Part shown: positions 1 through 53,467 of the stretch, in pieces
Layout: each line of letters opens with the position of its first letter
Numbering within the stretch: the first letter of the stretch is position 1
Source of the DNA: Rhodospirillales bacterium
GTDB taxonomy: Bacteria; Pseudomonadota; Alphaproteobacteria; Rhodospirillales; UBA2165
DNA length: 53,467 bases
Direction of reading: 5' to 3'
NCBI GenBank assembly: GCA_012960465.1
Contig: DUBF01000193.1
Location: 1 to 53,467 of the forward strand
The notes under the pieces: generated by a model
Seen by the model: the letters and a program-made list of their open reading frames with translations, nothing else
Told to the model about the DNA's origin: nothing
Database searches by the model: none
Position numbers and translations under genes: made by a program

Positions 1-384
1 GTTTGCCAAATTATCCAGTTGTTGACGAAGATCATTAAATTGAACCGCCGATCTTGAGCGGTCCTCTTTATTCTGGTTTGACTTGGCTGCCATTGCCAGG
101 CCCTTCATTTGGGCAACAAGCTTCCCGATGCTATCAAGACCGTTAATAGCGGTTTCAACACTGCTCACGCCTTGGTCTATGCTATCTTTTAGGTTCAATA
201 AATCGGAGGCGCGGTCATTTAAGGCGCGCGCCTGGAAGTATGAAATAGCATTGTCCAAGGCACTGCTAACCTTAAGACCCGTAGAGAGGCGGTTTTGAAC
301 AGTTGCAATTTTATCTGTTGTGCTTTTGAGGGCGAGCAGGTTCGTTCTCGTCGCTGCCGACAAATTCATTGGGCCGTCCACCAT
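1..384 (-). CDS. Flagellin, N-terminal part (partial at window edge)
   Basis: Filament subunit, exported by the flagellar type III system. The 128 codons visible start at the ATG at 384-382 behind an AGGAGAATA-type ribosome site and read MVDGPMNLSAATRTNLLALK, the conserved flagellin N-terminal D0/D1 helix. The frame stays open to base 1, so the gene continues outside the window and is cut by the edge, not broken. It is a close paralogue of the next flagellin at 642-1463: the last visible residues (ROW: SRSAVQFNDLRQQLDNLAN) match it exactly at the same spacing. The two genes are tandem and on the same strand. The match over the first 128 residues and over the last bases of the leader points to recent duplication or gene conversion. 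Confidence 0.93.
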   Translation of the reverse strand, partial: MVDGPMNLSAATRTNLLALKSTTDKIATVQNRLSTGLKVSSALDNAISYFQARALNDRASDLLNLKDSIDQGVSSVETAINGLDSIGKLVAQMKGLAMAAKSNQNKEDRSRSAVQFNDLRQQLDNLAN

Positions 385-641
385 ATTTTTTATTCTCCTA
401 TTCTAGGTTTATAAATTAACTTTTTAGTTAATTTTGGACCCCTGGCTCGGAGATTTTTTTTATAATATTACTCTTCCGGCAATTAAATTTGCACGGTTTT
501 ATCGAATAATATTCATAAGTAGACCATGGAATTAGTAAAGCTTTCGTAAATTTATTTATTTATAATTACATCTTTATTATAACATAAAAAAATGGGAAAC
601 CATAGGTTTCCCATTTTTTTCTCGCATATCGCAACAAGTTA
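385..641 (-). promoter_or_regulatory. Leader and upstream region of the partial flagellin
   Basis: AT-rich noncoding stretch between the two flagellin genes. Next to the start codon it holds a short box, AACCTAGAATAGGAG, that is also present before the second flagellin. Further upstream is a perfect hairpin, AATTAACT / AGTTAATT with a four-base loop, at 414-433. I found no GG-N10-GC sigma-54 site here on the minus strand. The terminator of the upstream flagellin is at 586-620. Confidence 0.5.
586..620 (-). terminator. Rho-independent terminator after flagellin 2
   Basis: A 16-bp perfect inverted repeat: seven A, then TGGGAAACC, loop ATA, GGTTTCCCA, then seven T. It gives a U-rich tail in both directions and lies 21 bases past the stop codon of the flagellin at 642-1463. 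Confidence 0.9.
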
Positions 642-1463
642 CTAGAATAACCGTAATATTGACTGTTCAGATTGCTGGGCAATACTTAGACCGATTGTTC
701 CGAGTTGTTGACGGGTTTGGAGTGTCAACAAATTAGCTGATTCTGTATTAAGGTCGGCGTTAACGAGCTTCGCAGCACCGCCTTCTAACGAGTTGATCAT
801 GTTAGTTGTGAAGTCCAAACGTAATGACAATACCGCAGCGTTAGAGCCCATAGTTGCTGCTGAAGAGCGGAGTGTTGAAAGTGCACTATCAAGATCATTG
901 ATTGCATTTTCAATATTAACATCATCCACCCAGTTCGCAGCTGCCACAACCATCGACAGGCCGGATGAGTCGGATGAAATTCCTGAAACCGTAAGCGTTG
1001 AGCTACCATCTTCACTAAAGGATACTTTTAAGTTGGCAGGCGACCCTTTAATTAGATTTGAGCCTTTATATGACGAATCGTTTGCCAAATTATCCAGTTG
1101 TTGACGAAGATCGTTAAATTGAACCGCCGATCTTGAACGATCCTCTTTGTTAGAATTAGCTTTCGACGCTAATGCAATACCTTTCATTTGAGCGACAAGA
1201 TCTGCAATACTCTCGAGACCGTTCATAGCGGTCTCAACACCACTAACGCCCTGATCAATAGCATCTTTTAGATTGGACAAGTCAGTTGCACGATCGTTGA
1301 GACTACGTGCCTGAAAGTATGAAATAGCATTGTCGATTGCACTATTAACTTTAAGACCCGTCGACAGACGTTTCTGAGTATTTGCAATTAAAGACGTTGT
1401 TCTTTGGAGCGCAAGTAGGTTGGTTCTCGTCGCGTTAGATAAATTTATTGGACCGTCAGCCAT
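642..1463 (-). CDS. Flagellin, short form
   Basis: A 273-residue flagellin. The N-terminal D0/D1 segment (about residues 1-140, starting MADGPINLSNATRTNLLALQ) and the C-terminal D1/D0 helix (ending LGTIGLSIAQQSEQSILRLF) are both present. The hypervariable middle is very short, as in many alphaproteobacterial flagellins of 270-300 residues. The start codon is preceded by the AGGAGAATA ribosome site shared with the neighbouring flagellin. A strong terminator follows at 586-620, so this is probably a monocistronic, highly expressed unit. The paralogue next to it suggests a filament built from more than one flagellin. Confidence 0.96.
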   Translation of the reverse strand: MADGPINLSNATRTNLLALQRTTSLIANTQKRLSTGLKVNSAIDNAISYFQARSLNDRATDLSNLKDAIDQGVSGVETAMNGLESIADLVAQMKGIALASKANSNKEDRSRSAVQFNDLRQQLDNLANDSSYKGSNLIKGSPANLKVSFSEDGSSTLTVSGISSDSSGLSMVVAAANWVDDVNIENAINDLDSALSTLRSSAATMGSNAAVLSLRLDFTTNMINSLEGGAAKLVNADLNTESANLLTLQTRQQLGTIGLSIAQQSEQSILRLF

Positions 1464-1786
1464 ATTATATTCTCCTATTCTAGGTTCATCATTTCACAGG
1501 CCCTTCTGCCTGTCGGGCGGGCCCTTTAATGCTTGCTACAGCCCAAATCTTCCGGACCGCCAAGTGGTACAATGCCAACCATTGTTATTAAAAGGTCACT
1601 TCGGTTCAGTTGGCACCATACAAATTTTCCCAATTAAATGCAATGGTTTTTAATTTTAAAAAAAATATAACAATAACAATATGTTAATACGATTCTATAA
1701 TCTCAATTTTACCTTAATTTCAACTACGACCGTGCATTTTTAAGAATCAGTTTGCACCTTGTAGCTTTTAATATTTTGTTCAAAGA
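1464..1786 (-). promoter_or_regulatory. Flagellin 2 upstream region
   Basis: A 323-base gap with no convincing gene. It holds the ribosome site, a GC-rich hairpin-capable leader (GGCCC at 1499-1503 can pair with GGGCC at 1519-1523), and a weak sigma-54-like site on the minus strand at about 1531-1546 (TTGGGC, then GC ten bases after the GG). The -24 element deviates from TTGGCA, so that promoter is tentative. The structured leader could be a target for FlbT-type mRNA control of flagellin, which is an inference only. Confidence 0.35.
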
Positions 1787-2731
1787 TTATAAAAATTTAG
1801 TCAAAGTTAAATTACTCAGTCTTACCATGGTACTGTATGACGCCTCCAACATTGTTTGATCCTGGGTTAATTCGGCAACGGCCTGGTAGGTGTTTACGCC
1901 TTCGATATCAGATATAATGCCTCTGGCAAAATTCCTCGAAATTTCTATGTTTTTATTTGTCGTCTCCAGTTGCTGAATTCTTGTGCCAATGCCCATCTGA
2001 AGGGATTGAATTTCGCGATCCGACTGGTTAATTAAATTTAAAGCATGTTCAACTTTTGCCATATAATTTGTGTCGGCTCCGGATATATCGGTTGAGCGTA
2101 AAATCCTTATGGAGCGAATCAATTTTTCAAAACCAGGATAAGCTGCAGTTACACCATACTCCATTACGACACCTTCATCTATTCTGGCTTTTACGATGGT
2201 GTCATCACCCTTATAATAAAAAGAGGATTCGGCTTTTGTATTGAAAGTGGTTACTCCATCGTCATATGTCGGAGCGCTGCTCATTGTACCAGTTTCAACG
2301 GGTCTCGTATTTGTTTTTGAGCCTGAGAATAGATAGCGGCCGTTTATCGTCGTATTTAAAAAATCTTCGATTTCCTGAGTTTTTACATCACAAATACCAT
2401 CTTTATTGATACCCTCTGCCAACGTGCCATCCACCATCAGACTACGAAGTAAACCGCGAATATCGGTGATTGAAGTTTTAAGTGCGTCGATGCTATTGAG
2501 TGTGCCATTCATCCGTATATCGACATACACGTTGTCCGCTAAATACTGTTCCATTCGGCGCTCAGATGTCTCCATGCTGACGAGTTGCATAGAATCAAAA
2601 GCTATCCCTGCGTAGTCTTGCGATTTTTGCTGAGAACTAATTTGCGCTTGCTTGTCAGCAAGCCGGCTCTGGGTATCGAGAATAAGCGATGTGACTACTT
2701 TATTTTGGGCTATATCGGCAATCCGTGTCAT
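1787..2731 (-). CDS. flgL: Flagellar hook-filament junction protein FlgL
   Basis: The second junction protein between hook and filament, exported by the flagellar type III system. At 314 residues it has a flagellin-like N-terminal helix (IADIAQNKVVTSLILDTQSR) and a flagellin-like C-terminal helix (about residues 275-314, with ELTQDQTMLEASYSTMVRLS). The ATG lies 8 bases after the flgK stop codon, so it is the last gene of the flgI-cheL-flbY-flgK-flgL unit. Its position directly after flgK, and its length, separate it from the true flagellins next door. Confidence 0.93.
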   Translation of the reverse strand: MTRIADIAQNKVVTSLILDTQSRLADKQAQISSQQKSQDYAGIAFDSMQLVSMETSERRMEQYLADNVYVDIRMNGTLNSIDALKTSITDIRGLLRSLMVDGTLAEGINKDGICDVKTQEIEDFLNTTINGRYLFSGSKTNTRPVETGTMSSAPTYDDGVTTFNTKAESSFYYKGDDTIVKARIDEGVVMEYGVTAAYPGFEKLIRSIRILRSTDISGADTNYMAKVEHALNLINQSDREIQSLQMGIGTRIQQLETTNKNIEISRNFARGIISDIEGVNTYQAVAELTQDQTMLEASYSTMVRLSNLTLTKFL

Positions 2732-2739
2732 GTTATCTC

Positions 2740-5175
2740 CTAACGCATCATATCGTTGAGTACTTCGAAGAGGTTTCGTGTCGTTGTGATTATGCGCGCC
2801 GCAGCCAGATAAGATTGCTCAATTATGATCATATTGGCTAGTTCTTCATCCATATTCACGCCGCTGGCAGACGTATGTGCATTATATAGCTCCATCGTCA
2901 ACTGTTCTTGGAACGTCATGTCCTGATCTAGTTTATTAACTTGGGAAGAATTAGACGAGAGTATAGAAGCCGCATAGTTGGTTAGTGAGCTCGTGGTTTG
3001 CGCTAATCCACCGCCATTAGCTGGGGCTGCTAAGAAAGTTTGTTGGGCGTCAAATTCTGCTGCTATATTGGCCGCTACTGTGCCATCACCAATCGAAATT
3101 CCCTGCGAAGTTGCAGTGGTCAGGCCTCCCGTGTCAACGATCCAGAAGTTGTCACTCTTGCTATTGCTTATTTTTAATTGAGTGTTTGCACCTAGAGTTA
3201 TTACTTCCGCCGAGATGTTATTCATTGAAAGAGTTACATTGTTATTTATTGAAGCGGCAACGGTTGTGAGTGTATCTGCATTTCCGTAAGCGATTGTTGC
3301 TGATGTTGATGCATCTATTGTAAAGTCTAATTGGCCGGCGGTGACGGCAGGGACCAGAACATTAAAGGCCGTTGTGCTGCTGGCTTGGGCTGCAGAAGAA
3401 AAAGAGTTTGATTGAAGCGTTCCGCGGGAAATGAATGAATTGTTTGAGACAATATTTTCACGGACTTTAAGCTTGCTGCTAATACCACGATAATCCGTCC
3501 GCAATCCTGTCTCTGATAAAAAGGTTCCGGCGCCTGTCTCGACAATCGCCAAATTTTCTGAGCCATCCTGAATGACTTCTAATCTAAACCCATCACCATC
3601 GGAAATTACCGTTGCGGTTATTCCTGCTGCTGCGCTAATTTTGGTTGCGAGGTTCGTTAACGTATCATTTGCGGCATAGGTCACGGATCTAGCCCCATTA
3701 GTGGCATCTGTGAATTGCAGTGTTCCTCCTGTAGTAATAACGGCTGCAGATGAACTCGGCTTATAATCGGACCGGTACGCCGCAAAATTTTCTGTTGATT
3801 GATATAAGTTATTCAAACCAAAAAAGTCACTGAAGCCGGCGGCAATTTTGCCAGCGCCCGTCATGGAACTCGTCATTTCATTAATTGTAACGCGATTATC
3901 GTTCCCTGCCGCTAATATAAGATTTCCATTTGTGACTGACGCTACTAAGTTAGCCGTGGTGAACTTGTCATTAATCCCGGTGCCGCCGCCGTTGGTTAGA
4001 AGCGTTGTTACATTTGTAATGTTTGCATCCGCAAGATTAATATATTCGGTCTCAAGTTGATTGCCGCTCTTATCAACGACGCTTACGATAACCAATCCGG
4101 TTGCCTGGCTTATATCAGTTGTACCTTGGATGAAATTATCTCCGGCCAACACCTGCGGCGGGGGAAAGCCCGTACCCTTGTTGTGAGCCTTATTGATTTC
4201 TATTTTAAGGTTTTTAGCCAATTCATCTAATTGCGTCTGTATCGCTCTAAGTTCATGATCGCGGATGTCGATGAGCCCTTTTAGCAGCCCATCTTTGACG
4301 CCTGTTGTGATGTCGGTGGATGCCAAGATTTCTCCAACAAAAATTCCTGGAACACCACCAATAGGATAATTACTATTTGTTGGTCCAGAATAATTCACGG
4401 CAGAAGTCGGAGTGTATTCGAGGACAGCGTTCATAATTGCGGGAGGAACATATGATAGGGCTTGTTTTTGTTTTGTTACTAAGGTTTGCCCGTTTCCTGA
4501 ATACACGCTATAACTGCCATCCGACTGCTCAAAATAAGTGATGTCCATTATTTCCGCGAGCGAGTTAAGTGATCTGTCCCGCTGGTCCTCGATCTCTGCA
4601 GTTGACAATTGGCCAGCAGAAAAAGTCATTATACTTGTGTTGGCATCAACGATTTCATCCAATAAATTATTGACTTTAGTGATAGTCTCTTTCAATTTCC
4701 CGTTGGCGCTGGATCTTAAATGTTGTACTTCCTCGGACATGCGCCGTAGGGCTAAGGCTGTATCTTCAGCTGAGTTGACTGTCAAAAAATGGCTTGCCGA
4801 AACTTCCGGTGAGATAGCTAGGTTATTAAATTGCGCTCCTAAATCTCCGATCTTGTGTGAAATCGAGTTATCATCTGCGGGGGTTCCAAAAAAACTGTTT
4901 AGCTGTGACAAGTAATCTTGTTTTACCGAAATATTTTCTAGCGTCCCCATTTCACCGCGCATTTGTTTAAGGACACCCTGATTTACCCGTCTGGAAATTG
5001 CGCCAATTTCAACACCGTAGCCTTGACCATCAAGGACCCTAGATTTTTGGTCAACAATTTTTCGCGTATAGTCCTCGGTGTTGACGTTTGCAATGTTATT
5101 AGCGATAGTTTGTAACGCCGTTTTTGACGTCTGCATGCCGCTGATCGCACTTTGAAGAGTTAATTCTAATGACAT
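2740..5175 (-). CDS. flgK: Flagellar hook-associated protein FlgK (HAP1), long form
   Basis: The first junction protein on top of the hook. The N-terminal rod/hook motif is clear (SAISGMQTSKTALQTIANNI, then ANVNTEDYTRKIV). The C-terminal family motif is also clear (SGVNMDEELANMIIIEQSY, then LFEVLNDMMR). The protein is 811 residues, clearly longer than the roughly 550 of enteric FlgK. The extra length is in the middle (about residues 330-700), a Ser/Thr/Ala-rich region with repeated flagellin-hook-like elements such as TLTNLATKISAAAGITATVI and TLTTVAASINNNVTLSMNNI, probably surface-exposed domains. The gene is 34 bases after the flgN-like gene and 8 bases before flgL. Confidence 0.95.
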   Translation of the reverse strand: MSLELTLQSAISGMQTSKTALQTIANNIANVNTEDYTRKIVDQKSRVLDGQGYGVEIGAISRRVNQGVLKQMRGEMGTLENISVKQDYLSQLNSFFGTPADDNSISHKIGDLGAQFNNLAISPEVSASHFLTVNSAEDTALALRRMSEEVQHLRSSANGKLKETITKVNNLLDEIVDANTSIMTFSAGQLSTAEIEDQRDRSLNSLAEIMDITYFEQSDGSYSVYSGNGQTLVTKQKQALSYVPPAIMNAVLEYTPTSAVNYSGPTNSNYPIGGVPGIFVGEILASTDITTGVKDGLLKGLIDIRDHELRAIQTQLDELAKNLKIEINKAHNKGTGFPPPQVLAGDNFIQGTTDISQATGLVIVSVVDKSGNQLETEYINLADANITNVTTLLTNGGGTGINDKFTTANLVASVTNGNLILAAGNDNRVTINEMTSSMTGAGKIAAGFSDFFGLNNLYQSTENFAAYRSDYKPSSSAAVITTGGTLQFTDATNGARSVTYAANDTLTNLATKISAAAGITATVISDGDGFRLEVIQDGSENLAIVETGAGTFLSETGLRTDYRGISSKLKVRENIVSNNSFISRGTLQSNSFSSAAQASSTTAFNVLVPAVTAGQLDFTIDASTSATIAYGNADTLTTVAASINNNVTLSMNNISAEVITLGANTQLKISNSKSDNFWIVDTGGLTTATSQGISIGDGTVAANIAAEFDAQQTFLAAPANGGGLAQTTSSLTNYAASILSSNSSQVNKLDQDMTFQEQLTMELYNAHTSASGVNMDEELANMIIIEQSYLAAARIITTTRNLFEVLNDMMR

Positions 5176-5209
5176 CTATTAGCTCCCAGTGGTGCTTAAA
5201 TAACCTTGC

Positions 5210-5656
5210 TTAAAGTTCCTGATTAAGGCCAACAGAAACTGCAGGGCGATAAGCTTGTCGTTTATTGCTGACTGTGGCACCGCTCCTGCCATAGCCCGCT
5301 GTTTTATCTTGATGGTCTATTGCTGATTCAGAAATAATTCTAAATAAATGTTCTCCGGCATCTATTTTAGCCTTCAACCGCGTCGCATTTTCCTCCAAAA
5401 GCAAACCAAATGAAGTGACGGCATCTCTGAGGCGACTGGCCATGCCGGGGTCAATATCTTTCAATTCCTCTTCATTCCCAATAGTTTGCAGTTGTTGTTC
5501 GTACGCATAGCTCAAGGCGATCTTTTCTTTTTGAAAGGGCTTAATGCGATTAGCTCTCTTATTGGTGGCCAAAATAGCATTTTCTTGCTTGAGTAATTTA
5601 CTCAACCGCGCCGTAACATCGAGCAGATCCATAATTTTATCTTCTGTTTTTTTCAT
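5210..5656 (-). CDS. FlgN/FlbY-like flagellar export chaperone
   Basis: A 148-residue, largely helical, soluble protein. Its N-terminal three quarters show the heptad-rich pattern of FlgN-type chaperones (DLLDVTARLSKLLKQENAIL, then about residues 38-110). The tail is polar and probably disordered. FlgN-type proteins hold FlgK and FlgL before export, and this gene sits directly upstream of flgK and flgL, where alphaproteobacteria carry FlbY. The call rests on position, size and helix pattern because sequence conservation in this family is low. An ATG eight codons downstream is an alternative start. Confidence 0.65.
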   Translation of the reverse strand: MKKTEDKIMDLLDVTARLSKLLKQENAILATNKRANRIKPFQKEKIALSYAYEQQLQTIGNEEELKDIDPGMASRLRDAVTSFGLLLEENATRLKAKIDAGEHLFRIISESAIDHQDKTAGYGRSGATVSNKRQAYRPAVSVGLNQEL

Positions 5657-5665
5657 ATCAAAACC

Positions 5666-5989
5666 TTAGGGTTGTTGAATCTCTTGCATTTTCAGTAAAT
5701 CGCGTTGGATCATATTTGCTATGCCTATGCCGCCGTTCTTTGCCATCGATTTTCCAACCTCGTCGACCATTAAAGATCTCCAAATTTTTTCTGCATGACC
5801 ACCACTAAAGGGTTCGGCAGGCTCGATACTAGAAAACATGGGTTGTAGCATTTGCCCTAAAAAGAATGCCTCAAAGTTCTCGGCCACCTCCCGCGCTTTC
5901 TCTCTATTGTCAATCTTACCGAGCGTTGGCGGTACTTTAGCCGATTGTAGGGCCGCCAATCCGATTTCGTTGATATTTTGTATATCCAT
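5666..5989 (-). CDS. Rod-binding protein, CheL / FlgJ N-terminal domain
   Basis: A 107-residue protein made of only the rod-binding half of FlgJ. The family core is visible (REVAENFEAFFLGQMLQPMF, then GGHAEKIWRSLMVDEVGKSM and GIGIANMIQRDLLKM). The muramidase domain of enteric FlgJ is absent, as is usual in alphaproteobacteria, where the short protein is called CheL. It is thought to act as a rod cap or scaffold in the periplasm. It lies 12 bases after flgI and 9 bases before the flgN-like gene, within one transcription unit. Confidence 0.88.
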   Translation of the reverse strand: MDIQNINEIGLAALQSAKVPPTLGKIDNREKAREVAENFEAFFLGQMLQPMFSSIEPAEPFSGGHAEKIWRSLMVDEVGKSMAKNGGIGIANMIQRDLLKMQEIQQP

Positions 5990-6001
5990 TACTCGGGTCC
6001 C

Positions 6002-7153
6002 CTACATCACTGAAATTTCAGCTTGCAATGCTCCTGAAGCCTTAACCGCTTGTAATATCGTGATTAAGTCTCGGGGGCCTATGCCAAGTGAATTCAGACC
6101 ACTTACCAGGTCCTGTAATGTTACTCCACTGTTCACAACTGTCATTTTTTTATCACCATCTTCATCGACCTGTACATCTGTTCGGGCAACAGTTTCCGTT
6201 TCCCCCACTTCAGCAAAAGGCCCGGGCTGCGAGACTTGCGGTGTTTCCGTTACGCGGATCGTTAGGCTGCCTTGTGCGATCGCGACTGTACTGATTTTAA
6301 CATTATCTCCCATTACAATCGTGCCGCTTTGCTCATCAATGATAATGCGCGCCAATTGATCCGGCTCAATCCGAAGTTGCTCAATATCTGTGATAAGTCC
6401 AACCACGTTACCCTCATAATCGTTTGGAATTTCAACAACTAATGTCCCTGGGTCTTTTGGACGGGCAACGTTTGTTCCAAGAAATGCATTTACGGCCTGA
6501 GCCATACGTCGAGCTGTAGTAAAATCAGGATTACGAAGGCTGATATGAACTTTCTTCAGTGAGCTGAGATCAAATTTGATTTCTCTTTCAACAATAGCGC
6601 CATTTGCGATCCTGGCACTTGTGGGCACTCCTTTAGTTACGGTTTCTCCTTGGCCCCCTGCTGTAAAGCCTCCAACTGCAACTTGGCCCTGAGAGACCGC
6701 GTAAACTTCTCCATCTGCGCCGAGGAGTGGCGTAACAAGGAGGGTGCCACCAAGGAGACTTTTTGAATCGCCAAGTGCACTGACAGTCACGTCTATTTTA
6801 CTACCTTGTCTTGCGAAAGCTTGAAGCGTAGCTGTAACCATTACAGCTGCGACATTCTTTGAATCCAGGCCATTTTGTGTGGGCTTTACGCCGAGACGTT
6901 CTAGCATGGCCATCAAACTTTGCTTTGTGAAATGTCCCTCTCCAAGGCTGTCACCTGTGCCATTAAGGCCGACAACTAAACCGTATCCAACCAACATGTT
7001 TTCACGCACGCCTTCAAAGGTAGCAATATCCTTGATGCGAGATGAAGCGTTCGAGACGGCGGCAGAAAAAGTTAAGAAAACGCAGGCTAGAACGATAGAC
7101 CAGATGTATCCGTTCGCCGTTCGCATTTGATTGTTTTTCGTTAATCCCACCAT
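6002..7153 (-). CDS. flgI: Flagellar P-ring protein FlgI
   Basis: The subunit of the P ring, which surrounds the rod in the peptidoglycan layer. At 383 residues it has a Sec signal peptide (hydrophobic segment about residues 16-33, likely cut after Ala36). The family core follows (RIKDIATFEGVRENMLVGYG, then LVVGLNGTGDSL) and the end is RDLITILQAVKASGALQAEI. The ATG follows an AAGGATAT ribosome site. It is the first gene of the flgI-cheL-flgN-flgK-flgL unit, with a sigma-54 site at 7201-7218. Confidence 0.97.
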   Translation of the reverse strand: MVGLTKNNQMRTANGYIWSIVLACVFLTFSAAVSNASSRIKDIATFEGVRENMLVGYGLVVGLNGTGDSLGEGHFTKQSLMAMLERLGVKPTQNGLDSKNVAAVMVTATLQAFARQGSKIDVTVSALGDSKSLLGGTLLVTPLLGADGEVYAVSQGQVAVGGFTAGGQGETVTKGVPTSARIANGAIVEREIKFDLSSLKKVHISLRNPDFTTARRMAQAVNAFLGTNVARPKDPGTLVVEIPNDYEGNVVGLITDIEQLRIEPDQLARIIIDEQSGTIVMGDNVKISTVAIAQGSLTIRVTETPQVSQPGPFAEVGETETVARTDVQVDEDGDKKMTVVNSGVTLQDLVSGLNSLGIGPRDLITILQAVKASGALQAEISVM

Positions 7154-7200
7154 ATTCTATATCCTTTCTTTACGGTTTCACCGTTGATTTCACCTATTAT

Positions 7201-7218
7201 AATGCTATTTTCATGCCA
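7201..7218 (-). promoter_or_regulatory. Sigma-54 promoter of the flgI unit
   Basis: On the minus strand: TGGCATGAAAATAGCATT. The invariant GG and GC are exactly ten bases apart, and the -24 element TGGCA matches consensus. Transcription would start about 40 bases before the flgI ATG. Confidence 0.8.
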
Positions 7219-7281
7219 GTTTTGATATCAATTAAGCCATTGTTTAATATGATTTATTTTTTTGATTTGACTAAAAATTAT

Positions 7282-7331
7282 GTAACTGGACGGTGTATCG
7301 AGATCGAAGTGGGAACAAATTGCCCAGTTAC
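7282..7331 (-). terminator. Possible terminator after flgE
   Basis: An 8-bp inverted repeat, GTAACTGG / CCAGTTAC, with a long loop. On the minus strand it is followed by a U-rich run (ATAATTTTTAG). It lies about 60 bases past the stop codon of the hook gene. The long loop makes the call weak. Confidence 0.35.
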
Positions 7332-7388
7332 TGTTTAATGGCTGGGTCCTTAGGCAATTTCATTGTTCGCGTGCGGTTTGAGAGGAGG

Positions 7389-8669
7389 CTAGGTCTTTAA
7401 GGATGCCGCCAATTTAGTCATCTCATCAATTGATTTAAATACCGTTGCAGATGAATTATAGGCCTGTTGCGACATGATCATATATGTGAATTGGTTCTGT
7501 AAATCGATGTTTGATAATTCGTGATATTCTGGCATGAAGTTAGCAAATTCCCAAATATCATCTGTTACTAATGGGTTTTCGGTTCTTACTTCTCTTAAAA
7601 CAGCTTCACCCGACGCGACTGAACGCTCAAATACATTCCCGGTAAGGCGGTCCAGTGCATCAGCGTTTGTGAATGTGGCCAGGGGAAGTTTGTACAATGT
7701 TGCTTGATTACCATTGGTAAACAGACCTACGATTTTGCCTGCATTATCAAAGTGAAAACTATCTAGCTCCCCTGGTGCGCGGCCATCTCTTTGGAAACCA
7801 AAATAGGTAAACCCTGTCCCCAACGACGTTACGTCGCTTACGTCTAGCGTAAACGCTGTTGTGACACCAGCGGCTGTCGTTATTTCGATTGGCACTGGTG
7901 TGCCGCCTGTCAATGAACCATTTTCGTCAAAGGTGAATGTGGCTGTGCTTGTACTTGTGGAAGTGGCATCGTTTGGGCTGACAGTCATGGTCCAGTTCTG
8001 AGCAGGACGGTTTCGTGTCCAAACTAGGTCAAAGGATTGGGTGTCCCCATTCGCGTCAATAACGGCAGCTGGTGATTTCTCTGATCCGCCAACCTCTACC
8101 GATAACGGAAGATTTAAGGCAACCTCAGCGGCCGTTGTGGCCTGCGCAGCAGCGGGGCCGTTGACACCAAAGGCCTCGGCGTCGATGCGGATAGATGATA
8201 GGGCGCCTCCTGTAGTTATGGTGCCGGCGCTATCGGCCGCCCAGCCCTGAAGATAGTGACCATTTTTATCAACGAGGTAACCTTTATTATACGATTGTCC
8301 GGCAAGATTTTGGGTTGTCTCTCCTGCGTTCTTTCGAAAGGCACCATCTCGTGTATAGAGAGTGTCGCCAGTTCCATCGACCGTGGTATTAAGGACAAAA
8401 AGTCCTTTACCATCAATCGCCAAGTCTAAAGGGTTTTTGGTGTTCAGTAAACGACCTTGTTTTTCAATATAGTTGCGGGTTTGACTTATTACACCACCAA
8501 TATCTTTTTCATTTCCTACTTGGGACGCCAGGACAGTTGCAAACCTCGTGTCGTGTGCCTTATAGCCTCCAGTATGCATGTTTGATACATTTTGGGATAT
8601 ACTCCCAAAAGCAGAAGTTTGTGCAATCATTCCCAGCGTTGGGGCTGAATACATTCCATATATAGGCAT
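7389..8669 (-). CDS. Flagellar hook protein, FlgE family
   Basis: A 426-residue rod/hook protein. The N-terminal motif (AFGSISQNVSNMHTGGYKAH) and the FlgE-type residues after it (DTRFATVLAS) are present. The end (LSNIDLQNQFTYMIMSQQAY, then FKSIDEMTKLAASLKT) is the typical C-terminal hook/rod helix. The length and middle domain fit FlgE better than FlgF or FlgG, which are both encoded elsewhere in the window. A second, divergent hook gene elsewhere on the chromosome cannot be excluded, so no symbol is assigned. It is read from its own sigma-54 site and is divergent from fliX. Confidence 0.85.
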   Translation of the reverse strand: MPIYGMYSAPTLGMIAQTSAFGSISQNVSNMHTGGYKAHDTRFATVLASQVGNEKDIGGVISQTRNYIEKQGRLLNTKNPLDLAIDGKGLFVLNTTVDGTGDTLYTRDGAFRKNAGETTQNLAGQSYNKGYLVDKNGHYLQGWAADSAGTITTGGALSSIRIDAEAFGVNGPAAAQATTAAEVALNLPLSVEVGGSEKSPAAVIDANGDTQSFDLVWTRNRPAQNWTMTVSPNDATSTSTSTATFTFDENGSLTGGTPVPIEITTAAGVTTAFTLDVSDVTSLGTGFTYFGFQRDGRAPGELDSFHFDNAGKIVGLFTNGNQATLYKLPLATFTNADALDRLTGNVFERSVASGEAVLREVRTENPLVTDDIWEFANFMPEYHELSNIDLQNQFTYMIMSQQAYNSSATVFKSIDEMTKLAASLKT

Positions 8670-8732
8670 GACTGACTTTCTCCCACCATAATAGGCATTA
8701 ATAAGTATTTCTGTTATTATCTACGTTTATTT

Positions 8733-8750
8733 AAGCAATATTGATGCCAA
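8733..8750 (-). promoter_or_regulatory. Sigma-54 promoter of the hook gene
   Basis: On the minus strand: TTGGCATCAATATTGCTT. This is a near-consensus sigma-54 site (TGGCA, ten bases from GG to GC, TTGC). The predicted start of transcription is about 54 bases before the hook gene ATG, which has a GGGAG ribosome site. Confidence 0.85.
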
Positions 8751-8879
8751 TTTTTATGTCATTTAAATCATTGTTTTAGCGTCCTAAAATAGATTTTTAT
8801 CGGCTTTCTACGGGGGCGTTCAGGCGCATTGGCCTTTAAACGTGCAATTATTGCCGGGTTGTTATATAAACTACGTCTT

Positions 8880-9314
8880 ATGAAGGTATCTGGAATACGC
8901 ACTGTCTCACCCGCATCGACGAAAAAGGTTGGCAAAACGAAAGCTAGTGGTGGCCCCGCGTTTGCTAGCCATTTGCAGGATGTAAAAGACGAACCGGAGG
9001 GTCCGACCCAAGTCAGCGAGGTAAGTGGGGTAACGGCGGTAGGCTCAATTTTAGCTGCTCAAGAAGTTGGCGATGATAATGGGCAAAAGTCACGTCAGAA
9101 ATTAAAAAAATATGGAGAGGATATCCTGGACCGGCTTGACGAAATTAAACAAGATTTGCTGATTGGGGTAATTTCTAAGGATCGTTTAGCAAATTTAGCC
9201 CAAACCTTAAGAATGAAAAAAAGTGCAACTGACGATCCGGCACTTCTCAGCATCATTGATGATATCGAGCTCCGCGCCGCAGTAGAATTGGCCAAATATA
9301 CGCGAAAAGCATAA
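8880..9314 (+). CDS. fliX: Class II flagellar assembly regulator FliX
   Basis: A 144-residue soluble regulator. In Caulobacter FliX couples completion of early flagellar structures to the sigma-54 activator FlbD. The start MKVSGIRTV at 8880 is chosen because it matches the family start. The conserved C-terminal half is present (YGEDILDRLDEIKQDLLIG, then LLSIIDDIELRAAVELAKY). The long polar linker at about residues 15-70 is poorly conserved in the family. It is encoded divergently from the hook gene, as is common for fliX beside basal-body genes. Its presence agrees with the three sigma-54 sites in this region. Confidence 0.88.
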   Translation: MKVSGIRTVSPASTKKVGKTKASGGPAFASHLQDVKDEPEGPTQVSEVSGVTAVGSILAAQEVGDDNGQKSRQKLKKYGEDILDRLDEIKQDLLIGVISKDRLANLAQTLRMKKSATDDPALLSIIDDIELRAAVELAKYTRKA

Positions 9315-9482
9315 AGGTAAACCGCCTTTTTAGCGCCGTAATTTGGGTTTTTTAAGATTGAAGATAACTTTCATACATTTTTTTTTAAAACAGCGCTTGT
9401 GGTAACGCGTTTGTCTAATTATAAAGCTCCGCAAATTTCTTTTGTCCAATAACTTGGCCACGGGTAGGGGATAACAAGCGAT

Positions 9483-9899
9483 ATGACAACTATTTTATCA
9501 TCAAATTATAAGCCAACAGCCAAAGAAAAGTTTATGAATGCCAAGCAACAAGAATACTTTCGTCAGAAGCTTGATAAATGGCGTTCTGAATTATTAGATG
9601 AAGCCAGTGAGACACGACAAAATCTCCAGGAAACCAATGTTGTAGAGGCTGATATTGCGGATCGGGCCTCCACTGAAACAGATAGATCTCTTGAATTGCG
9701 GACACGTGATCGGGCAAGAAAGTTAATTAGTAAAATTGACGAGGCTTTGGAACGAATTGATGACGGTTCTTATGGCTATTGTATAGAGACTGATGAGCCG
9801 ATCGGTATTCAAAGACTGGAGGCACGGCCAATCGCGACCTTGGGTCTAGAAGCCCAAGAGCGCCATGAAAAAATGGAAAAAATACAGAGAGATGATTGA
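9483..9899 (+). CDS. DksA/TraR-family RNA polymerase regulator
   Basis: A 138-residue DksA homologue, which binds the RNA polymerase secondary channel. The N-terminal coiled coil carries the DxxDxA-type tip (EADIADRAS, residues about 55-63). The C-terminal zinc-finger region is GSYGYCIETDEPIGIQRLEA. Only one of the four zinc-ligand cysteines, Cys100, is left; the others are replaced by Thr, Gly/Leu and Ala. This is the known alphaproteobacterial pattern, so it is a feature of the clade and not decay. The first codons (to Met18) are less conserved, and ATG at 9534 is an alternative start. It sits between fliX and the flgH terminator. Confidence 0.85.
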   Translation: MTTILSSNYKPTAKEKFMNAKQQEYFRQKLDKWRSELLDEASETRQNLQETNVVEADIADRASTETDRSLELRTRDRARKLISKIDEALERIDDGSYGYCIETDEPIGIQRLEARPIATLGLEAQERHEKMEKIQRDD

Positions 9900-9934
9900 C
9901 ATATAATTTTTGTTTAAATGGGTAAAGAAAAAGA

Positions 9935-9961
9935 GGGCCGTTGGGATTAATCCAACGGCCC
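9935..9961. terminator. Terminator between dksA and flgH
   Basis: A perfect 10-bp GC-rich stem, GGGCCGTTGG / CCAACGGCCC, with a seven-base loop. It lies between two convergent genes. The U-run is weak on the plus strand, while on the minus strand it is followed by TCTTTTTCTTT, so it probably acts mainly on flgH or in both directions. Confidence 0.75.
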
Positions 9962-9986
9962 TAAGTTGTTCCAATCCATGTTGGAC

Positions 9987-10757
9987 TTAGAACGGGAACA
10001 GTATATCTATAACTTGCGTCCCAATTCGTGGTTGCTGTAGATCGGAGAGCGTTCCCCTTCCACCATAGGCAACACGCATTTCAGCGATTTTATCGTGTTC
10101 AATTTTATTTGTGTAATCGATGTCTTCGGGGCGTATGACACCTGTGACCATCACTTCTCTCATTTCAAAATTGACCTTGAGTTCCTGACGAGCAAATATT
10201 ACCATATTTCCGTTCGGAAGAATTTGCGTGATAATGCCTGCGAGTGTTACTTCAATCGTTTCTTTTCGACCAATATTACCATTACCCTCCGTGTTGTGCT
10301 GAGTGCCAAGACTAGTGGTATTTGTTGGGTCGATCGTTTCCATTTGTGGTAGCAATTTAGTTAGGTGCGCCTCTAAGCCCATCAATTTAGTCAAGTCGCT
10401 ATCTTCTTTATCATTCCGTGTTCGAGTTGTTTTATTGTTCAAATCCGCACTGTCACTAATAGATAATTTGATGGTTAGAATATCGCCGACTTCACTAGCC
10501 CGTTGATCTCGGAAAAAGGCCCGGGCGCCTGGTCGCCATAATGAATTTGATTTGTAGCTGATTTGTTTGGGACTTGGCATTGGCATACTGACTGGTCGAT
10601 AATTTGGTCGTTTAGTTGGATTAATAATTTCTGAATTCTTAGGACCATGGCCGAGCTCAGATAATCGGGTGATGGTATTACAGCCACTTAGCATCATGCC
10701 AAATAAACCTATGATACATAATTGAATAATGGTTTCATATTTTTTTTCAGTATACAT
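9987..10757 (-). CDS. flgH: Flagellar L-ring lipoprotein FlgH
   Basis: The outer-membrane L-ring subunit, 256 residues. The lipoprotein signal ends in the lipobox LSGC with the acylated residue at Cys26. The family motifs follow (SLWRPGARAFFRDQRASEVG, then DILTIKLSISDSADLNNKT and NGNMVIFARQELKVNFEMRE). It is the last gene of flgF-flgG-flgA-flgH, 55 bases after flgA. A strong terminator follows. Confidence 0.96.
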   Translation of the reverse strand: MYTEKKYETIIQLCIIGLFGMMLSGCNTITRLSELGHGPKNSEIINPTKRPNYRPVSMPMPSPKQISYKSNSLWRPGARAFFRDQRASEVGDILTIKLSISDSADLNNKTTRTRNDKEDSDLTKLMGLEAHLTKLLPQMETIDPTNTTSLGTQHNTEGNGNIGRKETIEVTLAGIITQILPNGNMVIFARQELKVNFEMREVMVTGVIRPEDIDYTNKIEHDKIAEMRVAYGGRGTLSDLQQPRIGTQVIDILFPF

Positions 10758-10812
10758 TTTACTTATTCCCTTTATTCACAGATCTAGTATTTTGACCCAA
10801 TACATCATAGGT

Positions 10813-11853
10813 TTAGTTGAGCGAAATTGCTCTTAGCAGGCCAACTTTAGCGCTGGATGCGCCGGTAACTTTAGCTTCAATGATTTTTTTTGTTTTGATA
10901 TTCTTTATACGTATAATATCGCCAAGGGTTCCATTTTCTAGGGAGCGCCCTTGGGTTGTGAGCCTCATTGCACCGTTAATAAGGGCAACGTTAACAATGC
11001 CACCTTTTTTTATCAATTGAGGACGTTGCATGTGGCTGGTAGTTAATGGGGTTTTAGCTGCGATATATCTTTTTGCTTCCATGCCAATGATTTGGTTTTC
11101 ATTTTGGATGTAACCGCGGCGGATCTCACGCTCTCTAATGGTAATCCACTCGATATCATTTTTTCGTATAATATCTCCGCGACTTAATCGTCGGCTAACC
11201 ACAGGGACTTGGGTGAGCTTATGAATACGTCCCGTCAGGCGAAAACGTTTGGCATTTGGCTTATTAGCTGAGATCAAGAGATTGGCAACAAAACGACCTG
11301 TCGATTTGTTAATCGATAATCCGTCAACATCAATCGTCGCAGGCTCATTTGCTGCGACGTGTATTTTCAGCCCTTGCTGTCTAAGCTCGATTTCAAAATT
11401 ATCCCGGTATCCATGAGTTTGGAGACGTGCAGCCAGAGCATCCTCGATTTCATCTCGGTATATTACTTGGCTTGTGCGTTTAACTATTGCTCGGGTCTTA
11501 AGGGATAAGGGTCGCCAATTTAATTTATAAGCTCGCGCGATACGATACAACCATTTTGCATCAAAACTGGAACTCTTGCCCGGCTGAGGGGCATACGCAA
11601 CTTTGTTAAGTGCTTTTTTCCCTGTATTGCTAAATAAATCTCCTAATAATATGTATGCTTTTTCGACAATCACCTCTGACTTGAGTGCTACTGTTTGGCT
11701 GTTAGTCGCCGATAACTCATGACTTGAGCTAATTATTTTTGAGGGGACGGCTTGTACAATCGATGCAAAAACAAACGAAAAAATGAAGGTGAAAATATAA
11801 ATTTTAATTAACGGAAGTATTTTTCTATTAGAAATTAAGTATGTGTAGGTCAT
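10813..11853 (-). CDS. flgA: Flagellar P-ring assembly chaperone FlgA
   Basis: The periplasmic chaperone needed for FlgI polymerisation. At 346 residues it is longer than enteric FlgA (about 220) because of an extended N-terminal part. A signal/anchor segment lies at about residues 13-36. The C-terminal SAF domain is clear (VPVVSRRLSRGDIIRKNDIE, then GMEAKRYIAAKTPLTTSHM and NGTLGDIIRIKNIKTKKIIE). It starts 9 bases after the flgG stop codon. Confidence 0.93.
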   Translation of the reverse strand: MTYTYLISNRKILPLIKIYIFTFIFSFVFASIVQAVPSKIISSSHELSATNSQTVALKSEVIVEKAYILLGDLFSNTGKKALNKVAYAPQPGKSSSFDAKWLYRIARAYKLNWRPLSLKTRAIVKRTSQVIYRDEIEDALAARLQTHGYRDNFEIELRQQGLKIHVAANEPATIDVDGLSINKSTGRFVANLLISANKPNAKRFRLTGRIHKLTQVPVVSRRLSRGDIIRKNDIEWITIREREIRRGYIQNENQIIGMEAKRYIAAKTPLTTSHMQRPQLIKKGGIVNVALINGAMRLTTQGRSLENGTLGDIIRIKNIKTKKIIEAKVTGASSAKVGLLRAISLN

Positions 11854-11862
11854 AATTCACCC

Positions 11863-12648
11863 CTATTTAATTTGGTTAAGGGTAGCCATCATTTGGTCAG
11901 AAGTTTGAATAACTTTGGAATTCATTTCATAGGCACGCTGTGCTGAAATCAGTTCTGATACTTCGGCGACCGCATTGACGTTCGATGTTTCTAGGAACCC
12001 TTGAAGTAAGGTGCCGTAACCGGAGGCGCCTGGCGTGCCTGTGGTAGCTGCACCGGAGGCTGGAGTTTCCTGATACAGGTTGCTGCCCATAGCTTCTAAG
12101 CCAGCATCGTTAGGAAAACTAGCCAGCTGAATTTGTCCGGCATTTGTCGGTGTGACCGAGCCTTGCAATTTAACAAGAACCTCGCCAGTTGAGTTGATGG
12201 TTACATCAATCGCATTACTGTCTACCGTAATATTTGGCACGATGGGATTACCGTCATGGGTGACTATTTGGCCTGTGGGACTTAATTGCAAAGAACCATC
12301 GCGAGTAAAACCTGTTGTTCCGTCTGGCAGTTGAACTTGAAAAAAGCCATTACCTTGAATCGCCATATCAAACGTATTGTCTGTCGATGTCAGGTTCCCC
12401 TGTTCGTGAATACGGTATACGGCTGCCATTTTCACGCCAAGACCTAGCTGCACACCAGAGGGAACAATTGTCCCGGCATCCGAAGAAGTGGAACCAACGC
12501 GTCTTAGATTCTGATAAATTAAATCGTGGAATTCAGTGCGTCGGCGCATGTAGGCGGTGGTATTCATATTCGCGATGTTATTCGAAATTACTTCGACGTT
12601 TTGCTGTTGGGCTTGCATGCCTGTAGCCGCAATATTTAGTGATCTCAT
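11863..12648 (-). CDS. flgG: Flagellar distal rod protein FlgG
   Basis: The distal rod subunit. It is 261 residues, the standard FlgG length. The N-terminal motif (MRSLNIAATGMQAQQQNVEV, then ISNNIANMNTTAYMRRR) and the end (SNVNAVAEVSELISAQRAYE, then MNSKVIQTSDQMMATLNQI) are diagnostic. It lies 69 bases downstream of flgF and 9 bases upstream of flgA. Confidence 0.97.
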   Translation of the reverse strand: MRSLNIAATGMQAQQQNVEVISNNIANMNTTAYMRRRTEFHDLIYQNLRRVGSTSSDAGTIVPSGVQLGLGVKMAAVYRIHEQGNLTSTDNTFDMAIQGNGFFQVQLPDGTTGFTRDGSLQLSPTGQIVTHDGNPIVPNITVDSNAIDVTINSTGEVLVKLQGSVTPTNAGQIQLASFPNDAGLEAMGSNLYQETPASGAATTGTPGASGYGTLLQGFLETSNVNAVAEVSELISAQRAYEMNSKVIQTSDQMMATLNQIK

Positions 12649-12717
12649 TTTCCCGTCCTTTCCATTTTAATTTAATTGGTTTTTGGCGCTTTCATATTTT
12701 ATGGGCGCTCTATTTTT

Positions 12718-13452
12718 TTAACCTCTCGGAGTTAATTGTTGAAGCATCTTCCTCTGACGATCGTCTTCTTTGTCAATAAACTTTCGAACACTGTCATATG
12801 CTCGTTGTACATTTATCATTTTGGTGATTTCAGCCATTGGGTTTACATTGGAACCTTCCAGAGATTTTTGAAGTAGTGTTGGGTTTGTCACATCCACGGG
12901 CTGGTCCTCGGTGAAATATAGCCCACTCGCCTTTTTTTGAAGATTTTGTGGGGTATCAAATTTTACGATCCTGATTTTACCTATTTCACCATTCCTCGTT
13001 GAAACCAAACCATCGGCTGTGATTTCGATGTCCTTATCTTCTGGGCCGAAAAAAAATGGTGTTCCAGCGTCTGATAGGACTGCTTGGTCACTAAGGTTCA
13101 CCAATTTACCATCATTATTTAGCTGGAAGTGGCCATTGCGGGTATAATGCTCACCATCAGGCGTTTCCACAACGAAATAGCCATCACCATGAATGGCTAC
13201 ATCGAAAGTGTTGCCGGTATTTTTGATTGGTCCCTCTGCGAAGTTTTGATATTGAGCCACGTCGCGGGTATAAGTTAGTTTCTGTGGTATAAAACTATCT
13301 CCGCCTTTACTTTTAACAAGGTGTTCGACAAACATCATCTTCTCACCTTTATATGCGGTGGTATTCATGTTAGCTAGGTTATTAGCGATCACACTCATTT
13401 CGCGTTTCAAAGCCGATTGCCCTGACAACGCTATATATGCGGTGTTTTCCAT
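12718..13452 (-). CDS. flgF: Flagellar proximal rod protein FlgF
   Basis: A rod subunit, 244 residues. It has the rod/hook N-terminal motif (ALKREMSVIANNLANMNTTA), the mid motif FDVAIHGDGYFVVETPDG, and the C-terminal motif EGSNVNPMAEITKMINVQRA. The ATG follows an AAGGAACGGG ribosome site. As first gene of flgF-flgG-flgA-flgH it carries the sigma-54 promoter at 13492-13508. Confidence 0.95.
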   Translation of the reverse strand: MENTAYIALSGQSALKREMSVIANNLANMNTTAYKGEKMMFVEHLVKSKGGDSFIPQKLTYTRDVAQYQNFAEGPIKNTGNTFDVAIHGDGYFVVETPDGEHYTRNGHFQLNNDGKLVNLSDQAVLSDAGTPFFFGPEDKDIEITADGLVSTRNGEIGKIRIVKFDTPQNLQKKASGLYFTEDQPVDVTNPTLLQKSLEGSNVNPMAEITKMINVQRAYDSVRKFIDKEDDRQRKMLQQLTPRG

Positions 13453-13800
13453 TTTTTCCCGTTCCTTATTTTTTAAACTTTGCTATGTGTATTGCATTTA
13501 ATATGCCATTTATTATTAACTATTATTTTCAATGACTTATGAGATATCTGAGTAACACCTTGTGCGAACTTTAAGTTCTATTTTATCTTCCAATGGTAAT
13601 AGTTGCCTAGTGAATTCGTTATATTTTCTTTTTCTTCATTTGAAAGGGCTTGAGTGATATTCTAATAAATAATTGAATTTCTTTGAGGATTAAGCTTTTT
13701 TCAATCTCTTATTAACTATCAGGGGCTATTGTTTTATTTATAATTCAAATTCAGTACAAATAACTGAATAAGAAAAATAAAGCGTGGAAGTTGGTGGATA
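13453..13800. promoter_or_regulatory. Divergent flgF / fliL control region
   Basis: A 348-base gap between divergent flagellar units with no gene. It holds the flgF sigma-54 site (listed separately) and, on the fliL side, a near match to the CtrA motif at 13690-13704 (TTAA, seven bases, TCAA), one base off TTAA-N7-TTAA. No sigma-54 site faces fliL. That would fit an earlier-class, CtrA-type promoter for fliL-fliM, but the match is imperfect. Confidence 0.45.
13492..13508 (-). promoter_or_regulatory. Sigma-54 promoter of flgF-flgG-flgA-flgH
   Basis: On the minus strand: TGGCATATTAAATGCAA. GG and GC are ten bases apart and both elements are close to consensus. The predicted transcription start is about 30 bases before the flgF ATG. 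Confidence 0.85.
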
Positions 13801-14328
13801 ATGGCCGATGATGATATAGACGAAGATGAAACAGAAGATGAAGAAGGCAAATCTTCTGGTGGTGGAAGTAAAAAACTTATCATTATTATAGTTGCTGTTA
13901 TTCTCCTCATAATAGGAGGTGGTGCCGCTGCGTTTTTCATGGGTCTGTTTGATTCATCGGACAGTGGTTCCCCGGCAACAGAAGCTGAGCCATCATCTGA
14001 TAGTAAAAAAGCTGCAGAAGACTTAGCTTTTTTCCATGACCTACCTGATATAACGGTCAATTTAAATACTAAGGGCCGAAAGAGGTCCGTAATGAAATTA
14101 AAAATTTCATTAGAGGTTGCTTCTCCTGATGAAATTCCAAAACTACAGGCACTCATGCCGCGGGTTATTGATAATTTTCAGGTTTATCTGCGTGAATTAC
14201 GGCTTGATGATCTTAAAGGTTCGGCTGGAATGTATAGACTGCGGGAAGAATTGCTGATGCGTGTAAATGCGGCTATTACTCCAGCAAAAGTAAAGGCTGT
14301 ATTATTTAAAGAAATGCTAGTGCAATAA
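13801..14328 (+). CDS. fliL: Flagellar basal-body protein FliL
   Basis: A single-pass inner-membrane protein, 175 residues, associated with the stator and basal body. The cytoplasmic N-terminus is very acidic (ADDDIDEDETEDEEG). One membrane helix follows at about residues 25-48, then a Ser/acidic linker and the periplasmic FliL domain (FHDLPDITVNLNTKGRKRSV, ending VNAAITPAKVKAVLFKEMLV). It is the first gene of the fliL-fliM-stator operon, 58 bases before fliM. Confidence 0.92.
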   Translation: MADDDIDEDETEDEEGKSSGGGSKKLIIIIVAVILLIIGGGAAAFFMGLFDSSDSGSPATEAEPSSDSKKAAEDLAFFHDLPDITVNLNTKGRKRSVMKLKISLEVASPDEIPKLQALMPRVIDNFQVYLRELRLDDLKGSAGMYRLREELLMRVNAAITPAKVKAVLFKEMLVQ

Positions 14329-14386
14329 ATAAGACACTAGCGGATAATGTTTTAATGGTGTGTGGAAATGAAAAGGTGAACTGATA

Positions 14387-15466
14387 ATGACAGTTCCTCC
14401 CGGTGAAGAGATTGATGAGCAGGCACCTGCGGTTGCAGGTGATCAAGATGGTGTAGATGAGCAAGATGAGCTCGCTGCAGAATGGGAAGAGATGGCTTCG
14501 ACTCCTGAAGCTGATCGGGTTTTAAATCAAGATGAAATTGATAGTTTACTTGGTTTCGATGAAGAGGCTAAGGGTGTTTCTGATAAAACCGGTATCCAAG
14601 CTATTCTCACCGCAGCTCGATCAGATAGACTGCCCATGCTCGATGTGGTCTTTGATCGATTAGTGCGTCTGTTGTCAACGTCACTTCGTAACTTTACTTC
14701 TGACAATGTTGAGGTTTCATTAATAGGTATTAGTAGTTTCAAATTTGGGGATTACCTGGATGCTGTCTCGATGCCTGCTATGTTAAACGTTTTTAAGGCT
14801 CAAGAATGGGACGCATCTGCTATTTTAGTAGTCGACAGTACTCTTATTTACTCGATGATTGATATCTTGCTTGGCGGAAAAAAAGATACAACTCTCGAGC
14901 GTTATGATGATAGAGCTTTTACGACAATTGAACGTAATTTAGTTGAGCGTTTGGTGCACGTCGTTTTGGATGATATGGGCGCCGCCTTTGAGCCACTATC
15001 TGCGGTTAATTTTATATTTGATCGTCTAGAGACTAATCCAAGGTTTGCAACAATTTGCAAGCCTTCGGATGGTGTGATTGTTGCCAAGGTCCAGATTGAT
15101 ATGGACGATCGCGGGGGGGTTCTAGAAATACTAATCCCTTATTCTACTTTAGAACCCATTCGTGAACTACTGCACCAAGGGTTTATGGGTGAAAAATTTG
15201 GTCGTGACTCCATTTGGGAGACTCATTTGTCTGAAGAGCTTTGGATGACAGAAGTTGATCTTACCGTGGTGTTAGATGAACAAGTTTTATGTTTAGGGCA
15301 AATATTTGATCTCAAAGTTGGATCGCAAATAAAGTTGAAAGCAACTCCAAGGTCCTTGGTAGACGTTAGGTGTGGCTCCATTCCTGTTTTTAAAGGCGTG
15401 ATGGGTCGTAAGGACGAGAATATTGCTATTAAAATTTCGGAAAAGTTAATTAAGGAGGTGGAATAA
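14387..15466 (+). CDS. fliM: Flagellar motor switch protein FliM
   Basis: The C-ring switch protein, 359 residues. The CheY-binding motif LNQDEIDSLL sits at residues 46-55 behind an acidic N-terminal extension of about 45 residues; in most FliM proteins this motif is near residue 1-16. The middle CheC-like domain (FDRLVRLLSTSLRNFTSDNV, then YSMIDILLGG) and the C-terminal SpoA domain (VDLTVVLDEQVLCLGQIFDL) are intact. The stop codon is two bases before the GTG of the next gene, so the two are probably translationally coupled. Confidence 0.96.
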   Translation: MTVPPGEEIDEQAPAVAGDQDGVDEQDELAAEWEEMASTPEADRVLNQDEIDSLLGFDEEAKGVSDKTGIQAILTAARSDRLPMLDVVFDRLVRLLSTSLRNFTSDNVEVSLIGISSFKFGDYLDAVSMPAMLNVFKAQEWDASAILVVDSTLIYSMIDILLGGKKDTTLERYDDRAFTTIERNLVERLVHVVLDDMGAAFEPLSAVNFIFDRLETNPRFATICKPSDGVIVAKVQIDMDDRGGVLEILIPYSTLEPIRELLHQGFMGEKFGRDSIWETHLSEELWMTEVDLTVVLDEQVLCLGQIFDLKVGSQIKLKATPRSLVDVRCGSIPVFKGVMGRKDENIAIKISEKLIKEVE

Positions 15467-15468
15467 TA

Positions 15469-15999
15469 GTGTCATTAATGATTGATATATTTGTAGCGGT
15501 ACTGTTGATATCAGCAATAGGTTACGGCATGATACTTAACCGTAGGATCGTTGCCCTTCGTCGCGACCAAGGCAATCTTGAGCGATTGGCGACTAGTTTT
15601 CAAGAGGCAACTAAGCGGGCTGAAGCTAGCGTTGGAAAATTGAAAAAAGCAGCCCAGGGCTCTTCTGAAGTTCTAAATGAAGGTATTGATGCAGCCACGC
15701 GAATTCGAGAGGATCTAAATTTTTTAGTTGAACGGGGTGAAAAGTTAGGTGATCGACTGGAGAATTCGATTAGATCTGTTGAGAGTTCGACGCCATTGGA
15801 TAAAAACGTAAAACAGCCGAAAACACTGATAAATCCAGTAGAGCCAATCGATGATTTTCCGCCTTTAAAAGTTCCGGAAAGGTTATCCCAGCGCCCTAGA
15901 GATAACGTAACTTCATTTGATGCAGAATTGCTTGGTAATAAAATTGTAAAATCTGAAGTGGAGCGTGAATTTATTAAAGCTCTTAAAGCGGTCCGATAG
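15469..15999 (+). CDS. Membrane-anchored coiled-coil protein of the fliM operon (DUF6468-like)
   Basis: A 176-residue protein with one N-terminal membrane helix (about residues 3-24), then a basic segment and a long coiled coil (about 30-105), then a proline-rich tail. I take the GTG at 15469 because AAGGAGGTG lies ten bases upstream; ATG at 15478 is the alternative. A protein of this layout follows fliM in other alphaproteobacterial flagellar operons and has been given a domain-of-unknown-function label. The family assignment is from memory of operon context, and the function is not known. The topology would let it project from the membrane towards the C ring. Confidence 0.7.
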   Translation: MSLMIDIFVAVLLISAIGYGMILNRRIVALRRDQGNLERLATSFQEATKRAEASVGKLKKAAQGSSEVLNEGIDAATRIREDLNFLVERGEKLGDRLENSIRSVESSTPLDKNVKQPKTLINPVEPIDDFPPLKVPERLSQRPRDNVTSFDAELLGNKIVKSEVEREFIKALKAVR

Positions 16000-16020
16000 T
16001 TGGAAAATTATCAATAAAGA

Positions 16021-16461
16021 ATGTTTAAATTTGCTTCAAAAATTCGGATAGTTCCAGCAATCATATTTGCAGCGGTATTAGTGCTGTCGTTTAGAATTAA
16101 CGATATTCCGAGCAATATTGGTTTAACTTTGAATACTCTCTCCGTATCTAAAGTCCGAGCTCAGGCACCATCTGTGAAAAAGGGTGCAGACATCCCTAAA
16201 GTGAGCTCGACCAAAACGCCAATAAAAGCATCAATGGTATTGGCTAAAGCTCACAGCGATCCGACTTTGTTCACTGAAAATGATATTAATGTATTGCTAG
16301 AGCTTACTGCTCGTCGTGAACTTATTGACGCACGTTCAGAACAGTTAACCCTGCAGGAGGGGCTTTTAGGTGCAGCAGAGAAGAGAATTGATAAAAAAAT
16401 TCTTGAACTGAAAAATTTAATTGCCGCTCTTAAAAAAACGATTAAGAAAAAAAATAAATAG
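16021..16461 (+). CDS. MotE-like paralogue lacking the C-terminal domain
   Basis: A 146-residue protein and a tandem paralogue of the next gene. Both start MFKF, have a membrane/signal segment at about residues 8-26 and a polar linker, and share DPTLFTEN and then EGLLGAAEKRIDKKI. This copy stops shortly after the first coiled coil with a lysine-rich end (KKTIKKKNK) and has no MgtE_N/MotE-like domain. Only 33 bases separate it from the next ATG, so no remnant of a lost domain is present. Either it is a deliberate short form that competes with or supports the full-length protein, or an old truncation that is kept. The reading frame is intact. Confidence 0.75.
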   Translation: MFKFASKIRIVPAIIFAAVLVLSFRINDIPSNIGLTLNTLSVSKVRAQAPSVKKGADIPKVSSTKTPIKASMVLAKAHSDPTLFTENDINVLLELTARRELIDARSEQLTLQEGLLGAAEKRIDKKILELKNLIAALKKTIKKKNK

Positions 16462-16494
16462 TTAATTAAACAGATAAACAGTGAGTTGTGAAAC

Positions 16495-17160
16495 ATGTTT
16501 AAATTTATGGCAAGAATTAGAATTATCCCAGTAGTGATATTTGCTGCTGTGTTGATGTTATCATTTAAGGTTGGTGATATTTTAGATGGAATAGAGCTAG
16601 GTGTTGATGCCTTTTCCGTCTCCCATGTTAACGCCCAAGCTCCAAATCCTGGAGCACCAAAATTACCAATTAAAAGTGCAAAGTCGTCAAAACTTTCAAA
16701 TGCGAAAAATATAAAAACGGATCCTCAAGATGATCCAACTTTATTCACTGAAAATGAAATTAAGGTGCTCCAACAACTTGTCAGTCGACGTAAAATTATT
16801 GAAGCACGATTGGAAGAAATAACGTTAAGAGAAGGGCTGCTAGGTGCGGCAGAAAAAAGAATTGATAAAAAAATTCAAGAGATGAAAAGTTTGGAACTGG
16901 CGATCCAGAAATTAATTAAGTCGCATGATCAACAAGAAGATTTAAAAATACAATCATTAGTGAAAATTTATGAATCCATGAAACCTAAAGATGCTGCTCG
17001 AATTTTTGGTGAATTAGATATAAATACTCTGTTAAAGGTCGCAGAGCGGATGAAAGAAAAGAAATTAGCTCCAATTATGGCTAAAATGAAACCTGATAGA
17101 GCTAAAGAAATGACGGTCGCACTAACAAAATTGCGTAATTTGCCACTTCCTGGTACTTAA
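16495..17160 (+). CDS. MotE-like flagellar protein with MgtE_N-type domain
   Basis: A 221-residue protein with an N-terminal membrane/signal helix (about residues 8-26), a Pro/Lys/Ser-rich linker, a coiled coil (about 95-150) and a C-terminal helical domain (IYESMKPKDAARIFGELDIN, then TLLKVAERMKEKKLAPIMAK). That domain resembles the MgtE_N / FliG-M-like fold found in MotE, the periplasmic chaperone of MotC in rhizobia. Gene position, next to fliL, fliM and motB-like genes, supports a stator role. No motC is visible, so the partner is open; the large TPR protein downstream is one candidate. Confidence 0.75.
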   Translation: MFKFMARIRIIPVVIFAAVLMLSFKVGDILDGIELGVDAFSVSHVNAQAPNPGAPKLPIKSAKSSKLSNAKNIKTDPQDDPTLFTENEIKVLQQLVSRRKIIEARLEEITLREGLLGAAEKRIDKKIQEMKSLELAIQKLIKSHDQQEDLKIQSLVKIYESMKPKDAARIFGELDINTLLKVAERMKEKKLAPIMAKMKPDRAKEMTVALTKLRNLPLPGT

Positions 17161-17217
17161 AAATTTGGGGATAAAATTTCCAAAAGACTTTTAAAAAATA
17201 AACGGATATAGAGTTTA

Positions 17218-17325
17218 ATGTTGGTAAAAATACATCTTAAAGAATTTAGTTCAATTGCGTGCAATGTAGGGATAGAATGTTCTGATTTTCGGGTTATTGG
17301 CAAGATTTTGATTGATTTCTTATGA
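17218..17325 (+). CDS. Possible 35-codon leader ORF coupled to the MotB-like gene
   Basis: A small open frame fills most of the 161-base gap before the first motB-like gene and ends in an ATGA overlap with its start codon (17322-17325). The motB-like ATG itself has no visible Shine-Dalgarno sequence, so translational coupling through this frame would explain its expression. The small frame has only a weak GAG ribosome site and no recognisable product. Confidence 0.25.
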   Translation: MLVKIHLKEFSSIACNVGIECSDFRVIGKILIDFL

Positions 17326-17993
17326 ATAAACCAAAAACAACAGTCAGACGTACATTAATTGCGCGTAACGATACTACTGTCCTTCAATTTCTTAGTCTCT
17401 ATCTTCTTGTCCTGGCATTTTTCATATTATTGGTCACTATTTCAACGGTTGATAAGAAGAAAGTTGAGGCTGTTGTAGATAGTATTAAATCAGATGCTGA
17501 GCAGGATAAGAGAGAATCTGGCCCCATTTTAGCGGGGCAGGTTTTCCAGGATAAAACTACTGAATTATTTGCAACTGCATTGGGTGTCCAAAAAATTGAA
17601 ATTATGCAGTTAGGTAAAATCATGCGAATTCAAATGACAGCGGATGCTCTTTTTGAGCCAGAAAAAGCTATAATTAAAAAATCTAAGCAGCCGCTTATTG
17701 ATCGCGTGATTGCTGCGTTAAGCAGTCGCCCATCGGGATATCAATTTGATATGGAGTTTGTTATTGGAAGTGCGTACTCGTCCGGACGGAATTTGCCAAC
17801 TCAGCAATCTCTGGAAATGCGCCGAGCTGGGGCATTCGTCCGTGAAATGCTGAGCAGGGGTGCGCCTCCTGATGCGGTTTCGATTGGAATGGGACATATT
17901 GAGAAGGGGCAGGTGGTAATGTGGTTTTATGTGAGGTCCCCTAACGACGCTAAAAAATTTTATAAGCGCTTAATTGCGCCGCCTGAAGAGTAG
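17322..17993 (+). CDS. MotB-like protein 1 (OmpA/MotB fold, no stator Asp)
   Basis: A 223-residue inner-membrane protein with one N-terminal helix (TVLQFLSLYLLVLAFFILLV, about residues 19-42), a linker, and a C-terminal domain with the layout of the peptidoglycan-binding OmpA/MotB fold (LGKIMRIQMTADALFEPEKA, then LEMRRAGAFVREMLSRGAPP). The helix resembles that of MotB, but the proton-binding Asp of MotB is absent. It therefore cannot be a classical proton-conducting MotB alone. The 3-prime neighbour is a second MotB-like gene that has the Asp, six bases later. The two may form a mixed assembly. Confidence 0.75.
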   Translation: MNKPKTTVRRTLIARNDTTVLQFLSLYLLVLAFFILLVTISTVDKKKVEAVVDSIKSDAEQDKRESGPILAGQVFQDKTTELFATALGVQKIEIMQLGKIMRIQMTADALFEPEKAIIKKSKQPLIDRVIAALSSRPSGYQFDMEFVIGSAYSSGRNLPTQQSLEMRRAGAFVREMLSRGAPPDAVSIGMGHIEKGQVVMWFYVRSPNDAKKFYKRLIAPPEE

Positions 17994-17999
17994 TTGCTA

Positions 18000-18719
18000 A
18001 TGACTGAAACAAAACTCCATTCGTCCGGGTCCGGGTCTAGTGGTACATCGTCCGTTTGGCTAGTAATATTTGCTGATCTTGTAGCTTTGTTACTGACCTT
18101 TTTTGTCATGCTTTTCTCAATGTCTAATGTTTCAGTTGAAAGCTGGCAAAAGATGGTCGACGCTTTGACCGACGCCTTAAATCCTACTAGTGAAGAAAAG
18201 GTTGATACTGCACCCGATGTTAAAACGAATATTGATTTAGTTTTTCGTCGGCAAGCTATAAATCTTGATTACTTGCGGGCAGTTTTTGAACAAAAGGTCA
18301 TTAAGAATAAAGCTTTGAAGGGTAGCCAACTCACTTTGCTTGAGGATCGTTTAGTCGTATCCTTGCCGGGCTCTCTTCTCTTTGGGCCTAACTCAGCAAT
18401 TTTAAAGAAAACAGCTAAAGACCCATTATTTACCTTAGGGGGTCTTTTAGGGAATGTTGAGAATCAACTTGGTGTAAACGGATACGCAGATGAAAATAAT
18501 TTTGAAGGAACAAAATATAAATCAAATTGGGAGTTGTCATTAGCGCGATCAATTTCCGTTGGAAATGCTTTTCGTCAGGCAGGGTATTCCGGGGAATTAT
18601 TGAATTTTGGTTATGGCAATGCTCACAACCCTTATTTAAAAAACGCGACTGATGATCAACGTAGAATTTTGTCTCGGCGGATAGATATAGTAATATTAGA
18701 ATCAGGTGGTGATAAGTAG
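18000..18719 (+). CDS. MotB-like flagellar stator protein 2
   Basis: A 239-residue stator B subunit homologue. The single membrane helix reads WLVIFADLVALLLTFFVMLF and carries the Asp at the MotB proton-binding position (residue 26 from this ATG). The C-terminal OmpA-like domain is recognisable (GYADENNFEGTKYKSNWELS, then LARSISVGNAFRQAG and RRIDIVILE). ATG at 18000 is preferred; TTG at 17994 is a possible earlier start. A motA gene is not in the window. Its stop codon overlaps the GTG of the next gene by one base. Confidence 0.85.
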   Translation: MTETKLHSSGSGSSGTSSVWLVIFADLVALLLTFFVMLFSMSNVSVESWQKMVDALTDALNPTSEEKVDTAPDVKTNIDLVFRRQAINLDYLRAVFEQKVIKNKALKGSQLTLLEDRLVVSLPGSLLFGPNSAILKKTAKDPLFTLGGLLGNVENQLGVNGYADENNFEGTKYKSNWELSLARSISVGNAFRQAGYSGELLNFGYGNAHNPYLKNATDDQRRILSRRIDIVILESGGDK

Positions 18720-21700
18720 TGGTCATTGTTAAGCAATTGATTAAATTTTTGAATATTTTTGGTGCCTTTATCCCAAAATTGATTGGAGGCTTAGCCATAG
18801 TCGCTGTTATTATTTATGCGCCTGCAGCTATAGCAGATCCCGTGACCGCTCGGGGCAGTGAGCGTGATGGTATTGCTCGTATGTCCTTTACCTGGCCAAT
18901 TCCGGTTCCTTTCTTAGCGAGAGTACAAAATAAGGAAATAGTTATTCAATTTGCTCGGCCTGCCGAAGGTGATTTTAATAAGATGGTTAAGGCGTTGAAC
19001 AAGTATATTCGCCCCCCTCGAGTGCAGAACGGGGGTAGGGTGCTGATATTTCCGTTGGTTGGAAATTTTGATCTTAACTATTTTTCGCGGGGTAGGACCG
19101 TTGTTGTTGAAGTTATTGATCCAAATCCAGCGAAAGAAGTTACAAAAGCTTCAAAACCGCAATCTGGGACATCGCAATCTCCGCGCGCAATAGAGCGGGT
19201 TGCCGTTCGCGTCGGTAGGCATAGTACATATAGTCGCATTGTATTTGATTGGAAAAAGCGCGTTGCCTACAAAGTTGTTAAGCAACGTAATTTAGTGACG
19301 GTAACTTTTGCCAAACCAGCTAATATTATTGTTACGGCCTTGAACAAAACTGGATTGGCTAATGTTAGGGGTGCAAAAGCGCAAATTGCGGGTAATGCAA
19401 CGATCGTTGGACTTTCAGTGACTTCAACATCTGAGCTTAAGCATTTTAGGAATGGCACAAAGGTTATCATTGATGTGTTAAATTCAACAGGTCCAGATGA
19501 TGCCCCCCCAATATCAACGCTCGTTCCAAAAATTTTAGCCGCCCAAAAAACTCTGGCTAAAGTAAATCAAAAGCCAGCTAAAAATGTAAGTATCAAGTCT
19601 AAACCGGGTAGCGGAAAATCATTAAATTCTATAAAAATTGGGGGTAAAGTTACAAACAATGAAATCCGTGGCAATCAAAAGCTGGTAGACGTCAACTGTC
19701 CAAAAACAAAGTCAACAAAGTTTAAGTCAGCAACTTTGCGCCTTGATTGGCCGACGCCTGTTGCAGCAGCCGTTTTCCGCCGAGCCGGCAACTTGTGGAT
19801 GATTTTCAACAAACCGTCAAAATTTAATATTTGTAAGCTTAAGGATCAGGGAGGTGGAATACTCAAATCAATTGTACAAGAGGCGTCCGACCGTGCCACC
19901 ATATTACGTTTGGTAACCGCAACCGGTTTTAATCCGATTATACGTCGTAATGGTTTTGCCTGGATTTTTGATTTTAAAAAACAACCTTTAAAACCGCAAA
20001 CGGTGATTAATATAAAATCAGACATGTCATCGCCACGGGGATCTATCTTGACCGCTTCTATTAGGGATGTCGGTGACGCAATCCCTTTTAAGGACACGAA
20101 GGTCTACGATAATTTATTTGTTGTGCCCGTTATACCTCTAGGTCATGGCATTAACAAGAAATTCAGGTATTCGCAATTAAATATATTGCCGACGGCTCAA
20201 GGTGTCGTGATACAACCTAATATTGATGATTTGCGGGTGCGTTCTACCAAGATTGGAGTGGAAATCTCAGCAGTTAGTAATTTGGCACTTTCTGCAATGA
20301 GAAACAAAAAAGAGGCGAGTACAACATTTGGAAAAGGAAATGCACTTTCTAGAATTATTAATGCCAAAGCCTGGCGCAAAATGCGACGCCAGAAACCTGC
20401 GGAATTTTATAAATTACGCCGTGAGAAGTTAGACCGTGTTACTAAAACAAAAGGGGCCAATAAAATGAAAGCACGGCTGGATATGGCATTATTCTTATTC
20501 GGAAACGGGTATGGTTTTGAGGCAAATGGTGTTCTTAAACTCATCAAGCCAAAGACTTCAGATGTAGCAGCAAATCGGCAGTATCGTTTTCTACAAGGTG
20601 CAACAGATTTTCTCATGGGACGTTATAAGGATTCTCTGAAAGCTCTGATGCATCCAAGCATGTTCGGTAACGATGAGGGCGAATTTTGGCGTGCTGCAGC
20701 AAAAGTAGCGGCAGGTGAAGATATTTTGAATGCTGCTAAGACTTTGAATGCCAAAGGTGATGTGTTTAGGGCTTATCCGAGAGAGATTAAGATGAAACTT
20801 GGTATTCGGACGGCTGAAGCCGCTATCATAGCTGGAGATATTAAGTCGGGAATTAAATACCTAGGTATGCTTGCAAAAGAAGAGCCACGACCTAAGGAAA
20901 TAGATCAATTAGCTTTCATGGAAGGTGCCTTGAAGCAAATGCAGGGAAATTTCCCGGGAGCAATAAAAGCTTGGGAAGAGGTTGAAAAAGGTGAGCACCG
21001 TCCTAGTGTCGCGAAGGCAGTTATGTCTCGCACAGATTTACAATTGACCAAAAAAGACATAAAGAAAAAGGACGTAATCAAAGAGTTGGAAAATCTTCGC
21101 TTTGCATGGCGTGGCGGGGAGTTTGAGTTTTCCTTGCTTCGTAAACTTGGGGGTCTTTATTTAGATGTTGGTGAATATCGTAAAGGATTGCGGACATTGC
21201 GTACCGTAGTCTCCAATTTTAGAGGCAATCCAGATGCAGGTAAAATAACGCAGAAAATGGAGGCAGCTTTCATAGATTTATATTTGAATGGTGCTGCCGA
21301 TAAAATACCACCTGTACGTTCACTTGCGTTATTTGAAGAATTTAAAGAGCTTACGCCCTCGGGAAAGAAAGGTGATGAACTAATACAGAAGCTAGCCGAT
21401 AGATTGGCAGCGGTGGATTTGCTGGGAAAAGCAGCTAAGCTTCTTGAACAGCAGATTGAGTTTAGGTTGACAGGTATAGAAAAGGCTCGAGTTGGAGCAC
21501 AATTAGCAACGCTCTATATCCTTGATAAAAAACCAGCGAAGGCTTTAGAGACATTAAAAGAAACAAATTTCATTGGGCAGCCTAGTTCAATTTCTAAGGA
21601 GCGGCGGCTTTTGAATGCACGTTCCTTGATAGACCTAAAACGCCGTGTTGATGCATTAGTGCCTCTAGAAGATGATGAAAGTAGAGAAGCTGATCTCCTA

Positions 21701-22072
21701 AGATCTGAAATATACTGGGGGAAAAACTGGCCAAAGGCAGCAAAGACTTTACAGCGACTGATGGTTTCAACCGGGGTAGCACCTGGTCGTAAGCTTAATG
21801 AGAAACAGGCACAATTTGTTCTAAATTTTGGAGTTGCCCTTGCTTATGGTGGGAATAACCGGGGGATAACCCGCCTCAGCAGAGATTATTTGAAAGAAAT
21901 GGACGCAACGTCTTTCAAAGATGCTTTTCGTCTTATAGCAAGTCCTGATAATATTGGTTTAATTGATTATCGAACCGTAGCGAGCCGAGTTAAAACCGTT
22001 AGTAATTTTAAGAATTTCATGTCGACTTATCGTAAACGTTTGAAGGCGGGAAATTTAAGCCAAGTGAATTAA
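18719..22072 (+). CDS. Large periplasmic protein with AMIN-like repeats and TPR-like helices
   Basis: A 1117-residue protein starting at a GTG that overlaps the motB-like stop codon. It has an N-terminal signal/anchor (about residues 18-39, likely cut after Ala39). The N-terminal half holds at least three beta-rich repeats with a similar core (ARMSFTWPIPVPFLARVQNK, YSRIVFDWKKRVAYKVVKQR, LRLDWPTPVAAAVFRRAGNL) that look AMIN-like. The C-terminal half (about residues 560-1090) is helical with a TPR/Sel1-like pattern. I do not recognise it as a named flagellar protein. Its place at the end of the stator operon suggests a periplasmic scaffold around the motor, similar in idea to MotC. This is an inference. 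Confidence 0.8.
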   Translation: MVIVKQLIKFLNIFGAFIPKLIGGLAIVAVIIYAPAAIADPVTARGSERDGIARMSFTWPIPVPFLARVQNKEIVIQFARPAEGDFNKMVKALNKYIRPPRVQNGGRVLIFPLVGNFDLNYFSRGRTVVVEVIDPNPAKEVTKASKPQSGTSQSPRAIERVAVRVGRHSTYSRIVFDWKKRVAYKVVKQRNLVTVTFAKPANIIVTALNKTGLANVRGAKAQIAGNATIVGLSVTSTSELKHFRNGTKVIIDVLNSTGPDDAPPISTLVPKILAAQKTLAKVNQKPAKNVSIKSKPGSGKSLNSIKIGGKVTNNEIRGNQKLVDVNCPKTKSTKFKSATLRLDWPTPVAAAVFRRAGNLWMIFNKPSKFNICKLKDQGGGILKSIVQEASDRATILRLVTATGFNPIIRRNGFAWIFDFKKQPLKPQTVINIKSDMSSPRGSILTASIRDVGDAIPFKDTKVYDNLFVVPVIPLGHGINKKFRYSQLNILPTAQGVVIQPNIDDLRVRSTKIGVEISAVSNLALSAMRNKKEASTTFGKGNALSRIINAKAWRKMRRQKPAEFYKLRREKLDRVTKTKGANKMKARLDMALFLFGNGYGFEANGVLKLIKPKTSDVAANRQYRFLQGATDFLMGRYKDSLKALMHPSMFGNDEGEFWRAAAKVAAGEDILNAAKTLNAKGDVFRAYPREIKMKLGIRTAEAAIIAGDIKSGIKYLGMLAKEEPRPKEIDQLAFMEGALKQMQGNFPGAIKAWEEVEKGEHRPSVAKAVMSRTDLQLTKKDIKKKDVIKELENLRFAWRGGEFEFSLLRKLGGLYLDVGEYRKGLRTLRTVVSNFRGNPDAGKITQKMEAAFIDLYLNGAADKIPPVRSLALFEEFKELTPSGKKGDELIQKLADRLAAVDLLGKAAKLLEQQIEFRLTGIEKARVGAQLATLYILDKKPAKALETLKETNFIGQPSSISKERRLLNARSLIDLKRRVDALVPLEDDESREADLLRSEIYWGKNWPKAAKTLQRLMVSTGVAPGRKLNEKQAQFVLNFGVALAYGGNNRGITRLSRDYLKEMDATSFKDAFRLIASPDNIGLIDYRTVASRVKTVSNFKNFMSTYRKRLKAGNLSQVN

Positions 22073-22076
22073 ACAG

Positions 22077-22859
22077 TCACGTACCTAAAGCGCCGAAGCT
22101 TTGTACTAAACTGCCAACGATTAAAAACCAACCATCGACTAGTACAAAGAAAATTATTTTAAATGGAAGTGCTATTATTATCGGCGGTAACATCATCATT
22201 CCCATGGACATAAGTACCGAAGCAACGACCATATCGATAACCAGAAAAGGAATAAAGACAAGAAAACCAATTTCGAAGGCACGCCTGAGTTCACTAATGA
22301 TGAATGCTGGTATTAAAACTTTGATGGGCACCTCGTCACGCGTTGCTAAGGGTTGAGTGTTTGCGACGTCCATAAATAACTGCAAATCTTCATCACGAAC
22401 AAATTTTAACATAAAGTTATGCAAAGGCTTAAGACTTTTTTTAAACGCTTCTTTTTCATCAATCTGTCCATCAATATAAGGGCGAACTCCTTGATCCCAA
22501 GCGGCTTCAAACGTTGGTGACATAATAAAGAATGTGAGAAAAAGTGCTAGGGCCATTAAAACTTGATTCGGAGGAGTTTGTTGTGCGCCCATGGCCGTTC
22601 GTAGAAATGACAACACAATGACTATCCGGATGAATGAGGTGGTCATGACGAGGATCGATGGTGCTAAGGCCATTACCGTAACTAACAAGAAAAGCTGAAT
22701 GAGGCGTTCTGTTGCTGTCGGCCCACCTTCTCCCAAATCGAGCGAGAATGCTTGGGCAAATACTGGGTCTGCCAGAACAAGTCCGCCCATAATGGCCGTG
22801 CTAAAACGTATTAACAAAGCCCATTTTTTATGCAGGTTATGTTCTAAAGGATTAGTCAT
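22077..22859 (-). CDS. fliP: Flagellar type III export protein FliP
   Basis: An export-gate membrane protein, 260 residues. It has a cleavable signal peptide (to about residue 36), as FliP usually does, and four membrane helices. The family motifs are clear (ILVMTTSFIRIVIVLSFLRT, then PPNQVLMALALFLTFFIMSP and RRAFEIGFLVFIPFLVIDMV). The start overlaps the end of fliO by 8 bases. It ends only 4 bases from the convergent TPR gene. Confidence 0.97.
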   Translation of the reverse strand: MTNPLEHNLHKKWALLIRFSTAIMGGLVLADPVFAQAFSLDLGEGGPTATERLIQLFLLVTVMALAPSILVMTTSFIRIVIVLSFLRTAMGAQQTPPNQVLMALALFLTFFIMSPTFEAAWDQGVRPYIDGQIDEKEAFKKSLKPLHNFMLKFVRDEDLQLFMDVANTQPLATRDEVPIKVLIPAFIISELRRAFEIGFLVFIPFLVIDMVVASVLMSMGMMMLPPIIIALPFKIIFFVLVDGWFLIVGSLVQSFGALGT

Positions 22860-23217
22860 CTTCTTTTTTAATCCTTATATGATCGTGGATTTTATCCATG
22901 ATTTTAGATGGAGCGGGTGTACTTTGGTTTGATTTTTGTGCAAAATTGACGGGTATGTTGTCTTTAATTAAAAGTTCCGTCGCGCCGCCTAAAAGCAGCA
23001 TATAGTCTTTATCATCGCACCGTATTAAAACGATCCTCCGTTTAGCATCGACTTGCATGCTTTCAATAACAGATAACCGGGAACCCTTGCCGCGGCGCAT
23101 TGGCCCTCGATTACCCATACCAAATTTTTTGGCTATTAGCGCAAAACCGCCAATCAGGCCTATAACAAATAGGAGTGCGAAAAAAAATTTAAAATAACTA
23201 ACGGAGTCAATTTCCAT
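22852..23217 (-). CDS. fliO: Flagellar biosynthesis protein FliO
   Basis: A 121-residue single-pass membrane protein that helps FliP assemble. The membrane helix is at about residues 7-28. The FliO domain follows (RLSVIESMQVDAKRRIVLIR, then CDDKDYMLLLGGATELLIKD). The tail is short and polar. The overlap with fliP and the gene order support the call. Confidence 0.88.
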   Translation of the reverse strand: MEIDSVSYFKFFFALLFVIGLIGGFALIAKKFGMGNRGPMRRGKGSRLSVIESMQVDAKRRIVLIRCDDKDYMLLLGGATELLIKDNIPVNFAQKSNQSTPAPSKIMDKIHDHIRIKKEDD

Positions 23218-23264
23218 TTTTTACATAACTTCTTGTTTATATTATCGGTTCTAAATATGATGAC

Positions 23265-23576
23265 TTAACTCTGATAGGCGGCAGTCGCAGTATTGGACGA
23301 TACTTTGGTTCCTGTAATTAAGCTGTTGTGTTGGTTATCAATTTCTTTTGCCAAGCTATCAAGATCACCTAACAAGGTTTTAACTGTTCCTATTAATTTA
23401 TCTACTTCAGTATTTAAAAAATTACCGCATTGGCTCTCAATTAGAGAAAACAAATAACTTGCGCTTGCTTCTAGTTCCGAAACCTCAACAAAATGGCCGT
23501 CGTTAATTACGGCGCGCGATGTAGTGATGATATCTTGGAATGTATCAACTTGCTGTTGAATTTCTTTAATAGTCAT
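23265..23576 (-). CDS. Small helical protein of the fhlB-fliO-fliP unit, unknown
   Basis: A 103-residue soluble, acidic protein, predicted to be mostly helical with heptad-like spacing (about residues 1-85) and a Ser/Thr-rich tail. I do not recognise it. Its ATG shares a base with the stop codon of the fhlB gene, and it lies 47 bases before fliO, so it belongs to this export unit. Size and helix pattern would fit an export chaperone or regulator of the FliT/FlgN class, but no sequence motif confirms that. Confidence 0.7.
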   Translation of the reverse strand: MTIKEIQQQVDTFQDIITTSRAVINDGHFVEVSELEASASYLFSLIESQCGNFLNTEVDKLIGTVKTLLGDLDSLAKEIDNQHNSLITGTKVSSNTATAAYQS

Positions 23577-23983
23577 TACTCGCTCTCCTTTAAATCGTCT
23601 ATTGGTATTTCCCCGCTGTTTGCCCGATAGAGGTATGCTAGAATTTCGGCGACGGCTGCAAATGCTTCAATTGGAATTTCACTATCTACATCAATGGCCG
23701 AAAGCACTTCTACAAGATCCGCATCTTCACGAACCTTAATGTTGTTAGCCCAGGCAATTTGAAGAATTTGTTCGGCAAAGGTACCCTGGCCAGAAGCAAC
23801 GACGCGAGGCTTTGTAAGGCTTTGGCTCGTGTCTTTAATTGCTACAGCCTTTTTTCTCACTTGAGAACCTTCAATATTTTTAGGCTCTTCTTTGGCTTCA
23901 ACCCCATCGACAATATCGACGTTTTCGCCGCGGTTATTCTTGTTAATGTCAGATTTTAGGGGGCCATTTTTTGGCTTCACCAC
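23576..23983 (-). CDS. FhlB: FlhB C-terminal-like protein without the NPTH site
   Basis: A 135-residue soluble protein whose C-terminal 75 residues match the cytoplasmic domain of FlhB after the cleavage site (GTFAEQILQIAWANNIKVRE, then SEIPIEAFAAVAEILAYLYR). The full FlhB of this window shows the parallel GVDSLAMRIREIAEENDIPI and EEIPTEHYHAVAEVIGYVFR. The autocleavage motif NPTH is absent; KKAVAI stands in its place. The N-terminal 50 residues are polar and charged. FhlB proteins like this are known as possible stand-ins for the FlhB C-terminal half in substrate switching. It is the first gene of the fhlB-orf-fliO-fliP unit. Confidence 0.85.
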   Translation of the reverse strand: MVKPKNGPLKSDINKNNRGENVDIVDGVEAKEEPKNIEGSQVRKKAVAIKDTSQSLTKPRVVASGQGTFAEQILQIAWANNIKVREDADLVEVLSAIDVDSEIPIEAFAAVAEILAYLYRANSGEIPIDDLKESE

Positions 23984-24043
23984 TTAATTCTCACCACCAA
24001 TAATTGTTTATACTTTAATTAAATGCAGTGTGGTTGAACAAGC

Positions 24044-24058
24044 TTAAAAAGCTATTAA
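24044..24058. promoter_or_regulatory. Candidate CtrA site upstream of the fhlB-fliO-fliP unit
   Basis: TTAAAAAGCTATTAA is a perfect TTAA-N7-TTAA, the full CtrA box. It lies about 60 bases before the fhlB start codon, a position suited to a class II flagellar promoter. The region is AT-rich, so a chance match is possible. CckA, the kinase at the top of the CtrA phosphorelay, is encoded in this window. Confidence 0.5.
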
Positions 24059-24097
24059 GAAGATCAGTAAAAAATCTTAAATTAGCGCTATCGAGTA

Positions 24098-24994
24098 TTG
24101 ACTGAAAAACTTAACTCGGTCATCATGAAATTATGCAAACGATTGCATTTAATATTAATGTTAATTCCGCTGGAGCCCATAGTCATATCTGATTTATTAC
24201 ATGCATCTCCAACTTTGGACGAGCCACGTATCGAGGTAAATAGTCTGGGTAAACGCTATGGTGATTTGCAGGTGTTTAAAGACATAAATTTGACTTTCAG
24301 GGAACGAGAAATTGTTACGATCGTGGGACCATCTGGATGTGGCAAGACCACATTGTTGCGATGTATAGATGGGTTGATGCCTTCATCGGAAGGAGAAATC
24401 AGGATTGATAGTGATGTTGTGAGAAAACCCCGTGAAGGTGTGTCCATGGTATTTCAACATTTTGGTCTATTTCCGTGGAAAACGGTGTATCAGAATGTAG
24501 CGTATGGATTGAAACTCGCTGGGGTTCGTAAAACTGTAATTGCCGATAAGGTCCCATATTATACTAAACTGGTTGGTCTTGAAGGATTTGAAAACTCTTA
24601 TCCGTATCAGCTATCAGGTGGTATGCAACAACGATGTGGATTGGCACGGGCTTTGTCTATGGAACCAAGCGTTTTATTGATGGATGAACCTTTCGCTGCT
24701 GTTGATGCTCAAACACGAGAAATACTCCAATTTGAGCTTCTTCGTATTTGGGGTATGCGACCCATGACCATGATATTTGTTACACATTCAATCGAAGAAG
24801 CGGTATTGATGGGCGATCGTGTGGTTGTTTTAAAAGGCCGTCCAAGCAGTGTTTTTGAGGTGATAGATGTTAAATTACCAGGGCCACGATCCAGGGAAAC
24901 CCTTGCCCATCCGCGTTTCTCAGAAGTGAGGGAACATGTATGGAGTACCCTCATGGATGAGGTGCGTGCTGCGGAATTTGAGATAGAACGATAA
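24098..24994 (+). CDS. ABC transporter ATP-binding protein, NitT/TauT type
   Basis: The ATPase of an importer. Counting from TTG 24098, the Walker A motif GPSGCGKTT is at residues 77-85, the signature LSGGMQQR starts at 172, and Walker B (VLLMDEPF) starts at 192. The H-loop is in FVTHSIEEAV. The VFQHFGLFPWKTVYQNVAYG segment is typical of the nitrate/sulfonate/taurine subfamily. The true start is uncertain: ATG at 24125 and 24158 are in frame, no good ribosome site marks any of them, and the homology begins only at about residue 44. The binding-protein gene and two permeases follow. The substrate is not known. Confidence 0.92.
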   Translation: MTEKLNSVIMKLCKRLHLILMLIPLEPIVISDLLHASPTLDEPRIEVNSLGKRYGDLQVFKDINLTFREREIVTIVGPSGCGKTTLLRCIDGLMPSSEGEIRIDSDVVRKPREGVSMVFQHFGLFPWKTVYQNVAYGLKLAGVRKTVIADKVPYYTKLVGLEGFENSYPYQLSGGMQQRCGLARALSMEPSVLLMDEPFAAVDAQTREILQFELLRIWGMRPMTMIFVTHSIEEAVLMGDRVVVLKGRPSSVFEVIDVKLPGPRSRETLAHPRFSEVREHVWSTLMDEVRAAEFEIER

Positions 24995-25025
24995 TTAATT
25001 TACTTTAACTTTGGAGGTATTAAGA

Positions 25026-26081
25026 ATGATAAATAAAGAAAATAAACTAATTAAGTCTGTTGCAACAATTAGTGCTACATTAGGGTTCGTATTATTACTG
25101 GGAACAACCCAAATGGCGCGTGCGGCGGACAAGTTGTCAATCGCTCTTCCAGGTGTTCCTCCAGTTTTTTCAACGGCGTTTATTTATACTGCAAAGGGTG
25201 CTGGGTTCTATAAAAAGTATGGCCTAGATGTTAGGCTGCGGCCATTTAATTCAGGTGTCGCTGCAGCAAAAGCTGTTGTAAGTGGTGCGGTAGATATGTC
25301 CTTGTCACCCACGGCACCGGTAGCGCGAATGGTGTCAAATGCTGGAGTACCATTAGTTGGTATACATGGTATGGAAAAGCCAGATTGGGTTATCGGTTCC
25401 ATGGACCCCAGTAAAAACAAGTGTTCGGATCTAAAGGGCCAAGCTGTTGGAGTGGATAGCCCGCGTGGTGCTCGTTGGATTAATCTGCAAAACATGGTAC
25501 GTCCTTGTAAATTAATGCCGGATAAAAACATTAAGACTGTAAATTTGAGCTCAAATGTTGGCTCAGCAATGGTCGCAGGACAGTTAAAATTTGGTGTGTT
25601 GCACCTTGATGACGTGCCTGTCATTGAGCGAGAAAGTGGTAAAAAACTAACCATCGTTGCTGAAATTGAGAAAGCATCTCCTGGCACTCATTATTTGATG
25701 GTTGTTACAACCAAAAAGACGATGGCAAATCGACGTGATGTATTGGTCCGCGCAACTGCAGCGCATATCGAAGCTATTCGTTACATGTACGACCCAAAGA
25801 ATAATAAAGCTGTTGCGGGTTATGCAAAGGCGACGGGCCGAAAGCTTGGTGATGCCCAGAATGCCGTAAAAATATTCACAGATTTTAATTATTGGCCTAA
25901 TGGACATGTTGGGTTAAATGCAAAACGCCTTGCTAGAACTATTAAAATTCAAGTAATTGTGGGTAAGAAATCAAAAGGCAAAGGTGGCATCAAGCCAGGT
26001 AAAAAACCAGTATCTATTGCTGCTTTGACAGATGCTTCTATCTTTGCCGAAGCTATTGCATTGGTGAATAAAAGAAAATAA
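25026..26081 (+). CDS. ABC transporter substrate-binding protein, NMT1/TauA type
   Basis: A periplasmic binding protein, 351 residues. The start at 25026 has a GGAGG site eight bases upstream. The signal peptide ends at about ARA-AD (residues 31-35). The mature part opens with LSIALPGVPPVFSTAFIYTA and YKKYGLDVRLRPFNSGVAAA, as in NMT1/THI5-like and SsuA-like proteins that bind sulfonates, nitrate, pyrimidine precursors or other small anions. The residues seen do not decide between these ligands. It is 31 bases after the ATPase gene and is followed by a 34-bp palindrome before the permeases. Confidence 0.9.
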   Translation: MINKENKLIKSVATISATLGFVLLLGTTQMARAADKLSIALPGVPPVFSTAFIYTAKGAGFYKKYGLDVRLRPFNSGVAAAKAVVSGAVDMSLSPTAPVARMVSNAGVPLVGIHGMEKPDWVIGSMDPSKNKCSDLKGQAVGVDSPRGARWINLQNMVRPCKLMPDKNIKTVNLSSNVGSAMVAGQLKFGVLHLDDVPVIERESGKKLTIVAEIEKASPGTHYLMVVTTKKTMANRRDVLVRATAAHIEAIRYMYDPKNNKAVAGYAKATGRKLGDAQNAVKIFTDFNYWPNGHVGLNAKRLARTIKIQVIVGKKSKGKGGIKPGKKPVSIAALTDASIFAEAIALVNKRK

Positions 26082-26102
26082 AATTTTAAGAGTTACCCTC
26101 TG

Positions 26103-26140
26103 ATAGTATCCTTCAATTTAAATTGAAGGATACTATGTTT
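26103..26140 (+). terminator. 34-bp perfect palindrome inside the ABC operon
   Basis: Bases 26103-26136 are a perfect palindrome (half-site ATAGTATCCTTCAATTT), followed by GTTTTTTATTTTAT. It lies between the binding-protein gene and the first permease gene, so it probably acts as a partial terminator or 3-prime stabiliser giving more binding protein than permease. Confidence 0.75.
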
Positions 26141-26168
26141 TTTATTTTATCGGACAGCCGTATCTCAA

Positions 26169-26963
26169 ATGTTATCCATAATAAATTCAGATAATCGTTG
26201 GATAAAATATGTTACTGTATGCCTCGGATTATTATTGGGGGCTATAGCGTGGGAAATTTTTGGTTTAAATTCTAATCCGGCATTCATGGCGCCTTTAATA
26301 GGTAATGATGAGCATCCTGGCGCTGCAGTGCGTTTAATTTCTAACTTTTCTGATCAGGAGTTTGTCGAATCGTTGATTGGATCCGCTCGACTTTTTATTA
26401 CTGGTTTTACGATAGCTTTGATTATAGCAGTTCCTTTCGGAATTTTATTGGCACGTTTAAATTGGCTGCGGGTTGCCTTGGATACTTATATACTAATGCT
26501 CTATGTGACCCCAATGGTTGCCTTGATACCTTTCGTCCTAGCTATGATGGGATTTGATTTTTGGCCAAAAGTGGTTGTTGTATTTTTGTTTTCGTTTTTC
26601 CCAGTTCTATATAACACATTAGAAGGTGCACGTAGTGTAAAGCCAGAGCTTTTAGAAGTCGCTCATTCTTTTCGCTCTAATGAGATAGCATTATGGACGG
26701 ACGTCTTAGTTCCTTACACTTTACCCTATGCATTAACGGGTATTCGCCAGGCAACAGGGCGGGCCTTAGTCGGGATGATTGCTGCAGAGTTTTTTTTATC
26801 AACTAGCGGGTTGGGTAAAGAGATCATGATCTCGTCACGCACATTTGATATGGCGGGTGTCCTGGCTACAATTATTTTAATCACGATAATTGGAGTTTTA
26901 ATGATGCGTTTAGCTCAAGCCCTTGAACAACATTTTTCGTCTTGGCGAGGTTTGGAGCGATGA
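26169..26963 (+). CDS. ABC transporter permease 1
   Basis: A membrane subunit, 264 residues, with about six helices. The EAA-type loop reads EVAHSFRSNEIALWTDVLVP, followed by LPYALTGIRQATGRALVGMI as in SsuC/TauC-type permeases. Its last codons overlap the start of the second permease (ATGA), so the two are translated together and probably form a heterodimer. Confidence 0.92.
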   Translation: MLSIINSDNRWIKYVTVCLGLLLGAIAWEIFGLNSNPAFMAPLIGNDEHPGAAVRLISNFSDQEFVESLIGSARLFITGFTIALIIAVPFGILLARLNWLRVALDTYILMLYVTPMVALIPFVLAMMGFDFWPKVVVVFLFSFFPVLYNTLEGARSVKPELLEVAHSFRSNEIALWTDVLVPYTLPYALTGIRQATGRALVGMIAAEFFLSTSGLGKEIMISSRTFDMAGVLATIILITIIGVLMMRLAQALEQHFSSWRGLER

Positions 26964-27766
26964 TTGTCGAAATTTTTAAGAAACATCAAATGCCAAGGCT
27001 AAGATTTTTAAATTTAGACCTTTGCGCAAAAATTATTGCAGGGATTATGATATTAGTGATTTGGCAGATTGGTGTTGCCTTATTTGCAGCTAATTTTGTT
27101 GCTAAGCCACTTAGTATAATTGGTGTCTTTCCCGACGTTATAACCGACGAAGTTTTTATTGAGGCGACTGCTGCAACTTTGAGTGCCGTTATAAAAGGAT
27201 TATTTATAGCTTTAATAGCTGGAACGATTGTTGGTGTTGCTATGGGGCGGGTAAAATTTTTCGATCGGTTGCTCAATCTATATATCAATGGTTTCTATAC
27301 TATGCCAATGGTAGCTGCCTTGCCACTCCTCACAATTTGGTTTGGTTACGAGTCGAATGCTCGGCTTGCTACTATTGTATTCGCCGCGTTCTTTTCCATT
27401 GCTATGAGTGCTCGTGATGGTGCTCGGGCCGTGCCTCCCGAATATTTAGAGGTTTGTTCTGCTTACCGTGCTAAGCCATATCATATTTGGTTTGATATAA
27501 CTGTTTTTTCTTCCCTACCTTATTTGATTGCTGGGTTCCGATTAGCAGCGGGTAGGGCTTTAGTTGGGGCAGTTATTGCCGAATTTTTTATTTCCTTGGA
27601 TGGGTTGGGAATGTATATCCTCTCGCATACACGGTCTTTTCAGCATAATGAAGCCGTTGTAGGAGTGTTAATGTTGATTGCCTTTGGTTTGACTTTTGAA
27701 TCAACTATGAACTGGGTAATGAGACGTTACTTTCCCTGGTACCGCAGAGAAGGGCGTGGGGCTTAA
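26960..27766 (+). CDS. ABC transporter permease 2
   Basis: A second membrane subunit, 268 residues, paralogous to the first. The EAA loop is EVCSAYRAKPYHIWFDITVF, followed by LPYLIAGFRLAAGRALVGAV. I place the start at the ATG of the ATGA overlap (26960) instead of the upstream TTG at 26942. Two different permeases with one ATPase is less common in this subfamily than a homodimer. Confidence 0.92.
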   Translation: MIVEIFKKHQMPRLRFLNLDLCAKIIAGIMILVIWQIGVALFAANFVAKPLSIIGVFPDVITDEVFIEATAATLSAVIKGLFIALIAGTIVGVAMGRVKFFDRLLNLYINGFYTMPMVAALPLLTIWFGYESNARLATIVFAAFFSIAMSARDGARAVPPEYLEVCSAYRAKPYHIWFDITVFSSLPYLIAGFRLAAGRALVGAVIAEFFISLDGLGMYILSHTRSFQHNEAVVGVLMLIAFGLTFESTMNWVMRRYFPWYRREGRGA

Positions 27767-27958
27767 CTTTCGGTATAAAAATCGGTTATAAATTCGGTGT
27801 GCATCCAGCGCATCTGAGCCATGCGGAGAGGGCGTGGCTATACTATTTGACAATAGATTGTTTTGCGCCTAGAACGCGGCGATCTCCCTGGATGTTGGTG
27901 TTTTGAGAACGGATTTTTTTGTTTTTCTCATCGTATTCCTGACTGTATTTGTGGAATT

Positions 27959-30295
27959 ATGGCCTTAAAGAAAATTTCATCTATCTACTTAAATGGCGGC
28001 GTTAGCCGGGTTTTCCCATTTCTAGTTTGGATGCGAGCAGTTAATCGTACTACTATCCAAGCCGATTTTCTTGCAGCTTTTACCGGTGCCATGATCATGA
28101 TTCCGCAAGGTGTTGCGTTTGCTACTATTGCTGGCATGCCACCTGAATTTGGTCTTTATGCGGGTATGATCCCGGCTATTATCGCCGCTCTATTCGGCTC
28201 TTCCTGGCATTTGGTGTCTGGGCCAACAACAGCAGCTTCAATTTTGATTTTTTCATCGCTTAGTATTATGGCTGAACCCGGAACTGCTAGTTATGTAACT
28301 TTGGTTTTAACACTTACTTTTATGGTTGGAATTATAGAGTTAGTGATGGGGTTTATGCGTTTAGGCTCGCTTATAAATTTCATATCTCATACGGTTGCGA
28401 TCGGCTTTACGGCCGGTGCCGCCATTCTGATTGCGGCTAGTCAAGCTAAGGATTTTTTGGGAATAGAAATTCCCCTTGGGTCAGCCTTTTACGATGTCGC
28501 GATTCATATTTTTCGGCAATTTGGACAGATTTCCGTGTCAGCAACAACCGTTGGACTAATTACTATTTTAAGCGGTCTTTTATTGAAAAAATTTCTCCCT
28601 AATTCGCCTTTTATGATTATTGCTATGCTGTTTTCTGCCATTGTCGCATTTATACTTGATAAATTGGGTATTGCTTCCGTGCCAACGATAGGCGCAATTA
28701 ATTCTGGTTTACCGCCTCTATCCTCGCCAAATTTTGATCCTGAAGTGCTCAAAGATCTGGTGCCGACAGCTTTTGCGGTAGCATTATTTGCGTTGACTGA
28801 GGCTGTTACAATTTCTCGCTCGATTGCATCAAAAACGGGTCAACAGATTGATGGTAATCAAGAATTTATTGGTCAAGGGCTATCTAACATTATTGGAGGT
28901 TTTTTTTCCGGTTATGTTGCGACCGGTTCGTTTAATCGAAGTGCCCTAAATTTTAGTTCTGGTGCCCGCACACCAATGGCGGCGGTTGTCGGCGGGATAA
29001 TCTTACTGAGTATAACACCGTTTGTTGCACCGCTTGCTGTATATTTACCAAAGGCAACGGTCGCGGGTATACTTTTTTTGGTGATTTCTGGATTGATTGA
29101 TCTAAAGCACATTCATCAGATCCTCACTTCCAGCAAAGCAGAAACAACCGTGATGTTAGCGACGTTTTTTGCGGTTCTGTTTGTCAATCTTGAAGTGGCA
29201 ATCTTTACCGGTGTGATATTATCGTTGATATTTTATCTCAACCGAACATCACATCCTAAAGTTTCTACCCTGGTGCCAGATGCTAATGATGCGCGTCGCC
29301 GATTTAGCGCTGATCCTGATCTGCCAGAATGCCCTCAACTAAAAATTATTAGGATTGACGGATCTCTCTTCTTTGCTGCGGTTTCAAACGTTGTTGAAAA
29401 GTTGAGAAAATTTGAACTAAAATTTCCTATGCAAAAGAACCTTGTCATTGTGGCATCTGGAATTAATTTTATAGATATGGAAGGCGCAGAGGCTTTAGCC
29501 CAAGAGGCCCAACATCGCCGCGACACTGGTGGCAATCTCTATCTTATTGGTGTTAAGGATGCCGTGTCGTTGGTTTTGCAGCGAACGGGATTTATTGGCT
29601 CGATTGGTGAGGATAATATCTTTGAATCAAAAACAGCCGCTCTTTCAAAAGTATATTCTTGTGTTGATCAAGATATTTGTGCGAATTGTAGTAATCATAT
29701 TTTTCAGGAGTGTGGTTCAGAGTCCTCAAATATCCCGCGCGGCGATTACGTTCCGATTTCTGCACTACCGGTTTCAACAAGTCTAAATCCGTCTCAAAAT
29801 ATTGAACTTAAGTCAGATCCGTTTTTACACATGGGGTCACAGCGTAATAATAAAAATCCGTCTCGTATACTTGCACTTATGGAGCATGACGATGGTGATG
29901 AGGGATCACTTCAAACTATGGCTGAAGCACTCCTGATTTCTAACGAGACAGCAGCGGAATTGGCTTTTGGTCAAATTGTTAATTGGAATTGGGGAAGTGG
30001 TAATGTAATGCCAGAGGGCTTTCTTTCCGCAGAAATGGAGACCGCCCTTTGCGCGCCTGCACGTCAGAATTTGAAGCGCAATGCCGCTAAAATCGGCATA
30101 GTAAATCCTGTGGTTATGGCAACAGCAACCCCTAATCGATCGCAAGCTGCTGTCAAATTAATTGCAGAGTGGTGTCCAGATATTATCGTTGTGCATAAGA
30201 ACTCAAGTTTTGATTTTGCTCGGCAAATCACGTGTAATTTTGAGACACCTTTTGGAAAAATTCAGACACGTATAAAACTAGCATATTCTGATTAA
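27959..30295 (+). CDS. SulP-family anion transporter with STAS domain and C-terminal extension
   Basis: A 778-residue inner-membrane transporter of the SLC26/SulP family, which moves sulfate, bicarbonate or other anions. The start MALKKIS at 27959 is preferred because the open frame before it is not conserved-looking. The core signature IIMIPQGVAFATIAGMPPEF-type segment (MIMIPQGVAFATIAGMPPEF) and the region LTEAVTISRSIASKTGQQID are present, with 10 or more helices to about residue 430. The STAS domain spans about 455-565. After it comes an extension of some 210 residues: first a cysteine cluster (CVDQDICANCSNHIFQEC), then an alpha/beta-looking domain ending PDIIVVHKNSSFDFARQITC. The substrate cannot be told from the sequence. 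It follows the ABC operon by 192 bases. Confidence 0.92.
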   Translation: MALKKISSIYLNGGVSRVFPFLVWMRAVNRTTIQADFLAAFTGAMIMIPQGVAFATIAGMPPEFGLYAGMIPAIIAALFGSSWHLVSGPTTAASILIFSSLSIMAEPGTASYVTLVLTLTFMVGIIELVMGFMRLGSLINFISHTVAIGFTAGAAILIAASQAKDFLGIEIPLGSAFYDVAIHIFRQFGQISVSATTVGLITILSGLLLKKFLPNSPFMIIAMLFSAIVAFILDKLGIASVPTIGAINSGLPPLSSPNFDPEVLKDLVPTAFAVALFALTEAVTISRSIASKTGQQIDGNQEFIGQGLSNIIGGFFSGYVATGSFNRSALNFSSGARTPMAAVVGGIILLSITPFVAPLAVYLPKATVAGILFLVISGLIDLKHIHQILTSSKAETTVMLATFFAVLFVNLEVAIFTGVILSLIFYLNRTSHPKVSTLVPDANDARRRFSADPDLPECPQLKIIRIDGSLFFAAVSNVVEKLRKFELKFPMQKNLVIVASGINFIDMEGAEALAQEAQHRRDTGGNLYLIGVKDAVSLVLQRTGFIGSIGEDNIFESKTAALSKVYSCVDQDICANCSNHIFQECGSESSNIPRGDYVPISALPVSTSLNPSQNIELKSDPFLHMGSQRNNKNPSRILALMEHDDGDEGSLQTMAEALLISNETAAELAFGQIVNWNWGSGNVMPEGFLSAEMETALCAPARQNLKRNAAKIGIVNPVVMATATPNRSQAAVKLIAEWCPDIIVVHKNSSFDFARQITCNFETPFGKIQTRIKLAYSD

Positions 30296-30779
30296 ATCGC
30301 GGGCGTCATGTTCCGCTTTAGCCGAGGGCTAAGCTGTTTTGAATGTAAGTATCGCATGAGATATTTAGAAGAGATACGTGCCCAATAAATAATTCTAAGG
30401 TATATCTAAAATCGAATATTGTTATCTTAAAATAATTCACGTTTATTTTTTTATGCGATATTGTGGGTTATATTCTTATATCAAAATAATATAGCCGAAT
30501 ATAAAAAGTTCATTTTAGGAAAAATATTCAGTGGATATATCCACTGAACAAAATTAATTCAAAAGCTTTTTATTTATTAACCCGTTTTTAACTTATGATC
30601 TGTTTTACTGGAACAAATAAAAACAAGAGATTTTTTTTAATAAAATCCAATAGTGTTCTGGCTAGGTTATTCCCCAAGTTTTTTCTAGGGAAGCTGAATA
30701 GCTAATAAAAGTCTGATTAGGCGTGAGCAATACTTATCTGTTTTTACTCAGATACTGAGTAATTGGAGGGGATGCGCTC
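30296..30779. other. 484-base AT-rich gap with a perfect palindrome
   Basis: No convincing gene on either strand. Just after the SulP stop codon there is an imperfect hairpin (about 30319-30336, GCTTTAGCC / GGCTAAGC) that could end transcription. A 22-bp perfect palindrome lies at 30527-30548. Near the end, GGAGGGG marks the ribosome site of the next gene. Confidence 0.5.
30527..30548. repeat. 22-bp perfect palindrome
   Basis: Half-site TTCAGTGGATA, directly repeated as its own complement with no spacer. It has no T-run after it, so it is not a classical terminator. It lies about 230 bases before the secreted-protein gene and could be an operator for a dimeric regulator. Confidence 0.7.
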
Positions 30780-31337
30780 GTGTTAAGGAAGATTAGAGTT
30801 CTAAATGCGTTTTTAGGAACCTTTCTTGTCGGTATAGCCGTAATTACTGTTGATATCCGTGCTGAAACAACGTCGCAGGAAGCCATTGAAGCGAAAGTGA
30901 CTGGTTGTCCAGAGTTGCCCAATGTTACTTGGTGGAAAACAACTCGTATTAAAATTGTAAAATACGTAGATCTTAGATATCGAGGTAATTGGGTCCCATA
31001 TATTCAAAAATGGGAAACTTATAAACGAAAAATGCAGGGAATACTTGCTAGTAATGGTACTGCATTGGTTAAGTCGCGTAATATTCGCTTACATGGAGAA
31101 AAATTAGCGCTTCATATTAGAGAAATTGAGCGGCGACTTGAGGTTATAAAATGCCTCAAGAGTAAATTTTCTGGTCAATTAGCTTATAATGACACCGCTC
31201 TATGTGTTCCAGCTGGAGTGACTTCAAATATTAAAAGCCCTTATTTTGTATCAAATAAAAGGATGCAAATCTTTGGGAGTTTTTTTTCTAATCATATAAA
31301 TCAAGGTGAGTGTCATGATTACGCGGAATTATGGTGA
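30780..31337 (+). CDS. Secreted protein of unknown function with four cysteines
   Basis: A 185-residue protein starting at a GTG six bases after a GGAGGGG site. The signal peptide is clear (hydrophobic about residues 9-24, likely cut after Ala28). The mature part has a basic, aromatic segment (residues 50-85, with WWKTTRIKIVKYVDLRYRGN), a helix-rich stretch (95-128), and four cysteines at about 43, 125, 142 and 178 that could form two disulfides in the periplasm. I do not recognise a family. It stands alone between the SulP gene and the convergent selenoprotein operon. Confidence 0.7.
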   Translation: MLRKIRVLNAFLGTFLVGIAVITVDIRAETTSQEAIEAKVTGCPELPNVTWWKTTRIKIVKYVDLRYRGNWVPYIQKWETYKRKMQGILASNGTALVKSRNIRLHGEKLALHIREIERRLEVIKCLKSKFSGQLAYNDTALCVPAGVTSNIKSPYFVSNKRMQIFGSFFSNHINQGECHDYAELW

Positions 31338-31421
31338 ATGCGTCATGATTTCCGTTAAAAAAAGTTTAAACAGAACGTGTTTATAAAAGAATTACTGCGA
31401 GCCTGGCAGGCCGCGCCCGCG

Positions 31422-31459
31422 CCTGATAGATCTTATTATTAACAATAAGATCTACCAGG
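31422..31459. other. Long intergenic hairpin
   Basis: A perfect 11-bp stem, TAGATCTTATT / AATAAGATCTA, with a six-base loop, extended outwards by CCTG / CAGG across one mismatch. It has no U-run of its own and lies just upstream of a strong terminator. Confidence 0.7.
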
Positions 31460-31469
31460 GAGAGAAGAG

Positions 31470-31507
31470 AGGCCCCATTATATTTTTATAGTGGGGCCTT
31501 TTTTTTA
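31470..31507 (+). terminator. Rho-independent terminator
   Basis: A 13-bp stem (AGGCCCCATTATA / TATAGTGGGGCCT with one T-G pair) and a tight T-rich loop, followed by eight T on the plus strand. It ends plus-strand transcription from the secreted-protein gene or from an RNA in this gap. It touches the stop codon of the convergent hydrolase gene. Confidence 0.88.
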
Positions 31508-33187
31508 GCGAACAGCTATCGCTAATTCTAGGCTGGGTTGTTCAAATAAGGACATAAAATGATCAAAATCCTGCTTGTCTCCCTCGAGTTGTGCAGATCC
31601 ATCGGTAATTCCTTCCTGGTAGGTTGTTTGCCCAAGAAAGATCTTTGTCAGAAAATTACGCTCACAGCTTATCCTGATATCTTCTGACTTTGGAGCGTCT
31701 GGATGAAATTGACAGACACCTCGACGTATCTCAAGTGCACATATCTCATTTGTGTCAGTTATGTTGAATGTGGAAGTTAGCTCAAGGTTTTTACAATCTT
31801 CAGCCCGTAATCTTACGGTTAGTAAACGTAATAATGATTTACTCGGAAAGTTGCGGATTGCATCTGGGCCTCCAAAAGGTAGGCCTTTTGGAGCTTTTAA
31901 TTTACCTTCTAATTCGAGTGATGTTGTTAATGCCCAGTTTCTCCACGTAATATTTTTTTGATCATAGGCCCAGAGACGGAGGGCTTTTGCCTTTAGCTCT
32001 CGAGCCTCGACATCTGAAGTATTTGCTTTTATGATCCAAGTTACGATTTCAGCAGCCCACTGAAAGTCACCCCCATCAAATGCTAATTTAGCTTTTGCTA
32101 GGACTTGCTCTCTACCACCCATCAATTCAACGTAATTTTCAGCTCGTTCTGATCTTGGCTTGGGGTCTAAATGTATTGGATCTCCGTCGAACCATCCGAC
32201 ATATCCGTCATAAATAGCCGGAGCCGAATGTTTGTAACTACCATAAAACTCACCTAACCATTCGTGTTCGGCAAGATGATCTGGCATAATTACTTCTTCT
32301 CTGATTTCTTCTGGTGTGTAACCGTGGTTCATTCGTCTGACTGTTTGATCGTGCAGATATTGTATAGAGTCTCGATAAGCCACCAGAACATCTTCTATAT
32401 TATCTGCTCCAACTACGGGGATACCGTGATGCGGTATTAGAGTTTCTGGCTCCATACGACGAAGGTGGTCAATGCCATCAACCCAAATCATTGGATCTCG
32501 AAAAGAGGTGCCTCTTAACGCATATAAATTGGGAAAGGTTTGTCCTTGAATTACGTCGGCAGAAATCAAAACCTTGTCTTTTGGAAGCCAAACGATAACC
32601 TGGTCGTCGGTCTCACTTGGTACGTGATGGAGTTCTATTTCAATTCCACAGATCTTGGTTTTCATGATGCCGGAGAATGTTTTAGTGGGTGCTATAAAAC
32701 TTCGTTGTCCGGGAATATTTGGGGGTCCTAAGCCCGCACTAACGTTGCCTTCATCATTTAATGGTAATTGAAAACCAAAGGCATACATGGCTCGGCGAGC
32801 CAGAACTGGTGCTAAAACACCGTTATCTCGGACCATTGCCGGTATTAAATCGTCAAGTGCGATTATCTCTATATTTCCAGCTTGCACATCTTCTTCTGAG
32901 ATAAAAGCGCGAACACCGCTTATATGGTCTGGGTGAACATGCGTATAAATTATTGCTTTAATTGGTTTGTCTGTAATTTTTTTAAGCTCTTCTGCAACGG
33001 GCTTTGCGAATTCTATTGTTGGCAACGTATCAACTAAAATTACGCCGTCGTCGCCTTCAATCATGGTCATATTTGCTGGCGAGTAAGCACAGGCAGTATG
33101 AATATAACCATTTAACGAAACAATCTTTTGTTCCATTTTTGCATCATGGGCTTTTAGTTCAGGGTGGATCGTGATCGGTGTGCTCAT
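31505..33187 (-). CDS. Metallo-beta-lactamase-fold hydrolase, alkylsulfatase (BDS1/SdsA1) type
   Basis: A 560-residue hydrolase. The N-terminal metallo-beta-lactamase domain carries the zinc motif THVHPDH at residues 82-88, with a further ligand region in VPSETDD and PHHGIPV. The alkylsulfatase dimerisation region follows (EHEWLGEFYGSYKHSAPAIY, then GYVGWFDGDP and ELMGGREQVLAKAKLAFDGG). A C-terminal SCP2-like domain occupies about residues 430-560. Family members cut alkyl sulfate esters. No signal peptide is visible, so it is probably cytoplasmic, unlike SdsA1. The ATG has a GAGGGG site and lies 12 bases after the selenoprotein stop codon, so the two share an mRNA. The real substrate is open. 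Confidence 0.9.
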   Translation of the reverse strand: MSTPITIHPELKAHDAKMEQKIVSLNGYIHTACAYSPANMTMIEGDDGVILVDTLPTIEFAKPVAEELKKITDKPIKAIIYTHVHPDHISGVRAFISEEDVQAGNIEIIALDDLIPAMVRDNGVLAPVLARRAMYAFGFQLPLNDEGNVSAGLGPPNIPGQRSFIAPTKTFSGIMKTKICGIEIELHHVPSETDDQVIVWLPKDKVLISADVIQGQTFPNLYALRGTSFRDPMIWVDGIDHLRRMEPETLIPHHGIPVVGADNIEDVLVAYRDSIQYLHDQTVRRMNHGYTPEEIREEVIMPDHLAEHEWLGEFYGSYKHSAPAIYDGYVGWFDGDPIHLDPKPRSERAENYVELMGGREQVLAKAKLAFDGGDFQWAAEIVTWIIKANTSDVEARELKAKALRLWAYDQKNITWRNWALTTSLELEGKLKAPKGLPFGGPDAIRNFPSKSLLRLLTVRLRAEDCKNLELTSTFNITDTNEICALEIRRGVCQFHPDAPKSEDIRISCERNFLTKIFLGQTTYQEGITDGSAQLEGDKQDFDHFMSLFEQPSLELAIAVR

Positions 33188-33199
33188 TTCATGTTCCCC

Positions 33200-33865
33200 T
33201 CAAGAATTCAATAATGCACGGATTGAGCCCTCAAGCTCATCAACATCAAAATAAAGGGGCCCCATTCCTCCCTGATAAGCAATTTTACCTTTTGAATTGA
33301 TGAGATAAAGCCTGTCAGGCCACGATTGATAGGCCTCCTCTGCCGCATTATCCATTTTCTCGAGTAACATTGGGAATGAGAAATTATAACGGAGCATGCA
33401 GGCAGCAGCCACTTCCGCGCGTTCGTCTTCGGTTGTGGGATCATTAAAAATAATTCCTTCTTCGACGTTACGAAGGACTTGATCATTATCTTCTGGATGT
33501 GCTTCGCGAATATAAATACCAAGAAACTGTATTTGGCTGTTAAATTCTTTCGCTAATTTGTCGAGGCGCACGGCCCCGTCTCTAAAAGGTGGTCAGGTAT
33601 AAGATCCGAAGATAAGCGCAATGGGCTTGCCAAAATATGAGGAAAGACTAACGTCTTTACTTGTCCGTTTTCCTTGTTTATCGAGACATTCAACTTCAAA
33701 ATCCGGAGCGTTGGCACCGACTTTAGGTGATAATTCGTTATCACGAATAACACGCTTTTCTATAAAGGATCTTAATTCATCCCGTGTCATCCCACGTTTC
33801 TCTAGCCATTCGACTGTAGAATCTTGAACAATACGTTCAAACTTCTCCGGTAATTCAATTGACAT
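33200..33865 (-). CDS. Deiodinase-family selenoprotein (in-frame UGA read as selenocysteine)
   Basis: A 221-residue thioredoxin-fold protein if the TGA at 33593-33595 is read as selenocysteine 91. Before it comes VGANAPDFEVECLDKQGKRT and ALIFGSYT; after it PPFRDGAV in the same frame. FGSxT-U-PPF is the active-site signature of iodothyronine deiodinases. The downstream half also follows that family: IYIREAH (117-123, IYIEEAH in animal enzymes) and WPDRLYLINSKGKIAYQGG. A start at 33865 has an AAGGAG site. A bacterial SECIS hairpin lies 20 bases after the UGA. A standard reading would give two false genes (33593-33865 and 33200-33571). The role is probably reductive or peroxide chemistry at Sec; activity on iodothyronines is not implied. 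No selA, selB, selC or selD is in the window. Confidence 0.9.
33562..33578 (-). promoter_or_regulatory. Bacterial SECIS element
   Basis: On the mRNA: CGGGGCCGUGCGCCUCG. Six pairs (C-G, G-C, G-U, G-C, G-C, C-G) close a five-base loop, CGUGC. The loop starts 20 bases after the UGA and has G as its second base. Both fit the known bSECIS rules (loop 16-37 bases downstream, a G in the first two loop positions). Confidence 0.75.
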
Positions 33866-33916
33866 TATAATTTCTCCTTTTGGTAGGCCATGAACTATTC
33901 TATTAATTGTCCCGGC

Positions 33917-33933
33917 TAGTTTCTATGTAACTA
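33917..33933. promoter_or_regulatory. Candidate LysR operator
   Basis: TAGTT-N7-AACTA, an interrupted inverted repeat in the middle of the 146-base divergent region between the selenoprotein operon and the lysR gene. The outer G and C are eleven bases apart, close to the usual LysR spacing. It is the best dyad in this gap. Confidence 0.5.
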
Positions 33934-34011
33934 AATTAATAAAATCCTTGAAAAAAATAACATGCTTGCATATTTAATAATTAAATCAACTAATGTATAT
34001 TAATAATATAT

Positions 34012-34908
34012 ATGAAGAAAATTAATTACTTAGAAATTGACGGGCGGCTTCTTCGACTGTTTCTGATTGTATTTGAGGAGCAATCGGTTACCAGAGCCGC
34101 TGCGCGTCTTGATTTGACGCAATCTGCGGTTAGTCATGGTCTCGAGAAGTTACGTAAAATCATTAAAGATCCGCTATTTGTTCGATCTGGACGCGGGATA
34201 ACAGCGACCTATGTCGCTGAACAAATGGTCGAGGATGTTCGCGGCCTTTTACGAAATATGCGGTCACTATCAGAGCCTCGGGGGTTCAAACTTGAAGCAG
34301 TCGCTGGAAAATTTGTAATAGCAGCTAGCGATATTTTATGGCCTTTATTGCTTTCTGACCTTTTTATCGCAATTACCGCGCAATCACCTAATTTGGATTT
34401 ACGTATCGTAAATGCTGGCCCTGATGCTACAAATTCATTAAGGGAGGGACATTTTGATCTAGTTCTTACCCCGATTCTCCCACAAGGTAGTGAGTTTAAA
34501 CAGCAAAAACTTTTCGAAGATGAGTATGTTTGTTTCTTTGATCCAAAATGTACCAATGCTCCAAAAACTTTGGACGACTATCTCTCGCGTCATCATGCCC
34601 GTATTGTATTTTCAACTATTGAAACTAATCTGATCGATCAACTTTTATCAACTATGGGAAAGAACCGCAGGGTAGCATTACAAGTCCCAAGTTTTGCTGG
34701 ATTACCAGGATTAATGAAAGGGACAGAGCTCATAGCCCTTTTGCCGTCTTCAATTAGGGAATCGATAATGATAGATTTTGATGTAGCTCCGTCACCAGTA
34801 ATGATTGACGATCTTAAGGTTTACCAAATTTGGCATAGCAGGGATGATGATAGTCCTTTGCATGAATGGATCCGGATATTTCTAAAAAAACTAGCCTTAA
34901 AAATATAG
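34012..34908 (+). CDS. LysR-family transcriptional regulator
   Basis: A 298-residue regulator. The N-terminal winged helix-turn-helix is typical (LFLIVFEEQSVTRAAARLDL, then TQSAVSHGLEKLRKIIKDPL). The effector domain starts at about residue 93 (KLEAVAGKFVIAASDILWPL), and resembles the NodD/SyrM-like group. It is divergent from the selenoprotein-hydrolase operon, which it probably controls. The hairpin at 34889-34938 ends the gene. Confidence 0.93.
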   Translation: MKKINYLEIDGRLLRLFLIVFEEQSVTRAAARLDLTQSAVSHGLEKLRKIIKDPLFVRSGRGITATYVAEQMVEDVRGLLRNMRSLSEPRGFKLEAVAGKFVIAASDILWPLLLSDLFIAITAQSPNLDLRIVNAGPDATNSLREGHFDLVLTPILPQGSEFKQQKLFEDEYVCFFDPKCTNAPKTLDDYLSRHHARIVFSTIETNLIDQLLSTMGKNRRVALQVPSFAGLPGLMKGTELIALLPSSIRESIMIDFDVAPSPVMIDDLKVYQIWHSRDDDSPLHEWIRIFLKKLALKI

Positions 34909-34938
34909 TTTTCGATGATTATAATTTTAAGGCTAGTT
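34889..34938 (+). terminator. Inverted repeat at the lysR end
   Basis: A perfect 14-bp stem, AACTAGCCTTAAAA / TTTTAAGGCTAGTT, with a 22-base loop. It starts inside the last codons of lysR. The U-run is poor, so it may be a terminator or a 3-prime stabiliser. Confidence 0.55.
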
Positions 34939-35198
34939 AGTTAATTTAGGCAACAAATTTTTGACCAAATTATCCTTCCTTTATAAATCTAAAGAAATTT
35001 CTTTATATATCAATTTTAAAGGAAATTTTTACTATTACGACTTGTTTCCAATTAAAAATATTATGCTAATTTGGATAAAGAAAATTACCTTTACCTTTTC
35101 TTAAAGTCCGTCACGCATACTCACGTTAATTAATAATATAAAATAAAAAATTTATAGTGTGAAAATTCGCCAGAATGGTGAAAGCTAGTGGGTGTAGA
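34939..35198. other. AT-rich gap upstream of flgB
   Basis: No gene is seen. There is no GG-N10-GC sigma-54 site and no exact TTAA-N7-TTAA site facing flgB, so the promoter of the flgB unit is not identified. Confidence 0.4.
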
Positions 35199-35621
35199 AT
35201 GGATATTACAAACCTCCCAATGTTTGGGTTGATCAAAGAACGTATGAACTGGGTCGGTCAACGTCAGCAGGTGATCGCTCAAAATATCGCAAATGCGGAT
35301 ACGCCGGAATATCGTGCCCGTGATATAAAAAAATTTGATTTTCAAAGAACCCTCCGAGAGCATACTCCTAATAGCAAAGTTGGAAAGGGCGCCACCATGC
35401 GCGCAACCCATCCAATGCATTTATCTGGTCGGGTAGGGTCTATTGCGAGCGCGGCATCTAGGGCTGATAGAAAGCCTTACGAAACAGCGCCGGATGGTAA
35501 CTCGGTCGTTCTTGAGGAACAAATGGTAAAGATGAACGAAGCTGCTATCCAACATTCAGCTATGGTTGGACTATATCGTAAACATCTTAGGATGATTAAA
35601 TTGGTAATCCGTGGAAAATAA
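35199..35621 (+). CDS. flgB: Flagellar proximal rod protein FlgB
   Basis: A rod subunit, 140 residues from the ATG at 35199. The upstream open frame is not part of the family. The rod motif is clear (MNWVGQRQQVIAQNIANADT, then PEYRARDIKKFDF), as is the C-terminal part (EEQMVKMNEAAIQHSAMVGL). It is the first gene of flgB-flgC-fliE-fliQ-fliR-flhB, the usual early-class order. Confidence 0.95.
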   Translation: MDITNLPMFGLIKERMNWVGQRQQVIAQNIANADTPEYRARDIKKFDFQRTLREHTPNSKVGKGATMRATHPMHLSGRVGSIASAASRADRKPYETAPDGNSVVLEEQMVKMNEAAIQHSAMVGLYRKHLRMIKLVIRGK

Positions 35622-35655
35622 TTTATGGAAATTTATAGGATAATTGAGGACTTTG

Positions 35656-36069
35656 ATGGCAGATGATTTGATATCGACTTTTCGTATTTCTGCTGCAGGT
35701 ATGAAAGTTCAAGGTTCCAGGTTACGTGTAATATCACAGAATATTGCAAATGCTGACTCATTACCGACCGAACCTGGGGGAAAACCGTACCAGAGGAAAT
35801 TGATCACTTTCAAGAATGAAGTAAATCGCGAATTGGGTGTAAATCTAGTTGAGGTGAACAGAATTAGCAAAGATCGTAGCGATTTTGTAAAGCGACTTGA
35901 TCCCAGTCACCCTGCTGCCGATAAGGATGGCTATGTTCTAGCCCCAAACGTAAATAAATTAGTTGAAATGATGGATATGCGAGAAGCCCAACGCTCCTAT
36001 GAAGCTAATTTAAGTGTCATTAGGACGAGCCGGGGTATGCTCAATAAAACACTCGAGCTTTTACGTTAA
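35656..36069 (+). CDS. flgC: Flagellar proximal rod protein FlgC
   Basis: A rod subunit, 137 residues from the ATG at 35656, which has a TTGAGGA site. Motifs: FRISAAGMKVQGSRLRVISQ and NIANADS at the start, VNKLVEMMDMREAQRSYEAN at the end. It follows flgB by 34 bases. Confidence 0.96.
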   Translation: MADDLISTFRISAAGMKVQGSRLRVISQNIANADSLPTEPGGKPYQRKLITFKNEVNRELGVNLVEVNRISKDRSDFVKRLDPSHPAADKDGYVLAPNVNKLVEMMDMREAQRSYEANLSVIRTSRGMLNKTLELLR

Positions 36070-36126
36070 TGTAAAAGTGCCTCCGCAAAAAGAACGGCGT
36101 GAAATTAGAATAAGAAGGAGAGCAAG

Positions 36127-36444
36127 ATGGCAATTGAACTAGCAAATGCAATAAGTGCGTATAAGTCAGCTGTTGGACGTGCAGCGCAGGGTGATCTGCC
36201 AGGCATTGAGGCAGGCGAAAGTTCGGCGAATGATTTTTCCACAATGGTCAAAAATTTTGCCCAAGGTGCGATTGATAAAAATGTGGCAAGTGAACAACTT
36301 TCTGCGGCAGCTGCCGCCGGCAAAGCGAATATTGACCAAGTCGTTATTGCCGTCGCTGAAGCTGAAACGACATTAAATACAGTTGTTGCAGTTCGCGATA
36401 AAGTACTCGAGGCCTATCGTGAAATTCTGCGTATGCCGATTTAA
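36127..36444 (+). CDS. fliE: Flagellar hook-basal body protein FliE
   Basis: The MS-ring to rod adaptor, 105 residues. The family core is present (ANDFSTMVKNFAQGAIDKNV, then QVVIAVAEAETTLNTVVAVR and DKVLEAYREILRMPI). A good AGAAGGAGAG site precedes the ATG. Confidence 0.94.
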   Translation: MAIELANAISAYKSAVGRAAQGDLPGIEAGESSANDFSTMVKNFAQGAIDKNVASEQLSAAAAAGKANIDQVVIAVAEAETTLNTVVAVRDKVLEAYREILRMPI

Positions 36445-36459
36445 AGGCTTAAATAATTA

Positions 36460-36726
36460 ATGGATAAAGTAGCGGTTTTGGAAGTATCTAGACAGGTATT
36501 TTTTGTCATATTGAAAACCGGTGGGCCAATTATGGCCGCCGGATTAATAATTGGTTTGTTGATTGCAATTTTTCAGACCCTTACGTCTATTCAAGAAATG
36601 ACGCTTACCTTTGTACCTAAAATTATTATTATTTTTGGCGCGGTAATTGTATTTATGCCCTTTATGATAACCTCAATTCTTGAATTTACGAGATCGCTTT
36701 ATGACCGTATTGCTGCATTGAGTTAG
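36460..36726 (+). CDS. fliQ: Flagellar type III export protein FliQ
   Basis: An export-gate subunit, 88 residues with two membrane helices. Motifs: GPIMAAGLIIGLLIAIFQTL and TSIQEMTLTFVPKIIIIFGA. It is 15 bases after fliE and 4 bases before fliR. Confidence 0.96.
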   Translation: MDKVAVLEVSRQVFFVILKTGGPIMAAGLIIGLLIAIFQTLTSIQEMTLTFVPKIIIIFGAVIVFMPFMITSILEFTRSLYDRIAALS

Positions 36727-36730
36727 CTCC

Positions 36731-37492
36731 ATGTTGGAAGAGTTTCTCAAGGTCAATGCCTATGTTTTTATCGTTGTTTTCTCTAGGATAGGAACAGTCA
36801 TGATTTTTATACCGGTGCTTGGTGACAACCGTATTCTTGCTAGAGGCCGACTTTTTTTTGCATTGGCGATCTCATTCATACTAACACCAGTTATATCTGA
36901 TGTGTTACCGGCAATGCCAGAGAAGCCTGTTGAACTTGGTCTTATTGTTGGGGGAGAAATATTAGCCGGCGCATTTTTAGGTCTTGTTGTCAGAGCAATG
37001 TATTTTGCAACTCAGACAGCCGGTACTGTAATTTCTTTTATTTCAGGTATGGCTAATTCAATGGTTTATGACCCCGTTGTTGAACAGCAGAGCGCTATTG
37101 TGGCTGGTTTTATGGGATCTGTGGCAGCGTTACTGTTATTTGTTACCAATATGCATCATTTGTTAATTGAAGCAATGGTCGAGAGTTATATGTTGTTTCA
37201 ACCCGGGGTAACACCAAACTTAGGGGATATGACCCAAATGATGGCGCGGCAGATCTCGGATACATTTATTCTTGGGGTTCAGCTTTCAACTCCATTTATT
37301 GTTGTTTCACTAGCTTATTATATAGGGCTGGGGGTGTTGACGCGTTTATCCCCCCAAATACCAATTTTTTTCGTAGCAATGCCGCTGCAGATTATTCTTT
37401 CAATGGTCATCCTGTCGCTGGCTATTGGTGGTATGATGACTGTCTACTTAAGAAATTTTCGCGATAATATTCAGCCGTTTATAGGATCTTAG
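36731..37492 (+). CDS. fliR: Flagellar type III export protein FliR
   Basis: An export-gate subunit, 253 residues with about six membrane helices. Motifs: FSRIGTVMIFIPVLGDNRIL and the QTAGTVISFISGMANSMVYD region. It lies between fliQ and flhB with very short gaps. Confidence 0.96.
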   Translation: MLEEFLKVNAYVFIVVFSRIGTVMIFIPVLGDNRILARGRLFFALAISFILTPVISDVLPAMPEKPVELGLIVGGEILAGAFLGLVVRAMYFATQTAGTVISFISGMANSMVYDPVVEQQSAIVAGFMGSVAALLLFVTNMHHLLIEAMVESYMLFQPGVTPNLGDMTQMMARQISDTFILGVQLSTPFIVVSLAYYIGLGVLTRLSPQIPIFFVAMPLQIILSMVILSLAIGGMMTVYLRNFRDNIQPFIGS

Positions 37493-37507
37493 TATCAGGA
37501 GAAGACT

Positions 37508-38668
37508 ATGGCCGATAGTGATAGTGGTGAAAAAACCGAAGACCCTACCGGTAAAAAAATTTCCGATGCAAGTAATAGAGGTCAGGTTGCACAATCTCAG
37601 GAAATTCAAAGTTGGGCTATCTTACTGATCATCACCCTTATTATTGGATCCGCGGTACCCACTATAATGGGTTATGTTAAAAACATTAACCGTCGTTTTA
37701 TCGAGAATGCCCACGCGTATACTTTATCCCAAGAAAATTTCCAGTATATTTTTAAAGAAGTTATATTTGAAATTGGGATCGTAATTCTGCCTTTAATGAT
37801 GGTATTTCTTGTTACTGGCCTCTCGGTTCAACTTTTACAGATAGGATGGAACCCTTCTTTTGAAAAATTCCAAATTAAACTAAACAAATTTTCCCCAGCC
37901 AAAGGTGTCAAAAAATTTTTTGGCGTTCGTCCGCTAGTTGAGGCTTTTAAAAGTATGGTTAAGTTGGGAATAGTTGGTAGTGTAGTATTGGTCTCTGTTG
38001 CCCCGATGTTGAATGACGTCGAATTGTTACCGGCCTTTGAACTGCTGCATGCACTTGATCGAATTCAGGAAATTGCAATTGTTATTCTCGTTATTGCTGT
38101 GATGATTATGACTGTGATTGCAGCGCTCGATTATGCTTATCAAAAGTGGGATCATAAAGATAAGTTAAAAATGACTAAACAGGAAGTCAAAGATGAGCGT
38201 AAGCAGCAAGACGGTGATCCTAAAATAAAACAACGGATTGCTGCTTTACGGATGGAGAGAGCGAGAGAGCGTATGATGCAGGCAGTGGTTAAGGCTGATG
38301 TAGTAATTACTAACCCCACGCATTATGCCGTCGCTTTAAAATACGATATGGATACAATGCCAGCACCGATTTTAGTTGGTAAAGGTGTAGATTCTCTGGC
38401 TATGCGTATTCGTGAGATTGCTGAAGAAAATGATATTCCTATTGTTGAAAACCCGCCTCTCGCAAGGGCGTTGTATGCTGGTGTTGAAATTGATGAAGAA
38501 ATTCCTACGGAACATTACCATGCAGTGGCGGAAGTTATCGGTTATGTTTTCCGTCTTAAAGGGAGAATGGCTAATGTTGACCAATTATCGGCAGACCAGA
38601 TATCAAGCAGAGATCCTGGGACTGAAACTCAACGAGATCAAAAAAATATGGACCCTAACCTCAATTAA
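37508..38668 (+). CDS. flhB: Flagellar type III export switch protein FlhB
   Basis: A 386-residue export protein that switches substrate class. It opens with EKTEDPTGKKISDASNRGQV, has four membrane helices to about residue 210, and has the self-cleaving motif NPTH at residues 269-272. The C-terminal domain is complete (GVDSLAMRIREIAEENDIPI). The tail after residue 350 is polar. A free-standing paralogue of the C-terminal domain (FhlB) is encoded at 23576-23983. Confidence 0.97.
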   Translation: MADSDSGEKTEDPTGKKISDASNRGQVAQSQEIQSWAILLIITLIIGSAVPTIMGYVKNINRRFIENAHAYTLSQENFQYIFKEVIFEIGIVILPLMMVFLVTGLSVQLLQIGWNPSFEKFQIKLNKFSPAKGVKKFFGVRPLVEAFKSMVKLGIVGSVVLVSVAPMLNDVELLPAFELLHALDRIQEIAIVILVIAVMIMTVIAALDYAYQKWDHKDKLKMTKQEVKDERKQQDGDPKIKQRIAALRMERARERMMQAVVKADVVITNPTHYAVALKYDMDTMPAPILVGKGVDSLAMRIREIAEENDIPIVENPPLARALYAGVEIDEEIPTEHYHAVAEVIGYVFRLKGRMANVDQLSADQISSRDPGTETQRDQKNMDPNLN

Positions 38669-38769
38669 GTGAATTAGAAGGTTGATGATAGCGGCCGAAT
38701 CGCGCAATTAATGGTCTAAGATACTTGGCAAGAATACCTGTTAAAAATAATTGGTGTGAAGAGGGCATT

Positions 38770-41322
38770 TTGAATTTAAGCAATAATAAGTTTAAGAGTA
38801 TCGCTGCAACACTGACGTTGGGAATAATGGGGTGTCTTCGCTTTTCATTCTTAAATATGTTATTGGCAGTTATATGTGGTTTTGTGGTTATCACTTTATA
38901 CATTCCAGGCTCAACCGTATCTTCCTATCTCACTTCGGTTTTCGGCAAAACTTCGCATTTCCTAGAAATCATGTTTGTAATTCTAACGGTTGTATTTTCA
39001 ACAATTTCCGCTTGGAAACTAGGCCGCTTTGCTCAACAGCGGGAACTTAAGCGATCCTTTTTTAATTCTGTACAAAATTCAGAGGAAGCGCTGTTTATAA
39101 CTGATCATCTTCAAAACATAATTATTGATAACGAAGCGTCTCGTTTGTGTTTCCAAAAACTTAAACCAAACCAAGAAGTTGGATCGTTAAATATAGAAAA
39201 GTTAGAAAGTTTGTTTGATAAAAATTCCAAGGTTATATTTACACGGATTTATGAAAATTCTGTCGCCTGCCGCAGTGATTCTGGCGAATTACTAATTAAG
39301 TTGCGGGGCCGAGTTGATAGTTACTGGAAAGTAACAATAGAGCCGATTGCGTTTCCAACAGAACACATGCTTTGGCGGATTGAAAATATCACGGATCAAC
39401 GTGCTCAAGAGATTGAGCACCTAATTGAAGAAAAATATCTAGGTGATTTATTAAATCAACTGCCAGTTGGATTTTTTTCGGCTGATGGTGATGGAAATTT
39501 GAGATATTTAAACTCAAATTTACGTGATTGGTTAGGTATTCGGGAAGAAACAAATGTTAGCGAATTGCCGAGTTTTATGGATTTTATTTCGCCAGATGTT
39601 GCCGATAGCGATGTCACTTCGATGGATGCCAGTGGTATGCATGGTGGGCTTATTTTGCAGAACGCTGATGGTGAAGATTTTCCTGCTTATTTAATCCAAT
39701 CGCAGAAAGAATCAGCCTCTGGTTACTTCGAATATAGTCGGTCAATCGTTTTGCGAGAGCCATTTACGCCGCTTGTTGATGACGGGATGGGCGGTGCGTT
39801 ATTAAGTCGTTTGCCGTGGCTGTTTTCTGATGCTCCTGTTGGTATCGTGATGCTTGATATTAAAGGGGAAGTTACGGAATGTAATCGTGCTTTTCTCAAA
39901 CTACTAGGGCTTCACCGCGACGGCGTAATTGGCAGGCCACTATCCGAGCGTATCAGCAAGGAAGATGCCAGTGATGCAGATGCACAACTTTCAAAAGTTG
40001 TAATGGGTATAATGCCTGCTACGTTATTAGATGTAAGGATGCCAGCTGGCGGTGAACGCGAGCTAGCGGCTTCGCTTTATGTAAGTCGGATTACGGATAA
40101 GGATAACGACGTTGTAGGCCTGGTCATGCATGTGATCGATACAACAGAACAAAAAAATCTTGAAGTGCAATTTAACCAAGCACAAAAAATGCAAGCTGTT
40201 GGACAGTTAGCGGGTGGAGTTGCCCATGATTTTAATAATTTGCTAACTGCTATGGGAGGTTTTTGTGATCTTTTGCTAGATCGCCATGGTTCTGATGATC
40301 CATCATTTTCTGACATTATGCAGATAAAACAGAATACTAATCGTGCTGGAAATTTAGTGCGGCAGCTCTTAGCCTTTTCCCGACGTCAAACGCTTCAACC
40401 AAAAGTGTTTGCGATTACGGATGCCTTAAATGATCTTTCAAATCTTCTTCGCCGTTTAATTGGTGAGAACATAACGCTTGATATAAATCATGGTAAAGAT
40501 ATAGATCTCATACGAACGGACCCTGGGCAATTTGATCAAGTTGTGATTAATCTTGCGGTTAATGCCAGGGATGCCATGCCAGGGGGTGGCCTAATTGATA
40601 TTTCTACCGAGCGTGTTACTGTAGAAACATCTATTCAACGTGGCCACGAAGTTATGCCGGCAGGAGAGTACATACTAATTAAGGTGGCTGATACAGGTTC
40701 CGGAATTGCCAAAGAAGATATAGGTCGTATCTTTGAGCCATTCTTTTCGACGAAGGTTGTTGGGGAGGGCACGGGGCTTGGTCTTTCAACAGTTTACGGT
40801 ATTATACGTCAGTCTGACGGTTATATTTTTGTTGATTCAGCTCCCGGAAATGGCACTACTTTTTCATTATACCTTCCAGCTTTTAGTGCCGCTGATGCTG
40901 ATTATGTTGGTGGCGGATATACCCATGAAATTGTTGATGATGCTGATCTTACTGGGGGCGGCACTATACTCTTGGTTGAAGATGAAGATGCTGTCCGTTT
41001 GTTTGGTGCGCGGGCATTGAGAAATAAAGGCTATCGCGTTTTAGAAGCAAATGATGGCGAGCATGCTCTAGACGTTATTAATGAATTTGGCGATCCAATT
41101 GATTTGATCCTGACGGATGTAATGATGCCTGGCATGGATGGGCACACTTTGGTTCGTTTAATTTTGGAAGAGCTTCCAGATATTAAAGTGATTTTGATGT
41201 CAGGATATACGGAAGATGCAATTCCTGGTGAAATTACCGAAGATGCATCCATAAATTTTTTACCTAAACCCTTCAGCCTACAGGAACTTGCCGGTAAAGT
41301 TAAAGAGGTCTTGTTGAATTAG
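38770..41322 (+). CDS. cckA: Hybrid sensor histidine kinase, CckA type
   Basis: A membrane hybrid kinase. There are two N-terminal helices, a PAS region (about residues 225-330 and 335-450), a HisKA domain with the H-box GGVAHDFNNLLTAM (phospho-His about residue 486 from this start), an HATPase domain (NLAVNARDAMPGGG, then GTGLGLSTVYGI) and a receiver with LTDVMMPGMDG (phospho-Asp about 783). The GGVAHDFNNLL box with a fused receiver, and the place after flhB, are those of CckA, the CtrA/CpdR phosphorelay kinase. TTG 38770 has a GAGGG site five bases upstream; TTG 38725 and ATG 38827 are alternatives. Confidence 0.85.
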   Translation: MNLSNNKFKSIAATLTLGIMGCLRFSFLNMLLAVICGFVVITLYIPGSTVSSYLTSVFGKTSHFLEIMFVILTVVFSTISAWKLGRFAQQRELKRSFFNSVQNSEEALFITDHLQNIIIDNEASRLCFQKLKPNQEVGSLNIEKLESLFDKNSKVIFTRIYENSVACRSDSGELLIKLRGRVDSYWKVTIEPIAFPTEHMLWRIENITDQRAQEIEHLIEEKYLGDLLNQLPVGFFSADGDGNLRYLNSNLRDWLGIREETNVSELPSFMDFISPDVADSDVTSMDASGMHGGLILQNADGEDFPAYLIQSQKESASGYFEYSRSIVLREPFTPLVDDGMGGALLSRLPWLFSDAPVGIVMLDIKGEVTECNRAFLKLLGLHRDGVIGRPLSERISKEDASDADAQLSKVVMGIMPATLLDVRMPAGGERELAASLYVSRITDKDNDVVGLVMHVIDTTEQKNLEVQFNQAQKMQAVGQLAGGVAHDFNNLLTAMGGFCDLLLDRHGSDDPSFSDIMQIKQNTNRAGNLVRQLLAFSRRQTLQPKVFAITDALNDLSNLLRRLIGENITLDINHGKDIDLIRTDPGQFDQVVINLAVNARDAMPGGGLIDISTERVTVETSIQRGHEVMPAGEYILIKVADTGSGIAKEDIGRIFEPFFSTKVVGEGTGLGLSTVYGIIRQSDGYIFVDSAPGNGTTFSLYLPAFSAADADYVGGGYTHEIVDDADLTGGGTILLVEDEDAVRLFGARALRNKGYRVLEANDGEHALDVINEFGDPIDLILTDVMMPGMDGHTLVRLILEELPDIKVILMSGYTEDAIPGEITEDASINFLPKPFSLQELAGKVKEVLLN

Positions 41323-41367
41323 CGCTTCGATTACATCAAACTAATACAGTCTTTTCAAAATACCCGG

Positions 41368-42768
41368 TTAAGGCAAATAGTCCTTCAAATTCACGTTATT
41401 AAAGTTAAGTGGAAATGCTGGCTCAAAATCTCTGCGCTCGTTTTCTGATAAATGTGCTGGAATCGTTGCATCTATCATCCATTTTGTGCCGATGCGGGCA
41501 AAGTTTCCCATCGCTGGAGCAGTAGGAGAAATATTATCGAGTGAGAAGACGCGCGTATTTGGGATCATGGTGACGTCGCGTTCAGCATGAACTCTTGTTG
41601 TCAACGACCAAGCAATTTGGCGGAGATCATTAGCATCAATATCTTCATCAACTGCGATGGCGAGTTTGGGGTGAAGATATGGTCCAGAAAGGGCAGCCAT
41701 TAGAGCAGTTTTAGTTTGTCCCGGGTGGCGGGGGCGGATTTTGAGAATTAGCATCATAACACCGGCTTCAGTGATAGCGCGGACGTCAAGAAGATTTAAC
41801 CCACCCTCTACATTTCTTAAATGTTTTTTGGTGGCAACCTCAACGCCTAAACCCATAGTAGATTGGGCATCTGTCACTGGAAATCCACAGTGTAATGCGA
41901 AGAAAATTGGGTCTTTACGCTGGGTAATGGCTTTAACTTGGAATACTTCAGACTTGCCTCCGCCGGCATAAGTCCCCGTCACCTCTCCAAATGGTCCTTC
42001 TGGCTCGGTAAAATTTGGAAGAACTTCTCCTTCAATAACGATTTCAGCATCTGCCGGAACCTCTAGGTCAGTTGTCTCACATTTGGTTAGACGCACCGGT
42101 TCCTCCATTAAAGCGCCTGCTATTTCAAATTCATCATTACCAAATGCGGTGGTAAAACTTGATGCAAAAAAGATAGCTGGATGAATGCCATAAACCATTG
42201 CAACTGGCATAGCTTCCCCACGCGCGCTATATTTTTCATAGATTTGCCTAGCCTGACGGGGGATCATTACAAATCCAGTTTTGTCCTTACCTGTTATCAT
42301 TTGACGATGTACGGAAAGATTACGGATGCCTGTATCTGGGTCTTTGATTATGGCGATGCCTGAAGCAAAGTAACGTCCACCATCTTTTTCAGACGTCAGC
42401 ATGGTTGGAAAATCGTATAGATTTATATCGGTCCCGGTTTTGATAATTTCTTTTACCGGTGTACTACCATGTGTGATTTTGGGGGCAATGGGCGTAAGCA
42501 TTCGTTCCAGCATTTGATCCAATATATTGTGTTCATCCAGATCAAGCCCAATTGCCCATTTCTTACGGTCAGCTATGATTTGGCTGCAGGCCTGCCAGTT
42601 TTTATGGCCTTTGATATTTATAAATAAGCTAGCCTTGCCCATTTCGTTGAATGTCTTCCATCCTACCGCTGCCATATTAGCTAATGGATCTACAGTTTTA
42701 GTAAACCGAATTAGCTCGCCCTGCTGTTCTAGGTTAGATAGCATCGTGCGAAAAGATTGGTCTGGCAT
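41368..42768 (-). CDS. UbiD-family decarboxylase
   Basis: A 466-residue member of the prenylated-FMN-dependent (de)carboxylase family. Typical segments are seen: DINLYDFPTMLTSEKDGGRY, MVYGIHPAIFFASSFTTAFG, EGPFGEVTGTYAGGGKSEVF and the C-terminal PHPKLAIAVDEDIDANDLRQ-like stretch. The substrate cannot be set: UbiD itself acts on polyprenyl-hydroxybenzoate, while many relatives act on aromatic or phenolic acids. The divergent neighbour is a binding protein, which favours catabolism of an imported acid over ubiquinone synthesis. No ubiX is in the window. Confidence 0.88.
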   Translation of the reverse strand: MPDQSFRTMLSNLEQQGELIRFTKTVDPLANMAAVGWKTFNEMGKASLFINIKGHKNWQACSQIIADRKKWAIGLDLDEHNILDQMLERMLTPIAPKITHGSTPVKEIIKTGTDINLYDFPTMLTSEKDGGRYFASGIAIIKDPDTGIRNLSVHRQMITGKDKTGFVMIPRQARQIYEKYSARGEAMPVAMVYGIHPAIFFASSFTTAFGNDEFEIAGALMEEPVRLTKCETTDLEVPADAEIVIEGEVLPNFTEPEGPFGEVTGTYAGGGKSEVFQVKAITQRKDPIFFALHCGFPVTDAQSTMGLGVEVATKKHLRNVEGGLNLLDVRAITEAGVMMLILKIRPRHPGQTKTALMAALSGPYLHPKLAIAVDEDIDANDLRQIAWSLTTRVHAERDVTMIPNTRVFSLDNISPTAPAMGNFARIGTKWMIDATIPAHLSENERRDFEPAFPLNFNNVNLKDYLP

Positions 42769-42987
42769 TATTAATGTTCCTTAGTGCTGAGGGTTTAGAA
42801 ATGTTAATATGTAACATATTTAAAAAGAAGAATTCGGAAAACGAAACTTATTTTAACCTTTTTTTATTATTCATTAAAAAAATCAAACTTTAATTTGGTA
42901 AAATGTTACGTTCTTGATACAGTGTCGAATAATAGGAATCTGCCGTTAAAGCGTTTATTATTTATATAAATTTAAAGGGAGTATAAC
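42769..42987. promoter_or_regulatory. Divergent ubiD-like / binding-protein control region
   Basis: A 219-base gap. It contains an interrupted inverted repeat, ATGTTA-N5-TAACAT, at 42801-42817, 33 bases before the decarboxylase start codon. A related half-site, ATGTTAC, is at about 42902. A regulator of the GntR or a similar dimeric type could bind here. An AAAGGGAG site serves the binding-protein gene. Confidence 0.45.
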
Positions 42988-44163
42988 ATGATTAATCGAA
43001 TTCTTTGTGTAGTAGGGATGACTGCGTTGTTGATGACGGGGGCACCTGTATTTGCGAAAGATATAAAAATTGGGTTTATTTCTACACTTACAACACCGGC
43101 TGCTTTGATTGGGAAACAACTTAAAGCTGGCGCTGAATTAGCGATGGACCACATTGGAAATAAAATGGGGGGGCGAAATGCAAAAATTCTTTTTGAAGAT
43201 GATGGTTTTAGTCCAAAAATAGGCAAGCAAAAAACTGAAAAACTTATCAAAAAAGATAAAGTAGACATAGTCGCTGGTTACATATGGTCGCATGTTTTAG
43301 CTGCTTCTGCTCCAGTAGTTTTAAAGGCCAATAAATTTATCTTTTCTTCAAACGCTGGCCATTCAATATTTGCCGGAAAGAAATGCCACAAAAATTTCTT
43401 TAATGTGTCATGGGAAAATAGTCAAAATGCGGCAGCGACGGGGGCATTGTTAAATAAGAAAGGGGTGAAAAGGCTATATATTCTATCACTTAACTATGCA
43501 GCCGGGAAACAGGTCGTGGGCGGTATAGAAAGGGGTTATAAAGGTAAAGTGGTTGGCAAGGACTTTGTGCCTTTGAGTCACAAAGACTGGTCCGCTGAAT
43601 TAACAAAAATTAGATCTGTAAAACCTGATGCGGTGGTCGTATTTTATCCAGGAGCTTGGGGCCCTAAATTTTTTGGTCAGTATGCTCAAGCTGGTTTAAA
43701 AGGAAAAATTCCATTATATCATGTTTTTTCGGTAGATATGGGTAATTTGCCTATCTTTCAAAAAGTTGGATTAAATGTGCTAAATACAATGCAAACCGCC
43801 CAATGGTCCCCTGATTTTAAAAATCCGCAAAACCAGAAATTCGTGGCTGGTTTTAAGAAGAAATATGGCATGATGCCAAATCATTTCGCCGCACAAGCTT
43901 ATGAAACGATCATGCTAATTAAATCTGGCGTCGATGCAGTTAATGGTGATGTGTCAAAAATGGACGAAATGCGGGTAGCATTGGAAAAAGCAAATTTTAC
44001 AGCATTACGCGGAAATTTTCGTTATGAAAAGGAGCATTACCCTATTCAAGACTTTTATGCCCGCGAAGTGGTAAAGGGATCTGATGGGAAATGGACCATT
44101 GTGCAGCGCGGAAAGGTGGTAAGTAACTCTCGAGCGCCGAATCACGAGGAATGCAAACGCTAA
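42988..44163 (+). CDS. Periplasmic binding protein, branched-chain amino acid (LivJ) type
   Basis: A 391-residue binding protein. The signal peptide is cut at about AFA-KD (residues 21-25). The mature part opens with IKIGFISTLTTPAALIGKQL and AGAELAMDHIGNKMGGRNAK, the type I periplasmic-binding fold of Liv/Peripla_BP_6. Relatives bind amino acids, amides or aromatic acids. No permease or ATPase genes follow, so the membrane partners are elsewhere. A terminator follows at 44186-44220. Confidence 0.9.
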   Translation: MINRILCVVGMTALLMTGAPVFAKDIKIGFISTLTTPAALIGKQLKAGAELAMDHIGNKMGGRNAKILFEDDGFSPKIGKQKTEKLIKKDKVDIVAGYIWSHVLAASAPVVLKANKFIFSSNAGHSIFAGKKCHKNFFNVSWENSQNAAATGALLNKKGVKRLYILSLNYAAGKQVVGGIERGYKGKVVGKDFVPLSHKDWSAELTKIRSVKPDAVVVFYPGAWGPKFFGQYAQAGLKGKIPLYHVFSVDMGNLPIFQKVGLNVLNTMQTAQWSPDFKNPQNQKFVAGFKKKYGMMPNHFAAQAYETIMLIKSGVDAVNGDVSKMDEMRVALEKANFTALRGNFRYEKEHYPIQDFYAREVVKGSDGKWTIVQRGKVVSNSRAPNHEECKR

Positions 44164-44185
44164 AATAATCAGAGTTTAATATAAG

Positions 44186-44220
44186 TGGGGCTAGCTGAAG
44201 AGGCTTGCCCCATTTATTTT
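44186..44220 (+). terminator. Terminator after the binding-protein gene
   Basis: Stem TGGGGC / GCCCCA, a T-T mismatch, then AGC / GCT around a seven-base loop, followed by TTTATTTTAT. Confidence 0.75.
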
Positions 44221-44309
44221 ATAAAATATTCGAGTTAGTAGGAATCATAACTATCTAATCGCTAAATTAGCCAACTCCTAGGTTTGCTAAGTTTTATCAA
44301 AAAAGAACA

Positions 44310-44324
44310 GAACATAATTAGAAC
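44310..44324. promoter_or_regulatory. LexA operator of recA
   Basis: GAACATAATTAGAAC, a perfect GAAC-N7-GAAC (GTTC-N7-GTTC on the other strand), the alphaproteobacterial SOS box. A second near match, GAAC-N7-GTAC, is at 44379-44393. Both are upstream of recA. Confidence 0.8.
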
Positions 44325-44444
44325 ATAATAGTTTTAATCCTTTATTTTCAATAATTTATAAAAAAAAGTTGCAATTAAGAACAAAAAGAGTACAAACTTG
44401 CTTAGTTGCGCGAATCATTTGTCTATGAAATAAGGAATGAACCA

Positions 44445-45560
44445 ATGTCAGAACCAGCACTACGTCTCGTGGAGAAAAAAGATATCGATAAAGAAAAAGC
44501 TTTAGATGCGGCTTTAAGTCAAATCGAACGTAATTTTGGTAAAGGCTCAATAATGAAGCTTGGCCAAGCAGATAATGCTTTGGATATTGAAGCCGTTTCA
44601 ACCGGTTCACTTGGACTTGATATCGCACTTGGAATTGGTGGTTTACCAGAGGGCCGGGTCGTTGAAATTTATGGACCAGAAAGCTCAGGTAAAACGACAC
44701 TGTCTTTGCATGTCGTAGCAGAAGCTCAGAAAATTGGCGGTACCTGTGCATTTATTGATGCAGAACATGCGCTTGATCCTACCTATGCTAAAAAGCTCGG
44801 CGTAAATGTCGAAGATCTCTTGATTTCGCAGCCTGACGCGGGAGAGCAGGCTTTGGAGATAGCGGATACTCTCGTACGTTCAGGTGCTATTCATGTCCTT
44901 GTAATCGATAGTGTTGCAGCACTTGTGCCTAGGGCAGAACTTGAAGGTGAGATGGGCGATCACCACGTTGGATTACAAGCGCGATTAATGAGCCAAGCGT
45001 TGCGTAAACTTACGGCCTCGGTAGCTAAATCGAATACTATGATTATTTTTATTAATCAAATTCGAATGAAGATAGGTGTTATGTTCGGTAGTCCTGAGAC
45101 AACAACGGGAGGGAATGCTCTTAAGTTTTATGCTTCGGTTCGTTTAGATATTCGTCGCATTGGTGCCATCAAAGACAAAGAAGACGTCGTTGGAAACCAT
45201 ACGCGGGTTAAAGTTGTCAAAAATAAAGTGGCGCCGCCTTTTAAGACCGTAGAATTTGATATTATGTACGGTGAAGGTATTTCCAAGATGGGTGAATTAA
45301 TTGATCTTGGTGTAGCAGCTGAAATTGTTGAAAAATCGGGCTCTTGGTTTTCCTATGATAGCCAACGGATAGGACAGGGAAGGGAAAATGTTAAAAGTTT
45401 CCTTAAAGAAAACCCAGCAATGGCAGAGGAGATCGAACATAAGATTCGAGAAAATGCGGGCTTATTAGACGGTGAAATTATTACTCCACCAAATGAAGAT
45501 AAAATGGAGAATGATGCTAAAAATTCTGAAGAAGATCTTGAGCTACAAATCAGTGAGTAG
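44445..45560 (+). CDS. recA: Recombinase RecA
   Basis: The homologous recombination and SOS co-protease, 371 residues. The ATG at 44445 ([16 protein letters not shown]) has an AAGGAA site. Walker A is GPESSGKTT (residues 77-85). The L2 and C-terminal regions ([20 protein letters not shown], then [17 protein letters not shown]) are complete. The tail is acidic, as usual. A LexA site is upstream and a terminator is downstream. Confidence 0.98.
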
Positions 45561-45594
45561 ATAAAAATCTTCAGCCACTTCTAATTAGTGTAGG

Positions 45595-45632
45595 CAGTGA
45601 CCCTTGGAAAGGCACAAGGGTCACTGTTTTAT
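45595..45632 (+). terminator. Terminator after recA
   Basis: A perfect 12-bp stem, CAGTGACCCTTG / CAAGGGTCACTG, with an eight-base loop and TTTTATT after it. Confidence 0.9.
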
Positions 45633-45730
45633 TCAGATAGTTTCTTATACAGATATGCGGCGATTTCTGGACATGCCTTAAATACCGAGTTAAAACCGAC
45701 CTTCTCTAGTTTTTGGTAATGGTAGCTCGC

Positions 45731-48385
45731 ATGCAATCTACAAATGATATTCGCGCTTTATTTCTTGATTATTTTGCCCAAGAAGGACACGAAGTTGTTT
45801 CGTCGTCATCTTTAGTGCCACAAAATGATCCAACCCTTATGTTTACCAACGCTGGTATGGTTCAGTTTAAGAATACTTTTATTGGTCAGGAAACTCGTGA
45901 ATATATTCGTGCAGCGACTTCACAGAAATGTGTTCGAGCAGGTGGTAAGCATAATGATCTGGAGAATGTTGGTTATACGGCTCGCCATCATACTTTTTTT
46001 GAAATGCTTGGTAATTTTTCTTTTGGGGATTATTTCAAAGAAGAGGCGATTGCATTTTCATGGGACTTAATTATTAAAGAATATGGATTGCCCGTCGACA
46101 AACTCTTAGTCACGGTATTCGCCGAAGATGACCAAGCGTTTAATCTTTGGAAAAAAATCGCTGGTTTGGCCGATGATAAAATTATTCGTATTCCGACTAG
46201 TGATAATTTCTGGTCAATGGGAGATACGGGGCCATGTGGTCCATGCTCAGAAATTTTTTATGATCATGGTGATCATATTGCCGGTGGGCCTCCTGGCTCT
46301 CCCCACGAAGATGGTGACCGGTTCATTGAGATTTGGAACCTTGTTTTCATGCAATACGAACAATTAAGTGCCGATGAGAGGATTGATTTACCTAAACCAA
46401 GCATTGATACCGGTATGGGCCTTGAGCGTATTTCAGCGGTTTTGCAGGGCACTCACGACAATTATAAAACCGATTTGTTCCAAGCATTAATTAATGCATC
46501 AGCAGAAACATCCAACACATCACCGGAGGGTGAGCATAATGTATCTCACAGGGTGATAGCTGATCATTTGCGGGCTATTAGTTTTTTGATTACAGATGGT
46601 GTGCTACCATCCAATGAAGGGAGGGGGTATGTTCTTCGGCGAATTATGCGGAGGGCTATGCGGCATGCGCACTTAATGGGGTGTGAAGACCCGCTTTTAT
46701 TTAAACTTGTTCCAACATTAACTCAACAAATGGGACAGGCTTTTCCCGATTTACTCCGAGCTCAATCTTTAATTGCGGAGACATTGGAGCTTGAGGAAAA
46801 TCGCTTTAAACGCACGCTGGACAGAGGTCTAGGATTACTCGAAGAAGAAATTGGGAAGTTGGCAGACGGTGGCGTCTTAGCAGGCGAAATCGTGTTCAAG
46901 CTTTATGATACATTCGGATTTCCACTTGATTTAACCCAAGATGCTCTTCGTGCCCAAGGGTATAGCGCGGACATAGTGGGCTTTAATAGCGCAATGGAAA
47001 AGCAACGGGCTGATGCTCGCTCAGCTTGGTCTGGGTCCGGAGATGTGGCTACGGAACAAGTTTGGTTTGATATCCGTGAAAGAACTGGCACTACGGAATT
47101 CTTAGGATATGAAGTGGAGAGTGCCCAAGGCCAAGTACTTGCACTCGTTGTGGATGGCGTCGAGGTCGATGAAGCGAATGACGGTTTAAACGTGGCGATA
47201 ATCCTAAACCAAACGCCGTTTTATGGGGAGTCTGGTGGCCAGGAAGGGGATCAGGGGTTAATTTTGAATGAAAGCGGTGTGTGCGTTACTATCAATAAAA
47301 CACAAAAAAAACTTGGGGATCTCCATGTACATTATGGTCGGGTTTCTGGTGAAAAAATAAGCGTTGGTAATAATGTGAATTTAAAAATTGAGCATGAACG
47401 ACGCTCTGCCTTAAAAGCACACCACTCTGCAACTCACTTATTACATTCAGCTCTTCGTAATCAGTTGGGAGATCATATTGCGCAAAAAGGATCGTTGGTA
47501 GCAAGTGAACGATTGCGTTTTGATATATCACACCCGAAAGCTATTTCTGACGATGAACTTTTAATTATCGAAGATCAGATAAATATTCAAATCCGCAGTA
47601 ACAGCGAAGTTGCTACCCGCCTCATGACGCCAGATGAAGCTATTGAGGCCGGTGCCATGGCTTTGTTTGGTGAAAAATACGGTGATGAGGTCAGAGTGGT
47701 CACTATGGGAGGCCAGAATGATAACCAAGCTTATTCCACAGAGTTATGTGGCGGCACGCACGTTCGGCGTACAGGTGATATCGGTATTTTTCGGATTCTT
47801 TCTGAGAGCGCGGTGGCTGCAGGTATACGACGTATTGAAGCTGTGACTGGTGTTGCTGCACAATCCTTTGTAGCAAAAGAATCTAGAATACTTAGTGAAT
47901 CAGCGCTGGCCTTAAAAGTACCAGTAGAAGACTTGCCCGGTCGTATAGCAGGCCTGCTTGATGAACGGCACAAGCTTGAAAGAGAAGTGACCGAGCTTCG
48001 GAGGCGTTTAGCCGTTGGTGGCGGTGATGCTGGAGTTCCGTTAAACTTTATAGAGATTTCCGGCATAAAATTCTTCGGAAAGATCTTAGATAATGTCCCA
48101 GCGAAGGAACTCAAAAGCTTAACCGATGATTTTAAAGAACAAATTGGCTCTGGCGTAATAGCTTTGGTTAGTAACAATGAAGAAAAGATCTCGTTGGTTG
48201 TGGGAATTACAGAAGATCTAACAGATAATTTAAACGCCGTTGATTTAGTGCGTGCTGGTTCTGCGATTGTGGGAGGCAAAGGTGGTGGAGGGCGTCCAGA
48301 TATGGCTCAAGCCGGTGGTTCGGACGGTAGTAAGGTTGCCGAAGCCATTAGTGCAATCGAAGATGCAATCGCTGCTTCCGCATAA
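45731..48385 (+). CDS. alaS: Alanyl-tRNA synthetase
   Basis: Charges tRNA-Ala; 884 residues from the ATG at 45731 ([15 protein letters not shown]), which is where the family begins. The class II catalytic core ([20 protein letters not shown], then [20 protein letters not shown]), the editing domain with HHSATHLL and CGGTH, and the C-terminal DHH-associated domain ([20 protein letters not shown]) are all present. The order recA-alaS is common in proteobacteria. Confidence 0.98.
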
Positions 48386-48407
48386 AGTATAAAAAGGAAA
48401 CCGACTA

Positions 48408-49253
48408 ATGAAGTTCTCGGGAACTAACAACTATATTGCTACAGAAGATTTGATGGTGGCAGTTAACGGCGCCATCGCGCTTGAACGGCCACTTTTGGTT
48501 AAAGGGGAGCCTGGCACAGGTAAAACTGTCCTCGCTCATGAGATTGCACAGGCTCTAAATCGACCTCTAATTGAGTGGCATGTTAAATCAACGACCAAAG
48601 CACAGCAGGGTTTGTATGAATATGACGCTGTATCTCGGTTACGGGATTCTCAATTGGGAGACAAAAAGGTCCATGATATTTCTAATTACATCAAGAAAGG
48701 AAAAATATGGGAAGCTTTTAGTTCCAAAGATCTTCCAATATTGCTAATAGATGAGATTGATAAAGCCGACATTGAATTTCCGAATGATTTATTACTGGAA
48801 CTAGATCGCATGGAATTTCACGTCTATGAAACTAATCAGATAATTAAAGCTACTCAGCGCCCTATTGTAATTATTACGTCTAACAATGAGAAAGAATTAC
48901 CGGATGCTTTTCTTCGACGTTGCTTCTTTCATTATATATCTTTTCCTGATAGTGAGGTGATGAAAGACATTATTGATGTCCATTATCCAGATATTCAACG
49001 TAATTTAGTACGTGAAGCTTTAAATGCTTTTTACGATATCCGCGATGTGCCGGGGTTAAAGAAAAAACCTACGACATCTGAATTATTGGATTGGATTAAA
49101 TTGTTGATGGCTGAAGATATTCCACCGGAAGTGCTCCGCATGAAAGATTCTAAAAATATTATTCCGCCACTCTATGGGGCGCTTCTGAAGAATGAACAAG
49201 ATGTGCATTTGTTTGAAAAACTAGCGTTCTTAAATCGCCAAGAAGAGCGATAA
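48408..49253 (+). CDS. MoxR/CoxD-type AAA+ ATPase
   Basis: A 281-residue AAA+ ATPase. Walker A is GEPGTGKT (residues 33-40) and Walker B is LLIDEIDKAD. The sensor region IITSNNEKELPDAFLRRCFF is typical of MoxR ATPases that act with VWA proteins to mature metal enzymes or complexes. It pairs with the VWA gene 19 bases downstream, as CoxD pairs with CoxE. No carbon-monoxide dehydrogenase genes are nearby, so the client is unknown. Confidence 0.92.
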   Translation: MKFSGTNNYIATEDLMVAVNGAIALERPLLVKGEPGTGKTVLAHEIAQALNRPLIEWHVKSTTKAQQGLYEYDAVSRLRDSQLGDKKVHDISNYIKKGKIWEAFSSKDLPILLIDEIDKADIEFPNDLLLELDRMEFHVYETNQIIKATQRPIVIITSNNEKELPDAFLRRCFFHYISFPDSEVMKDIIDVHYPDIQRNLVREALNAFYDIRDVPGLKKKPTTSELLDWIKLLMAEDIPPEVLRMKDSKNIIPPLYGALLKNEQDVHLFEKLAFLNRQEER

Positions 49254-49272
49254 TACTTTTTAGGCAGCGTTA

Positions 49273-50457
49273 ATGTTTACTAATTTCTTTCTTACCTTAC
49301 GGGATGCTAAAATACCTGTCTCACTTCGAGAATATTTGATGCTTCTTGAAGCAATGAATAGAGGTCTTAGCTCATACAAAGTTGATCAGTTTTATTATTT
49401 AGCACGTTCGTGTTTAGTGAAAGACGAGCGTAATCTGGATAAATTTGATCAGGTGTTCGGCAGTTTTTTTGAAGGTCTTGAGTTCACCTCGGATGGCGAG
49501 GAAATGATCACGGAAATCCCAGAAGAATGGCTTAAATCGCTTTCTGAACACGTATTGACTTCAGAAGAGATGTCTAAAATTCAAGCTGTGGGTGGGTTTG
49601 AGAAGCTCATGGAAGAGTTAAAGAAACGTCTAGAAGAACAGGATAAACGGCATGAAGGGGGGGGTAAATGGATAGGCACAGGGGGAACCTCTCCATATGG
49701 AGCAAACGGATATAACCCAGAAGGTGTTAGAATTGGTCAAAAAACGGGTCGGCATGGGCGCGCAGTTAAAGTGTGGGATAAACGCCAGTTTAAAAACCTG
49801 GATGATCAGGTTGAAATAGGAACGCGTAACATGAAGATGGCTTTACGCCGCCTTCGTAGTTTTGCACGTGATGGTGCTGCTACCGAGTTAGATCTTTCCG
49901 ATACAATAAGCTCAACAGCTCGTAACGCCGGGCTTTTGGATATAAAGATGGTGCCTGAACGTCATAATACCGTAAAGGTTTTGATCCTTTTTGATATTGG
50001 TGGTTCGATGGATTACCATATTGAGACGTGTGAGAAATTATTTTCAGCTGTTCGAAGTGAGTTTAAGCATCTTGAATTTTTTTATTATCATAACTGTATT
50101 TATGAGAGGCTTTGGAAAAATAATATTAGGCGTAATGTGGATACAATTCTAACCTGGGATGTATTACACACGTATTCTAGGGATTATAAATTAATATTTG
50201 TTGGTGACGCGACTATGGGGCCCTATGAAATCGCCTATCCGGGCGGTAGCGTGGAACATTGGAATGAAGAGCCTGGAAGTATTTGGATCAATCGAATGTT
50301 AGAGGTTTATAGTCGCGCTATCTGGCTTAATCCTGTTCCAGAGAATTATTGGCAAAGTACTCCAACTATAAGAGAGATCAAAAGGATGCTCGGCAATCGT
50401 ATGTATCCGCTCACACTTGGTGGTTTAGATTCTGGGATGCGAGAGCTATCGCGTTGA
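49273..50457 (+). CDS. CoxE-like VWA-domain protein
   Basis: A 394-residue protein partnered with the upstream ATPase. It starts FTNFFLTLRDAKIPVSLREY, a CoxE-type opening. A Gly-rich linker lies at about residues 130-160. The C-terminal VWA domain has the metal site as LFDIGGSMDYH (Asp about 241), so the first Ser of the DxSxS motif is replaced by Gly. This change is common in CoxE relatives. The function is presumably as a chaperone, with the ATPase. Confidence 0.9.
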   Translation: MFTNFFLTLRDAKIPVSLREYLMLLEAMNRGLSSYKVDQFYYLARSCLVKDERNLDKFDQVFGSFFEGLEFTSDGEEMITEIPEEWLKSLSEHVLTSEEMSKIQAVGGFEKLMEELKKRLEEQDKRHEGGGKWIGTGGTSPYGANGYNPEGVRIGQKTGRHGRAVKVWDKRQFKNLDDQVEIGTRNMKMALRRLRSFARDGAATELDLSDTISSTARNAGLLDIKMVPERHNTVKVLILFDIGGSMDYHIETCEKLFSAVRSEFKHLEFFYYHNCIYERLWKNNIRRNVDTILTWDVLHTYSRDYKLIFVGDATMGPYEIAYPGGSVEHWNEEPGSIWINRMLEVYSRAIWLNPVPENYWQSTPTIREIKRMLGNRMYPLTLGGLDSGMRELSR

Positions 50458-50567
50458 GTTTTTATGCGCTATATTCAAAAATGCGTCGAGTGATACAACT
50501 AAGGTATTAGAAATAATTAACACTCAAAAAAAGATAGCCAAAGTTAATTCAACTCTTAATTTAGAAA

Positions 50568-50786
50568 TTATTCTTTTCCTTTAATCTTAAATACACTTTT
50601 CATGGCGAATGCTTGCAAGCGATTTTTGGTCTCTTCATTAAGGTTATCTAGCAACTCTGATTGTCTTTTGTGTATCACTATTGCGTTTTTGATTAGCATT
50701 TGGCGCTTTGTTAGTTCCGCGTTGGCGCCCTCTTTTTGTTTCTTGTTTAAAGCCGTATTTTTTAAATTATTTAAAAAACTGAACAT
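50568..50786 (-). CDS. Small basic protein, unknown
   Basis: A possible 72-residue protein, Lys-rich and helical (ELTKRQMLIKNAIVIHKRQS, then ELLDNLNEETKNRLQAFAMK), without a membrane segment or signal. I do not recognise it. The start lacks a clear Shine-Dalgarno sequence. It is the better of the two overlapping frames in the gap between the VWA gene and pyk, because its composition is soluble and protein-like. Confidence 0.45.
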   Translation of the reverse strand: MFSFLNNLKNTALNKKQKEGANAELTKRQMLIKNAIVIHKRQSELLDNLNEETKNRLQAFAMKSVFKIKGKE

Positions 50787-50939
50787 AATATTTATTATAT
50801 CTCGAATATATTAGGAAAACTACAAAGCACTATTTTACCTCAAGTGTATTTTATAAATCCACTACTAATTGAAAAACAAGACATCACTAGGGTTTAGTTT
50901 AGTTGATGACTTCTTATAAAAATTCACTATGTTAGTTTT

Positions 50940-52358
50940 ATGAAGAGAAAACGCGCTGCAAAAATAGTGTCAACTCTAGGACCTTCAACGTCCTCTCCAG
51001 AAATGATAGAAAAGATTTTTAGAGCTGGGGCAGATGTGTTTAGACTCAATTTCAGTCATGGAACCCATTCAGAACACAAAGAACGTTATGATATTATTCG
51101 CAAAATTGAAGTCGACAGCAAACGTCCGGTAGGAATTATTGCAGATTTACAAGGGCCAAAAATACGAGTTAATAAATTTATTGACGGAAAAATTGATTTG
51201 GCTAGAGGTAACAGTTTTATTTTGGACGATAAAAAAAATGCATTGGGGGATGATAGTCGTATTTCTATCTCCAATCCCGAAATTTATTCGTGTTTACAAA
51301 TAGGTGTCGAGTTGTTGTTAGATGACGGTAAGATGAAACTTGTCGTTGAAAAAAATTATGGGTCATCTGTCCAAACTAAAGTGTTAGTGGGTGGGCAGTT
51401 ATCTAATCATAAGGGCATTAATATTCCAGGTGCTGTTTTACCTATGTCCTCCCTGACCAAAAAAGACCTGGAAGACCTTGATTTTGCGTTGGATTTAGGA
51501 GTTGACTGGATTGCGCTATCATTTGTCCAACGTCCGGAAGATGTTCGAGAAGCACGTGAATTGATTGCTGGTAAAGCCGGTATTTTGGCTAAGTTAGAGA
51601 AACCTCTCGCAATCGAACACTTAGATGAGATAATTGAGTTGTCTGATGCTATTATGGTAGCGCGGGGTGACCTCGGTGTCGAAGCTCCACCTGAGGATGT
51701 CCCTGGCTTGCAAAAAAAGATAATTAGGAATGCTCGACGAGAGGGCAAACCTGTGATCGTAGCAACCCAAATGTTGGAAAGTATGATCAGCTCTCCTACA
51801 CCAACACGGGCAGAAGCTTCTGATGTTGCGACGGCTGTTTTTGATGGTGCAGACGCTGTTATGCTCTCGGCTGAAACTGCTGCGGGCTCATATCCTCTAG
51901 AAGCGGTATCGATTATGGACCGAATTATTCAGAGTGCTGAACAGGACGAATATTATAGATCGATAAGAGTTAAAGATATTGGGAAAGCTCGTGCGACTGA
52001 CGCTGATGCGATTACGTTAGCTGCAAAGCAAGTAGCTGAAACGTTAGGTGCTGCAGCAATCGTCACATTTACATCGACTGGCTCAACAACTTTCAGAGCT
52101 GCGCGAGAACGGCCAGTGGTCCCAATTCTGGGTTTAACACCAGATATTAAAACGGCCCGTCGAATCATGCTAGTTTGGGGCGTCCATCCTGTAGAAACTT
52201 CATATTTTGATGAATTTGATGACGTGGTGAAAAGTGCTACTAAGGTGGCTCGTAAAGAAGGGTTTGCAATAACGGGACAACAATTAGTTATTACAGCAGG
52301 TGTGCCATTCGGCACTCCTGGTGCAACAAATATTTTGCGTATAGTTAAAGTGGAGTAA
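50940..52358 (+). CDS. pyk: Pyruvate kinase
   Basis: Last step of glycolysis (phosphoenolpyruvate + ADP to pyruvate + ATP), 472 residues. The N-terminal TKIVxTLGPS-type motif reads AAKIVSTLGPSTSSPEMIEK; the active site contains ILAKLEKP and MVARGDLGVE. The C-terminal domain (residues about 340-472) is present. It is a single gene with no neighbour in the same pathway. Confidence 0.97.
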   Translation: MKRKRAAKIVSTLGPSTSSPEMIEKIFRAGADVFRLNFSHGTHSEHKERYDIIRKIEVDSKRPVGIIADLQGPKIRVNKFIDGKIDLARGNSFILDDKKNALGDDSRISISNPEIYSCLQIGVELLLDDGKMKLVVEKNYGSSVQTKVLVGGQLSNHKGINIPGAVLPMSSLTKKDLEDLDFALDLGVDWIALSFVQRPEDVREARELIAGKAGILAKLEKPLAIEHLDEIIELSDAIMVARGDLGVEAPPEDVPGLQKKIIRNARREGKPVIVATQMLESMISSPTPTRAEASDVATAVFDGADAVMLSAETAAGSYPLEAVSIMDRIIQSAEQDEYYRSIRVKDIGKARATDADAITLAAKQVAETLGAAAIVTFTSTGSTTFRAARERPVVPILGLTPDIKTARRIMLVWGVHPVETSYFDEFDDVVKSATKVARKEGFAITGQQLVITAGVPFGTPGATNILRIVKVE

Positions 52359-52426
52359 TGATCTAGAGCTGGTTCCTTTTCGGTGCTTAACTTGACGAGC
52401 AGACAATCCTCCTGCAAAACGACCCT

Positions 52427-53308
52427 ATGATTTTCCATCTATTAACAATTATTGCCCCGGTTTTTTTCGGAGTTGCATTTGGGTTCGTTTGGTCGCGTTT
52501 GGATAAACCTTTTGATACCGAATTTGTAACTTCCCTGGTATTTAATTTAGGTACTCCGTTACTTATATTTTCTACGTTAACAAAATTGGATACAGACCCT
52601 CGGGCCTTTGCGGATTTAGCGATGGTTATGGTCGTGGCGTTGTTTTTATTTCTTATTATAAGCTTCCTAGTATTGAAGGTTTTCGGCCTAGATCAGCGAA
52701 CCTATCTTGCGGCAATTATGATACCAAATACTGGAAATATTGGTATACCTCTGTGCTTTTTAGCATTTGGCGAGTTGGGACTAGCATTTGCAATCATTGT
52801 CTATACAATTGTGAGTTTGACTCAATTTACTCTCGGAGTAGCCATCGCTGCTGGTAGTTTTTCATTAATGGAGTTGGCAAAAAATTCTTTGATCTATGCT
52901 GTTTTAGCAGCACTTTTAGTCATGGTGACTGATTATCAGTTACCCAATTGGCTAGCGAACACAGTGCATATTTTTAGTCAGTTCGCTATTCCATTAATGT
53001 TGATCATGTTAGGCGTATCTATTGCTAAATTAAAGGTGACCCGTCTGCGACGAAATCTAGCTCTAAGTTGTGTTCGATTAACCATGGGTTTGAGCGTTGG
53101 TTTATTCGTAAGTCACCTTTTTGGATTAGAGGGCGTTGCCAGAGGTGTTGTTGTTTTAGAATGCTCTATGCCTGCCGCGGTATTTAATTATATGTTGGCT
53201 ATGCGCTATGAAAATAGCCCGGAGGAGGTCGCCGGTCTGGTTGTCACTTCAACTCTATTTTCATTTGCAACATTGCCTTTACTGCTAGCATTTATTTTAA
53301 GCTTATAA
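52427..53308 (+). CDS. AEC-family permease (auxin efflux carrier-like)
   Basis: A membrane transporter, 293 residues with about nine or ten helices. Family segments seen: VTSLVFNLGTPLLIFSTLTK, MIPNTGNIGIPLCFLAFGEL and the second repeat FSQFAIPLMLIMLGVSIAKL. Bacterial members move malate, malonate or other organic acids. The substrate is open. It starts 68 bases after pyk. Confidence 0.9.
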   Translation: MIFHLLTIIAPVFFGVAFGFVWSRLDKPFDTEFVTSLVFNLGTPLLIFSTLTKLDTDPRAFADLAMVMVVALFLFLIISFLVLKVFGLDQRTYLAAIMIPNTGNIGIPLCFLAFGELGLAFAIIVYTIVSLTQFTLGVAIAAGSFSLMELAKNSLIYAVLAALLVMVTDYQLPNWLANTVHIFSQFAIPLMLIMLGVSIAKLKVTRLRRNLALSCVRLTMGLSVGLFVSHLFGLEGVARGVVVLECSMPAAVFNYMLAMRYENSPEEVAGLVVTSTLFSFATLPLLLAFILSL

Positions 53309-53311
53309 ATT

Positions 53312-53467
53312 CTACTTAGCATAAAGATTTTCTAATTGGGCCCCGTATTTTTCTGTGATGATATGTCTACGTACTTTTAGGGTCGGCGTCATCATTTCAT
53401 TGTCGACAGTGAATTCTTCATCAGTTAATACAAAGTGACGTATTTTTTCGATAACCGAGAGATTTTC
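53312..53467 (-). CDS. AMP-forming acyl-CoA synthetase, C-terminal end (partial)
   Basis: The last 51 residues of a gene that runs in from the right edge, ending at the TAG at 53312-53314. The visible part, HFVLTDEEFTVDNEMMTPTL then KVRRHIITEKY, is the C-terminal lysine-bearing region of long-chain fatty acyl-CoA ligases. It is convergent with the AEC gene and stops 4 bases from it. Confidence 0.85.
   Translation of the reverse strand, partial: ENLSVIEKIRHFVLTDEEFTVDNEMMTPTLKVRRHIITEKYGAQLENLYAK

Follow-up and report, generated by a model that had tools for sequence, protein, structure and literature searches.

The stretch of DNA analyzed here (hereafter the window; 53,467 nucleotides from a Rhodospirillales bacterium) carries on its minus strand a gene for a deiodinase-like selenoprotein (dio, 33200-33865), made up of 221 codons plus a stop and running from an ATG at 33863-33865 to a TGA at 33200-33202. 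The frame contains one internal stop, a TGA at codon 91 (33593-33595) within the motif FGSYT-U-PPF, and is otherwise free of stops. Ordinary open reading frame (ORF) calling breaks the gene into pieces of 90 aa (33593-33865) and 123 aa (33200-33571), the split expected of automatic annotation in the original prediction, which gave the coordinates and motif correctly and left the minus-strand location unmentioned. Read through the TGA, the joined 221-residue protein (Dio) matches PF00837 with 90.5 bits against a cut-off of 27, over residues 25-212 and on both sides of the TGA, and 78/78 relatives match the same model at E 0.001. AhpC-TSA also matches the window protein (36.2 bits), while Redoxin stays under its cut-off. 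The continuity of frame and homology is more than chance because orthologs from other assemblies, 63-77% identical, cover both sides and have TGA at the same codon; the proposed joining of two ORFs over a single TGA thus stands.

Immediately downstream, beginning with an ATG 12 nt past the stop of dio, lies a gene for a 560-aa alkyl-sulfatase-like metallo-hydrolase (31505-33187, minus strand; PF00753, PF14863, PF14864). On the other side, 146 nt (33866-34011, from ORF positions) separate dio from the divergent gene of a 298-aa LysR-family regulator (34012-34908, plus strand; PF00126, PF03466). A search for a mobile origin of the locus gave no phage match and one plasmid match at 26% identity. 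Elsewhere in the genome, additional genes of the deiodinase family contain a TGA in frame, at L001:1447-2091 (contig C92) and contig C73:12040-12501. A second selenocysteine (Sec) at the final TGA of dio was considered and ruled out, as TAA or TAG closes the gene in ten of 15 clade members (TAA six, TGA five, TAG four); the final TGA is an ordinary stop.

Codon 91, by comparison, is TGA in all 79 related loci (77 scored by script, L090 and L142 from sequence output and translation with TGA as U), and a Cys codon, which in close homologs would have pointed to a sequencing error, was not found there. The genome of the window, a draft of 98.8% completeness in 245 contigs, carries all four components of the Sec machinery that the original prediction proposed to look for. 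The tRNA-Sec gene (anticodon TCA; L015:6799-6894, minus strand) is on the same contig as selA and selB; selB (L015:15335-17257, minus strand) is directly downstream of selA, the pair spanning L015:15335-18657 on that strand, and selD (contig C109:49958-50887) has its own in-frame TGA near the start. Among 60 related genomes, 21 have a UPPF- or UPPY-type copy bearing TGA (L025-L045). SelA could be identified in 15 of the 21, including 7/7 of those at least 90% complete; the six misses are all in genomes of 57-89% completeness. A strong SelA match also occurs in nine of the remaining 39 genomes, so that the Sec trait is needed, yet insufficient, for the presence of such a dio gene.

A SECIS-like hairpin directly 3′ of the UGA is predicted from pair counts, consensus folding and loop codon bias. 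In the window it occupies 33562-33578 (minus strand), with a 6-bp stem and a 5-nt loop, CGUGC; taken more generally, the stem has 5-6 pairs, and the small loop contains a G. In 26 different sequences, standard pairs fill 92.3% of pair cells vs. 28-53% with a slid partner, 23 pair cells are changed on both sides vs. a shuffled mean of 7.7, and the covariation score is 0.458 vs. 0.195 in shuffles. Three stem pairs have two-sided changes, a number that is unremarkable (114/500 shuffles reach it), and the outermost pair is broken in 9/26 sequences, RNAalifold keeping the other five. The loop place encodes Val-Arg in 59/77 scripted loci and the Val codon there is GTG in 59/59, against 186/664 Val codons (28%) elsewhere in the same genes, although these sequences are related and the comparison is not one of independent cases. 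The 25 loci from L119 on have mixed hairpins, some of proteobacterial type and others with GGU or GGC loops, and the minimum-energy folds of L124, L131, and L132 lack a clean hairpin. Folded alone, the window sequence after the TGA does no better than shuffles (z 0.48), and it is the comparative test alone that is decisive for the predicted hairpin. Rfam has no family at this place, its four weak matches elsewhere in 33200-34000 being at chance level.

Could the TGA instead be a sequencing error, or dio a decaying pseudogene? The draft state of the genome leaves some room for this, but the TGA of all 79 loci, the covarying hairpin with its fixed loop codon, the complete Sec machinery and a frame otherwise free of stops contradict it and make it hardly credible. 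Because the TGA is conserved, the hairpin covaries, the loop codon is fixed and the machinery is complete, the UGA of codon 91 is almost certainly decoded as Sec in a bacterial deiodinase-family selenoprotein. The selenoprotein reading of the original prediction is therefore borne out by machinery, TGA conservation, hairpin and PF00837 match.

The same prediction considered bacterial members of the family rare and mostly marine, which is too strong. A scan of contigs from one genome per species found 487 stretches that encode a relative; the best 80 of these, representing 79 distinct loci, were kept, and their genomes partly overlap with those of the genome search (e.g., L026 and L066). Some record titles among the 79 point to groundwater, palsa or a lake (Erken), and the phyla represented include Planctomycetota, Armatimonadota, Acidobacteriota, and Myxococcota. 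Bacterial deiodinase-like selenoproteins are thus neither rare nor confined to the sea. A tree built from 77 proteins places the window in a 17-member clade (support 100/99), its nearest relative being L066 from MarineAlpha3_Bin7 (78% identical). Some records of this clade are titled Chromatiales, Granulosicoccaceae and, once, Planctomycetaceae, bin names that may be wrong. Another clade, L081-L090, joins it with weak support (84/90). Cys-coded relatives were also found among 398 genomes of the phylum, full-length and stop-free in G142 (two copies), G305, G308, G163, G191, and G107, with a fragment in G264 and a weak match in G158. In two Cys-form proteins of 350-366 aa (L146:505-1605 and L147:443-1495), the N-terminal half is long and hydrophobic, and the motif reads FGSYSCPHH.

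Structural comparison places the window protein closest to the animal enzymes. Its sequence matches mouse Dio3 (E 3.7e-17) and Dio2 (6.1e-16) in the PDB, with the next match at 0.0044, and the family profile gives 5e-31 for Dio3 and 2e-29 for Dio2. An AlphaFold2 model built on 78 aligned sequences has a pLDDT of 95.1 and a pTM of 0.90, and Foldseek ranks Dio2 (9h48, E 4.8e-14) and Dio3 (4tr3, E 2.0e-13) first and second in the PDB, followed from about 1e-9 by ResA and other thioredoxin-fold proteins including peroxiredoxins. The model thus predicts a thioredoxin fold nearest to the Dio catalytic cores. Ser88, Tyr118, Glu121, and His123 are invariant (78/78) and Thr90 is found in 76/78; these five match the relay residues named for Dio2 (PMC11592359). 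Like animal Dio1-3, the window protein combines Sec in GSxTUPPF, the Ser/Thr/Tyr/Glu/His relay and a predicted thioredoxin fold. Unlike them, it has a bacterial-type SECIS and no N-terminal membrane helix: its N-terminus, read by eye, has charged, helical residues and no long hydrophobic stretch, and a membrane anchor is probably absent. The position equivalent to Dio2 His182, the further His of the relay, also differs: it is Pro143 in the window and Pro in 75/78 proteins (His in two, Ala in one).

Instead of the distal Cys of the animal enzymes, the bacterial proteins have Cys156 (codon at 33398-33400, minus strand), a candidate resolving Cys at a position without Cys in those enzymes. It is present in 74/77 Sec proteins that reach this position; of the three exceptions, two carry a Cys at the following residue and one lacks it. 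In Dio3, Cys168 or Cys239 is thought to resolve the selenenyl iodide (PMC12025243), whereas the window protein has Tyr at the place of Cys168 and no Cys aligned to Cys239, two alignments differing by about two residues around Cys156. Cys156 is absent from L146-L150 and the genome's own three Cys paralogs (8/8 rows), and both Cys-form copies of G142 (L145 and L170) have Trp there, as judged by eye. That Cys forms always lack Cys156 is nevertheless refuted by L169, a Cys form matched on the minus strand with 40% identity to the query used, which keeps Cys156 together with Cys at the catalytic position and offers a natural counterpart for comparison with the Sec enzymes. Cys156 is therefore not limited to Sec forms and marks the UPPF-type branch, usually but not only alongside Sec.

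Deiodinase-like bacterial selenoproteins as such are not new. They were reported in 2005 from the Sargasso Sea, with four unique sequences, Cys forms and a bacterial SECIS (PMC1088965), and the family's row in the GOS table has 22 as its first number (PMC2398784). These proteins share with Dio the PF00837 domain, a UGA-coded Sec with the SECIS directly after it and an origin in marine bacteria, but are metagenome reads of no demonstrated function (PMC1088965; PMC2398784). Reviews give the family motif as UxxC (PMC9312934; PMC13188914), whereas the window has UPPF and a second Cys 65 residues later; UPPF forms may be among the 2005 sequences (PMC1088965). Two Sec relatives of the UxxC type, L048 and L049 (frames of about 260-330 aa), resemble the window in the TGA of FGSxT-U and the EAH motif, but have U-P-Y-C for U-P-P-F, an extra Cys at U+3 and no Cys156; a SelA match turned up in the L048 genome, and none for L049 (82% complete). 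The window protein matches the C-terminal half of the NCBIfam model NF038285 (deiodinase family protein; 347 positions) at 163.1 bits, below the cut-off of 250. An EF-hand fusion has also been noted (PMC9402790). A 2026 review describes the functions of such selenoprotein families as largely uncharacterized (PMC13188914). What is added here is the conserved Cys156, the recurring catabolic neighborhood of the window clade and a fusion of dio with an alkyl sulfatase domain; among titles and abstract openings of open-licence literature, none dealt with the neighborhood of dio or the second Cys.

Neighboring genes were taken as clustered ORFs around the 79 loci and the window, called mechanically at a minimum of 100 aa and in some cases mis-framed (L071 and L074). 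The window clade here comprises 18 loci (the 17 in the tree plus the short L105), with 62 other loci for comparison. TRAP permeases are found near seven of the 18, CMD near six, alkyl sulfatase and a TAXI-type binding protein (a label given here) near five each, and GST near three, vs. 0/62 for every one of these in the other loci, counts that ignore shared descent and include near relatives such as L072/L074 and L080/L107 twice. The DctM, CMD, GST, NMT1_3, and sulfatase domains were assigned by Pfam on examples. As background, the 3.74-Mb window genome has 12 NMT1_3 and two alkyl-sulfatase genes over cut-off, or about 3% and 0.5% per 10 kb in this one genome. Regulators recur upstream of dio: a divergent LysR gene in seven loci (the window, L066, L070, L072, L074, L076, and L105), a same-strand IclR gene in three (L068, L069, and L073) and a divergent IclR gene in L080 and L107. 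In the close pair L068 and L069, LigB and LigA lie just downstream of dio on the opposite strand, and in L073 a sulfatase-like hydrolase, CMD and a PF00884 sulfatase stand in a row. An earlier set of 11 ortholog regions (L055-L065), several of them incomplete and some from the same genomes as later loci, had no sulfatase, and a LysR gene like that of the window was found in L055 only, plus a weak one in L064.

Other clades have other neighbors. A Rieske alpha subunit and a SnoaL-type small subunit are near five of the ten loci L081-L090, with neither near L087 and L088 despite full flanks. UbiD and TauD are near L108, L109, L122, and L129 (Pfam on L109, clusters for the rest), and asparagine synthase near ten loci of other clades (Pfam on L091). 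A link other than gene order is provided by L080, where a second, inverted dio (L080:2865-3878, minus strand) with TGA at the same place runs on at its C-terminus into an Alkyl_sulf_C domain (PF14864, 3.7e-12), which shares 36% identity with its counterpart in the window's sulfatase-like neighbor. A search of 385 genomes of the class gave no other fused match, and the genome of L080 has four dio matches; though a single case, the predicted fusion ties Dio to alkyl sulfatase independently of gene order.

What, then, might Dio do? Membership of PF00837 does not make iodothyronines the substrate, and they are not expected to be. The uptake systems, hydrolase, enzymes that cleave or hydroxylate rings, and regulators suggest degradation of a small organic compound; the active site, of animal type, suggests removal of halogen from a ring. 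The step from gene context to chemistry is one that we infer. Our best guess, tentative and a little short of an even chance, is that Dio is a Sec-dependent reductive dehalogenase taking part in small-molecule catabolism. The selenolate of Sec91, positioned by Ser88, Thr90, Tyr118, Glu121, and His123 as in animal Dio, would remove a halogen from a small organic substrate; Cys156 would attack the Se-halogen intermediate to form a Se-S bond, which a cellular thiol would then reduce. Dio would thereby serve a pathway that takes up and degrades a small organic compound, probably an aromatic or sulfated one, under LysR or IclR regulation. Several observations count against this. No known dehalogenase or halogen-specific gene was found among the dio neighbors, the sulfatase-like gene is patchy, being near only 5/18 clade members and none of the earlier 11 ortholog regions, the fusion is a single case, and the ten loci with asparagine synthase have that gene instead. 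The Pro at the second relay His would likewise argue against a dehalogenase.

The main rival, almost as likely, is a selenoprotein peroxidase or thiol-disulfide reductase, in which Sec91 would meet peroxide and Cys156 resolve, like a 2-Cys peroxiredoxin. The AhpC-TSA model matches 78/78 aligned proteins and a CMD/AhpD-family gene is near six of the 18 clade members, features that would fit plain redox work; peroxiredoxins and ResA come next among the solved folds, and a redox role was proposed in 2005 (PMC1088965). With 2-Cys peroxiredoxins and ResA, Dio would share the thioredoxin fold, a catalytic chalcogen at the same place and possibly a resolving Cys, but the sequence and fold match is weaker than to animal Dio, the window protein has no CxxC, both the closest solved folds and the residues of the active site are deiodinase ones, and the neighbors include genes for uptake and ring cleavage, not for stress. 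Action on another bond, e.g., a sulfur, quinone or thioether group left by the ring dioxygenases or the sulfatase-like enzyme, would be consistent with the GST genes near three clade members, the glutaredoxin-domain gene near L082 and the L080 fusion, but has no direct support and is distinctly improbable. No deiodinase-family member is known to have sulfur-, quinone- or thioether-reducing activity.

Taken with Cys156 and the single fusion, the neighborhood makes a testable enzyme hypothesis for a family listed since 2005. If dehalogenation is true, it would add a selenium-based route to natural organohalogen turnover and bear on the origin of the thyroid-hormone deiodinases. A wider and rather unlikely extension is that bacterial UPPF-type homologs are widespread Se-dependent reductive dehalogenases, which would need neither cobalamin nor flavin and would help degrade natural halogenated or sulfated organics aerobically. 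Cys156 would then resolve the selenenyl halide, and the animal deiodinases would form a late, specialized branch of this chemistry.

Some arrangements near dio genes are reported here as observations. In the close pair L114 and L115, the dio stop is 21 nt upstream of selA, which is followed by selB (L114:15-3985 and L115:5001-8971; neighbors confirmed by Pfam in L114), and the three genes are arranged as if in a single operon. A third such locus, L104, was dropped, as a 383-aa minus-strand frame intervenes. Downstream of dio in L068 and L069, a LigAB-type aromatic ring-cleavage dioxygenase, GST and, in L069, TauD stand in a row. In the window itself, a UbiD-family decarboxylase gene (41368-42768, minus strand) lies about 7.5 kb from dio, past flagellar-type genes.
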